DNA of 40,641 nt from a virus. This document shows, piece after piece, positions 1 through 40,641 of this stretch. A model generated the notes under the pieces. The model was not told where the DNA came from and made no database searches. It saw nothing but the letters and a program-made list of their open reading frames with translations. Each line of letters opens with the position of its first letter. Position 1 is the stretch's first letter. The position numbers were made by a program, and so were the translations under genes. The stretch is from IMG/VR virus record IMGVR_UViG_3300032087_000106, positions 1 to 40,641 of that record. One strand, 5' to 3'.

Positions 1-66
1 GCAGAAAGTCCTATGGACAACCTATTAAAAGACCTACCCTTTGAGGTGGCAGAAAGTATACAATGA
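1..66 (+). CDS. Terminase small subunit, C-terminal fragment (duplicate of contig end)
   Basis: The frame is open from base 1 and encodes the last 21 residues of the small terminase before a TGA at 64-66. It is the same DNA as the end of the complete gene at 40408-40623, so it is not a second gene. The stop overlaps the ATG of the next gene (ATGA arrangement at 63-66), which suggests translational coupling. Confidence 0.9.
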   Translation, partial: AESPMDNLLKDLPFEVAESIQ

Positions 67-84
67 GAGGACATAACGCCAGTT
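1..84. repeat. Left copy of 84-bp terminal direct repeat (contig overlap)
   Basis: Bases 1-84 are identical to 40558-40641. The repeat covers the last 21 codons and stop of terS and the start of the next gene, so it cuts through coding sequence. T7-type packaging repeats lie outside terL and terS. The simplest reading is assembly overlap of a circularised or circularly permuted map, so the genome is complete at about 40,557 bp. A true packaged terminal repeat here is possible but less likely. Confidence 0.9.
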
Positions 85-374
85 TAACAGCAAAAGTAGT
101 AAATTTACCTGCTGACCAATCGTGGGTAAAGGTACTAGATGATAACGTCACTCGTATGTACTTGTGTATACAAAATGACCACGATGCACACTCCATTACT
201 GTGGGGTTTAGTGACAACGATACACCACCCACAACAGGTCTTAAATTAAAAGGTTCTCAACAAACAGGTGATTTAGGTGCTACATTTGAATTTAGTGTAG
301 CACCCCTTAATGCTGTGTGGGCCAAAGTAAATAATAATACTATACACGAAATTGAAGTGATATATGATGACTAA
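63..374 (+). CDS. Small conserved phage protein between terS and terL
   Basis: 103 aa; not identified by function. The start overlaps the terS stop. The sequence is rich in beta-forming residues and has a W-V-K-V-L-D-D-N segment followed by Y-L-C-I-Q-N-D, with no signal peptide or membrane segment. It resembles in size and style the small all-beta virion-associated proteins of marine podoviruses, such as the 111-aa protein at 34242-34577. It sits in the late packaging block and is likely expressed late. A minor virion protein is a guess from position and composition. Confidence 0.7.
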   Translation: MRGHNASLTAKVVNLPADQSWVKVLDDNVTRMYLCIQNDHDAHSITVGFSDNDTPPTTGLKLKGSQQTGDLGATFEFSVAPLNAVWAKVNNNTIHEIEVIYDD

Positions 375-474
375 ACACGTTTGCAAGCACTGTAAGAATG
401 TGCAGTACATACCTAAACTATTTGAGGGTATTAAGCTACTCTGCTATGTATGTACAAACCAAATAGGCCGTTAA
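364..474 (+). CDS. Tiny zinc-ribbon-like protein (36 aa)
   Basis: 36 aa, starting within the end of the preceding gene (11-nt overlap) at one of two adjacent ATGs (364 or 367). Four cysteines form C-X2-C (residues 7 and 10) and C-X2-C (27 and 30) with 16 residues between, a classic zinc-ribbon layout. The rest is basic and hydrophobic. It lies directly before terL in the packaging block, so a nucleic-acid-binding or packaging-accessory role is possible. The cysteine spacing is the main evidence that it is real. Confidence 0.6.
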   Translation: MMTKHVCKHCKNVQYIPKLFEGIKLLCYVCTNQIGR

Positions 475-529
475 TCGCTCATAGAAGCTCACTGACAGGC
501 CTTAGAGCCTTGAGAGGTATATACCCACC

Positions 530-2215
530 ATGAAGCAGCAACAAGCCGTCCCTGAGGCTCTGAGAGACTTTAGGAACTTTACATACCTAGTATGGCAGCA
601 TCTTGGACTACCAGAGCCTACACCAGTACAGTACGACATTGCGAACTACCTGCAACATAGTCCCAAGCGTTGTATTATCGAAGCCTTTCGTGGTGTAGGT
701 AAGTCTTATATCACTGCTGCCTACGTGGTTCACCAGCTACTGCTAGACCCACAGCTAAAGTTTATGGTTGTGTCAGCGTCTAAGGCACGTGCTGATGACT
801 TCTCCACGTTTACACAGCGTATTATTATGGAACTGCCCATATGCCAGCATCTAGTGGCTAAAGAAGGGCAGAGATGGTCTAAGATAGCGTTTGATGTCGC
901 ACCAGCTAAAGCATCTGGTAGCCCCTCTGTAAAGAGTGTGGGTGTTACTGGACAGCTTACAGGTAGTCGTGCTGACATCATCATTGCTGATGACGTAGAA
1001 GTACCCAACAACTCTATGACACACATGATGCGTGAGAAGTTGTCAGAGACTGTTAAGGAATTTGACGCTGTTCTCAAGCCTGAGGGTAAGATTATCTATC
1101 TAGGTACGCCTCAAAACGAGATGAGCTTGTATAACGTACTTCTTAGCCGTGGATACCACATGAGGGTATGGCCTGCACGGTATCCTACCCTAGAACGAGC
1201 AGAGAAGGCCTATGGCGGCAGGTTAGCACCTTTCCTGTATGAAACCCTACAGGAGAAGCTAGAGGCCGTGTACGGGCTTCCTACGGACGATAAACGATTT
1301 GACGACACAGATTTGTTAGAAAGAGAACTAAGTTATGGTAGAAGCGGTTTTGCTTTGCAATTTATGCTGGATACTAGCCTCAGTGATGCAAACAAATATC
1401 CGCTTAAACTAAGTGACTTGATTGTATACTCATGTGATAAAGATTCTGCACCTGAAAAGATGGTGTATGGTATCATGAAGCCCATGTCAGACATTCCTAA
1501 TGTGGGTTTAAGTGGCGATAAGTTCTATGCGCCAGAAGATACAGTAGGCAGGGCTGCATATACAGGCTCAGTGATGGCTATTGACCCATCAGGTAGAGGT
1601 AGTGACGAGACTGCTTACTCGATTGTGAAGATGTTAAATGGTTTCTTGTATGTTGTGGACTGTGGTGGTGTTGAGGGTGGTTACTCCGATACAACGCTAC
1701 AGCATCTGACAGACTTGGCTAAGATACATCAAGTAAACACTGTGCTGATTGAGAGTAACTTTGGTGACGGGATGTTCACTGAGCTACTCAAGCCTTACAT
1801 GTTGAAGACTTATCCAGTAACTCTGGAAGAGGTAAGGCACAATACACAGAAGGAACATCGTATTATTGACACGTTAGAGCCTGTTATGAACCAGCATAGG
1901 TTAGTTATAGACCCTAAGGTAGTACAAAAGGACTATGACAGTGTACAGAACATGCCCCCTGAAAAGGGTATTAAGTACATGCTTACCTATCAGATGACTA
2001 GGATTACTAAACAACGTGGAGCATTAGCACATGACGATAGACTTGACGTTCTTGCTATGGCAGTGCAGTACTGGACAGAGCAGATGGCTGCTGATGCAGA
2101 TACAGAAATACGAACAAGAAAAGAAGAACTACTTGATAATGAACTAGAAAAGTTCATGGGACACCTTAACATGGGACAGAAAGATAGTCGTCAGGATGGG
2201 TGGATTCAAATCTAA
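530..2215 (+). CDS. terL: Terminase large subunit (T7 gp19-like)
   Basis: 561 aa against 586 in T7. This is the ATP-driven packaging motor and headful nuclease. The ATPase domain shows Walker A F-R-G-V-G-K-S at about residues 53-59 and Walker B I-I-I-A-D-D-V-E at about 150-157. The S-P-S-V-K-S-V-G-x-T-G-Q-L-T-G-S-R-A-D block, shared almost word for word with T7 gp19, lies between them. The nuclease domain has I-D-P-S-G-R-G-x-D-E at about 351-360 and A-H-D-D-R-L-D near the C-terminus. It acts with the small subunit at the portal vertex. The stop codon is part of a putative phage promoter motif (2212-2228) and a strong terminator follows at once. Confidence 0.98.
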   Translation: MKQQQAVPEALRDFRNFTYLVWQHLGLPEPTPVQYDIANYLQHSPKRCIIEAFRGVGKSYITAAYVVHQLLLDPQLKFMVVSASKARADDFSTFTQRIIMELPICQHLVAKEGQRWSKIAFDVAPAKASGSPSVKSVGVTGQLTGSRADIIIADDVEVPNNSMTHMMREKLSETVKEFDAVLKPEGKIIYLGTPQNEMSLYNVLLSRGYHMRVWPARYPTLERAEKAYGGRLAPFLYETLQEKLEAVYGLPTDDKRFDDTDLLERELSYGRSGFALQFMLDTSLSDANKYPLKLSDLIVYSCDKDSAPEKMVYGIMKPMSDIPNVGLSGDKFYAPEDTVGRAAYTGSVMAIDPSGRGSDETAYSIVKMLNGFLYVVDCGGVEGGYSDTTLQHLTDLAKIHQVNTVLIESNFGDGMFTELLKPYMLKTYPVTLEEVRHNTQKEHRIIDTLEPVMNQHRLVIDPKVVQKDYDSVQNMPPEKGIKYMLTYQMTRITKQRGALAHDDRLDVLAMAVQYWTEQMAADADTEIRTRKEELLDNELEKFMGHLNMGQKDSRQDGWIQI

Positions 2216-2228
2216 AGTTACAACCTAG
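2212..2228 (+). promoter_or_regulatory. Putative phage RNA polymerase promoter, copy 1 (after terL)
   Basis: CTAAAGTTACAACCTAG, overlapping the terL stop codon. The same core occurs at 9784, 18315 and 33061, always at a gene junction. By position this matches T7 phi-OR, after gene 19. It lies a few bases before the hairpin terminator at 2232, so transcription starting here would give a short hairpin RNA unless polymerase reads through. Promoter function is inferred from recurrence and placement. Confidence 0.6.
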
Positions 2229-2231
2229 ACA

Positions 2232-2271
2232 AGACCCCCTTTAACTATAGCTTTAAGTAGGGGGTCTTTTT
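2232..2271 (+). terminator. Strong intrinsic terminator after terL
   Basis: A perfect 9-bp inverted repeat, AGACCCCCT (2232-2240) and AGGGGGTCT (2259-2267), is followed by a T-run (2267-2271). The loop can extend pairing through TTAA/TTAA. It ends the late packaging operon. The 5' arm plus part of the loop (2231-2249) is perfectly complementary to the leader of the RNA polymerase gene (7315-7333); see findings. Confidence 0.9.
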
Positions 2272-2305
2272 ACTTATGCTTCGGCTCAAAGATTAAGGCA
2301 AGATT

Positions 2306-2494
2306 ATGGAAGTTATCTGGACTTTACTGCTTACTGTGTGTTCTGATGTCAGTTGTTTGACACAGGATGTACAATGGTTTGATACACAAGCAGCCTGTAT
2401 TGAGATGAAGATAGTACATGAAGAGTATCCACCTGATGGTCACTGGAAGTCAATAGACTTTGTATGTACGATTAAGGATGCTGTACAAACTTGA
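2306..2494 (+). CDS. Small Cys-containing protein with hydrophobic N-terminus
   Basis: 62 aa, preceded by AAGG 10 nt upstream. The N-terminal 12 residues are hydrophobic and end near C-S, like a short signal peptide. The body carries D-T-Q-A-A-C and a late F-V-C. This pattern of a hydrophobic start, a T-Q-A-x-C motif and a C-terminal hydrophobic-x-C is shared with the proteins at 5917-6096 and 39448-39651, suggesting a small family. An envelope location is plausible but function is unknown. It lies between the terL terminator and the control region, with no clear + strand promoter of its own. Confidence 0.6.
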   Translation: MEVIWTLLLTVCSDVSCLTQDVQWFDTQAACIEMKIVHEEYPPDGHWKSIDFVCTIKDAVQT

Positions 2495-2495
2495 C

Positions 2496-2511
2496 TGTCA
2501 GAAAAATGACA
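2496..2511. promoter_or_regulatory. Dyad operator-like site 1 (TGTCA-N6-TGACA)
   Basis: TGTCAGAAAAATGACA, a 16-bp dyad with 5-bp arms and a 6-bp spacer. It overlaps the -35 element (ATGACA, 2506-2511) of the rightward sigma70-like promoter. Three more dyads of the same geometry follow within 170 bp. Confidence 0.55.
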
Positions 2512-2535
2512 GAAAAATCTGAGGGGGTATATAAT
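2506..2535 (+). promoter_or_regulatory. Sigma70-like promoter, rightward
   Basis: ATGACA (2506-2511, 5 of 6 match), an 18-nt spacer, then TATAAT (2530-2535). A hairpin-forming inverted repeat GGGGGTAT (2523-2530) / ATACCCCC (2551-2558) overlaps the -10. It points toward the early genes and is a candidate early promoter for host RNA polymerase. Confidence 0.55.
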
Positions 2536-2570
2536 ATTAGTAGATGCGCGATACCCCCGCATACCTTATA

Positions 2571-2599
2571 ATTATAACACGTCAAACAATGCTTGTCAA
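2571..2599 (-). promoter_or_regulatory. Consensus sigma70 promoter, leftward
   Basis: Read on the minus strand: perfect TTGACA (2599-2594), a 17-nt spacer and perfect TATAAT (2576-2571). It faces the rightward promoter at 2506-2535 and would transcribe antisense to the small gene at 2306 and the end of terL. No minus-strand gene is evident, so any product would be an antisense or non-coding RNA. Confidence 0.55.
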
Positions 2600-2615
2600 T
2601 GTCAAACATTTGACA
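2600..2615. promoter_or_regulatory. Dyad operator-like site 2
   Basis: TGTCAAACATTTGACA, the most symmetric copy, with 7-bp arms TGTCAAA/TTTGACA around CA. It directly abuts the -35 of the leftward promoter. The arms also read as TTGACA -35 boxes in both directions, so it may be paired promoter elements rather than a repressor site. Confidence 0.55.
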
Positions 2616-2619
2616 ACAG

Positions 2620-2635
2620 TGTCATTAATTTGACG
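2620..2635. promoter_or_regulatory. Dyad operator-like site 3
   Basis: TGTCATTAATTTGACG, with the same 16-bp geometry and one mismatch in the last base. It starts 20 bp after site 2, about two helical turns. Confidence 0.45.
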
Positions 2636-2663
2636 CAAAACATGTTTAACATTGCTTGACATG

Positions 2664-2679
2664 TGTCAGAATTTTGACA
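2664..2679. promoter_or_regulatory. Dyad operator-like site 4
   Basis: TGTCAGAATTTTGACA, 44 bp after site 3, preceded by the overlapping palindrome-like TGACATGTGTCA (2657-2668). Its right arm is a TTGACA box (2674-2679), with only a weak -10-like TATCTG at 2696. Confidence 0.5.
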
Positions 2680-3154
2680 TGTCTCTGTCTCTCTCTATCT
2701 GTTCTTGTTATGTTCTCAAACATGTCAAACAAACTAGAACATAACCAGAACATGCCTATATATATTTATAAGGTATAAAAACTTTTTTCAAAAATTGTGC
2801 ATTTTTTTGTTGTGTTTATTTTCTACCTATGCCATTATCTATTTATCGGATGAAGACAAACCGAATCACTAGCGACAAACTACTTGGTAGATGATACAAG
2901 GTGACAAGGTGCAAAGGTGGCTAGCCAGCATAGTCCGATAATAGAATAAAAAAGACTTGACTAACGAATACGAATAGAACTAGACTAAAGAGACTAAAGG
3001 TTACGAAGCACCTAAAGCTTGCCAGCCGATGGGCTGATAATAAACAGAACCTGCTTAGTGGCATATTCCACAACATGGCAGATAGGAACCGCACTAGGGA
3101 TAGTGTCAAAAGAGTTAAGGGAGCCTAAAATATACCTGCCTATCCTCAGGGCGA

Positions 3155-3269
3155 TGTAGTAGGGCTACACACTCAAAGAGTGACTACGGGATAAACAGCG
3201 ATACACTGGGTATCTGCTAGGCGGAGAGGGCCAAGCTAGGGGTAGAGGGCTGACAACTCAAAGCCTCTA
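3155..3269 (+). ncRNA. Possible structured RNA in early leader
   Basis: Two hairpins abut: TGTAG-TAGGG-CTACA (3155-3169) and CACTC-AAA-GAGTG (3170-3182). A third, bulged hairpin pairs TAGAGGGCT (3243-3251) with AGCCTCTA (3262-3269). It lies just before the 25-bp inverted repeat. It is not a tRNA: no acceptor/T-arm pattern is seen. It could be a leader structure, an RNase III substrate or a small RNA. Known families cannot be assigned by eye. Confidence 0.3.
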
Positions 3270-3291
3270 GCTATTACAAGGTGCAATAGTG
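3267..3291 (+). repeat. Left arm of 25-bp inverted repeat around the 50-aa gene
   Basis: This arm pairs with 3509-3533. The outer 20 bases are complementary with a single G-U position, and the inner five add two more G-U pairs, giving a continuous 25-bp RNA helix. The arm contains ACAAGGTGCAA (3276-3286), identical to 2904-2914. Confidence 0.85.
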
Positions 3292-3323
3292 CGCCTATAT
3301 TGCAAGCAATAGGAGTAGATGCA

Positions 3324-3476
3324 ATGCAAAAATCAATCACAATCGTATCACGCAAGCAAATACAATTCCGCCGCAAGACTGCCAAGTATGGCAAGCCAGT
3401 GGGTACATTTTCCAGTAACCAAGGCTATCTTGCAGTTAAAGCACGTGATGCTTTTGGCAGATTCGCCAAGGCTTGA
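3324..3476 (+). CDS. Small basic protein (50 aa), first early gene
   Basis: 50 aa with a good ribosome site, AGGAG (3311-3315), 8 nt before the ATG. It is strongly basic (many K and R, Q-F-R-R-K-T-A-K-Y-G-K) and ends in A-F-G-R-F-A-K-A. There are no membrane segments or cysteines. Function is not recognised; small basic first genes in T7-like phages often bind host proteins or DNA, which here is only analogy. It is enclosed by a 25-bp inverted repeat, so its mRNA segment would form a large loop on a long stem. Another hairpin (TATTG-CAAG-CAATA, near 3298-3311) overlaps the start of its ribosome site. Confidence 0.7.
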   Translation: MQKSITIVSRKQIQFRRKTAKYGKPVGTFSSNQGYLAVKARDAFGRFAKA

Positions 3477-3508
3477 CATATAGGGGACAACAGTGTATTT
3501 CTCCCTGA

Positions 3509-3533
3509 CATTGTTGTACCTTGTAATAGCTAG
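3509..3533 (+). repeat. Right arm of 25-bp inverted repeat, overlapping the next ribosome site
   Basis: Complementary to 3267-3291. Its end runs into TAGGAG (3531-3536), the Shine-Dalgarno of the gene at 3545. The helix would therefore partly mask that site in an RNA carrying both arms. Confidence 0.85.
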
Positions 3534-3544
3534 GAGTGAAACCA

Positions 3545-4129
3545 ATGACAGTAGCAAATATCTTGGCAATATATAAACTTGCCAACCCAGATGAAGTGAA
3601 GCATGGCATGACATGGTATCATGTAGCCAAGTGCGAGTGCCAAAAGATAGCAGACAAGCACGATATATCATTGCACATAGCAGTGGGTGTTGTGGCGGCA
3701 CTATCACCTAACAACAAGTGGGATAGAAACGTGACCAATGCTGATGACTTGATAGGTGCGTTTATGCGTGGAGACCATATCGAATCGGTAAAGGTGAGTA
3801 CATACCATACAATGAGAGCCAAGGCGTGGAGCATACTTGAAGCTATGCCTGACTATGGTGAGACCAAGGCTATACTCAATGGGCAAAAGATAGTATGCTT
3901 CTATGAGAATATCATGGGCGAGGACACTTGCACCATTGATGGGCATGCCAGAAACATTGCGTATGGTGAGCGAGTAGGCTTGACAGATGATAAGACTAAC
4001 ATTGGCAAAAAAGAATATGCCATGTTGCAAGATTTATATAGACATGCGGCTAAACAGTGTGGTATCAAAGCATATGAGATGCAAGCTATCACATGGGTAG
4101 CATGGCGTAGGATTCACAACATAGGATAG
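3545..4129 (+). CDS. Conserved phage protein, possible helix-hairpin-helix glycosylase-like fold
   Basis: 194 aa from ATG 3545, chosen because AGGAG lies 8 nt upstream; an in-frame GTG at 3536 is inside that ribosome site. It is mostly helical. Notable segments are V-A-A-L-S-P-N-N-K-W-D-R-N, then C-T-I-D-G-H-A-R-N-I-A, then a C-terminal A-I-T-W-V-A-W-R-R. The A-L-S-P...W..N and I-D-G-H motifs recall phage proteins of unknown function, and loosely recall HhH-GPD DNA glycosylases, where a V-D-x-H motif follows the hairpin. I do not see a convincing catalytic Asp/Lys pair, so the enzyme idea is tentative. It is the first full-size early gene, and its translation may be controlled by the inverted repeat. 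Confidence 0.8.
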   Translation: MTVANILAIYKLANPDEVKHGMTWYHVAKCECQKIADKHDISLHIAVGVVAALSPNNKWDRNVTNADDLIGAFMRGDHIESVKVSTYHTMRAKAWSILEAMPDYGETKAILNGQKIVCFYENIMGEDTCTIDGHARNIAYGERVGLTDDKTNIGKKEYAMLQDLYRHAAKQCGIKAYEMQAITWVAWRRIHNIG

Positions 4130-4137
4130 GGGTAAGA

Positions 4138-4248
4138 ATGTTTATCATTGACTTAGCATTGATAATCGTGGTATTGCTTATTGGCATAGCACTAGGACTA
4201 GCAGGGTTGGCATATGCCGACATGATTAACCAAGCATTTAAGGATTAG
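4138..4248 (+). CDS. Tiny single-span membrane protein (36 aa)
   Basis: 36 aa, with GGGTAAGA just upstream. Residues 2-26 form one hydrophobic helix rich in I, L, V and G, followed by a short polar tail. No function recognised. It is early-expressed by position; small membrane peptides are common in phage early regions. Confidence 0.55.
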   Translation: MFIIDLALIIVVLLIGIALGLAGLAYADMINQAFKD

Positions 4249-4251
4249 GAT

Positions 4252-4581
4252 ATGACACTAGTAATCAACAACAAAGACTATGATGCACCAACAGAACACC
4301 TTGTTGAATCGTTAGGCATACTGCCTCATTGGGTGACTGAGGCTGTGTTGTTTCAGGAAGACGACATAAAAGAATATTTAGAGGGGCGTTATGGCTACCC
4401 AATGCACAAGTTTAATGGTACTGTGGCAGAGGATGGCACATATAGCAGTGAGTATGAGGAAGACCCTGACATGCCATATGTAGGCAAGATGCAGACGCAC
4501 AAGGGGACAGTATACTTTTATCGGTATGGTATGGTAGCAATACCACACAATGACACTCACTTTGTAACAAGGATGGACTAG
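4252..4581 (+). CDS. Hypothetical acidic early protein
   Basis: 109 aa, starting 3 nt after the previous stop with AAGGATTAGG upstream. It is acidic and Tyr-rich, with E-E-D-P-D-M-P-Y-V-G-K followed by beta-type alternation (T-V-Y-F-Y-R-Y-G-M-V-A-I). Family not recognised. It belongs to a tightly packed run of early genes. Confidence 0.75.
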   Translation: MTLVINNKDYDAPTEHLVESLGILPHWVTEAVLFQEDDIKEYLEGRYGYPMHKFNGTVAEDGTYSSEYEEDPDMPYVGKMQTHKGTVYFYRYGMVAIPHNDTHFVTRMD

Positions 4582-4582
4582 A

Positions 4583-4810
4583 ATGTATAAGCTACAGCTA
4601 CTGCAAGGCAGGAAGAAACCACTAGTACTGGACAAACTCAAGTCAGCAGAGGATGCTATCAACAATGGTGCCGCATACTTAGGGCTGACACACAAGGACT
4701 ATGACTTTGGACAGTCGGTAAAATACCTATTGACAAAGGGTGAGTTACAGTTCACTGTAGGCAGAGCAGGACAAAAGCCTGAGACAATACTAATAGAGGT
4801 GATGTTATGA
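4583..4810 (+). CDS. Hypothetical early protein
   Basis: 75 aa, starting one base after the previous gene, with AAGGATGG upstream. It has a basic N-terminus (L-L-Q-G-R-K-K-P) and no motifs I recognise. Its end overlaps the start of the PP-loop gene by 4 nt (ATGA), so the two are probably translationally coupled. Confidence 0.7.
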   Translation: MYKLQLLQGRKKPLVLDKLKSAEDAINNGAAYLGLTHKDYDFGQSVKYLLTKGELQFTVGRAGQKPETILIEVML

Positions 4811-5589
4811 TTATAGCGTGGTGGTCAGCAGGTGTGACTAGTGCAGTAGCTACTAAGCTTGCGATAGATGAGTATGGTATTGACAATGTGTTGCCTGTAT
4901 ACTTTCACATTGACACAGCACATGAAGATAACGCACGGTTCAAGGCAGAGTGTGAGCAGTGGTATGGCAGAGAGATTGTTACACACAAGGCAGATAAGTA
5001 TAACAATCAGTTCGATGTGATACGCAAAGACAAGTACATCAACGGTGCAGGTGGTGCAAGGTGTACGCTTGTACTCAAGAAGCGAGTGCGTATGAAACTG
5101 GAAAAAGAATTAGATTACACAGGGCAGGTGTTTGGTTTTGAATACAGCAAAAAAGAAATCAACAGGGCTATCAGGTTTAGTGAGCAGTACCCAACCGCAC
5201 TGCCTCTGTTCCCATTGATTGAACACAAGATGACCAAGCCTGAGTGCTTGTACTATCTAGAGAAGCAGGGTATCAAGCGGCCTAAGATGTACGAGTTGGG
5301 GTATGGCAACAACAACTGTATCGGATGTGTCAAGGGTGGCATGGGGTATTGGAATAAGATACGCAAAGACTTTCCTGATGTGTATGCAGAGATGGCAAAG
5401 GCAGAGCGTGAACTAGGTAGGTCATGCCTCAAGTCTACATTCCTAGATGAACTAGACCCACAAGCAGGGCGAGAGCAGAAGATAATCATGCCTGACTGTG
5501 GTAACTTCTGTGACATAGAGTTTGCAGACGTCATGCACAAAAATGTGGAGAAAATTTACGAAGAACCCAAGCAACTTAGACTGATATAG
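4807..5589 (+). CDS. PP-loop ATP pyrophosphatase / PAPS reductase-like protein
   Basis: 260 aa. The N-terminal W-W-S-A-G-V-T-S-A-V-A (residues 5-15) is a PP-loop in the position of the S-G-G-x-x-S motif of PAPS reductase, DndC and tRNA-thiolation enzymes. These bind ATP and form an adenylate or act on sulfur donors. N-G-A-G-G-A-R-C-T (about 79-87) matches the second conserved block of phage members. Cysteines at 171/174 (C-I-G-C-V-K-G), 207, 231 and 235 could hold zinc or an Fe-S cluster. No C-terminal E-C-G-L-H of true PAPS reductase is seen, so sulfate assimilation is less likely than nucleobase or tRNA chemistry. No partner modification genes are adjacent. Confidence 0.8.
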   Translation: MIIAWWSAGVTSAVATKLAIDEYGIDNVLPVYFHIDTAHEDNARFKAECEQWYGREIVTHKADKYNNQFDVIRKDKYINGAGGARCTLVLKKRVRMKLEKELDYTGQVFGFEYSKKEINRAIRFSEQYPTALPLFPLIEHKMTKPECLYYLEKQGIKRPKMYELGYGNNNCIGCVKGGMGYWNKIRKDFPDVYAEMAKAERELGRSCLKSTFLDELDPQAGREQKIIMPDCGNFCDIEFADVMHKNVEKIYEEPKQLRLI

Positions 5590-5600
5590 GAGACAGTCGC

Positions 5601-5924
5601 ATGAATAGAACCTTACAACTAGACATAGATAACAAACACAAGCTGTCTATAGCACAGTCTATAGAGGATGGTGAGGTCAGGCATGAGGTAGCGTTGATGC
5701 GTTACAATCAGAACGACAAGAGCTACCACATTGTCGAGGTCATAGAGGTGTATGACGTGCAAGAATTGTTTGACCTAATATGTGAGGCATACAGTGGTGA
5801 CTTCAGCATATGGGAAAACCAGTATGAGGTGTTGTTAGATTTAGACATTGACAACGACAACCAACCCATGCTAAACCTTGTTGTAGATAACGATGACTGG
5901 CCTGAGGATAGAGCAGATGACTAG
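5601..5924 (+). CDS. Hypothetical acidic early protein
   Basis: 107 aa with a strong ribosome site, TAGGAG, 9 nt before the ATG. It is very acidic, especially at the C-terminus (D-L-D-I-D-N-D-N-Q, then D-N-D-D-W-P-E-D-R-A-D-D), suggesting a DNA-mimic-like or protein-binding role. That is inference from composition only. The stop overlaps the start of the next gene. Confidence 0.75.
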   Translation: MNRTLQLDIDNKHKLSIAQSIEDGEVRHEVALMRYNQNDKSYHIVEVIEVYDVQELFDLICEAYSGDFSIWENQYEVLLDLDIDNDNQPMLNLVVDNDDWPEDRADD

Positions 5925-6096
5925 TATGATTGGAACATGGGTGCTTGCCTGTATGGGTACGATAGCAACCGAATCAGTACAGCTAGAGATATGGTCAACA
6001 CATGACAGACTGAGTGAGTGCCACATGGCATCAACTGAGCGAGGGCTAGACCATGTAAACCAGCAGTGCTATTGTGTGGAGAGGACTGATGACTGA
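5917..6096 (+). CDS. Small Cys-containing protein with hydrophobic N-terminus (family member 2)
   Basis: 59 aa from ATG 5917, overlapping the previous stop by 8 nt; the upstream GAGGATAGAG favours this over the earlier in-frame ATG at 5893. The hydrophobic start (M-I-G-T-W-V-L-A-C-M-G) looks like a short signal or lipobox-like region. W-S-T-H-D-R-L-S-E-C and Q-Q-C-Y-C-V follow. The layout matches the genes at 2306 and 39448. Function unknown. Confidence 0.6.
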   Translation: MTSMIGTWVLACMGTIATESVQLEIWSTHDRLSECHMASTERGLDHVNQQCYCVERTDD

Positions 6097-6397
6097 CAAT
6101 TACGACAGTGGGTTTGACCTAGTACTATCAGACAATGAGCGTCAAGAACTAGTGCAGTATTATACTGATGAATGTCTACCTGACTACCAGACATGGGGTG
6201 ATGGTGATATGTGGTATGGTTTGCAGGTTGGTGACAGAATGTTTGACATAAACATATGGCATGATGAGGACAGTAACGAGCTTATCAGTACAGCCTACGA
6301 ATGTGATTGGGATGGTACACAGAATAATTGGAAGACCAACTGCCGCCATAGCTATACATTAGGCAGACACCCTGTAACACAGAGGAATAAGACATGA
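6089..6397 (+). CDS. Hypothetical acidic early protein
   Basis: 102 aa from ATG 6089. GGAGAGG sits just upstream, and the in-frame GTG at 6074 would fall before that site. Acidic and rich in W and Y (Y-Q-T-W-G-D-G-D-M-W-Y-G). No known family recognised. It overlaps the previous gene by 8 nt and the next by 4 nt. Confidence 0.7.
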   Translation: MTDNYDSGFDLVLSDNERQELVQYYTDECLPDYQTWGDGDMWYGLQVGDRMFDINIWHDEDSNELISTAYECDWDGTQNNWKTNCRHSYTLGRHPVTQRNKT

Positions 6398-6561
6398 AAG
6401 ACAAGGCATACCTAGCGGCAGAGTTTGACTACTACATGATACCCAAAGAGGAAGATAGGATAAACTACTTAGCCAGTCTGTATGTAAAGCTTTACAATGC
6501 AGGGCTGATGGACTATAAAAACTATCCAGAAGAATTGTTTGGGGATGATGATGCTGATTGA
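6394..6561 (+). CDS. Hypothetical small early protein (55 aa)
   Basis: 55 aa. Its ATG overlaps the previous stop (ATGA) and GAGGAA lies upstream. It is amphipathic and helical, with a D-D-D-A-D acidic end. No function recognised. The tight packing on both sides supports it being real. Confidence 0.6.
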   Translation: MKDKAYLAAEFDYYMIPKEEDRINYLASLYVKLYNAGLMDYKNYPEELFGDDDAD

Positions 6562-6745
6562 TACATACTGTAAGGACGTGTATACTGATGACAGGCTAGT
6601 ATCTACTGTCAAAAAATTGACAGAGTTACAGGTCAAGATACAGGATGCAGAGTGGGAAGGGCAGGACGTAGCTGTCATGAGACAGGAGCTACGCAGATTG
6701 AAGCAACAACATGAGGATGGTGTAGAGTTTACACCAAAGTTTTAA
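6545..6745 (+). CDS. Hypothetical small early protein, probable coiled coil
   Basis: About 66 aa. Three consecutive ATG codons (6545, 6548, 6551) overlap the previous gene, so the exact start is uncertain. Residues from V-S-T-V-K-K-L-T-E-L-Q-V-K to E-L-R-R-L-K-Q-Q show heptad-like leucine spacing, suggesting a coiled coil. Function unknown. Confidence 0.6.
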   Translation: MMMLIDTYCKDVYTDDRLVSTVKKLTELQVKIQDAEWEGQDVAVMRQELRRLKQQHEDGVEFTPKF

Positions 6746-6800
6746 GATGTGGGTGACACCAATACATAAGGCAGTAATGCAGACAAGAAGGAGACAAACC

Positions 6801-6980
6801 ATGCAACAGAAGCGTAACACATATGATGATGCCTACGTTATGGGCTATCACAATGGCTATCATGGGTTGACTTACGATAACAAGTATGATAAGAACAAGC
6901 AAGCTCAGTATCATATCAAGTTTAAGATGGGATATGTGCAGGGGGAATTGATGCGTACCAAAGAAGGGACAGAGCAATGA
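6801..6980 (+). CDS. Hypothetical small basic early protein
   Basis: 59 aa from ATG 6801, chosen because AAGGAG lies 7 nt upstream; a longer frame back to 6747 has no good site. Tyr- and Lys-rich (Y-H-N-G-Y-H-G-L-T-Y-D-N-K-Y-D-K-N-K). The stop overlaps the next start. Unrecognised. Confidence 0.65.
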   Translation: MQQKRNTYDDAYVMGYHNGYHGLTYDNKYDKNKQAQYHIKFKMGYVQGELMRTKEGTEQ

Positions 6981-7156
6981 GCATGGGATACAAAAACTGT
7001 ATGCACTGTAGTGGTGAGGCTGAAGCCTTGTACGCAGTGGATGGAATGATTGAGTACTACTGCCCTGAATGTCAGATGCAGTGGGCAGAAGAACCAGCAG
7101 TAATCAATGAGACACCATTTCAAAAGTGGATGTTAGAAAACTATGGAGAGTATTGA
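6977..7156 (+). CDS. Small zinc-ribbon protein (59 aa)
   Basis: 59 aa, starting on an ATGA overlap. C-M-H-C (residues 8-11) and C-P-E-C (29-32) form two C-X2-C knuckles 17 residues apart, a typical zinc ribbon. The C-terminal half is acidic and aromatic. Phage early zinc ribbons often bind nucleic acid or host RNA polymerase; that role is only inferred here. It lies two genes before the phage RNA polymerase. Confidence 0.65.
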   Translation: MSMGYKNCMHCSGEAEALYAVDGMIEYYCPECQMQWAEEPAVINETPFQKWMLENYGEY

Positions 7157-7311
7157 TGGATGCAATACTACTAGTATGGATAACATGTATGCTGGCTGTA
7201 GCAGTGGTTGGTATGTTAGGTGACTACGAAGCAGTAACAGGTGTACAGTTTGTAGTGATGTTGGCTGGTGTACTGGTCATTGGTATGGCAGGTATGATAG
7301 CCGTAGTTTAA
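7156..7311 (+). CDS. Small membrane protein with two predicted spans
   Basis: 51 aa from ATG 7156, overlapping the previous TGA; an in-frame GTG at 7126 lacks a ribosome site. Two hydrophobic stretches (about residues 3-21 and 29-51) are separated by G-D-Y-E-A-V-T-G. No specific family recognised. It is directly upstream of the RNA polymerase leader. Confidence 0.6.
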   Translation: MDAILLVWITCMLAVAVVGMLGDYEAVTGVQFVVMLAGVLVIGMAGMIAVV

Positions 7312-7314
7312 GTA

Positions 7315-7333
7315 TATAGTTAAAGGGGGTCTT
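7315..7333 (+). promoter_or_regulatory. RNA polymerase leader complementary to the terL terminator arm
   Basis: TATAGTTAAAGGGGGTCTT contains the Shine-Dalgarno (AAAGGGGG) for the TTG start at 7337. All 19 bases are perfectly complementary to 2231-2249, the 5' arm and loop of the terminator after terL. Both lie on the same strand, so their RNAs could pair in trans and hide the ribosome site. Confidence 0.6.
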
Positions 7334-7336
7334 ATC

Positions 7337-8134
7337 TTGGTTGTAACTTTAGAAACAAACAAAGACCTATTTGAACACCAGCTTGAGTTAGAAGCAGACA
7401 TGCTGACAGGTGGCATACAACGCTTCAGGAAAGCCAGAGACAGGGCTATCGAATCAGGCAGGGAGACACACATGCCACACGGTAGAGCCATTGTAGCACG
7501 TATTGTGGGCGATGTAGCAGAGGGTGTGAGAGAGTACCTAGCTAACCCAAGCAACCCATCACGTGACATAGCGTGGAAGCGTATCAACGAGATGGATGCA
7601 GAGCAGGTAGCATACCTGAGTGTGGTGTCCATGGTTGACAGCATCAGCAGAAAGAATACACTGCTGTATGTAGCTCGTACCATTGGTACTAACATAGAGA
7701 TGCAAGACAGGCTGGACAGGTGGATACATGCCGAAGGTAACGTAGCTCGTAACACAATCAAAGAAGCTATGAAGAAAGCCTATGGTGCTAGACGCTATGG
7801 CCTGACACACAAGATGAACAAGGATGGCTACGAAGAATCAACATGGCTCAAGTCAGAGCGTGTGCATGTAGGCTTCAAGATGGTTGACCTAATCATACAG
7901 TGTACAGGTATCATCAAGCTGGACACACAACAGACTGAGCGTAAACGCAGAGCCACCTACGTTGTACCTACAGAGGGTACGCTAGAATTTATACAGGCTT
8001 TCAATGAGTACATTGAGGTATCAAGACCACGCTACCTACCATGTGTGGTGACACCCAAGCAGTGGACAGATGTGCAGGGTGGTGGGTATCATGGTCACGA
8101 CATAGATGAACTACCAATAGTGAGGCGCAAATGA
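7337..8134 (+). CDS. Phage RNA polymerase, N-terminal part (split T7 RNAP-like)
   Basis: 265 aa. It starts at TTG 7337, 8 nt after AAAGGGGG; the next ATG (7400) would cut into conserved sequence. It matches the T7 RNA polymerase N-terminal domain from about T7 residue 35. E-L-E-A-D...R-F-R-K corresponds to T7 A-L-E-H-E...R-F-R-K, W-L-K-S-E-R-V-H-V-G-F-K to W-H-K-E-D-S-I-H-V-G-V-R, and P-C-V-V-T-P-K-Q-W-T-D-V-Q-G-G-G-Y to P-C-V-V-P-P-K-P-W-T-G-I-T-G-G-G-Y. The domain binds promoter DNA and nascent RNA. It stops at the equivalent of T7 residue about 298, and the catalytic part continues in the next ORF. No catalytic residues are expected here. Confidence 0.9.
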   Translation: MVVTLETNKDLFEHQLELEADMLTGGIQRFRKARDRAIESGRETHMPHGRAIVARIVGDVAEGVREYLANPSNPSRDIAWKRINEMDAEQVAYLSVVSMVDSISRKNTLLYVARTIGTNIEMQDRLDRWIHAEGNVARNTIKEAMKKAYGARRYGLTHKMNKDGYEESTWLKSERVHVGFKMVDLIIQCTGIIKLDTQQTERKRRATYVVPTEGTLEFIQAFNEYIEVSRPRYLPCVVTPKQWTDVQGGGYHGHDIDELPIVRRK

Positions 8135-9780
8135 GTTTGAAGACACACCTACGCAGACTAAGAGAGCAGGACTTGTCGCAGGAGTATGCTTGTCTCAACT
8201 CTTTGCAACAAACTGAGTGGCGTATTAATCAATCGTTGTTGCAGGTAATACGTACCCTGTGGGACAACGGACAGGAATGGGGCAAGCTGCCAGCAAGGGA
8301 TGATGTACCACTACCAGAGTACCCCTTCGACAGAGACCCCAAGGAGTTGACTGAGAGTGAGAGGGAGTTGTTCCGTGCATGGTCACGACAGAGGAACCAC
8401 ATCTACTCCCTTAACAACCGAAGTGTGAGCAAGCGCATACAAGTAGAGAGAACCTTGCAGATTGCAGAACAGTTTGCACAGTACGACAGGTTCTACTACG
8501 TGTGGCAGAATGATTTCAGGTCACGCAAGTATGCAAGTAGCACCTTCCTCTCGCCTCAGTCTGCTGATTGGAGCAAGGCACTGCTAGAGTTTGGCTACCC
8601 TATGCCCATCAAGAATTGGGATGATGCACGTTGGTTGTGTATTCATGGGGCTAATCTCTATGGCAATGACAAGGTAACTCTAGACCAGCGTGAGACATGG
8701 GCTTGGGAATACGCAGAGATGTGGGCGCATCGTGTCGTGTCCAACCCATACGAGTGTGGTGTGTGGCGTGAAGCTGACAAGCCATTCCAGTTCCTAGCTT
8801 GGTGCTACGAGATGTCAGGCCTGATGAAGCAGGGATGGGGGTACGAGACACGACTACCTGTATCAGCAGATGGGTCATGCAATGGACTGCAACACCTCTC
8901 TGCCATACTCAGGGACAGGCATGGTGGTGTAGCTACTAACCTTGTGCCATCAGACCTACCCCAAGACATCTACACACAGGTGGCAGACAAGACTATCGCA
9001 CGTGTACAACAGGATGAGACAGAACTGGCACGTAAATGCTTGGCCTTTGGCATAGACAGGAAGCTTGCCAAGCGTCCAGTAATGATAGTCCCGTACTCAG
9101 GTACACGTCACGCCTGTCGTGCCTACATAGAGGAAGCTATGCGAGAAAAGATAGACAGTGGTGGGGACAATCCTTTCGGTGATGACTTGTTTGATGCGTC
9201 ATCGTATCTGTCTAGACATGTGTGGGATTCAATCAGTGAGGTGATTGTATCTGCTCGTAAGGTTATGGACTACATCAAGGACGTGGCTGATGTGTATGCC
9301 AGCATGGGCAAGCACATGGAGTGGGTCACACCTACAGGATGGATTGTGTTACAACAATATAGTGAGGTGCAACAAAAGAGAATCAAGACACACATCAATG
9401 GGGAGATAGTATCGCTATCCTTTCCCAGAGATAAACCAAACTCTGTGAACAGGCAGAGGACAGGGCTGGGCAGTAGCCCCAACTTTATCCACAGTCTGGA
9501 TGCAGCAGCTATGACTAAGACAATCAACAAGGCTAACAAGCTAGGCATACAGGACTTTGCCATGGTGCATGACAGCTATGGTACACACAGTCCAATGATG
9601 CCCCTCTTGTCTGAGGTATTGCGTGAAGAGTTTGTTGAGATGTATGAGCAACATGATGTCTTGACTGAGTTGAGGCAACATGCTATAAGGGTACTTGGTA
9701 CTGAAGATATACCAATGCCACCAGCTAGGGGTGAATTAAATTTGCGTGACATATTAGAATCACAATATTTCTTTGCGTGA
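8131..9780 (+). CDS. Phage RNA polymerase, catalytic part (split T7 RNAP-like)
   Basis: 549 aa, covering T7 residues from about 300 to the end. The palm Asp is in A-D-G-S-C-N-G-L-Q-H (D247, T7 D537). K314 and Y322 in A-K-R-P-V-M-I-V-P-Y match T7 K631 and Y639. H480-D481 in M-V-H-D-S-Y-G match H811-D812. The C-terminal L-N-L-R-D-I-L-E-S-Q-Y-F-F-A ends in the aromatic foot like T7. All key residues are present, so the enzyme should be active with its N-terminal partner. The start has its own GAGG 5 nt upstream and a 4-nt ATGA overlap with the first part, typical of coupled genes. The frame change is -1; a programmed shift or a sequence error remain alternatives. Confidence 0.95.
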   Translation: MSLKTHLRRLREQDLSQEYACLNSLQQTEWRINQSLLQVIRTLWDNGQEWGKLPARDDVPLPEYPFDRDPKELTESERELFRAWSRQRNHIYSLNNRSVSKRIQVERTLQIAEQFAQYDRFYYVWQNDFRSRKYASSTFLSPQSADWSKALLEFGYPMPIKNWDDARWLCIHGANLYGNDKVTLDQRETWAWEYAEMWAHRVVSNPYECGVWREADKPFQFLAWCYEMSGLMKQGWGYETRLPVSADGSCNGLQHLSAILRDRHGGVATNLVPSDLPQDIYTQVADKTIARVQQDETELARKCLAFGIDRKLAKRPVMIVPYSGTRHACRAYIEEAMREKIDSGGDNPFGDDLFDASSYLSRHVWDSISEVIVSARKVMDYIKDVADVYASMGKHMEWVTPTGWIVLQQYSEVQQKRIKTHINGEIVSLSFPRDKPNSVNRQRTGLGSSPNFIHSLDAAAMTKTINKANKLGIQDFAMVHDSYGTHSPMMPLLSEVLREEFVEMYEQHDVLTELRQHAIRVLGTEDIPMPPARGELNLRDILESQYFFA

Positions 9781-9783
9781 TTT

Positions 9784-9800
9784 CTAAAGTTACAACCTAG
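9784..9800 (+). promoter_or_regulatory. Putative phage promoter, copy 2 (before ssb)
   Basis: CTAAAGTTACAACCTAG, identical over 17 bases to copy 1, just after the RNA polymerase stop and 35 nt before ssb. T7 has phi-2.5 at the same place. Confidence 0.65.
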
Positions 9801-9834
9801 CCAACTACAACTAGCATAACAGGAGTTACAAAAT

Positions 9835-10458
9835 ATGCTGAAGATTAAAGGCAATGCAAAGTGGGCAAAAGTATTTGAAGCTGACTACCGTTTCGTACCA
9901 GAAGGTGAGTATTCAATTCAAGTAACTATGCCTGAAGAGCAAGCAGCAGAAGTGTGTGAACAGCTAGACAACATGGCGCAAGCCAAGCTTGCCGAAGCTG
10001 TCAAGGACAATCCAAAACTCAAGACTGTCCTGTCCACACGTAAGTCATACGAGGCAGAGACTGACGACAACGGCAACCCAACTGGAAACCTGTTGTTCAA
10101 GGCCAAGATGAAGTCACGTATCAAGTCACGTGATGGTCAGACCTACACCCAACAGCCAATGGTTGTTGATGCCAAGCGTACCCCAATGCAGGGTAACACA
10201 CTGGTAGGTAATGGTTCGCTGGTCAACATTGCAGTCGAGCCTATCCCATACGTGATGCAGTCTACCAAGCAGGTAGGTGTATCGCTTCGCCTCAAGGCAG
10301 TGCAGGTCATTGACCTTGTGGAGTATGGTGGGTCAGGTGCTTCGTCTATCTTCGATGAAGAGGATGGATACATTACAGCAGCAGTATCTAAAGATAACGC
10401 AGCAGATGTGTTCGCTTCAGAGGATGGTCAAGCTAATGCCAACGAAGGGGACTTTTGA
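9835..10458 (+). CDS. Single-stranded DNA-binding protein (T7 gp2.5-like)
   Basis: 207 aa against 232 in T7. It binds ssDNA at the replication fork and coordinates polymerase and helicase. The OB-fold-type body includes F-K-A-K-M-K-S-R and P-M-V-V-D-A-K-R-T-P, as in gp2.5-type proteins. The C-terminal 30 residues are acidic and end in E-G-D-F; in T7 an acidic tail with a final aromatic residue docks polymerase and helicase. AGGAG precedes the ATG. Position after RNAP and before endonuclease I is as in T7. The 3' end overlaps the nuclease gene by 23 nt. Confidence 0.9.
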   Translation: MLKIKGNAKWAKVFEADYRFVPEGEYSIQVTMPEEQAAEVCEQLDNMAQAKLAEAVKDNPKLKTVLSTRKSYEAETDDNGNPTGNLLFKAKMKSRIKSRDGQTYTQQPMVVDAKRTPMQGNTLVGNGSLVNIAVEPIPYVMQSTKQVGVSLRLKAVQVIDLVEYGGSGASSIFDEEDGYITAAVSKDNAADVFASEDGQANANEGDF

Positions 10459-10801
10459 GGCAAGGGTCATCAGTGACCTTGATGAACGTGGCGTTTCATA
10501 TCAGTACGAGCCAGAGAAACTGGCCTACTATGTGGAGCGTCACTACATCCCTGACCTAGCAGTAGGCACCATGATTGTAGAACTGAAGGGATACTTTAGG
10601 CAGGACGCACAACGAAAGATGAAGGCTGTCAAGGCACAGCATCCAGAGTTGGACGTGCGCTTCGTATTCCAAAAGGCTGACGCTACAATACAAGGAGCCA
10701 AGAAGAGAAAGGATGGGTCAAAGATGACCTGTGCAGAATGGGCAGAACGTAATGGTTTTCAATGGGCAGAAGGTACAGTACCTGAGGAGTGGATAAAATG
10801 A
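10436..10801 (+). CDS. Endonuclease I, Holliday junction resolvase (T7 gp3-like)
   Basis: 121 aa from ATG 10436, chosen to match the T7 start; the frame extends upstream inside ssb without homology. T7 gp3 is 149 aa. It resolves branched DNA and helps break down host DNA. Catalytic residues are visible as I-P-D-L...I-V-E-L-K-G, matching T7 T-P-D-F...F-V-E-T-K-G (D55, E65, K67). Also conserved are H-P-E-L-D-V-R-F-V-F and the C-terminal P-E-E-W-I-K. The basic patch K-K-R-K-D-G-S-K probably contacts DNA. Confidence 0.93.
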   Translation: MPTKGTFEARVISDLDERGVSYQYEPEKLAYYVERHYIPDLAVGTMIVELKGYFRQDAQRKMKAVKAQHPELDVRFVFQKADATIQGAKKRKDGSKMTCAEWAERNGFQWAEGTVPEEWIK

Positions 10802-10962
10802 CACCAGTACAGATTTTAGATAATGAAGACGTAGTTAATCAAGTAGCAGATATTTACATGGCATGGCCTAAGAGAGAGTTAATAAGTGAAATCCTAGAGT
10901 ACATGTCAGTAGATGACTTAAATAAAATAGCACAAGACTTTCAAGTGGATGTGAAACAATGA
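10798..10962 (+). CDS. Hypothetical small protein (54 aa)
   Basis: 54 aa, with ATGA overlaps at both ends. Acidic and helical (D-N-E-D-V-V-N-Q-V-A-D-I-Y, then I-L-E-Y-M-S-V-D-D-L-N-K-I). Unrecognised. It sits between endonuclease I and primase-helicase, where T7 carries its amidase gene 3.5; no amidase features are present. Confidence 0.65.
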   Translation: MTPVQILDNEDVVNQVADIYMAWPKRELISEILEYMSVDDLNKIAQDFQVDVKQ

Positions 10963-11222
10963 GTTTGATTGAAACAAAAGATGAACTAACAACTGAGATT
11001 ACGTCAGAGGTTGATGTGATGGTAGACCTGTACTCAACAGGACTGTCCACCAGTATCTACATTGATGAGGAACTATTCTCAGATGATGTGACATGGGAAC
11101 AGATGGCAGAGAATCTCATTGAGGATTACAATGAATCTATCCTAACACCTGCTGACATTGATGACATCATTGGTGGTTTGCAGTACATGATGGATGAGTT
11201 AAAAAATGCGAGAGGAAAGTGA
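10959..11222 (+). CDS. Hypothetical acidic protein
   Basis: 87 aa, strongly acidic (E-E-L-F-S-D-D-V-T-W-E-Q-M-A-E-N-L-I-E-D). It starts on an ATGA overlap and overlaps primase-helicase by 17 nt. No motif recognised. A protein-binding accessory of replication is possible from context only. Confidence 0.7.
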   Translation: MSLIETKDELTTEITSEVDVMVDLYSTGLSTSIYIDEELFSDDVTWEQMAENLIEDYNESILTPADIDDIIGGLQYMMDELKNARGK

Positions 11223-12810
11223 GTTCGTAAGGCATGAAGCCTGTCCTCACTGTGGCAGTAGTGATGCCAATGCGTTATACACAGATGGCAATCACTTCTG
11301 CTTCTCGTGTGAGACAGTAACTTATGCTGATAAATCAGAGGATGCTATGGCTTTGTTTGAAACAGATGGCACAGTGTTCCTTGACTTGGAGTTCCAAGAA
11401 CTAACCAAGCGAGGTATCACCGAAAAGACTTGTAAGTTTTGGGGCTATGGCATCTCAACTTACAAAGGGCAGAAGGTACAGGTAGCTAACTATCGCTCAC
11501 GTGATGGTCAGTTACAGGCACAGAAGGTACGCTTCCAGAGCAAGGACTTCTCTGTCATAGGTAGCATGAAGGAAGTGGCACTGTATGGTGAGCATCTATG
11601 GCGTGATGGTGGTAGGTTCATTACTATTACAGAGGGTGAACTTGATGCCCTCTCACTCAGTCAGGCTTTGGATAACAAGTGGCCTGTCGTATCCCTACCA
11701 TCAGGCTGTACGTCAGCCAAGAAAGCGATAGGTAAATCTATCGAATGGTTGTCAGGCTTTGAATACGTTGTACTTATGTTTGACAACGATGAGGCAGGAC
11801 AGAAAGCAGCGAGAGAGTGTGCGTCTGTGTTGCCACCCAACAAGTGTAAGATAGCCACACTACCACTCAAGGATGCCAACGAGATGTTGGTAGCTGGACG
11901 TGTCGGTGAGTTGATTGATGCGTTCTGGTCAGCCAAGACCTTCAGACCTGATGGTATCGTAGCTGGTACTGATGTGTGGGACTTGGTTATCAGTAACGAT
12001 GACAAAGAATCAGTTGGCTATCCCTACGCTGGGGTACAGGAGAAGACAGGTGGCTGTCGTAAGGGTGAGATTGTAACGCTCACTGCTGGTAGTGGTATAG
12101 GTAAGTCACAACTAGCAAGAGAGTTTGCACACAACTTCATCCGACATGGTAAGACGCTAGGCTACATAGCACTAGAGGAGAACGTGAAGCGTACTGCTTT
12201 GGGGCTGATGTCTATCGAACTTAACAAGCCACTACACCTACATGGTAACGATGTACCTGAAGAGGATATGCGTCATGCTTTTGACAACACAGTTGGTTCT
12301 GGCAGGGTGTACCTGTATGACCATTGGGGCAGCACTGATAGCGATAACCTGCTGTCCAAGATACGCTACCTCGTTCATGGCTGTGGCTGTGAGTACATTG
12401 TCCTTGACCATATTAGTATCGTTGTATCTGGTCTTGAAGGGGGCGATGAGCGTAGGATAATCGACAACACTATGACCAAGCTACGTGCATTGGTTGAAGA
12501 GTTGAACTGTGGGATGATACTCATCTCTCATCTGAAGCGTCCATCTGGTGACAGAGGACATGAGGATGGCGCACAGACTAGCATGTCTCAGCTACGTGGT
12601 AGTGCTGCGATTGGTCAACTCAGTGATATTGTAATAGGATTGGAAAGGAACCAACAAGACAAAGACAATTCAAACATAAGTCAGGTCAGAGTTCTGAAGA
12701 ACAGATGGTCTGGCGATACAGGATTATGTTGTTCACTAGAATATATACCAGATACCGGACGTATGACAGAGACATACTTCTCTGCTGAAGAGGACGACAT
12801 AGAATTTTAG
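11206..12810 (+). CDS. Primase-helicase (T7 gp4-like)
   Basis: 534 aa against 566 in T7 gp4A. It unwinds DNA as a hexamer and makes primers. Order: zinc-binding domain C-P-H-C (13-16) and C-F-S-C (32-35); Toprim primase domain with T-E-G-E-L-D-A (E144) and M-F-D-N-D-E-A-G (191-198); RecA-like helicase with Walker A A-G-S-G-I-G-K-S (294-301). Later come Y-I-V-L-D-H-I-S-I-V-V (Walker B), S-H-L-K-R-P and L-E-R-N-Q-Q. The tail E-E-D-D-I-E-F is acidic with a final Phe, the type that in T7 binds polymerase. A second in-frame start (gp4B-type helicase without zinc finger) may exist, since M48 follows the finger. Confidence 0.97.
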   Translation: MREESEFVRHEACPHCGSSDANALYTDGNHFCFSCETVTYADKSEDAMALFETDGTVFLDLEFQELTKRGITEKTCKFWGYGISTYKGQKVQVANYRSRDGQLQAQKVRFQSKDFSVIGSMKEVALYGEHLWRDGGRFITITEGELDALSLSQALDNKWPVVSLPSGCTSAKKAIGKSIEWLSGFEYVVLMFDNDEAGQKAARECASVLPPNKCKIATLPLKDANEMLVAGRVGELIDAFWSAKTFRPDGIVAGTDVWDLVISNDDKESVGYPYAGVQEKTGGCRKGEIVTLTAGSGIGKSQLAREFAHNFIRHGKTLGYIALEENVKRTALGLMSIELNKPLHLHGNDVPEEDMRHAFDNTVGSGRVYLYDHWGSTDSDNLLSKIRYLVHGCGCEYIVLDHISIVVSGLEGGDERRIIDNTMTKLRALVEELNCGMILISHLKRPSGDRGHEDGAQTSMSQLRGSAAIGQLSDIVIGLERNQQDKDNSNISQVRVLKNRWSGDTGLCCSLEYIPDTGRMTETYFSAEEDDIEF

Positions 12811-12828
12811 CTACTGCGGAGACAGAGC

Positions 12829-14538
12829 ATGGAATACATATGGGATATTGAGGCTGACCACCTGCTGGATGAGGTAACTACAGTATGGTGTAATGTCTTC
12901 AGGAATACTAAGACAGATGAGGTACACACCTTTGACCCAACACAGACACAAGAAGCCATGGACTTTATGGACAGTGAGGTTACAACCCTGATTGGACACA
13001 ACGTCTTTGACTATGACTTGCGTGTGATGAAGAAGCTACACGACTACACCTTCAAGGGTAACGTGATAGATACGTTGGTATACTCTAGAACTATCTGGCC
13101 TGATGTTAAAGAGATTGACTTCAAGCTTCATGCTAAAGGTTTACTACCACAAAAACTAATTGGTAGTCACAGCCTGAAAGCATGGGGACATAGACTAGGA
13201 GAATTAAAAGGTGATTACAATACTGGCAGCGAGAGCTTTGCAGCATACTCCACTGAGATGCTCGACTACTGCATCCAAGACACGGCAGTCACAGCAAAGT
13301 TATATCGTAAAATTACTGAAAAAAATTTTAGCAAAGAGGCACTAGACCTTGAGACTGAAATCCACACACTGCTGATACAACAGCAGGAACATGGGTTTGA
13401 CTTCGATACCAAGTCTGCTCAGAAACTATACAGTAAACTAGCCCAGCGTAAAGCAGACATCGAAGCTGAGTTAGTCGAAACCTTTGAGCCTACTGTAGTA
13501 GAGCTAAAGACCAAGACAAAGACTATCCCATTCAACCCTGCGTCACGTCAACAGATTGGTGACAGGCTGATGAAGCGAGGCTGGAAGCCAGAGCTTATGA
13601 CAGACAGTGGGTTGCCTAAGGTAGATGAGAATGTACTAGCTAGTATCGACATGCCAGAGGCTAGACTACTGAGCGAGTACCTGCTATTGAATAAACGCAT
13701 AGGTCAAATAGCCACAGGCAAGCAAGCATGGCTGAAGATGGAGAAGGATGGTAAGGTACATGGTAGAGTTAATCACATGGGTGCTGTCACCTCTAGGTGT
13801 ACACACTCAAACCCCAACATGGCACAAGTTCCTAGCGTTGGTTCGCCCTATGGTGAGGAGTGTAGAGCCTTATTCAAAGCACCTGCTGGTTACAGTCTGT
13901 TGGGCAGTGATGCTTCTGGCCTTGAGTTGCGCTGTCTTGGGCATTATATGGCTGCTTATGACGATGGTGCTTACGCCAATACAGTAGTGACTGGTGACAT
14001 ACACACACAGAATCAGGAAGCTGCTGGCCTACCTACTCGTTCCAATGCCAAGACATTTATCTATGGATTTTTGTATGGTTCAGGTGATGAGAAGACAGGC
14101 AAGATAATAGGCAAGGGTGCCAAGGAAGGTAAAGCAATCAAGAAGAAGTTCTTGTCAAAGCTACCTGCCCTCAAGTACCTACGTGATGCAGTGTCCAAAG
14201 CTGCTGACGAGCGTGGCTGGATTAAGGGATTGGATGGACGTATCATTCCAATCAGGCATAGCCATGCTGCACTAAACACTTTACTACAAAGTGCTGGTGC
14301 TATAATCTGTAAGACATGGTACGTGTTCATAGCACGTGCTATCAAGGAAGCAAACTTGGACGCACAGATTGTAGCGTTCATTCATGATGAGGTACAACTA
14401 ATAGTAAAGAAAGGTCAGGAAGATGAAACAGGTAGACTTATTCAACGATGTATGCGAGATGTCGAACAGCACTTTGGATTCAGATGTCAACTCGACAGCG
14501 AGTACAAGTACGGAAGAAACTGGGCTGACACCCACTAA
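12829..14538 (+). CDS. DNA polymerase (T7 gp5-like, family A) lacking the thioredoxin-binding insertion
   Basis: 569 aa against 704 in T7. The 3'-5' exonuclease has D6/E8 (D-I-E-A), G-H-N-V-F-D-Y and D151 (Y-C-I-Q-D). Polymerase motif A is S-D-A-S-G-L-E-L-R (D361), motif B is R-S-N-A-K-T-F-I-Y-G-F-L-Y-G (K408, Y412) and motif C is I-H-D-E-V (D520). Between E-T-F (217-219) and N-P-A-S-R (236-240) there are only 16 residues; T7 has about 70, containing the thioredoxin-binding domain. Processivity must come another way, or the enzyme is distributive. The last 116 nt overlap the next ORF. GGAG lies 12 nt before the ATG. Confidence 0.97.
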   Translation: MEYIWDIEADHLLDEVTTVWCNVFRNTKTDEVHTFDPTQTQEAMDFMDSEVTTLIGHNVFDYDLRVMKKLHDYTFKGNVIDTLVYSRTIWPDVKEIDFKLHAKGLLPQKLIGSHSLKAWGHRLGELKGDYNTGSESFAAYSTEMLDYCIQDTAVTAKLYRKITEKNFSKEALDLETEIHTLLIQQQEHGFDFDTKSAQKLYSKLAQRKADIEAELVETFEPTVVELKTKTKTIPFNPASRQQIGDRLMKRGWKPELMTDSGLPKVDENVLASIDMPEARLLSEYLLLNKRIGQIATGKQAWLKMEKDGKVHGRVNHMGAVTSRCTHSNPNMAQVPSVGSPYGEECRALFKAPAGYSLLGSDASGLELRCLGHYMAAYDDGAYANTVVTGDIHTQNQEAAGLPTRSNAKTFIYGFLYGSGDEKTGKIIGKGAKEGKAIKKKFLSKLPALKYLRDAVSKAADERGWIKGLDGRIIPIRHSHAALNTLLQSAGAIICKTWYVFIARAIKEANLDAQIVAFIHDEVQLIVKKGQEDETGRLIQRCMRDVEQHFGFRCQLDSEYKYGRNWADTH

Positions 14539-14932
14539 GAAGAACAGAAAGAAGTTTGACTTAGATTTAGAGTACGGTAAGGTTCGTGAGAAAATGGTTG
14601 CCGACATGCTTCAAGATAAAAAGATTGAAGTAAAGTCTGAGAGAGGTATGTGGATGCGTACTGGTAACATAGCTATTGAGTTTGAAAGTTATGGTAAACC
14701 TAGTGGTATTGCTGCTACTGAATCTGACTATTGGTTTCACAACCTGTGTGTAGAGGATGAGGTATTTGCTACGCTGGTGTTCAAAACTGATAACTTAAAA
14801 AAGATTATCAGTCAGCTAGATTATGTGAAGGTTGTGAAGGGTGGAGATAATTGGGCATCAAAGATGTACCTGTTAAATCTTCAAAAGCTTTTCTCAAGTG
14901 ATGTGTTTAAGGCGTTTAAGAATGGACTTTGA
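14423..14932 (+). CDS. PD-(D/E)XK nuclease-like conserved phage protein
   Basis: 169 aa from ATG 14423 (AGGAAG just upstream); ATG 14459 would give 157 aa. The conserved core is Y-G-K-V-R-E-K-M-V, then I-E-V-K-S-E-R-G-M-W-x-R-T-G-N-I-A-I-E-F-E-S-Y-G-K-P-S-G-I and T-E-S-D-Y-W. Phage proteins with E-V-K...T-G-N-x-A-I-E are PD-(D/E)XK-type; E-x-K would be part of the active site. The N-terminal 40 residues are Ser/Thr-rich and lie within the polymerase gene in another frame. A recombination or DNA-repair nuclease is likely but not proven. Confidence 0.75.
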   Translation: MKQVDLFNDVCEMSNSTLDSDVNSTASTSTEETGLTPTKKNRKKFDLDLEYGKVREKMVADMLQDKKIEVKSERGMWMRTGNIAIEFESYGKPSGIAATESDYWFHNLCVEDEVFATLVFKTDNLKKIISQLDYVKVVKGGDNWASKMYLLNLQKLFSSDVFKAFKNGL

Positions 14933-15137
14933 TTTCTTCTTTAAGCTGGTACTGACTGCATCGTTCTTTGGTGTGAGCATTTGCTTGTGTATCAAGTGGG
15001 TTGTAGAATCATACCTAGATTACATACAAGTCAAGACTGGCATACGAGTGGCTACCATTCAGAGCATGAAAGATAGCTTGGAACTAGAAGAGAAGTTAAA
15101 CAAGAGAGGTAATGACGATGACCCTACTGCTTATTGA
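14922..15137 (+). CDS. Small membrane protein with coiled-coil tail
   Basis: 71 aa from ATG 14922. One hydrophobic segment at about residues 5-27 (F-F-F-K-L-V-L-T-A-S-F-F-G-V-S) is followed by an amphipathic charged tail (S-M-K-D-S-L-E-L-E-E-K-L-N-K-R). It overlaps the genes on both sides. Function unknown. Confidence 0.6.
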   Translation: MDFDFFFKLVLTASFFGVSICLCIKWVVESYLDYIQVKTGIRVATIQSMKDSLELEEKLNKRGNDDDPTAY

Positions 15138-15843
15138 TGGTGACATCATAGCATACAAAGCAGCAGCATCAGCAGAGACACCTATTGATTGGGGTGATGG
15201 ACTGTGGACGTTGCATAGCTTTGAACCTGACGTGGCGATACGTATCACTGACCAGATTACTAAGCTGGTTGATGAAGCACCTGTACAAGATTGCATCGTG
15301 GCTCTGTCAGACAAAGATAACTTTCGTAAAGAACTTGTCCCATACTACAAGGCTAATCGTAAGAACACACGCAAGCCTATGTTGTTGCAGTGGGCTAGAC
15401 AATACATGATGGATAACTACAACACAATTATGTACAGGAGATTAGAAGCTGATGATGTTCTTGGAATATTGGGTACATCAAACCCTGACACTATTATCTG
15501 GTCTGAAGACAAAGACCTGCTCACTATACCAGCAAGGCATTGGATTAATGGCGAAGTGGTTACAATCACTGAAGCAGAAGCTAGTTACAATTTCTTTTTC
15601 CAAACTCTGGTTGGGGACAACACAGATAACTATAGCGGCTGTCCAACTGTTGGTCCCAAGACTGCTAATAAACTTCTGTCTTCTGGTTGCAGATGGGATA
15701 CAGTGGTTGATGCGTTTAAGGCTAAAGGTTTATCTGAAGAAGTAGCACTAGAGAACGCAAGACTAGCACGTATCCTACGTGACGGTGAGTACAACACAGA
15801 CACAGGAGAGGTCACACTATGGCAACCCACGAAGCCTATATGA
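15112..15843 (+). CDS. 5'-3' exonuclease (T7 gp6-like)
   Basis: 243 aa; start at ATG 15112 or 15118 (GAGAGG upstream fits either). It is a FEN-type exonuclease that degrades host DNA and removes primers. Metal-binding acidic residues are visible as L-L-I-D-G-D-I at the N-terminus, L-E-A-D-D-V-L-G, S-E-D-K-D-L-L and G-D-N-T-D-N-Y-S-G-C-P-T-V-G-P-K-T-A, the last being the metal site plus helix-3-turn-helix. It is shorter than T7 gp6 (300 aa) but has every catalytic block. It overlaps the upstream and downstream genes by about 25 nt. Confidence 0.92.
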   Translation: MTMTLLLIDGDIIAYKAAASAETPIDWGDGLWTLHSFEPDVAIRITDQITKLVDEAPVQDCIVALSDKDNFRKELVPYYKANRKNTRKPMLLQWARQYMMDNYNTIMYRRLEADDVLGILGTSNPDTIIWSEDKDLLTIPARHWINGEVVTITEAEASYNFFFQTLVGDNTDNYSGCPTVGPKTANKLLSSGCRWDTVVDAFKAKGLSEEVALENARLARILRDGEYNTDTGEVTLWQPTKPI

Positions 15844-16118
15844 GAGCTAAAGCATTAGAAGAGCAGTGGAAGAGTGAAGACAGGGACATGGTAAACAGTC
15901 CCCCACACTACACCACTGGTAAGATTGAGACATGGGACTACATCGTGGATGTGATTGGTGAGTATGAATCTATCTCTGTAGCTCATGCCCAAGTACTGAA
16001 GTATCTAGGCTCACGTCTGTGGAACAAGGATAACCCTATCCAAGATGCTGAGAAAGCTAGGTGGTATCTAGATAAGATGATTGAACTGATGAAGAAAACA
16101 GATGGAGTGAACTGGTAA
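15819..16118 (+). CDS. DUF3310-family phage protein
   Basis: 99 aa. V-N-S-P-P-H-Y-T-T-G-K-I-E-T-W-D-Y-I followed by L-K-Y-L-G-S-R-L-W-N-K-D and A-R-W-Y-L-D-K-M-I is the DUF3310 signature (typically V-N-x-P-x-H-Y...E-x-I-D...K-Y-x-x-R). Members are common in T7-like and other phage nucleotide-metabolism blocks; the biochemical role is not settled. The neighbours MazG-like and RNR fit nucleotide metabolism. The start overlaps the exonuclease by 25 nt. Confidence 0.85.
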   Translation: MATHEAYMRAKALEEQWKSEDRDMVNSPPHYTTGKIETWDYIVDVIGEYESISVAHAQVLKYLGSRLWNKDNPIQDAEKARWYLDKMIELMKKTDGVNW

Positions 16119-16441
16119 TGATGAACTTTTATGAGTACCAACTTAACGCATTGAGGACAGCAGTATACCCTAAGAAGTATTCTATCTCATACCCTGCCTT
16201 GGGTCTAGCTGAAGAGGCAGGTGAGGTATGTGGTAAAATTGGTAAAATGATGCGTGATAACATTTCAATCCAAGACCAGAAGAAAGCCATTGCATCAGAG
16301 ATGGGTGACGTACTGTGGATGCTTGCAGCACTAGCCCATGACTGTGGCCTATCATTACAGACCATTGCAGAGATGAACGCAGAGAAACTAAAGAAGCGAC
16401 AGGAAAAGGGTACGCTACACGGAGAGGGAGATGATAGATAA
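16118..16441 (+). CDS. MazG-like nucleotide pyrophosphohydrolase
   Basis: 107 aa. The helical core has L-A-E-E-A-G-E-V-C-G-K-I (E-E-x-x-E type metal site) and a partner helix S-E-M-G-D-V-L-W-M-L-A-A-L-A (E-x-x-D). Together these are the all-alpha NTP pyrophosphatase signature. It likely hydrolyses (d)NTPs or alarmones to monophosphates in the cytosol. TAATG overlap with DUF3310 and a one-base overlap with RNR put the three in one operon. Confidence 0.88.
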   Translation: MMNFYEYQLNALRTAVYPKKYSISYPALGLAEEAGEVCGKIGKMMRDNISIQDQKKAIASEMGDVLWMLAALAHDCGLSLQTIAEMNAEKLKKRQEKGTLHGEGDDR

Positions 16442-18318
16442 TGGATAGTTATCAATCGTATATACATGCCAGCCGATATGCACGATGGCTAGAAGATAAA
16501 GGAAGACGTGAGACTTGGGAAGAAACTGTAGACCGTTGGTGGAACTACATGACTGACAAGTTTCCAGCCCTTGAGCAGAGGCAGGATGTCAAGGTTGCTA
16601 TCCATGACCTTGAGGTAGTACCATCTATGCGTACTATCATGACAGCAGGTGAGGCACTAGACCGTAACCAAGTAGCTGCATACAACTGTAGCTTCCTAGC
16701 TGTAGATGACCCCAAGGCTTTCGATGAAGCTCTGCTTGTACTCATGTGTGGTACAGGTGTGGGCTTCTCTGTGGAGCGTCAGTTCATCAGCAAGTTACCT
16801 GAAGTACCAGCAGAGTTACACGATACAGATGAGGTAGTCGTAGTAGCAGACAGTAAAGAGGGATGGGCAAAGGCACTACGTCAGATTATCTCTCGCTTGT
16901 ATGCTGGTGAGATACCTAAGTGGGACGTGTCTAAAGTACGTCCAGCAGGTGCAAGACTGAAGACATTCGGTGGACGTGCATCAGGTGCAGAGCCATTGGA
17001 GAACTTGTTTAAGTTTGCCATCAACACCTTCACCAAGGCAGCAGGACGTAAGCTCAACAGCCTTGAGTGCCATGACCTCATGTGTCAGGTAGCTGCTGCT
17101 GTAGTTGTGGGTGGTGTACGTAGGTCAGCCATGATTAGTCTGTCCAACCTGAGTGATGACCGTATGCGTCATGCTAAGATGGGTAACTGGTGGAATGACC
17201 AAGTAAACCGTAGCTATGCTAACAACTCTATCAGCTTTACTGAGAAGCCTGACATGGGTAGCTTCCTGCGTGAGTGGACATCTATCTATGAATCTAAGTC
17301 AGGTGAGCGTGGTATCTTCAACCGTGAGGCAGCTAAAGCAAAGGCTGTATCTATCGGACGTGAGGCACGTGATGACTTCGGTACTAACCCTTGTGGGGAG
17401 ATTAGTCTACGCAGCAAGCAGTTCTGTAATCTGTCAGAGGTTATCATACGTGAGACTGATGGAGTAGGTGAGCTAGTAAAGAAGGTAGAGATTGCTACCA
17501 TCATTGGTACAATACAGTCAGCACTAGTAGACTTTAAGTATCTATCACCTAAGTGGAAGAAGAACTCAGAAGAGGAGCGTCTACTAGGCGTGTCACTGAC
17601 TGGTATCTTTGACCACAAGATTATGTCAGGGCAGGGCGAGTATGAATCAAACATACTAGCTGGTACTCTGGCAAAGTTGCGTGAGGTTACACGTGAGACT
17701 AACAAAGAGTGGGCAGCTAAACTAGGTATTCCAGAATCTAAGGCCATCACCACAGTCAAGCCTAGTGGCACAGTGTCACAGCTTGTAAACAGTGGTAGTG
17801 GTATCCATCCTCGTTATGCTAAGTATTACATAAGAAGAGTGAGAGCAGATGTTAAAGACCCTCTGGCAACGTGGATGCAAGACAAGGGAGTTCCTTGTGA
17901 AACAGATGTGTACAATCCGCAAAACTTGGTATTCAGTTTCCCAATGAAGTCAGCAGACAATAGCTTAACACGACATGATGTGTCGGCTATTGAACACTTA
18001 GAGTTATGGCTCAAGTATCGCAAGCACTGGACTGACCACAACCCATCAGTCACTATCTATGTAGGGGAAGATGAGTGGGCAGAAGTAGGTGCGTGGGTGT
18101 ACAAACATTGGGATGAAATCTGTGGTGTGTCTTTCCTACCACGTGAAGATGACAATCACAGCTATGCACAAGCACCATATGAAGAAGTAGATGAAGAAGC
18201 ATATGCAAAACTCAAGGAAGAAATGCCTGACATTGACTTCTCAGAGTATGCAGAACTAGCTGATAACACTACATCTTCTCAGGAATTAGCGTGTACAGCA
18301 GGTGTATGTGAAATCTAA
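16441..18318 (+). CDS. Class II (adenosylcobalamin-dependent) ribonucleotide reductase, monomeric
   Basis: 625 aa. It reduces ribonucleoside triphosphates to deoxy forms using B12. Spacing matches the Lactobacillus leichmannii enzyme: N-P-C-G-E-I-S-L gives N316, C318 and E320, and C329 follows 11 residues after C318, as C408/C419 do there. C83 is the partner redox cysteine. The C-terminal A-C-T-A-G-V-C-E-I supplies the reductant pair (spacing of 5, as C731/C736). K-P-S-G-T-V-S-Q-L-V-N-S-G-S-G-I-H is a further RNR block. No small subunit or activase is present, as expected. The host must supply B12. The stop codon is part of a putative phage promoter. Confidence 0.95.
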   Translation: MDSYQSYIHASRYARWLEDKGRRETWEETVDRWWNYMTDKFPALEQRQDVKVAIHDLEVVPSMRTIMTAGEALDRNQVAAYNCSFLAVDDPKAFDEALLVLMCGTGVGFSVERQFISKLPEVPAELHDTDEVVVVADSKEGWAKALRQIISRLYAGEIPKWDVSKVRPAGARLKTFGGRASGAEPLENLFKFAINTFTKAAGRKLNSLECHDLMCQVAAAVVVGGVRRSAMISLSNLSDDRMRHAKMGNWWNDQVNRSYANNSISFTEKPDMGSFLREWTSIYESKSGERGIFNREAAKAKAVSIGREARDDFGTNPCGEISLRSKQFCNLSEVIIRETDGVGELVKKVEIATIIGTIQSALVDFKYLSPKWKKNSEEERLLGVSLTGIFDHKIMSGQGEYESNILAGTLAKLREVTRETNKEWAAKLGIPESKAITTVKPSGTVSQLVNSGSGIHPRYAKYYIRRVRADVKDPLATWMQDKGVPCETDVYNPQNLVFSFPMKSADNSLTRHDVSAIEHLELWLKYRKHWTDHNPSVTIYVGEDEWAEVGAWVYKHWDEICGVSFLPREDDNHSYAQAPYEEVDEEAYAKLKEEMPDIDFSEYAELADNTTSSQELACTAGVCEI

Positions 18319-18332
18319 AGTTACAACATTAG
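18315..18332 (+). promoter_or_regulatory. Putative phage promoter, copy 3 (before virion genes)
   Basis: CTAAAGTTACAACATTAG. It shares AAATCTAAAGTTACAAC (17 bases) with the copy after terL, including the upstream bases, and again contains the TAA stop of the upstream gene. It lies where T7 has phi-6.5 and stands before the head gene block. Confidence 0.65.
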
Positions 18333-18348
18333 CGAAAGTTTGTTCAAA

Positions 18349-18528
18349 ATGAGAGTATTAGGCAACGATTTTAATATTACAGATGGACTACTAAACCACC
18401 TTAAAGAGTTGTATCCTAACAAACTACCGCTTGGACAAGTTACCCTTGAAGAACTAAGGTTTCTTCAGGGGCAACAATCCATCATCGACAAGTTGATAGA
18501 GTTACAACACACAGATTTTGAGGAATAG
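18349..18528 (+). CDS. Hypothetical small protein at start of virion block
   Basis: 59 aa from ATG 18349; an in-frame TTG at 18340 is the alternative. The ribosome site is weak (GCGAAAG). Helical, with L-N-H-L-K-E-L-Y-P-N-K-L-P and L-E-E-L-R-F-L-Q-G-Q-Q. Many podoviruses have a similar 50-70 aa gene here; function not known. Confidence 0.65.
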   Translation: MRVLGNDFNITDGLLNHLKELYPNKLPLGQVTLEELRFLQGQQSIIDKLIELQHTDFEE

Positions 18529-18531
18529 ATT

Positions 18532-18765
18532 ATGGGTTCAATATTTCGTGGGCCAAAACCCCCACCAGTAATGCCTACCCCTGCTCGTCCAGTAACAGCA
18601 GTTCAGAAGTCACCTGACATTGAGCTAGAAGATACAGAGTTGGAATCAGAACAGCTTACCAAGAAGAAGAAGGGTAAGAAAGCTCTGAAGACACCACTTA
18701 TGGACACAACAGTACAGACAGGTAGTTCTGCATCAGGGCTACAGATACCAAGTGGAGGCAACTAA
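18532..18765 (+). CDS. Small virion-type protein (T7 gp6.7-like position)
   Basis: 77 aa. The N-terminus is proline-rich (G-P-K-P-P-P-V-M-P-T-P-A-R-P), the middle acidic, and the C-terminus reads K-K-K-K-G-K-K-A-L-K...G-S-S-A-S-G-L-Q-I-P-S. The C-terminal module is shared with the next gene. T7 gp6.7, a virion protein ejected early, has similar size, place and a G-R-K-x-L-K-V motif, so a gp6.7-like role is a reasonable inference. Confidence 0.7.
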   Translation: MGSIFRGPKPPPVMPTPARPVTAVQKSPDIELEDTELESEQLTKKKKGKKALKTPLMDTTVQTGSSASGLQIPSGGN

Positions 18766-19088
18766 TGGGCGGTCCAGCACCAAAACCAATTAAGAAAATT
18801 GTTAGAGCAGTTAAGAAGCCACTGAAGAAAATTACAAAAGCAGTAACAAAACCTCTAGCACCAAAGAAATATAAGGCTGCACCAGCAAAGACTGCTGCTG
18901 CTGTTGATACTTCAGCTACTGCTGCTGCAAAAGATACAGAACAGTATGATGATACAGAAGTAGAAACTACTGGCGTTCAGATGCAGAAAAAGAAAAAAGG
19001 TAAGAAGGCTCTCAAGGTAACTTCTAACTCTGCTGCTGCTAATGTCGGTGGTTCAGGCGCAAGTGGCCTAAACATTCCAACTTCGTAA
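18765..19088 (+). CDS. T7 gp7.3-like virion/tail assembly protein
   Basis: 107 aa. The basic N-terminus K-P-I-K-K-I-V-R-A-V-K-K-P-L-K-K-I-T-K resembles T7 gp7.3 (V-K-K-A-V-K-K-V-T-K-S-V-K-K). The middle is Ala-rich. The C-terminal K-K-K-K-G-K-K-A-L-K and G-A-S-G-L-N-I resemble the gp7.3 end (G-G-K-K-S-L-S-V...G-G-I-N-I). In T7 this protein is in the virion and is needed for adsorption. It overlaps the previous gene by one base and precedes portal, as in T7. Confidence 0.78.
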   Translation: MGGPAPKPIKKIVRAVKKPLKKITKAVTKPLAPKKYKAAPAKTAAAVDTSATAAAKDTEQYDDTEVETTGVQMQKKKKGKKALKVTSNSAAANVGGSGASGLNIPTS

Positions 19089-19098
19089 GGAATAACTA

Positions 19099-20649
19099 AT
19101 GGAACAAGAAGTAGGAACAGTAGCTAAACGCTACAATCAACTAGCAAGTGAGCGTGATACGTTCCTAGAACGTGGACGTGAATCAGCGAGGCTAACTATC
19201 CCTACTCTTTTGCCAGAGGAAGGGCATAGCAGTTCATCTGTATATGCCACACCGTATCAAGGCATTGGGGCAAGGGGTGTAAACAACCTTGCATCAAAAC
19301 TATTGATGGCTCTTCTACCACCAAACAGCCCTTTCTTTCGTTTGACCATTGATGACTTTGACCTACAGCAGATTGCAGGTGATAACCGTGGTCAGGTAGA
19401 AGAAGGACTAGCACGTATTGAACGTGCAGCTATGCAGGAAATCGAAAGCAAGTCTATCCGTGTGCCTGTATTTGAGGCACTAAAACTGCTTATCGTTACA
19501 GGTAATGCCTTGGTATACATGCCCAAGCAGGGTGGTATGAAGGTGTATAGACCTGACCGTTACTGTACTAAGCGTGACGCTATGGGTAATATCCTAGAGA
19601 TTATTACCAAAGAAAGTGTAGCAGTCATGATGCTGCCAGAGGAAATGCAAGCCCTACTGCCAGCAGAAGACGCACACAAGAAAGGCTCACCAGTAAAGAA
19701 CTATGACCTTTACACATGTGTAATACGTGGTCCAAAGGGTTTCATGGTACACCAAGAGGTAGCTGGTATCGAAGTACCTAACTCACGTGGTACATTCAAA
19801 GAAGACCAGAACCCATTCATTCCATTACGTTTTATTCGTATTGATGGTGAAGACTACGGACGTGGTTTCATTGAAGAATACATTGGTGACTTGCGTAGCT
19901 TGGAAGCTTTGACACAAGCCATTGTACAAGGTAGTGCTGCTTCGTCTAAGGTACTCTTCTTGGTACGTCCAAATGGTAGCACTAAGTCAGCGAACCTAGC
20001 TAAAGCAGCTAACGGTGCGTTCCTGACAGGTGATGCCAACGATGTATCAACACTACAGGTACAGAAATCAGGTGACTTCCGTGTAGCGTTAGAGACTATG
20101 CGTATGATTAACGAGCGACTAGCTGCTGCGTTCCTGCTAAACTCTTCTATCCAGAGAGCAGCAGAGCGTGTGACTGCTGAAGAAGTTCGTTACATGGCAC
20201 AAGAACTAGAGACTGCATTGGGTGGTGTATACTCAATCCTGTCTCAAGAGTTTCAACTGCCTCTGATTAACTTGCTACTAGAATCACTAACAAAGCAAGG
20301 CAAGATGCCTCGTATGCCTAAGGATAGTGTCAAGCCTACTGTCGTCACTGGTATCGAAGCTCTTGGGCGTGGTCAAGACCTAAACAAATTAGCAGCGTTT
20401 CTACAGTATCTTCAGCCATTGGGTGCAGAAGTTATACAAAGTGAAATGAATTTAGGTGACTACATAGACCGTCTTGCTGCATCACTTGGTATTGATACAT
20501 CTGGTTTGATTAAATCAGAAGAGCAAAAGCAACAAGAGATGATGCAACAGCAAATGATGATGCAACAACAAATGGAAGAACAGGCCGCTATGGGTGCATT
20601 GCAAGCAGCAGCACCACAACTAGCTAAAGGCGCAGTAGAATCGGAGTAA
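19099..20649 (+). CDS. Portal (head-tail connector) protein, T7 gp8-like
   Basis: 516 aa against 536 in T7. It forms the dodecameric ring through which DNA is packaged and ejected. R-Y-N-Q-L-A-S-E-R-D-T-F-L-E-R-G and T-P-Y-Q-G-I-G-A-R-G-V-N-N-L-A-S-K-L-L-M-A-L-L-P-P are hallmark podovirus connector segments. R-A-A-E-R-V-T-A-E-E-V-R appears in the second half. The C-terminus has Gln/Met-rich low complexity (Q-Q-Q-M-M-M-Q-Q-Q) before the end. AAGGA lies upstream of the ATG. Confidence 0.96.
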   Translation: MEQEVGTVAKRYNQLASERDTFLERGRESARLTIPTLLPEEGHSSSSVYATPYQGIGARGVNNLASKLLMALLPPNSPFFRLTIDDFDLQQIAGDNRGQVEEGLARIERAAMQEIESKSIRVPVFEALKLLIVTGNALVYMPKQGGMKVYRPDRYCTKRDAMGNILEIITKESVAVMMLPEEMQALLPAEDAHKKGSPVKNYDLYTCVIRGPKGFMVHQEVAGIEVPNSRGTFKEDQNPFIPLRFIRIDGEDYGRGFIEEYIGDLRSLEALTQAIVQGSAASSKVLFLVRPNGSTKSANLAKAANGAFLTGDANDVSTLQVQKSGDFRVALETMRMINERLAAAFLLNSSIQRAAERVTAEEVRYMAQELETALGGVYSILSQEFQLPLINLLLESLTKQGKMPRMPKDSVKPTVVTGIEALGRGQDLNKLAAFLQYLQPLGAEVIQSEMNLGDYIDRLAASLGIDTSGLIKSEEQKQQEMMQQQMMMQQQMEEQAAMGALQAAAPQLAKGAVESE

Positions 20650-20651
20650 CG

Positions 20652-21404
20652 ATGGCTGAGACACTAAACACTTATCAGGAAGAAGCACCAGAATCACAGG
20701 AACATGTTCAAGAAATGCTCAACAAAGAGCGAACAGAAACAGATGAACGTCCTGACTGGTTGCCTGAGAAATTTAAATCTGCTGAAGATATGGCTAAAGC
20801 ATACTCAGAATTAGAGGGTAAGCTAGGTAAGCCACAGCAGGAAGAGACTACCGAAGAAGTAGAAGTTTCTGGTGACGAAAGTGCTGAAGATGTAGCACAG
20901 TTACTAGATGATAGAGGCCTAGACTTTGATGCTTTTCAACAAGAGTATCAAGAACTAGGTGGTCTAACAGAAGAAGCGTATGCAGCCTTGGCAGAGGCTG
21001 GCTTCTCTGAAGCTATGGTAGATTCGTGGATTGAAGGACAGAACGCTATCACTGCACAGGTGACAGCAGAGATGCACGAATACGCTGGCGGTGGAGAAGA
21101 GTACGCTCAGATGGTACAGTGGGCTGCTGATAATCTACCTGAGAGTGAGGTAGAAGCCTACAACGCAACGATGGAAAGTGGCAGCACAGACTTAATTAAG
21201 TTTGCTGTCCAAGGTCTACATGCACGTTATCGTTCTGAGGCAGAACCAAACCTTATGCAAGGTGGTACTGGTACTGTATCCTCAGGCGGGAAGTTCGATA
21301 GTACTGCGGAACTCACTGCTGCTATGAGTGACCCTAGATACGCTAAAGACCCTGCCTACAGGCAAGCCGTAGCTGATAAGTTGGCTAAGTCTAGTCTGTT
21401 CTAA
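20652..21404 (+). CDS. Capsid scaffolding protein, T7 gp9-like
   Basis: 250 aa against 307 in T7. Very acidic and Glu/Ala-rich, with R-P-D-W-L-P-E-K-F-K-S-A-E-D-M-A-K-A-Y-S-E-L-E near residue 33, the typical T7-group scaffold start. The helical C-terminus has Y-A-K-D-P-A-Y-R-Q-A-V-A-D-K-L-A-K-S. It directs procapsid assembly and then leaves. It lies between portal and capsid, as in T7. Confidence 0.93.
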   Translation: MAETLNTYQEEAPESQEHVQEMLNKERTETDERPDWLPEKFKSAEDMAKAYSELEGKLGKPQQEETTEEVEVSGDESAEDVAQLLDDRGLDFDAFQQEYQELGGLTEEAYAALAEAGFSEAMVDSWIEGQNAITAQVTAEMHEYAGGGEEYAQMVQWAADNLPESEVEAYNATMESGSTDLIKFAVQGLHARYRSEAEPNLMQGGTGTVSSGGKFDSTAELTAAMSDPRYAKDPAYRQAVADKLAKSSLF

Positions 21405-21612
21405 ATTGTTGCATGGGATTGGGGGGCTTGCTCCCCTCTCCTTTTAAGTACACCTAACGTGGGTGTATTTAATAGGGGACGCCCTATACACAAAGCTAAC
21501 ATACAAACGATTACCCCTGACCCCTTGCGAGGGACAATCTTGGAGAAAGGATGTAATGTAGTGCAGAGTGTAAGTACAACTCAACATTAACATTACTAAG
21601 AGGTAATTTAAG
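21405..21612 (+). promoter_or_regulatory. Structured leader of the major capsid gene
   Basis: A 208-base gap with five hairpins in a row: GGGGGG-CTTG-CTCCCC (21421-21436, then CTCCTTTT), TACACC/GGTGTA (21449-21467), ATAGGG-GACG-CCCTAT (21472-21487), CCCT-TGCG-AGGG (21522-21533) and ATTAC-TAAGAG-GTAAT (21592-21607). The last exposes the Shine-Dalgarno AAGAGG largely in its loop. The first could be a weak terminator or RNase III-type processing site. No gene is seen. The leader probably sets capsid mRNA stability or translation. Confidence 0.6.
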
Positions 21613-22728
21613 ATGGCACAAGCTGCTTCAAACCCTGCTTACACCGTAAGCTTTCAGGGTCAAAATAACCTCACAGGTGACGTAAGAGACCTGTTTCTCA
21701 AGCTGTATGCTGGTGAAGTCCTTACTGCCTTTGAGGAAAAGAAAGTCCTTATGGACAAGGTACGTACTCGTACCATTAGTAAAGGTAAGTCTGCTTCATT
21801 CCCAATGACAGGCCGTGCAACTGCTGAATATCTGACCCCCGGCAACGAGATTACTGGTGGCAATATTCGTGCAGGTGAGCGTATCGTCACTATTGACGAC
21901 TTGCTTATCTCAAGCCAGTTCATTGCTAACATTGATGAAGCAATCAACCACTACGATGTACGCAGCATCTACTCAAAAGAAGCTGGTATTGCATTGGCTA
22001 ACGAAGCTGACCGTAACGTAGCACGTATGCTCGTTAAGGCTGCTCTGTCAACCAACGCTACTCGCGCTGCTGGTCTTGTCCAAGACTATAAGTCTTTCAC
22101 TGAGGAAGACTTTACTGATAACGTAACTATCGGTACTGCTGCTGGTGACGCAACTGACGCTGCTAAGATTGCAAAAGCTATCTTTGACGCACGTAAAGAG
22201 ATGGAAGTAAAGAACGTACCAACTGATGGTGCAACTGTAGTTCTTGCTCCTGACCAGTACTATGCGTTGCTGGATGTTACTGATGGTAACAAGCTTGTTT
22301 ACATGAACAAGGACTTCGGTGGTAATGGTTCTATCGCTTCTGGCGTAGTACCATCAATCGCTGGTATGCCTGTTATCATGTCAAACCATGCTAACGTGTC
22401 TAACCTGTACGTGAACTTCACCACTGGTGACGCTAACGAAGGTAAGACTTCTGACAATGCGCCTCTGGCAAATACTGCTGGTTCAGGCCGCACTACTCAC
22501 TATGACCTGCCTACTGCTGCTGTAGATGGTGCAGACATGGTTGCTCTTGCTGCTAAGTTTAAGGGCTTCGTGTTTACTCCTGATGCTGTTGCTACTGTCA
22601 AGCTCCTTGACTTGGGCATGGAATCTGAGTACCAAATCAACCGTCAAGGCACACTGATGGTAGCTAAGTACGCAATGGGACACAACGTCCTGCGTCCTGC
22701 TGCCTGTATTGGTCTGTCGGCTGCTTAA
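21613..22728 (+). CDS. Major capsid protein, T7 gp10-like
   Basis: 371 aa (T7 gp10A 345 aa). HK97-fold shell protein. F-L-K-L-Y-A-G-E-V-L-T-A-F-E, R-T-I-S-K-G-K-S-A-S-F-P and I-D-D-L-L-I-S-S-Q-F-I-A-N-I-D-E-A are diagnostic of T7-type capsids. The C-terminal Y-Q-I-N-R-Q-G-T-L-M-V-A-K-Y-A-M-G-H is also typical. A strong terminator follows, matching T7 T-phi after gene 10. No obvious slippery site for a 10B-type product was noticed. Confidence 0.97.
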   Translation: MAQAASNPAYTVSFQGQNNLTGDVRDLFLKLYAGEVLTAFEEKKVLMDKVRTRTISKGKSASFPMTGRATAEYLTPGNEITGGNIRAGERIVTIDDLLISSQFIANIDEAINHYDVRSIYSKEAGIALANEADRNVARMLVKAALSTNATRAAGLVQDYKSFTEEDFTDNVTIGTAAGDATDAAKIAKAIFDARKEMEVKNVPTDGATVVLAPDQYYALLDVTDGNKLVYMNKDFGGNGSIASGVVPSIAGMPVIMSNHANVSNLYVNFTTGDANEGKTSDNAPLANTAGSGRTTHYDLPTAAVDGADMVALAAKFKGFVFTPDAVATVKLLDLGMESEYQINRQGTLMVAKYAMGHNVLRPAACIGLSAA

Positions 22729-22736
22729 TTAAACGA

Positions 22737-22769
22737 GGGGAGAGGTTACTAGTGCCTCTCTCCTTTTTT
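22737..22769 (+). terminator. Terminator after major capsid gene (T-phi equivalent)
   Basis: GGGGAGAGG (22737-22745) and CCTCTCTCC (22755-22763) pair over 9 bp with one G-U. The loop is 9 nt and a six-T run follows at 22764-22769. In T7 the only strong phage terminator lies at this same place. Confidence 0.92.
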
Positions 22770-22785
22770 ATTATAGGATAGTGAT

Positions 22786-22980
22786 ATGAGCAAAGACCTT
22801 AAAATTAAGAAGTCACGTGTCAATGAGGCTGGAAACTACACTAAACCTGCTATGCGTAAGCGTATGTTTAACGCTATTAAGGCTGGTACAAAAGGCGGTA
22901 ACGCTGGTCAGTGGTCAGCGAGAAAAGCTCAGTTGCTTGCGTCACGCTACAAGAAAGCTGGTGGGGGCTACACATCATGA
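22786..22980 (+). CDS. Small basic conserved phage protein
   Basis: 64 aa, Lys/Arg/Gly-rich. V-N-E-A-G-N-Y-T-K-P-A-M-R-K-R-M-F and K-G-G-N-A-G-Q-W-S-A-R-K-A-Q-L-L-A form a conserved pattern in marine phage and some bacterial proteins. Probably binds DNA or capsid interior; that is inference from charge. It is first of four small basic genes between capsid and tail. Confidence 0.8.
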   Translation: MSKDLKIKKSRVNEAGNYTKPAMRKRMFNAIKAGTKGGNAGQWSARKAQLLASRYKKAGGGYTS

Positions 22981-23213
22981 AAGCCCCACAGCAGAGCCTA
23001 AAGAACTGGACAAAACAAAAGTGGCGAACTAAGTCAGGTAAAAAATCTAGCGAAACAGGTGAGCGTTACTTACCTGAAGCTGCTATCAAGTCATTATCTT
23101 CAGCAGAATATGCTGCTACAACTAAAGCTAAACGTGAAGGTACACGTAAAGGTAAACAGTTTGTAAGACAACCACTAAAGATTGCAAAGAAAACTGCAAA
23201 GTATAGGAAGTAA
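22977..23213 (+). CDS. DUF5872-like small basic phage protein
   Basis: 78 aa from ATG 22977, an ATGA overlap with the previous stop. K-N-W-T-K-Q-K-W-R-T-K-S-G-K, G-E-R-Y-L-P-E-A-A-I-K-S-L-S-S-A-E-Y-A-A-T-T and K-G-K-Q-F-V-R-Q-P match the DUF5872-type pattern as I recall it. It is strongly basic. Unknown role; nucleic-acid binding is likely from charge. Confidence 0.8.
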   Translation: MKAPQQSLKNWTKQKWRTKSGKKSSETGERYLPEAAIKSLSSAEYAATTKAKREGTRKGKQFVRQPLKIAKKTAKYRK

Positions 23214-23215
23214 TT

Positions 23216-23332
23216 ATGCCACAAGTAGGTTCAAAACATTATAGTTATACTAAGAAGGGTATGGCAGCAGCTAAGAAAGAAGCCAAAGCAACTGGCAAGA
23301 CTGTAACTAATAAGTACAAGAAGAAGAAATAA
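23216..23332 (+). CDS. Tiny Lys-rich protein (38 aa)
   Basis: 38 aa, about one third lysine, ending K-Y-K-K-K-K. The start M-P-Q-V-G-S-K-H-Y-S-Y-T-K-K-G recurs in small phage proteins near capsid genes. Its spacing (2 nt after the previous gene, 1 nt before the next) supports coding. Likely DNA- or capsid-binding. Confidence 0.65.
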   Translation: MPQVGSKHYSYTKKGMAAAKKEAKATGKTVTNKYKKKK

Positions 23333-23333
23333 C

Positions 23334-23585
23334 ATGGCTATAGAGAGAGGCGGGGAGACTTTTAAGGGTCTACGTATACCTAAGAGAACACCAAACCATC
23401 CTAAGAAATCTCACGCTGTTCTCGTAGGTACGAAAGATAAACCTAAACTAATTAGATTTGGTGAGCAGGGTGCTAAGACAAACCAGAACGCTAAACAACG
23501 TGCATCGTTCAAAGCGAGACATCGTAAGAATATAGCGAAGGGGCCATCTAGTGCAGCTTACTGGGCTAACAAAGTAAAGTGGTGA
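23334..23585 (+). CDS. Small basic conserved phage protein
   Basis: 83 aa. T-P-N-H-P-K-K-S-H-A-V-L, L-I-R-F-G-E-Q-G, R-A-S-F-K-A-R-H-R-K-N-I and the terminal A-A-Y-W-A-N-K-V-K-W are a conserved set in many phages of marine bacteria. Charge suggests DNA or capsid contact; function is unknown. Confidence 0.8.
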   Translation: MAIERGGETFKGLRIPKRTPNHPKKSHAVLVGTKDKPKLIRFGEQGAKTNQNAKQRASFKARHRKNIAKGPSSAAYWANKVKW

Positions 23586-23589
23586 TAAC

Positions 23590-24174
23590 ATGGCAGGAAC
23601 AACACAACTAGATGCAGTCAACACTATGCTTTCTGCCATTGGCGAAGCACCAGTAAGTAGCTTGTCCTCTGGCTTGCTTGAGGCAGAGGTAGCAGAAACC
23701 ATACTAAATACAGTTGACCGTGAAGTGCAGTCTATGGGCTGGCACTTTAACACAGAATTAAATAAGTCGTATGCACAAGATAGTAACGGGGAGATTATCC
23801 TTGGTGCTGATGTACTACGTGCAGACGCAACACAGAAAGTAGATAGTAGAGACCTTGTACAACGTGGGCTAAAGATGTATGACAGGGTTAATAATACGTT
23901 TACTATAAACGCAGAGGCAGCACTAGATGTTGTCGTACAATTAGATTTTGATGATTTGCCTGAGGTAGCTAAACGCTACGTAGTTATGAGAGCAACACGT
24001 ATCTTTCAGGATAGGATTGTTGGCTCCAACACACTACATGATTTTCAGATGCGAGATGAGGCTACAGCACTTGCTGAACTAAGAGAGTTTGACAAGGCTG
24101 CTGATGACCATAACATCTTTGACAACTATGATACCTTCAGCATCATCGACAGACAGGGACGAAGGACACTATAA
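23590..24174 (+). CDS. Tail tubular protein A, T7 gp11-like (adaptor/gatekeeper)
   Basis: 194 aa against 196 in T7. L-D-A-V-N-T-M-L-S-A-I-G-E-A-P-V and V-Q-S-M-G-W-H-F-N-T-E are hallmark residues. R-G-L-K-M-Y-D-R and R-Y-V-V-M-R-A-T-R-I-F-Q follow. It connects the portal to the nozzle. TAATG overlap with gp12, the same order as T7. Confidence 0.95.
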   Translation: MAGTTQLDAVNTMLSAIGEAPVSSLSSGLLEAEVAETILNTVDREVQSMGWHFNTELNKSYAQDSNGEIILGADVLRADATQKVDSRDLVQRGLKMYDRVNNTFTINAEAALDVVVQLDFDDLPEVAKRYVVMRATRIFQDRIVGSNTLHDFQMRDEATALAELREFDKAADDHNIFDNYDTFSIIDRQGRRTL

Positions 24175-26516
24175 TGGCACTCATCAGTCAATCTATCCCC
24201 AATCTGATTAACGGTGTATCACAACAACCACCATCACTACGTCTTAATACACAGGCAGAGCTACAAGAAAACGGATTATCCAATGTTGTAACAGGCTTGT
24301 CTAAGCGTCCTAGTTCTAAACATATTGCTGACTTAGGAGTAATTAGTAATCTAGACAAAGCTTTTATACATACTATTCGTAGGGATGAGAACGAGTTTTA
24401 CTCTATGGTGATAGATACTACTGGTACGATTAGGGTGTTTGACAAGGATGGTGTATCCAAAACAGTAACTAATAATGCAGCCTCTTACGTGACAGGTCTA
24501 ACTGACCCTAGTAAGGAGTTGGCTGCTGTGTCTATTGCTGACACAACCTTTATTGTAAATAAAACTAAAGTAGTAGCCAAAGGTACTAGTACATCTCCTG
24601 TACGTAACCCTGAGGCATTAGTATATGTCAAACAGGCTGATTACTCTTCTACGTATAGATTGAAAATTACGAAAGGTGGTAGTACAGGTACAGTTCAATT
24701 TGCTACTAAATCTTCTACACAGTCTAGTACAGCTTTGACACAAGCAGCAGAGCGTGGTGCATCAACTGATATTATTGCACAAAACCTAGATACATTTTCT
24801 GGCTCTGTAGTAAACACTGGATATTATGATAGTGTAACAAACAGTGGTGCTGTAACAGGTATTAACATAACTAGGTATGGTTCTGTGTTGTGGATTAGGT
24901 CTACCGACAGTACAGACTTTACTGTAGAGGTTGGTGATTCTCACGGTGGAGACCACCTACTACTATTCAAGGGTGAGACTGGTGACTTTAAAAAGCTACC
25001 CTCAGAAGGACCAGTAGATTTTAATATTAAAGTATCAGGCGACAACCAGAAAGCACAAGACGATTACTACGTTAAGTTTACTGGTGATGGTGTATGGAAA
25101 GAAACTATCGAACCTAACATTCTAGTAGACTTAGATGCTTCTACCTTACCACACAAACTGTCAAAGCAACCAGATGGTAGCTTTATATTTGATGTAGTAA
25201 GTTATGCAGACAGAACTGTTGGTGATGATGGTACTAACGACTATCCCTCTTTCATAGGATATACTCTGTCAGATATTTTCTTTCATCGTGACAGACTAGG
25301 TGTACTAGCAGATGAGAATGTAATCTTTGCACGTGCAGGTGAGTATGTAAACTTTGACTTCTTTCGTAAGTCTACACTAACCATCGTTGACAGTGACCCT
25401 ATTGATGTGGCAGTATCGTCAAACAAGGTTAGCATACTTAAACATGCTGTACCCTTTAACGAATCACTGCTGTTGTTCTCTGACCTAACACAGTTTAAGC
25501 TAACGGCTGACCCTGTACTTACACCTGAGACAGTCAACATTGCGAACACCACAGAGTTTGAGGCATCACTTAGAGCCAAGCCAGCACAGGCTGGTAGGTT
25601 TGTATACTTTGCTTCAGCACGTGGCGCATGGTCTGGTATGTGGGAGTACTTTGTAGATAGTGACACAGACACTAACGATGCTACAGAGATTACAGCACAC
25701 GTACCTGAGTACCTAAATGGTGAAGTCATTAACATACAAGCATCGTCTAACGAAGACATGCTACTAGTACAGACTGACAATGACCCTCAGGCTCTGTATG
25801 TATACAGATACTATTGGGCTGGTAGAGAGAAGCTACAGTCATCGTGGTCACGCTGGGTGTTTAATGGTGACATCATTGGGTGTTCGTTCAACCGTGCAGA
25901 CATAACAATACTTATTAAGAGAGGTACTAACTTGTACCTTGAGCGTATTAATCTATCAGTAGATGACGCAACAAATTATACTACTGGTCAGTTCTCTATT
26001 CACTTAGACAGGCGAGTACGGTTAGAGACAGGTGGCCTAACGACAGTACCTTATACTGATGCAGCTACTATCTACATAGACCAAACAGGTAAGATTATAC
26101 CTTTGGCTAGTGTAGCAGGTAAGCTTGCTGACAGTGAAGTGGTGTATGCTGGGATACCATATACTTTCAAGTACCAGTTCTCTGAACCAGTGGTAAAGCA
26201 AAACAACCAACCAATAACAACAGGTGTTCTAAACCTAAGAAACTATGCAGTAGTGTATAACGACACAGGTTTCTTTGAGGTAGATGTAACACCGTCTAGA
26301 CGCTCTACATACAATCGTAAATTTACAGGACGACTTGTAGGCGGTGCAGCAAACATACTTAATAGAGCAGCTATTGATTCTGGTACGTATGAGTTTGGCA
26401 TTATGGCAAATTCAAGTAATGTAAGTATCGTACTAAAAAGCAGTAGTCACCTGCCCTGTGTTTTCCAATCGGCAGAGTGGGAAGGCTTCTATGTTCTACG
26501 TTCTAGGAGAATGTAA
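24174..26516 (+). CDS. Tail tubular protein B, T7 gp12-like (nozzle)
   Basis: 780 aa against 794 in T7. It begins L-I-S-Q-S-I-P-N-L-I-N-G-V-S-Q-Q-P-P-S-L-R, the standard gp12 opening, and has D-I-F-F-H-R-D-R-L-G near residue 365. It forms the tail nozzle that contacts fibres and the cell envelope. All-beta composition throughout. No truncation. Confidence 0.96.
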   Translation: MALISQSIPNLINGVSQQPPSLRLNTQAELQENGLSNVVTGLSKRPSSKHIADLGVISNLDKAFIHTIRRDENEFYSMVIDTTGTIRVFDKDGVSKTVTNNAASYVTGLTDPSKELAAVSIADTTFIVNKTKVVAKGTSTSPVRNPEALVYVKQADYSSTYRLKITKGGSTGTVQFATKSSTQSSTALTQAAERGASTDIIAQNLDTFSGSVVNTGYYDSVTNSGAVTGINITRYGSVLWIRSTDSTDFTVEVGDSHGGDHLLLFKGETGDFKKLPSEGPVDFNIKVSGDNQKAQDDYYVKFTGDGVWKETIEPNILVDLDASTLPHKLSKQPDGSFIFDVVSYADRTVGDDGTNDYPSFIGYTLSDIFFHRDRLGVLADENVIFARAGEYVNFDFFRKSTLTIVDSDPIDVAVSSNKVSILKHAVPFNESLLLFSDLTQFKLTADPVLTPETVNIANTTEFEASLRAKPAQAGRFVYFASARGAWSGMWEYFVDSDTDTNDATEITAHVPEYLNGEVINIQASSNEDMLLVQTDNDPQALYVYRYYWAGREKLQSSWSRWVFNGDIIGCSFNRADITILIKRGTNLYLERINLSVDDATNYTTGQFSIHLDRRVRLETGGLTTVPYTDAATIYIDQTGKIIPLASVAGKLADSEVVYAGIPYTFKYQFSEPVVKQNNQPITTGVLNLRNYAVVYNDTGFFEVDVTPSRRSTYNRKFTGRLVGGAANILNRAAIDSGTYEFGIMANSSNVSIVLKSSSHLPCVFQSAEWEGFYVLRSRRM

Positions 26517-26975
26517 ATGAAAGTCCATGTGAGACAGAGTACCCAAGAAGATGTTGAATATCTTTGTGATAACTTGCGCCCTGAAGATAGGGAAGAGGTA
26601 CTTGCCTCACATGGTACTACAAGGGAAGCACTACAGACAGGCTTTGATGAATCAGAAGAGTGCTGGACTATTATAGTAACAGATACAGATGAGATAGCTG
26701 GTATCTATGGTCTATCAGAATACGATGAGACTATGGCTATACCGTGGCTGTTGACTACCCCTGCTATTAAAAAAGTATGGCTACCGTTCCTACGTGGCTC
26801 ACGTAAGTGGGTAGAGGAAGCTAATCAAAAATACCCCCTACTTACTAATGCAGTAGATGCAGACTACACTGTAGCTATTAACTGGCTACGTTTTGTTGGT
26901 TTCACGTTTATCAAGAAACATGAGAAATGGGGCGTAGGTAATAAACCATTTCTAGAATTTGTGAGGATACGATAA
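26517..26975 (+). CDS. T7 gp13-like protein (GNAT-type fold)
   Basis: 152 aa against 138 in T7. Opens V-R-Q-S-T-Q-E-D-V-E-Y-L, a GNAT-like first strand and helix, and ends I-N-W-L-R-F-V-G-F-T-F-I-K-K-H, matching the gp13 pattern H-I-R-F-L-K-T-I-G-A-V-F. T7 gp13 is needed for assembly of internal virion proteins. Catalysis is doubtful because no clear acetyl-CoA loop is seen. Position between gp12 and gp14 supports the call. Confidence 0.82.
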   Translation: MKVHVRQSTQEDVEYLCDNLRPEDREEVLASHGTTREALQTGFDESEECWTIIVTDTDEIAGIYGLSEYDETMAIPWLLTTPAIKKVWLPFLRGSRKWVEEANQKYPLLTNAVDADYTVAINWLRFVGFTFIKKHEKWGVGNKPFLEFVRIR

Positions 26976-27595
26976 TGGACCCAATGACTATGCTGGCTAT
27001 TGGTCAGGGTGTTGCTGGTTACTTTCAAGCAGAAGGTGAAGCCAAGAGAACAGAGGCACGTTACCAACAGAATAGGATTAATGCTGCTGCTGCACGTGAC
27101 CTAAAGATACAATCCTTAAATACACGTCTGGTTCAAGAAGGTGAGATTGCTGCTGAACAAAAACTAGCTCTAAGTATAGAAGCTTTAAAGAAAAAAGAGA
27201 GAGCAAAGGTTGCAGCAGGTGAAGCAGGTGTATCTGGTTCCTCTGTAGATAATCTTGTAGATGAATATGACAAACAAAAACTAAGAGGTTTCTCAGCAAT
27301 TAATGCTAACGTAGAAAACTTAGAAAAACAAATACAACTACAAAAGCAGGGGGCTTCAGCAGAGGCTTTAAATAGAATAAATTCTTTACCTAGGGGTATC
27401 AAACCTAATTTACTATTTCACGCAATAAGCACAGCAGCTACCGCATATGCTACCGAAAAATCAGCACAAGTAAAACAACCAACTGGTTATACATCTACGT
27501 TTGGTTCTACTGCACCTACAAGCTCTATCTTTAGTAGTGGGCAAGCAGTGTATGCTGTACAGGACGCACCGTGGGGCATGGCTGATGACGAATAG
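26975..27595 (+). CDS. Internal virion protein, T7 gp14-like
   Basis: 206 aa against 196 in T7. It has an N-terminal A-I-G-Q-G-V-A-G-Y-F-Q-A and a long helical, Gln/Lys/Ala-rich middle, with E-A-G-V-S-G-S-S-V near residue 84, typical of gp14. On infection it is ejected and forms a channel in the outer membrane. One-base overlap with the upstream gene (TAATG). Confidence 0.87.
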   Translation: MDPMTMLAIGQGVAGYFQAEGEAKRTEARYQQNRINAAAARDLKIQSLNTRLVQEGEIAAEQKLALSIEALKKKERAKVAAGEAGVSGSSVDNLVDEYDKQKLRGFSAINANVENLEKQIQLQKQGASAEALNRINSLPRGIKPNLLFHAISTAATAYATEKSAQVKQPTGYTSTFGSTAPTSSIFSSGQAVYAVQDAPWGMADDE

Positions 27596-27604
27596 GAGTG
27601 ACTA

Positions 27605-29713
27605 ATGGCTAAACGTAGAGTACAAGTTGAGGGTCTTAGTCAACCTCAACAACTAAGGGCTGTAGCCTCTCCTGTCGAAACATATGTAAGACCACCAGAA
27701 GCACAAGCTCCACCAAGCGCATTAAGTCAATTTGTCACAGCTATTACTCCTGCTGTTAAAGCTGTATCTGAAGAGAAAAAAGCACAGCAGTTAAAATTAC
27801 AGAGAGAGGCAGAGAGAGGTATCTCAGCCAAACGTGCTGCTGATGTTAAACTTGGAGTAGGTAAAGCTTTACGAGCAGCTAGTCAGGATTTCTTAGACAA
27901 CCAAGAACAGTACATGGGGATGTCTGAAGAAGCAATAGCTGCAAAACGTGCAGAAGTAATGCAGCCTTATATTGACATGGCTAACCAGTCAGGAGACCAG
28001 CTACTTATTGATGCTGTCAACGCTGATATTGAGATGGGTAATCTTACTTTCTTTGCTAAAGTATATGACCCAACTAAGAGACAGTTTGACTTTAATCAAG
28101 ACATGGAATCTCTGACTGAAGAGTTGATAGCTATCTCTGATAACGAAGCAATGATGGGAGACCCAGAACTAGGTGCTACAGGAAAAGATAGAACTTTGTT
28201 CAAGATGAACCAGATTGAAGATACAATCAATAAGTATCAAAAAGCTTCTGGGTATTCTTTTAATCAGATTAATGACTACGTGTTTGGAAACGTAATTGCC
28301 CCACGTGTACAATCTAATGGTAGAGATGCCTTGTATAGATGGGGTGAGCAGAAGAAGCTATACAACGTAGGACGGTATCAGAAAACTGTCAAGACCATGA
28401 ATAACGAGTTACGTATTCGTGACGAAAGAATGTTAAAACAGCAAGACCCTCTTGTTTTCCAACAACAGGTAGTAGGTGCTGTTGATAGCTATATGTCAAC
28501 CATAGCTGAAGGTAAGCCTGTCAGCAACGCTATGCTAATGGTAGGTCAAACTATTACATTACCTAGCGGAGCTACAAAGAAAGTTACCGAAGCTGACGTT
28601 GTAGCTGCCTTTGAAAGCTATGCAAGCTCAGAAGGTATTAGTGATGCTTCAAGAGTAGACTTCTATAAACGTAACGGACTAGTACCTAAAATTGCTACTG
28701 ACAACATTAACTCTGGTAAGTTTATGTTTGTCAATGGTGAGATTAACGAAGCTAATGTAGCACAAGCAAAAATAACTATGGATACTATTGCTTCTATGAA
28801 AGCTACTGGATTAGAGATACCTAGTTCTCTGATGTCTGAGAAAGAACTAAAGCGTTTTCAAATTGCAGAAGTTTGGTCACGTGAAAAGGGTATTGACTTA
28901 GGCACAGCTTTGCTGAAAGCACAGAATGTAAACTTTGATATTGTACCAGAAAACAAAAACAAGTTCAGAAGTAAAGTAATGTCTGAAGTTGGTACAATGT
29001 TTATTACAGACCATGGTGATACGTCAAACAAAATTAGGAACATTAATAACATTGTAGATGATGCTTTGTTATTTATGCAATCAGGCGTAGAGAGCGAAGA
29101 AGAAGCTATTAAACTAGCTGTAAATGTTTTCAATCAAGACCACATTGTTCATACAGCATCTAATGGCGTTGAACTTAGCTTTAAACAGTTAAACACTGAT
29201 ATAAGTATCTCAGCACCTGTGCAACAAACTTTAAACTCTGCTGCAACTGAGATTGGTAACAATGTGCAGATGCAAAACATTATTACTAAGATGTATCCTA
29301 CAGTTACAGACGCTGGCGTTGCTTTGACAAATGGCGTAAACCCAGAGATTGTCAATGTAAACATAGTAGATGAAAACGGTAGTTGGATGGGTAGTTTAGG
29401 AACTATCAGTAAAAAACAACTACTAAGTAACCCTAATATTGTAAATAACTTGATAGCTAAGAATATACAAGAAGCCATAGAAATGGGTATAGACCCCTAT
29501 ACTGGCAAGCCTGAAACTACGACTAATCAGGATATTCTCAGTGACATTGATACAATTTCACCTGACGATGAAATGTTGATAGACCCTGATGCTCCAACAG
29601 CTTCAGAGATTTTAGATACTATCTCTAGAAACTTAGGGTTTGATAACGCAGAAGAATCTATTAACGAAGCTGCACAAGCCTTGGATGAATTAAGTGGTAC
29701 TATTTCTCCATAA
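27605..29713 (+). CDS. Internal virion protein, T7 gp15-like
   Basis: 702 aa against 747 in T7. Sequence similarity visible by eye is weak, so the call rests on size, largely helical composition, and place between the gp14-like and gp16-like genes. The N-terminal 60 residues are Pro/Gln-rich; the C-terminus is acidic (D-P-D-A-P-T-A-S-E). gp15 is part of the periplasmic ejection tunnel in T7. Confidence 0.82.
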   Translation: MAKRRVQVEGLSQPQQLRAVASPVETYVRPPEAQAPPSALSQFVTAITPAVKAVSEEKKAQQLKLQREAERGISAKRAADVKLGVGKALRAASQDFLDNQEQYMGMSEEAIAAKRAEVMQPYIDMANQSGDQLLIDAVNADIEMGNLTFFAKVYDPTKRQFDFNQDMESLTEELIAISDNEAMMGDPELGATGKDRTLFKMNQIEDTINKYQKASGYSFNQINDYVFGNVIAPRVQSNGRDALYRWGEQKKLYNVGRYQKTVKTMNNELRIRDERMLKQQDPLVFQQQVVGAVDSYMSTIAEGKPVSNAMLMVGQTITLPSGATKKVTEADVVAAFESYASSEGISDASRVDFYKRNGLVPKIATDNINSGKFMFVNGEINEANVAQAKITMDTIASMKATGLEIPSSLMSEKELKRFQIAEVWSREKGIDLGTALLKAQNVNFDIVPENKNKFRSKVMSEVGTMFITDHGDTSNKIRNINNIVDDALLFMQSGVESEEEAIKLAVNVFNQDHIVHTASNGVELSFKQLNTDISISAPVQQTLNSAATEIGNNVQMQNIITKMYPTVTDAGVALTNGVNPEIVNVNIVDENGSWMGSLGTISKKQLLSNPNIVNNLIAKNIQEAIEMGIDPYTGKPETTTNQDILSDIDTISPDDEMLIDPDAPTASEILDTISRNLGFDNAEESINEAAQALDELSGTISP

Positions 29714-29735
29714 TCATAAAGTAAGGATGTAAACT

Positions 29736-32700
29736 ATGGCTGAAAATTCACAACAAGTCCTAAAAGATTTGGGATTTAAGACAGGGTATGAAGAGTTACC
29801 TTCTCTACAGACCGTCACCGAAGCTGAATTATTTCAAGCCAGAGAAGAAGCAGCACCTGAGACTAAAGGTTTTGCTTCTAGTTTGGGAACAGCCATTCAG
29901 GAAGAATGGATTATTCCTTCTATTTATGAGAACTTGGATAGGTTTAGGTCATACGATGGTGAACCTGTAGAACTAACGCCAGAGATTACTGAGAGTTTGT
30001 CTTCAGGTTTGCTGGATAAAACAGCTATCAAAGAAGTGTTGCAAGAAGCCGCTACTGTTGGAATGGAAAGCGCACTAGCAGTTAAGGAAACTCACCTTAC
30101 TACTGAAAAGAGAAGGGCTGAGTTAGCTGCTGAAGGTTATACAGGAACAACAGCAACGGTTCTTGCTACTATGTTTGACCCTGCTGAGTGGGCTACTATA
30201 GGTGTTTCGGCTGCTGCTATATCTGCTTTGAGTGGCCCTGCTGCTCCTGTAACTGGTGGTGCAGTATTGACTGCTGGTGCTGCCAGAAGAGCTAAGAAAG
30301 CTTACTCTGTAGGTAGAGCAGCACTAGCTGGTGCGGGTGTTACAGCAGCAGAACTTGCAGCATTTGAAAGTCTTCGTGCAAAGCTAAAGTACGATGTTGA
30401 TGCTAATGACGTACTTATAACTGCTGGTTTGGGTGCAGGGCTTGGTGGTGGTATTAACGCTGCTACTACTGCATTTGTCAAACGTGCTAATGTATCACGT
30501 CTAGCTAAGATTGTAGCTGAAGGTGGTGAACTTACCCCAGCCCAAAAAGCTTTTTATGATGCTAATAACGTAGAGGCTACAGCACAAAAACTAATTGATG
30601 ACACACTCAAAGATGAAACCTTTATTCAGTCTATTGATGCAACATCAACAGCAAGAGCTATTGGGGACATATCAGCAGAAGAAGCCGCTGCCATCCCTAA
30701 AATAGCTGGTGCTGAAAACAAAGTTATGGGCTGGTCAATCAATAAGCTTAGAGACTTAGTATCTGTAGGTTATAGAACAGGCTCTTCTAAGTTAAACCTA
30801 GCTAGACTAGGTGGTGCTAAACTAGGCATGAACAGCGTAGGTTTTGTAGATGGAACTACTAAAACTGTAGATTCCGCTTCTGAGATAGGAGAACGTATTC
30901 AAGGTCAGTTCCGTATCCCTGCTGCATATACTCTACATCCAAACCAAAGAGCGTGGACTAAGCGTACTGGTGGTACTATAGAAGAGTTTAATCAATTAGC
31001 TTCTAGGTATGCACGTGGTATTATCAGTGATGTAGACCCTGAAGTAAAAGCTGTAGCTGACCTAGTTAAAGAACAAGAACGAAAACTAGCTGAGATGGCT
31101 ATTAAGAATGATGTAGCTGGTTTTACATCTGAGATACTTGATAGACATACTAGCTATCTACCACGTATGTTTAATGATGATAGAGTTATAGCAACCTATC
31201 AAAAGTTTGGAGATAAGGCAGACGATGTTTTTGCTGACCTTGTTGAAAAAGCTATACGTAATGCACAACCTGACATTGTAGCAGATGTAACTAAAAGTCT
31301 GCAACGTAAAGGTAGAAAGAAAATAGCTCAAAAAGACATCGACAATTATATTCGTAGGATTGCACAAGGCTATGCTAAAACCATAACTGACCCCAAAGTT
31401 GGTATGGCAAAGGGGCCAGCAGGTTCTAACGAAATGAATATTCAAGATTTCTTAGATACTTTTAAAGATAAGTTTGATGAAGATGAATTACTTGATGTCA
31501 TGGAAATCTTAACAAGAACAGGTAAAGATATATCCAAGACACATAAACGTGCTAGACCAAGAATGATATTAGATGAAAAAGCATCTATCTTGGCTACACG
31601 TGCTGACGGTGAGGTAGAAGAAATACACTTCTATGACTTACTAGAAGAAGACATTGAACAGCTTCATAACTCTTATATCTTTCAAATGTCAGGGGCTATT
31701 GGTCTTGCTCGTAACGGTATTGACACAAACCAAGCTAAATCCTCTTGGGGTACGTTCAAGGAAAACATTTTACAAGAGGCAAAGAAAAAAGGAATAGACC
31801 CTACAAAAGAAATACAAGCTTTAGATTTTATGTATGATGGTATAACTGGTAGACTAGCTCAAAGAGAAGAAGTATCCAACGCATGGAGAGAAGGTTTTAT
31901 AGCTGCAAGAGCTTATAGCTTTTCTGTAAACATGGGTATGTCTGGTATGTCTGCCCTAATGGAACTTTCTAATGCTGTCTTTGAGTATAGTGTTTCAACT
32001 CTGCTAAGAACAATGCCAGCATACAGAGGTTTGTACGCTAAAGCTTCTAAGGGAAGACTTGATGATGACTTAATGAGAGAACTAGTCGAAGGTCTTGGTA
32101 TTGGTGGCGAGGTTATTTTAGGTAGATTTAATAAAACAACTCGCTACGAAGGTGGTAACGTAGAAGGTTACATTGGACCTGAACAGAGTGGATGGAGTAA
32201 AAGAGCTATTAAGGCTCAACAGTTTGTATCCTATTGGTCAGGACTAAACGGTGTAACACAAACACTACGGCGTATGTCTATGCTACACTTTTCTACGCAG
32301 TTTGCAAGAGCAGCTAAGAAAGGTGGAAAAGTATTTAGTGATGTAAAACTAAGACAGTTAGGATTGGATGATGATGATGTAAAAGCTATTAAGGAAGCTA
32401 TTAACGATTATTCTGATTTCAAAGGCTCTGTATTAAAAAAACTTAATTTGAAAGATTGGCCTGAACCTGTGAGAGAAAAGTTTCAAGCAGCAGGTTTTAA
32501 GGAAGCTAGACAGAGTGTTCAAGAAATGAACATTGCTTCTACAAATAGCAAGTTACGCTCTGAAGTCGGAAAAACTTTCTTTCAGTTTCTTAGTTTTCCA
32601 CTTGCTTCACTTGAGCAACAAGCAGTGAGACTAGGTGTTCGTGCTAGACAAGGTGACTTAGCTGTAGCCAAAGTTATTGTTGCTTCAGCACTTATGGGTA

Positions 32701-33059
32701 GTCTTATGTACATGACACGTGTACAGCTTAATGCTGCTGGACGTGGTGATGCAGATGAGTATATACAAGAACGTATGTCACCTGCAAATTTTGCTGAAGG
32801 TGCTTTAAGTCAGATTGGTGCAGCTTCTTTGTTTGGTTACATCTATCAACTGACTACTGGTGCTATGGATGGTAATACATATGCCATGACACCACCTGCT
32901 GTTTCTATTGCTCAATCAATGTTTCAAGTAACAAAAGCTTATAATGATGGTGAGATTACAGAAGCAGAATATCGTAGAATGTTACGACTGCTTCCTGCAC
33001 AATCTTTGTATGGAGCGAGACAGTTAATTAACTATACAGCAAACGAGCTAGGTAACTAA
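29736..33059 (+). CDS. Internal virion protein, T7 gp16-like, without transglycosylase domain
   Basis: 1107 aa against 1318 in T7. The large helical ejection protein reaches the inner membrane. Ala/Gly-rich hydrophobic segments at about residues 135-180 and 225-245 could contact membrane. F-F-Q-F-L-S-F-P-L-A-S-L-E-Q-Q-A near residue 950 fits the gp16 C-terminal region. The N-terminus does not show the SLT motif set (catalytic E-S, then G-x-M-Q) present in T7 gp16, consistent with a length about 210 aa shorter. The stop is followed one base later by a putative phage promoter. Confidence 0.87.
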   Translation: MAENSQQVLKDLGFKTGYEELPSLQTVTEAELFQAREEAAPETKGFASSLGTAIQEEWIIPSIYENLDRFRSYDGEPVELTPEITESLSSGLLDKTAIKEVLQEAATVGMESALAVKETHLTTEKRRAELAAEGYTGTTATVLATMFDPAEWATIGVSAAAISALSGPAAPVTGGAVLTAGAARRAKKAYSVGRAALAGAGVTAAELAAFESLRAKLKYDVDANDVLITAGLGAGLGGGINAATTAFVKRANVSRLAKIVAEGGELTPAQKAFYDANNVEATAQKLIDDTLKDETFIQSIDATSTARAIGDISAEEAAAIPKIAGAENKVMGWSINKLRDLVSVGYRTGSSKLNLARLGGAKLGMNSVGFVDGTTKTVDSASEIGERIQGQFRIPAAYTLHPNQRAWTKRTGGTIEEFNQLASRYARGIISDVDPEVKAVADLVKEQERKLAEMAIKNDVAGFTSEILDRHTSYLPRMFNDDRVIATYQKFGDKADDVFADLVEKAIRNAQPDIVADVTKSLQRKGRKKIAQKDIDNYIRRIAQGYAKTITDPKVGMAKGPAGSNEMNIQDFLDTFKDKFDEDELLDVMEILTRTGKDISKTHKRARPRMILDEKASILATRADGEVEEIHFYDLLEEDIEQLHNSYIFQMSGAIGLARNGIDTNQAKSSWGTFKENILQEAKKKGIDPTKEIQALDFMYDGITGRLAQREEVSNAWREGFIAARAYSFSVNMGMSGMSALMELSNAVFEYSVSTLLRTMPAYRGLYAKASKGRLDDDLMRELVEGLGIGGEVILGRFNKTTRYEGGNVEGYIGPEQSGWSKRAIKAQQFVSYWSGLNGVTQTLRRMSMLHFSTQFARAAKKGGKVFSDVKLRQLGLDDDDVKAIKEAINDYSDFKGSVLKKLNLKDWPEPVREKFQAAGFKEARQSVQEMNIASTNSKLRSEVGKTFFQFLSFPLASLEQQAVRLGVRARQGDLAVAKVIVASALMGSLMYMTRVQLNAAGRGDADEYIQERMSPANFAEGALSQIGAASLFGYIYQLTTGAMDGNTYAMTPPAVSIAQSMFQVTKAYNDGEITEAEYRRMLRLLPAQSLYGARQLINYTANELGN

Positions 33060-33060
33060 C

Positions 33061-33078
33061 CTAAAGTTACATCATTAG
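33061..33078 (+). promoter_or_regulatory. Putative phage promoter, copy 4 (before tail fibre)
   Basis: CTAAAGTTACATCATTAG, one mismatch in the 13-base core and sharing CATTAG with copy 3. It lies 18 nt before the fibre start codon. T7 phi-17 is at the same place. Confidence 0.62.
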
Positions 33079-33096
33079 ATAAACAAAGGAAAAGAG

Positions 33097-34227
33097 ATGG
33101 CTCTTTCATATCAAAACTACACAGGGGATAATACGACTACTACGTTTTCCATCCCCTTCACATTTCAAAATACAAGTGAGATTAGCGTCACTGTAGATGG
33201 TGTGGCTGAAACAGGCCTGACCTTTCCTTCTACTTCTACTGTGCAGCTAACCTCTGCTCCATCAACAGGTGCAGTTGTACAAGTAAGACGTACAACAGAC
33301 CTAACAGCACGTGCAGTTGACTTTGCCTCAGGCTCAGTCCTAACAGAAGAAGACTTGGATAATAGTAGTATTCAGGTCTTCCACGCTGCACAGGAAGCTA
33401 ACGACAGAGTTGGCGATACCATTGGTCTAGATACTACCAATCGCTGGGATGCTGGTGGTAACATCATTAAGAATGTTGGAGACCCCATAAACAATACGGA
33501 CGCTGTAAACAAGCAGTTCTTATCTACCAACTTGCCTGACATCAACACTGTGGCAGGTATTGAAACAGAAGTAACAACTGTTGCAGGTATAGCTAGTACG
33601 CTTACAGCTAACTTAACTGACATTCAAAACGCTGAAGAACACGCACAGGAAGCTAAAGACTACGCCATCAAAGTAGATGGTGAAGTACAAGAAAATGGTG
33701 TAAACACTGGTAACTACTCATCTAAGGCTTGGGCTATCGGAGACAACGGTGGAGTAAGTAACACGGCTGGTGCTGGTCCTGCAAAGGATTGGGCTGTTGA
33801 GACCACTGGTCAAGTTGATGGTACAGAATATTCATCCAAAGAATATGCTATTGGTACACAAGCTGGTAATACTGCTGGCTCCGCTAAACAGTGGGCTATT
33901 GGTGGTGGAACAGGTTTTGACCGTGATACTGCTGTCGCTGGTGGCGAGTATTCCGCTAAGTATTGGGCAAATCAAGCTAAAAACGAAACTCAATCTCAAC
34001 GTGATGTGTATTACGGAGCATTTACTAGTGATGCTAATGCTGAAGCGTATCAATTAGGTGCTGCACCTACAGGAAATGCTGGTACAGTAGATGTTGGGGA
34101 CTTGTACTTCAATAATACTAGTAACACATTACGTGTACGTACCTTTTCTGGGTGGCAAGACGCTGCCGCAGATACATCTAATTTCGCCACTAACGGCTTC
34201 GCAATCGCAATGGCAATCGCCCTATAG
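33097..34227 (+). CDS. Tail fibre adaptor, N-terminal T7 gp17-like
   Basis: 376 aa against 553 in T7. The first 110 residues (S-Y-Q-N-Y-T-G-D-N-T-T-T-T-F, L-T-E-E-D-L-D, A-A-Q-E-A-N-D-R-V) are the T7-fibre N-terminal anchor that binds the tail. After it come helical and A-K-x-W-A-type repeats (K-D-W-A-V-E, K-Q-W-A-I-G, K-Y-W-A-N-Q) forming a shaft. The end (F-A-T-N-G-F-A-I-A-M-A-I-A-L) is short and has no receptor-binding head, so another fibre protein probably attaches. Possible partners follow directly. AAAGGAAAAGAG precedes the ATG. Confidence 0.92.
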   Translation: MALSYQNYTGDNTTTTFSIPFTFQNTSEISVTVDGVAETGLTFPSTSTVQLTSAPSTGAVVQVRRTTDLTARAVDFASGSVLTEEDLDNSSIQVFHAAQEANDRVGDTIGLDTTNRWDAGGNIIKNVGDPINNTDAVNKQFLSTNLPDINTVAGIETEVTTVAGIASTLTANLTDIQNAEEHAQEAKDYAIKVDGEVQENGVNTGNYSSKAWAIGDNGGVSNTAGAGPAKDWAVETTGQVDGTEYSSKEYAIGTQAGNTAGSAKQWAIGGGTGFDRDTAVAGGEYSAKYWANQAKNETQSQRDVYYGAFTSDANAEAYQLGAAPTGNAGTVDVGDLYFNNTSNTLRVRTFSGWQDAAADTSNFATNGFAIAMAIAL

Positions 34228-34241
34228 TTTAGAGGATTATT

Positions 34242-34577
34242 ATGGCACAAAATTTTAGACGATATATGCTACAGGGCGTAGGCACAGCAGCGGCTGATAT
34301 ACCTGATGGCACAGACTTTGACAGTTATGATACCATCGTAGGTATCCATATGACGAATACTACAACAAATGCAATCACAGTAGATTGTTACATTTCTAAC
34401 GGTGGTACTAACCACTACCTTATCAAAGGTGCGCCCATAAGTGCAGGGGGTGCTTTACAGCTTCTTGATGGTGGCGCAAAGGTAGTAGTAGCAAGTGGTG
34501 ACAGACTGTGGGTACAGTCGGACACAGCAAGCTCACTAGACGTGTGGGTATCTGCCGTTGATGCTATTAGTACATAA
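34242..34577 (+). CDS. Small all-beta virion-associated protein
   Basis: 111 aa, Thr/Ser/Gly-rich with beta alternation (I-V-G-I-H-M-T-N-T-T-T-N-A-I-T-V-D-C-Y-I). The C-terminal S-G-D-R-L-W-V-Q-S-D-T-A-S-S-L-D-V-W-V-S is typical of small virion proteins near fibre genes. Probably a tail or fibre component; unproven. GAGGA lies upstream of the ATG. Confidence 0.72.
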   Translation: MAQNFRRYMLQGVGTAAADIPDGTDFDSYDTIVGIHMTNTTTNAITVDCYISNGGTNHYLIKGAPISAGGALQLLDGGAKVVVASGDRLWVQSDTASSLDVWVSAVDAIST

Positions 34578-34588
34578 GGGGGTTTACT

Positions 34589-35425
34589 ATGGGTTACGTA
34601 GGTAATCAACAAACTGAAGGGTTTTCTAAGATACCCCCAAAGCAGGATTTGACAGGGGCTACAGGCTCAACCCTAACCCTGTCTCATGCTGTATCTAGTC
34701 CAGAAAGCATTGACCTTTTTATCAACAACGTGCGTCAGGAACCTACTGAATCGTACACTATTGATACAAACGGTACTACAGTTAATCTGGTAGGATACAC
34801 TGTAGCAGCCACAGATGATATTTACGTTGTGTATAACTCACTGGCACAACAGACCAGCACACATCCAAGCAACCAAGCACTGCAAGCAACAAGCGGTACG
34901 TTTAGTTCTACTTTAGCTGTGACAGGAGCCACAACAGCAACTGGCGGTATTTATTTAGGCGGCACAGCATCAACAAATCTTTTAGATAACTATGTAAGTA
35001 ATGGAACTTGGTCGCCTTATTTTAGCGACATTAACGGCAATGCCTTATTCAATGAATCGCCTACAGTTCATACAGCAACTTATCAAAGAATTGGTGATTA
35101 TGTAACTGTGCATACATATGTTGAAAATCCAGCAAGTGTTACAACCACAGCTTCATATAATGCAACAGGTGGGACATATATTGGTGGTCTGCCTTTTGCT
35201 GTTCCCAGCGGTAATTATTATGCTGGTATTGTTTCTTATCAAACTGGTTTAGGTACTTATGACACTTCCGATAATGACGGTTATCCTATTAGTTGTATCA
35301 CTGAAGCAGGATATTCAGTTTTGAGATTGCATTTTGCGGCTGGCAATACAATGGCTGGCTTGGTTCAATCATATGTTGGCAACGACACAGCATTTATACT
35401 TGCTGTTACCTACAAGGTTACATGA
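34589..35425 (+). CDS. Fibre-type protein with beta-rich C-terminus
   Basis: 278 aa. The N-terminal module (S-I-D-L-F-I-N-N-V-R-Q-E-P-T-E-S-Y-T-I) resembles the phage fibre pattern l-x-V-x-x-N-G-V-x-Q-x-P-x-x-Y-x-V and recurs in the gene at 36207. A Thr/Ser linker then leads to a beta-rich domain from about residue 125 (W-S-P-Y-F-S-D-I-N-G-N, Y-Q-R-I-G-D-Y-V-T-V-H-T-Y-V). That domain looks like a receptor-binding tip. AAGGGGG precedes the start. Confidence 0.75.
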   Translation: MGYVGNQQTEGFSKIPPKQDLTGATGSTLTLSHAVSSPESIDLFINNVRQEPTESYTIDTNGTTVNLVGYTVAATDDIYVVYNSLAQQTSTHPSNQALQATSGTFSSTLAVTGATTATGGIYLGGTASTNLLDNYVSNGTWSPYFSDINGNALFNESPTVHTATYQRIGDYVTVHTYVENPASVTTTASYNATGGTYIGGLPFAVPSGNYYAGIVSYQTGLGTYDTSDNDGYPISCITEAGYSVLRLHFAAGNTMAGLVQSYVGNDTAFILAVTYKVT

Positions 35426-35434
35426 TAGGGGATT

Positions 35435-35920
35435 ATGATGGCACTTTCTAAAATAACAAATGATGGTGTAGCAACATCAGGACTGCCAGCAGGTAGTGTT
35501 GTGCAGGTTGTGCAGGGTACAGTAAATGAAGCACCAGTACTTACCACATTGACTACAGCCCAAGCTAGTGGTGTTACAGCATCAATTACACCAAGCAGTT
35601 CTAGCAATAAAGTTTTGGTAATTGCATATATTGGTGGGGCATATCATAGCGTTGCTGCTCAAAATGCCGCTTACGATATTTACAGAGGTGGCGTTTCAAG
35701 TGGAACAAAAATTATTTCATCAGTGAGTGTTTTTGGGACTGCGCGTATAATCGGTAATAATGATACTGGCTCCCTCACAATTACTTTTTTAGACAGTCCT
35801 GCGACAACCAGTTCTGTTAGTTATGAAATGTCTTTAAGAACAGTTACAGGCACTGGAACCACATATTTGTCTGTTACTTCAGAACCATCTTATATAACTT
35901 TAATGGAGATAGCACAATGA
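35435..35920 (+). CDS. Short fibre-type protein, SGSVxQV module
   Basis: 161 aa; start at ATG 35435 or the adjacent ATG. L-P-A-G-S-V-V-Q-V-V-Q-G-T near the N-terminus is shared in form with the gene at 38248 (L-P-S-G-S-V-L-Q-V-K). The beta-rich body has S-I-T-P-S-S-S-S-N-K-V-L-V-I-A-Y-I and ends in a strand. Both copies look like one family of short receptor-binding or tip proteins. Overlaps the next gene by 4 nt. Confidence 0.72.
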   Translation: MMALSKITNDGVATSGLPAGSVVQVVQGTVNEAPVLTTLTTAQASGVTASITPSSSSNKVLVIAYIGGAYHSVAAQNAAYDIYRGGVSSGTKIISSVSVFGTARIIGNNDTGSLTITFLDSPATTSSVSYEMSLRTVTGTGTTYLSVTSEPSYITLMEIAQ

Positions 35921-36207
35921 AGCACGAAGCTATCTTAAAACTAAATCCTTCAGTTGTCACAGTTAGAGGCGACACAGCCTATGACGCTGACGGTAATCTG
36001 GTTGAGTACGACAATGATGCGGCTGAAGCTGAAGGTAACTTGATTGCATTGCGTAATGAACGTAATCGTTTGATTGCGGAAACAGACTGGTGGGCATCTA
36101 GTGATTTAACAATGACATCTGCACAGACAGCCTACCGTCAAGCCTTGCGTGACATCACCGACACATATAGCAGCCTAGATGATGTAGTCTGGCCGGAGAA
36201 ACCATAA
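35917..36207 (+). CDS. Tail fibre assembly chaperone-like protein
   Basis: 96 aa. R-N-E-R-N-R-L-I-A-E-T-D-W-W-A-S-S-D followed by Y-R-Q-A-L-R-D-I-T-D-T and the end V-V-W-P-E-K-P match the small fibre-assembly/DUF-type pattern (R-x-x-L-L-x-x-T-D-W...W-x-x-Y-R-Q-A-L-R-D-I...W-P-x-x-P). Such proteins either chaperone fibre folding or form a domain of the fibre. Its place inside the fibre cassette fits. Confidence 0.82.
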   Translation: MKHEAILKLNPSVVTVRGDTAYDADGNLVEYDNDAAEAEGNLIALRNERNRLIAETDWWASSDLTMTSAQTAYRQALRDITDTYSSLDDVVWPEKP

Positions 36208-36671
36208 TGCCATACATAGGAAAAAGACCTGTAGGCGGTGGGTTTAATAAACTATCATTCCCTGCTGCCTCTGCTACGGACACCTACGCTCTTACGCTAG
36301 GTGGTTCAGCATACTTTCCAGAGACTGCAAACCATCTAATAGTATCTCTAAATGGTATTATTCAAGCTCCTCAAGACAGTTTCACAGTCAGTGGAAGCAA
36401 TCTTGTATTTGCTGAAGCTTTGACTACTAACGACACAATAGATTTCATTGTGGCTCTTGGGGATGTATTTGATGTAGGTTCTGTAAGCGATGGAACAATC
36501 ACAGCTAGTAAAGTATCTAGCAACTTAATTCGTAACGGTATTCGTATCAACACAGGCACATTATCAACAAACACAACGATTGCTGCGTCAGAACGGGGCA
36601 TGATTGCTGGTGCGTTGACTATTGATAGCGGTGTAACCCTAACCGTGAATGGGGAGCTAACCATTGTCTAA
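36207..36671 (+). CDS. Short fibre-type protein
   Basis: 154 aa. H-L-I-V-S-L-N-G-I-I-Q-A-P-Q-D-S-F-T-V-S-G and T-N-D-T-I-D-F-I-V-A-L-G form the same N-terminal fibre module as in 34589. G-T-I-T-A-S-K-V-S-S-N-L then leads to a short beta-helix-like end (T-I-D-S-G-V-T-L-T-V-N-G-E-L-T-I-V). One-base overlap with the gene before. It may be a trimeric spike base. Confidence 0.75.
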   Translation: MPYIGKRPVGGGFNKLSFPAASATDTYALTLGGSAYFPETANHLIVSLNGIIQAPQDSFTVSGSNLVFAEALTTNDTIDFIVALGDVFDVGSVSDGTITASKVSSNLIRNGIRINTGTLSTNTTIAASERGMIAGALTIDSGVTLTVNGELTIV

Positions 36672-37173
36672 ATTATATGTAAACAACATTTACTCTAAAA
36701 CTGGTGCATCAGAAGCCATTACTATTGACAGTGATGGTCGTGTGGGGTTTGCCAATCCAATCCTTGTCCAAGCGCACATGACAACCGATATGACAGCGGC
36801 TGGCATATTTATATGGAATAATAAAATTATCGACACTGCTAATGCCTATAGCACAACTACTGGTCAATTTACTTGTCCAAAAGCAGGGTATTATGAGGTG
36901 TCGTTCAATTATCTTGCCAGAAACGTAAGCGCTGGACACCGAACAAATGTAAGAAAAAATGGTACTAAGCAAGGCGTTGATTCAAGCAACTCGTTAGCGT
37001 CTTTGGTTTGGTCAGTGTACCCTTCTGGTAATGAAATAAATATAGCGGCGTCAACTATTGTTGAGTGTGCTGTAAATGATTTGTTGGATGTCCACCTTAC
37101 ATATTTAGGTGCTGGTGATATTTATGGAAACAATAACTCACACAACAATATGACTATAAAGTTTTTGGGGTAA
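36664..37173 (+). CDS. Fibre-type protein with C1q-like C-terminal domain (1)
   Basis: 169 aa with a TTG start at 36664, supported by GGGGAG upstream and by alignment with the two later paralogues (L-Y-V-N-N-I-Y-S-K-T-G...I-T-I-D-S-D-G-R-V). From about residue 35 a C1q/TNF-like beta sandwich is suggested. F-T-C-P-K-A-G-Y-Y-E-V-S-F-N-Y is the characteristic first pair of strands, N-G-T follows, and the end is M-T-I-K-F-L-G. Likely receptor binding. Confidence 0.75.
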   Translation: MSKLYVNNIYSKTGASEAITIDSDGRVGFANPILVQAHMTTDMTAAGIFIWNNKIIDTANAYSTTTGQFTCPKAGYYEVSFNYLARNVSAGHRTNVRKNGTKQGVDSSNSLASLVWSVYPSGNEINIAASTIVECAVNDLLDVHLTYLGAGDIYGNNNSHNNMTIKFLG

Positions 37174-37177
37174 GGTA

Positions 37178-37726
37178 ATGGCGAGTATTTTGAACGTAGA
37201 CCAAATCGGTCACAGCACATCAGCTACTACTGCACTGACTATTGATAGCAGTGGTCGTGTCGACATGAACGCATCGTATGTGTTTGACCAGTGGTATCTT
37301 AACGCCAACTGGGAAACAGACGGAGATAGTGACATTACAAGTTGGTCACAGACTGCGTTTACTGGTCTTGGCAAGGTTTCTGGGATGTCTCATTCGTCTG
37401 GAATATTTACGTTTCCCCAGACTGGTTTGTATAAAGTTACTGGCACTTTTCTGCAAAGGGATGATGCTTCAGATAACTTTGCCCCAACAATTAACGTGAC
37501 CACAGACAATTCAACTTACACTGAAGTATGCGAGTTAATTTCAGGTAGTTCAGGTGATGTGAATGGTGGGTCAGTATCTTCCAGCGTTTTTGTAAATGTT
37601 ACCGATACAGCAAATGTCAAAGTAAAGTTTAGGGCAAAATCTATGGATACAAACTCTTACATTTGGGGTGCTTCGGATAGAGTTAGAACCAACGTCATGT
37701 TTGAACGTGTGGCACCAGCGCAGTAG
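37178..37726 (+). CDS. Fibre-type protein with C1q-like C-terminal domain (2)
   Basis: 182 aa. Opening I-L-N-V-D-Q-I-G-H-S-T-S...L-T-I-D-S-S-G-R-V matches the paralogues before and after. F-T-F-P-Q-T-G-L-Y-K-V-T-G-T-F marks the C1q-like fold. It is likely a homotrimeric receptor-binding unit. The low overall identity outside the shared blocks suggests fast divergence. Confidence 0.75.
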   Translation: MASILNVDQIGHSTSATTALTIDSSGRVDMNASYVFDQWYLNANWETDGDSDITSWSQTAFTGLGKVSGMSHSSGIFTFPQTGLYKVTGTFLQRDDASDNFAPTINVTTDNSTYTEVCELISGSSGDVNGGSVSSSVFVNVTDTANVKVKFRAKSMDTNSYIWGASDRVRTNVMFERVAPAQ

Positions 37727-37739
37727 GGGGTAATTAGAA

Positions 37740-38237
37740 ATGAGCAGTATACTTAAAGTTTCTAGCATCCAAGACCCCACAAACAGCAACACAGCGATGT
37801 CTGTTGATACAAGTGGGCGTGTGACTACACCAGCTAGACCAGCGTTCTTTGCATATCTTACTAGTACGCAGTCTCTTAATTCTGCTTCAGACATAGACAT
37901 AACCCAATATCTAACATCTACTGATTTTAATATTGGCGGTCATTATTCTTCGACTAATGGTTTTGAGGCACCAATAGACGGCATTTATTATTTTCAATTT
38001 GGTTTCTATACCTATTCAGTAAGCTATTCAGAATTAATAGTTTACAAAAATGGAGCTAAATTCCAACGCTTATCAAATGCAAATGTTACAAACGCCGTAA
38101 ATCCTTTTTCGGCACAATCTAGCAGTTTAATACAGTTGTCTTCAGGTGATGAAATTAAGGTTTATCATAGTCCTGTTACAGCGAGCCTTTATAGTGGTGA
38201 CAGAAACACTTTCTTCAGCGGTTATTTAGTGGGGTAG
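37740..38237 (+). CDS. Fibre-type protein with C1q-like C-terminal domain (3)
   Basis: 165 aa. Opening I-L-K-V-S-S-I-Q-D-P-T...M-S-V-D-T-S-G-R-V is the shared module. F-E-A-P-I-D-G-I-Y-Y-F-Q-F-G-F-Y, V-Y-K-N-G, L-S-S-G-D-E-I-K-V-Y and the end F-F-S-G-Y-L-V-G are the clearest C1q-like set of the three. GGGGG-type ribosome site upstream. Confidence 0.78.
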   Translation: MSSILKVSSIQDPTNSNTAMSVDTSGRVTTPARPAFFAYLTSTQSLNSASDIDITQYLTSTDFNIGGHYSSTNGFEAPIDGIYYFQFGFYTYSVSYSELIVYKNGAKFQRLSNANVTNAVNPFSAQSSSLIQLSSGDEIKVYHSPVTASLYSGDRNTFFSGYLVG

Positions 38238-38247
38238 GGGGACTGAC

Positions 38248-38772
38248 ATGGGATTAATACGATTACAGTCAAGCAATCTTCCGAGTGGGTCTGTGTTACA
38301 GGTTAAACATACGCAATTCACCAGTCAAAACACTGTGCCTTTCACAGCAAATACGGATGCGACACTGACAGACTTAACGGTCAACATCACACCTATTTCG
38401 ACATCAAGCATTATTAAGGTTGAGGCATTTGTTCAGGGTGAGTGGGGAAATGTTGATAGCCAAACTGATTCTTGTTGGTTTTTCCTTAGAGACAGCACAA
38501 AATTAGGTTCTGCAACAGCAGGTAATAGAAATGTAGGTATTCACATGGGCACATCTATTACTTACTATAGCCCAAATGCTGGTACAACTCCTGAAGGCGT
38601 GAAGTATGTTTACTTTGATTCACCATCAACAACATCACAAATTACTTATAAGGTTGCTTGTAGGCAAGGTTACGCTACTGACTTTTATCTGAATCGTGTA
38701 GTAGTTGATACAGACAATACTAATGTGGAACGTGGCATTTCTAGCATCACAGTGACGGAGATTGCTGGCTGA
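38248..38772 (+). CDS. Short fibre-type protein, SGSVxQV module
   Basis: 174 aa. L-P-S-G-S-V-L-Q-V-K-H-T-Q-F and T-D-L-T-V-N-I-T-P-I-S-T-S-S-I-I-K-V-E-A-F-V recur in the gene at 35435. The beta-rich body ends I-S-S-I-T-V-T-E-I-A-G, a motif frequent at the end of marine phage fibre-tip proteins. It overlaps the next start (TGATG). Confidence 0.75.
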   Translation: MGLIRLQSSNLPSGSVLQVKHTQFTSQNTVPFTANTDATLTDLTVNITPISTSSIIKVEAFVQGEWGNVDSQTDSCWFFLRDSTKLGSATAGNRNVGIHMGTSITYYSPNAGTTPEGVKYVYFDSPSTTSQITYKVACRQGYATDFYLNRVVVDTDNTNVERGISSITVTEIAG

Positions 38773-38975
38773 TGCGACAGGTACAGGAAATCTCACCAGA
38801 ACTACGAGTAGCCTTAGACTTAGAAGCTCATGAGAAGGAATGTGCAATACGTTACTCAGCCGTAGAAGAAAAACTATCTGGTCTCGACAAAAGATTGTGG
38901 AGACTAGAAGCAATGATTATGGGGTCAACAATTATTGTTGTTGGCCTTGCAGCATCCTTACTTATGAAACTGTAG
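38772..38975 (+). CDS. Membrane-anchored coiled-coil protein, holin or XhlA-like candidate
   Basis: 67 aa. The first 45 residues are charged and helical with heptad character (V-E-E-K-L-S-G-L-D-K-R-L-W-R-L-E); residues 49-66 are one membrane span (I-M-G-S-T-I-I-V-V-G-L-A-A-S-L-L-M). This order is that of XhlA-type lysis proteins. T7 holin gp17.5 is the same length and lies at the same place. Function inferred from this context. Confidence 0.65.
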   Translation: MRQVQEISPELRVALDLEAHEKECAIRYSAVEEKLSGLDKRLWRLEAMIMGSTIIVVGLAASLLMKL

Positions 38976-38984
38976 GAGAAAGCC

Positions 38985-39455
38985 ATGTTAGCGGAACTGG
39001 CGGCTGCTAATGCCGCATTTGCGATTATAAAGCAAACTCTATCGAATGGTAAGGAATTAGTTGACGCTGGCAAGGCTATCTCTCAGTACGTAGATGCCAA
39101 AGAAACTTTACAGTCTAAAGCCAACAAGAAGAAAAACTCTTTTTGGAATAAAGTGGGCGGTAACTCAGGTAGTGACCTAGAAGAATTTATGGCTTTAGAG
39201 AAACTTAAACAACAGGAAAACGAACTACGTGAGGCTATGCAGCTTTACGGTAGGGCAGGATTGTGGCAGGATTGGGTCAAGTTTCAGGCTGAAGCACGTA
39301 GCCGTAGGATTGCAGCACGTAAACAAGCTGAGAAAGAACGGCAACAATTTATTGACAACTGTATTGTAGCTTTCTATTGGTCTGTTTGTATAGGACTAGG
39401 AATGGCTCTGCTTGGTGTTATCTTGTGGGTTATTAAGGAGAGTATGAATGTTTAA
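38985..39455 (+). CDS. Conserved phage membrane protein with coiled coil
   Basis: 156 aa. The start (L-A-E-L-A-A-A-N-A-A-F-A-I-I-K-Q-T-L-S-N-G-K-E-L) and Y-V-D-A-K-E-T-L-Q-S-K-A are of a type common in marine podoviruses. A charged helix (Q-A-E-K-E-R-Q-Q-F) leads to a C-terminal span at about residues 128-150. Probably lysis- or envelope-related by neighbourhood; a spanin role is not supported by a visible lipobox. Confidence 0.75.
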   Translation: MLAELAAANAAFAIIKQTLSNGKELVDAGKAISQYVDAKETLQSKANKKKNSFWNKVGGNSGSDLEEFMALEKLKQQENELREAMQLYGRAGLWQDWVKFQAEARSRRIAARKQAEKERQQFIDNCIVAFYWSVCIGLGMALLGVILWVIKESMNV

Positions 39456-39651
39456 GACGATAGTACTAGCATGTGCTATAGCCTCTCCTGACATGTGCTG
39501 GGAATACCACGATACACGTGGCCCATATGAGACACAGGCACAGTGTAGAACTAGAGCATACGAAATGGGTAACATGATTGCAGAGGTACATGAGGGTGCT
39601 ATAATGGCACAGAAGTTTCGCTGTCAAGCATTATCAGGGATGAAATTATGA
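39448..39651 (+). CDS. Small secreted-type Cys protein (family member 3)
   Basis: 67 aa. Hydrophobic start (F-K-T-I-V-L-A-C-A-I-A-S-P), then P-Y-E-T-Q-A-Q-C and a late K-F-R-C. The layout equals the genes at 2306 and 5917. The early V-L-A-C could be a lipobox, making an outer-membrane spanin-like lipoprotein possible in this lysis context; the rest is too short to be sure. Overlaps both neighbours. Confidence 0.6.
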   Translation: MFKTIVLACAIASPDMCWEYHDTRGPYETQAQCRTRAYEMGNMIAEVHEGAIMAQKFRCQALSGMKL

Positions 39652-39992
39652 TACTAGGAGTAGTACAAGCCGTGGCTGGTCTAGCCAGTACATGGATGGA
39701 AGGTAAAGTAGAGACACAAAAAGCCAAAGTAGCTGTAGCAAAGAAGGTTGCTGCTGGTGAAATGGAATGGAACCAGACTATGGCACAGGCTTCTGCGTCA
39801 AGCTGGAAGGATGAATGGCTTACAATTCTTGTGAGTATACCCTTAATACTGGCCTTTACAGGCCACGAAGACATTGTTCAACGTGGCTTTGAGGCGTTAG
39901 ACAGTATGCCAGATTTTTATAAGACTGCCGTAGGCGTTGTGTTTGCTGCAAGCTTTGGTGTTCAACAACTTACTAAGATGTTTAAGAAATGA
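39648..39992 (+). CDS. Holin-like membrane protein candidate
   Basis: 114 aa. An N-terminal weakly hydrophobic segment, a helical Lys/Ala linker, then W-K-D-E-W-L-T-I-L-V-S-I-P-L-I-L-A-F and F-Y-K-T-A-V-G-V-V-F-A-A-S-F-G as membrane spans. It directly precedes lysozyme with an ATGA overlap. This arrangement is typical of phage holins, but the family is not certain. Confidence 0.7.
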   Translation: MILGVVQAVAGLASTWMEGKVETQKAKVAVAKKVAAGEMEWNQTMAQASASSWKDEWLTILVSIPLILAFTGHEDIVQRGFEALDSMPDFYKTAVGVVFAASFGVQQLTKMFKK

Positions 39993-40411
39993 TGGATTAC
40001 TCACAACTTATCGAACAATTAAAACGTCACGAAGGATTGAGGTTAAAGCCCTATAAATGCACAGCAGACAAGCTTACTATCGGTGTTGGAAGAAACTTGG
40101 AAGATGTAGGCATCTCAGAAGAAGAAGCAGAGATGTTGTTGATAAACGACATAGAGAGGGCAACAGACCAACTCATACTGACATTTCCTTGGACAGAAGA
40201 CCTAGACACGGTACGTTTTCAAGCCCTTATCAACTTTACCTTCAACGTAGGGATAGGTACAGTAGGCAAGTTCGTAAACGCAATGGCTCTGCTAAAGGAC
40301 GGAGAGTTCGATATGGCAGCAGAGGAGTTTCTCAATTCCAGATGGGCGAAGCAAGTAGGCCAACGCTCACAGGAAGTAGCTGAACAAATACGTACAGGAG
40401 AGTGGCAATGA
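39989..40411 (+). CDS. Endolysin, GH24 (T4-type) muramidase
   Basis: 140 aa. The catalytic set is E15...C24...T30 in H-E-G-L-R-L-K-P-Y-K-C-T-A-D-K-L-T-I-G, the E-8-(D/C)-5-T rule of T4/P22-type lysozymes, with Cys replacing Asp as in many phage members. A-L-I-N-F-T-F-N-V-G and the C-terminal helices follow. It cleaves peptidoglycan glycan strands. No signal sequence is seen, so it needs a holin. This replaces the T7 gp3.5 amidase. Confidence 0.94.
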   Translation: MMDYSQLIEQLKRHEGLRLKPYKCTADKLTIGVGRNLEDVGISEEEAEMLLINDIERATDQLILTFPWTEDLDTVRFQALINFTFNVGIGTVGKFVNAMALLKDGEFDMAAEEFLNSRWAKQVGQRSQEVAEQIRTGEWQ

Positions 40412-40623
40412 ACCAAAAACAACAGATGGATGATTTACACGCTGCTGTTACTGCTGACCTCTTGGCACGTGTACGTAGTGGGGAAGCTACAGCTAGTGAA
40501 CTATCAGTGGCTGTTAAGTTTCTAAAAGACAATGGGGCTAGTCTTGATGTTATTATGGCAGAAAGTCCTATGGACAACCTATTAAAAGACCTACCCTTTG
40601 AGGTGGCAGAAAGTATACAATGA
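40408..40623 (+). CDS. Terminase small subunit (T7 gp18-like)
   Basis: 71 aa from ATG 40408, which overlaps the lysozyme stop and has GGAG about 10 nt upstream; the in-frame GTG at 40402 is the less likely start. L-H-A-A-V-T-A-D-L-L-A-R-V-R-S-G-E-A-T-A-S-E-L-S-V-A fits T7-type small terminases (T7 gp18 89 aa), followed by A-V-K-F-L-K-D-N-G. It recognises DNA for packaging with TerL. In T7 gp18 also precedes gp19 with small genes between. Confidence 0.85.
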   Translation: MNQKQQMDDLHAAVTADLLARVRSGEATASELSVAVKFLKDNGASLDVIMAESPMDNLLKDLPFEVAESIQ

Positions 40624-40641
40624 GAGGACATAACGCCAGTT
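40558..40641. repeat. Right copy of 84-bp terminal direct repeat (contig overlap)
   Basis: Exact copy of bases 1-84. Joining the two ends restores an intact terS and the gene after it without loss of frame, which supports circular closure. Confidence 0.9.

Follow-up and report, generated by a model that had tools for sequence, protein, structure and literature searches.

Phage T7 has the promoter phiOR after terL and phi1.1 after the RNA polymerase (RNAP) gene, while no phage promoter is annotated at the polymerase start, and its polymerase is kept in check by the gp3.5 lysozyme, i.e. by a protein. In LUZ100, the promoter phi1 located upstream of the RNAP gene has been mapped experimentally and a positive feedback was proposed for it in a temperate setting (PMC10134795). 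The viral genome analyzed here (the whole stretch of 40,641 nt, further referred to as the window) resembles LUZ100 in having a putative promoter for its own T7-type polymerase at the polymerase gene, which also sets it apart from T7, and the LUZ100 promoters phi2 (after RNAP) and phi8 (after terL) occupy the positions of forward promoter copies in the window (PMC10134795). However, phi1 is placed on the plus strand approximately 80 nt upstream of the RNAP gene, while its counterpart in the window is found on the minus strand and spans the start codon.

The window represents a T7-like genome from IMG/VR with terL (530–2215, plus strand, 561 aa; PF22530, E = 3.7e-42; phrog_38, E = 5e-123), a split RNA polymerase, a Gp2.5-like SSB, endonuclease I, primase-helicase and DNA polymerase A, and no cultured phage is closely related to it: the best matches among cultured phages were about 61% identical for terL and about 40% for the C-part of the polymerase. 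The T7-type RNAP is encoded by two ORFs with an ATGA overlap, one for the N-terminal domain with a TTG start (7337–8134, plus strand, 265 aa; PF14700 RPOL_N, E = 1.2e-11; phrog_414, E = 4e-45) and another for the catalytic part (8131–9780, plus strand, 549 aa; PF00940, E = 2.4e-98; phrog_414, E = 2.7e-190), in contrast to the single RNAP ORF of the cultured CRP phages. The split was kept in the relatives examined, with an N-part of about 263–286 aa in most of the complete cases and a 1-nt gap in L190. The polymerase thereby resembles a naturally two-subunit enzyme of the type of N4 RNAPII, and no report of a split T7-like polymerase was found in the searched literature, which comprised open papers. 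A virulent lifestyle of the phage is likely, since no integrase was found among the early genes tested. The identical 84-bp ends (1–84 and 40,558–40,641) point to either a circularized record or a terminally redundant assembly, so that the true genome ends are not given by the record. The early genes include a PAPS-reductase-like gene (4807–5589; phrog_424, E = 2.6e-48). They are preceded by an intergenic cluster of TTGACA/TGTCAAA words in both orientations at 2560–2700, possibly representing repeated regulator sites, and a perfect leftward sigma-70-type promoter (2571–2599, minus strand; TTGACA-17-TATAAT with TG) faces terL there in a position similar to that of the leftward A0 promoter at the left end of the T7 genome. 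A host-type scan of the window found promoter-like sites barely in excess (44 against 37.4 expected) and terminator-like sites not in excess (10 against 10.9).

The preliminary description of this DNA proposed that the region after terL pairs with the polymerase leader over 19 nt more perfectly than chance would allow. The match is real: positions 2231–2249 (AAGACCCCCTTTAACTATA) are the exact reverse complement of 7315–7333, and the latter contains, as had been claimed, the Shine-Dalgarno sequence AAAGGGGG (7322–7329, plus strand) just upstream of TTG at 7337, where the polymerase gene starts. Among the relatives listed, the G-run at the Shine-Dalgarno position was conserved. No perfect inverted match within the window is longer than these 19 nt, while the longest matches in 40 first-order Markov simulations of the same length reached 13–17 nt. 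Its extent, on the other hand, had been underestimated, since the 19 nt are only a part of a 46-nt inverted repeat (2211–2256 on the plus strand after terL and 7308–7353 on the minus strand, spanning the beginning of the RNAP gene) with 89% complementarity, in which the phage promoter motif TCTAAAGTTACAACC forms the outer part and the start of both arms. The 46-nt repeat, the shared promoter motif and the simulations together rule out a chance match. Both complementary sites are opposite-orientation copies of one cassette consisting of a promoter, a C-run and an AT-rich stretch. Two other explanations of the leader were dropped: a self-structure hiding the Shine-Dalgarno sequence found no support (fold z = 0.03), and a primase site (GGGTC in the G-run) was abandoned because GGGTC is not strictly conserved in the leaders.

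The motif TCTAAAGTTACAACC is present on the plus strand at 2211, 9783, 18314 (one mismatch) and 33060 (three mismatches), and on the minus strand at 7353. The forward copies correspond to putative promoters after terL (2210–2228, overlapping the terL stop codon, with the predicted +1 at G2228), after the RNAP gene (9782–9800, phi2-like and without the downstream C-run/AT-rich block), before the structural genes (18313–18330) and before the tail-fibre gene (33059–33076; PF03906 at 33097–34227). These additional copies support the promoter previously suggested at 2212–2228, while the minus-strand copy had been overlooked. The 19-nt block, considered as a possible component of every phage promoter, was absent at the 9783, 18314 and 33060 copies. 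T7 and LUZ100 have phage promoters at similar module positions, with T7 phiOR and phi1.1 being counterparts of the copies at 2210 and 9782, respectively. As in the T7-type RNAP promoters of Autographiviridae, a motif of about 18 bp is repeated at the module boundaries of one genome and changes along with the polymerase lineage. The dinucleotide [AT]G was found at an identical index in 61/61 plus-strand sites after RNAP, and the +1 positions were assigned from it; a purine (G) for the predicted start at this fixed distance was present in all 61 forward sites and, within one base, in 55 of the 61 backward sites described below.

The minus-strand copy forms a putative leftward phage promoter (7336–7354) overlapping the RNAP start codon. 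From the [AT]G index, its transcription is predicted to begin at 7336, a single base ahead of the TTG. The predicted leftward RNA begins with GAUAAGACCCCC, which is complementary to the Shine-Dalgarno sequence. A scan of 12 full or long relatives located the motif at the same boundaries, i.e. on the plus strand after terL, after RNAP and before the late genes and on the minus strand at the RNAP start, the latter being present in all but G065 and recognizable in G050 once its own motif was applied. Among 66 distinct loci having both polymerase ends, the minus-strand site at the RNAP start was conserved in 61, matching the locus's own post-RNAP promoter at 14–17 of 17 positions (mean for shuffles about 11), and the same 61 loci had no plus-strand site in the RNAP leader. 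The backward site and the post-RNAP promoter changed together through at least four specificity groups (GTTACA, GTTCCCC, CTGTACC and GTGTACC), and the N-terminal residues of the polymerase tracked the promoter (MVVTLET, MRGTLET and MGYSLEQ), with residues 2–4 differing between the groups exactly as the promoter letters do. The following codons were invariable: codon 5 was TTA in 35/35 distinct starts, compared with 12% of the Leu codons elsewhere, the Thr codon was ACT in 29/29 (30% elsewhere) and the Glu codon was GAA in 35/35 (44% elsewhere; two further loci had GAG). Such freezing of codons 4–6 indicates selection acting on the DNA site. The backward site is very probably a recognition site of the polymerase, for which the sequence comparisons provide strong support. 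Its bases at -3/-2, however, are set by the start codon (CCAAG or CCATG versus CCTAG in the forward sites), and so the site could be weak or bind the polymerase without firing. The open papers searched contained no description of a phage promoter facing backward over the start of an RNAP gene.

The five exceptions among the 66 loci were the g65 clade (L275, L276, L278 and L281), which lacks the backward promoter, and the mosaic L239. In the latter (G064/L239), the C-part and the downstream promoter belong to a different specificity group from the leader site. The same mosaic polymerase (L239/L168, contig 3300011253_000113) has an N-part, a leader and a terL promoter sharing one specificity group, while its C-part and the promoter that follows are of the CTGTACC group; it is either a recent recombinant or a chimeric assembly. 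Since the relatives are metagenome contigs, lone odd cases, such as L239/G064 and L064 (see below), could be assembly errors.

The orientation of the promoter is opposite in cultured temperate relatives. A plus-strand promoter was located 58–145 nt upstream of the RNAP gene in eight of them (CRP-114, CRP-125, CRP-361, RHEph01, YIMV22061, HTVC134P, BB8 and LUZ100), and a forward promoter was also recognized by eye in CRP-804, while in the same comparison HTVC011P and ProddE showed no forward promoter upstream of RNAP. The Roseobacter phages CRP-114, CRP-361 and CRP-125 (OR420740, OR420750 and OR420743, respectively) are marine T7-like phages with terL about 60% identical to that of the window and, similarly to the latter, have promoters near the start side of RNAP, after RNAP and after terL. 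They differ from the window in the forward orientation of the RNAP-upstream promoter, in a single RNAP gene and in the presence of an integrase and MarR. In CRP-114 and CRP-361, moreover, a C-run and AT-rich sequence come after both the RNAP-upstream and the post-terL promoters, suggesting that the cassette already existed before it was flipped; in the clade of the window, the complement of the C-run would then have become the Shine-Dalgarno sequence. The same block, however, is the basis of the main rival explanation, according to which the flipped cassettes act in replication or in the processing of concatemers (a promoter with an AT-rich block, such as T7 has at its origins and ends), one firing to the right after terL and the other to the left at the RNAP start, so that they flank the junction and the early region. 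A role in replication or packaging comes first among the rivals because the C-run and AT-rich block accompany only these two promoters, being absent from the post-RNAP and pre-late ones, and the arrangement in CRP-114 and CRP-361, as well as T7 phiOR behind terL and phiOL close to the left end of the T7 genome, fits with it. It is nevertheless considered improbable, as no T7 end promoter is known over the polymerase start codon and the overlap of the leftward site with the ribosome-binding site is exact.

The preliminary description offered yet another explanation, namely that the terL promoter makes a short hairpin RNA (approximately 2228–2272) which, by pairing in trans with the leader of the polymerase gene, prevents the translation of the latter. 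The terminator-like hairpin (2231–2271, plus strand; stems 2231–2240 and 2259–2268, followed by a U-run), whose first base lies at about +4 of the terL-side promoter, is a real fold in the window (-17.2 kcal/mol and z = -3.35 for 2231–2268 followed by U5), but its 3' arm is missing in several relatives, such as L143, where no short hairpin RNA is expected. In the L143-like genomes lacking the hairpin, the shared block extends to 90 nt (93% in L143). The proposed calculation of RNA-RNA energies favored the pairing: in the 31 genomes with the terL and RNAP ends on one contig, the duplex of the terL-promoter RNA with its own polymerase leader was far below the shuffled controls in most cases and was strongest, or nearly so, with the own partner (mean similarity 21.0 versus 12.3 for swapped partners; permutation p = 5e-5, uncorrected for kinship). 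In the window, the net binding of the terL RNA to the leader was -20.2 kcal/mol versus -5.2 (sd 2.9) for shuffles. The expected covariation was found only in part. A perfect complement of at least 13 nt between terL and the leader was kept in 20/31 genomes, while in the remaining 11 it was 11 nt or shorter, with nine of these retaining the backward promoter, and in these lineages the two sites have diverged without compensation, contrary to what the trans model would predict. The terL arms had a C-run in 20 and a G-run in six of the 31 genomes.

Furthermore, the terL arm of L064 (5327–5422) bears the RNAP-type cassette CATGAGAAGACCCCC, found elsewhere only at polymerase starts. The arms, therefore, appear to exchange sequence, and such an exchange would give the same co-variation, which weakens the latter as support for the pairing in trans. 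Both this case and the long identical tracts in some genomes (as in L143) next to short ones in others are also consistent with the complementarity being a by-product of a cassette that was copied in inverted form and whose arms have remained similar through recombination (gene conversion), the inner block having no RNA role. Switching by an invertible early region was rejected, since among 30 relatives the early region had the same orientation wherever homology was detectable and no opposite-orientation homology extended beyond the arms. The by-product explanation seems the least probable of all, as it leaves the strict conservation of the leftward promoter and its co-variation with the polymerase specificity unexplained, and none of the 30 relatives was seen to have an inverted early region. 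As for the RNA acting in trans, its promoter, hairpin and pairing stand as described, while as the main explanation it is unlikely: the RNAP copy is itself a leftward promoter which would already give a perfect antisense in cis, and, if the genome is circular or concatemeric, the function of the terL copy may instead be in packaging or replication. The predicted leftward RNA binds the leader at a net -62.8 kcal/mol versus -20.2 for the 47-nt terL RNA, which must open its own hairpin before binding. An RNA acting in trans is possible but secondary to the antisense in cis, and it may add to the effect of the latter in the window, although not in general.

The reading that best fits the data, and is favored here with some reservation, is a cis-antisense negative autoregulation of the split T7-type RNA polymerase. 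By its geometry, the locus combines an opposite-strand promoter with a predicted transcript overlapping the ribosome-binding site, as is characteristic of cis-antisense. Initiation at the backward site, as well as the sign and the size of its effect, are what we infer from this arrangement. The accumulating polymerase would fire the leftward promoter across the start of its own gene, and the RNA, after its first bases opposite the Shine-Dalgarno sequence, would run through the leader against the early genes. It would mask the ribosome-binding site and block the initiation of translation, while the head-on leftward transcription would oppose the host polymerase coming through the early region, resulting in a negative feedback on the polymerase combined with an early-gene shut-off. 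That the backward promoter acts as such a negative feedback is, on balance, somewhat more probable than the contrary, judging from its geometry. A partial analogy is the Bacillus subtilis dnaA, for which an antisense RNA over the 5' UTR has been described (PMC12112137), and the predicted RNA of the window overlaps the 5' untranslated region of its target similarly. In contrast to dnaA, the promoter in the window would be transcribed by the product of its own target gene, thus closing the loop. A broader scenario, advanced here tentatively as somewhat short of an even chance, is that a clade of marine T7-like phages flipped the positive-feedback promoter of RNAP across the start codon and thereby obtained a polymerase which represses itself by cis-antisense without a protein inhibitor, with the complement of the C-run serving as the Shine-Dalgarno sequence and the terL cassette capable of supplying antisense in trans.

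No transcription enzymes are used more in biotechnology than the T7-type polymerases, and, if the proposed mechanism is true, a conserved backward promoter over the start codon would represent a self-limiting circuit that is encoded in the DNA and needs very few parts. The model is directly testable in vitro, and the relatives supply many natural pairs of polymerase and promoter specificity. The feedback would be opposite in sign to that proposed for the temperate relatives, which would link the promoter orientation to lifestyle. The backward-promoter group comprises uncultured marine T7-like viruses which, judging from their genomes, probably use antisense to limit the production of their own polymerase.
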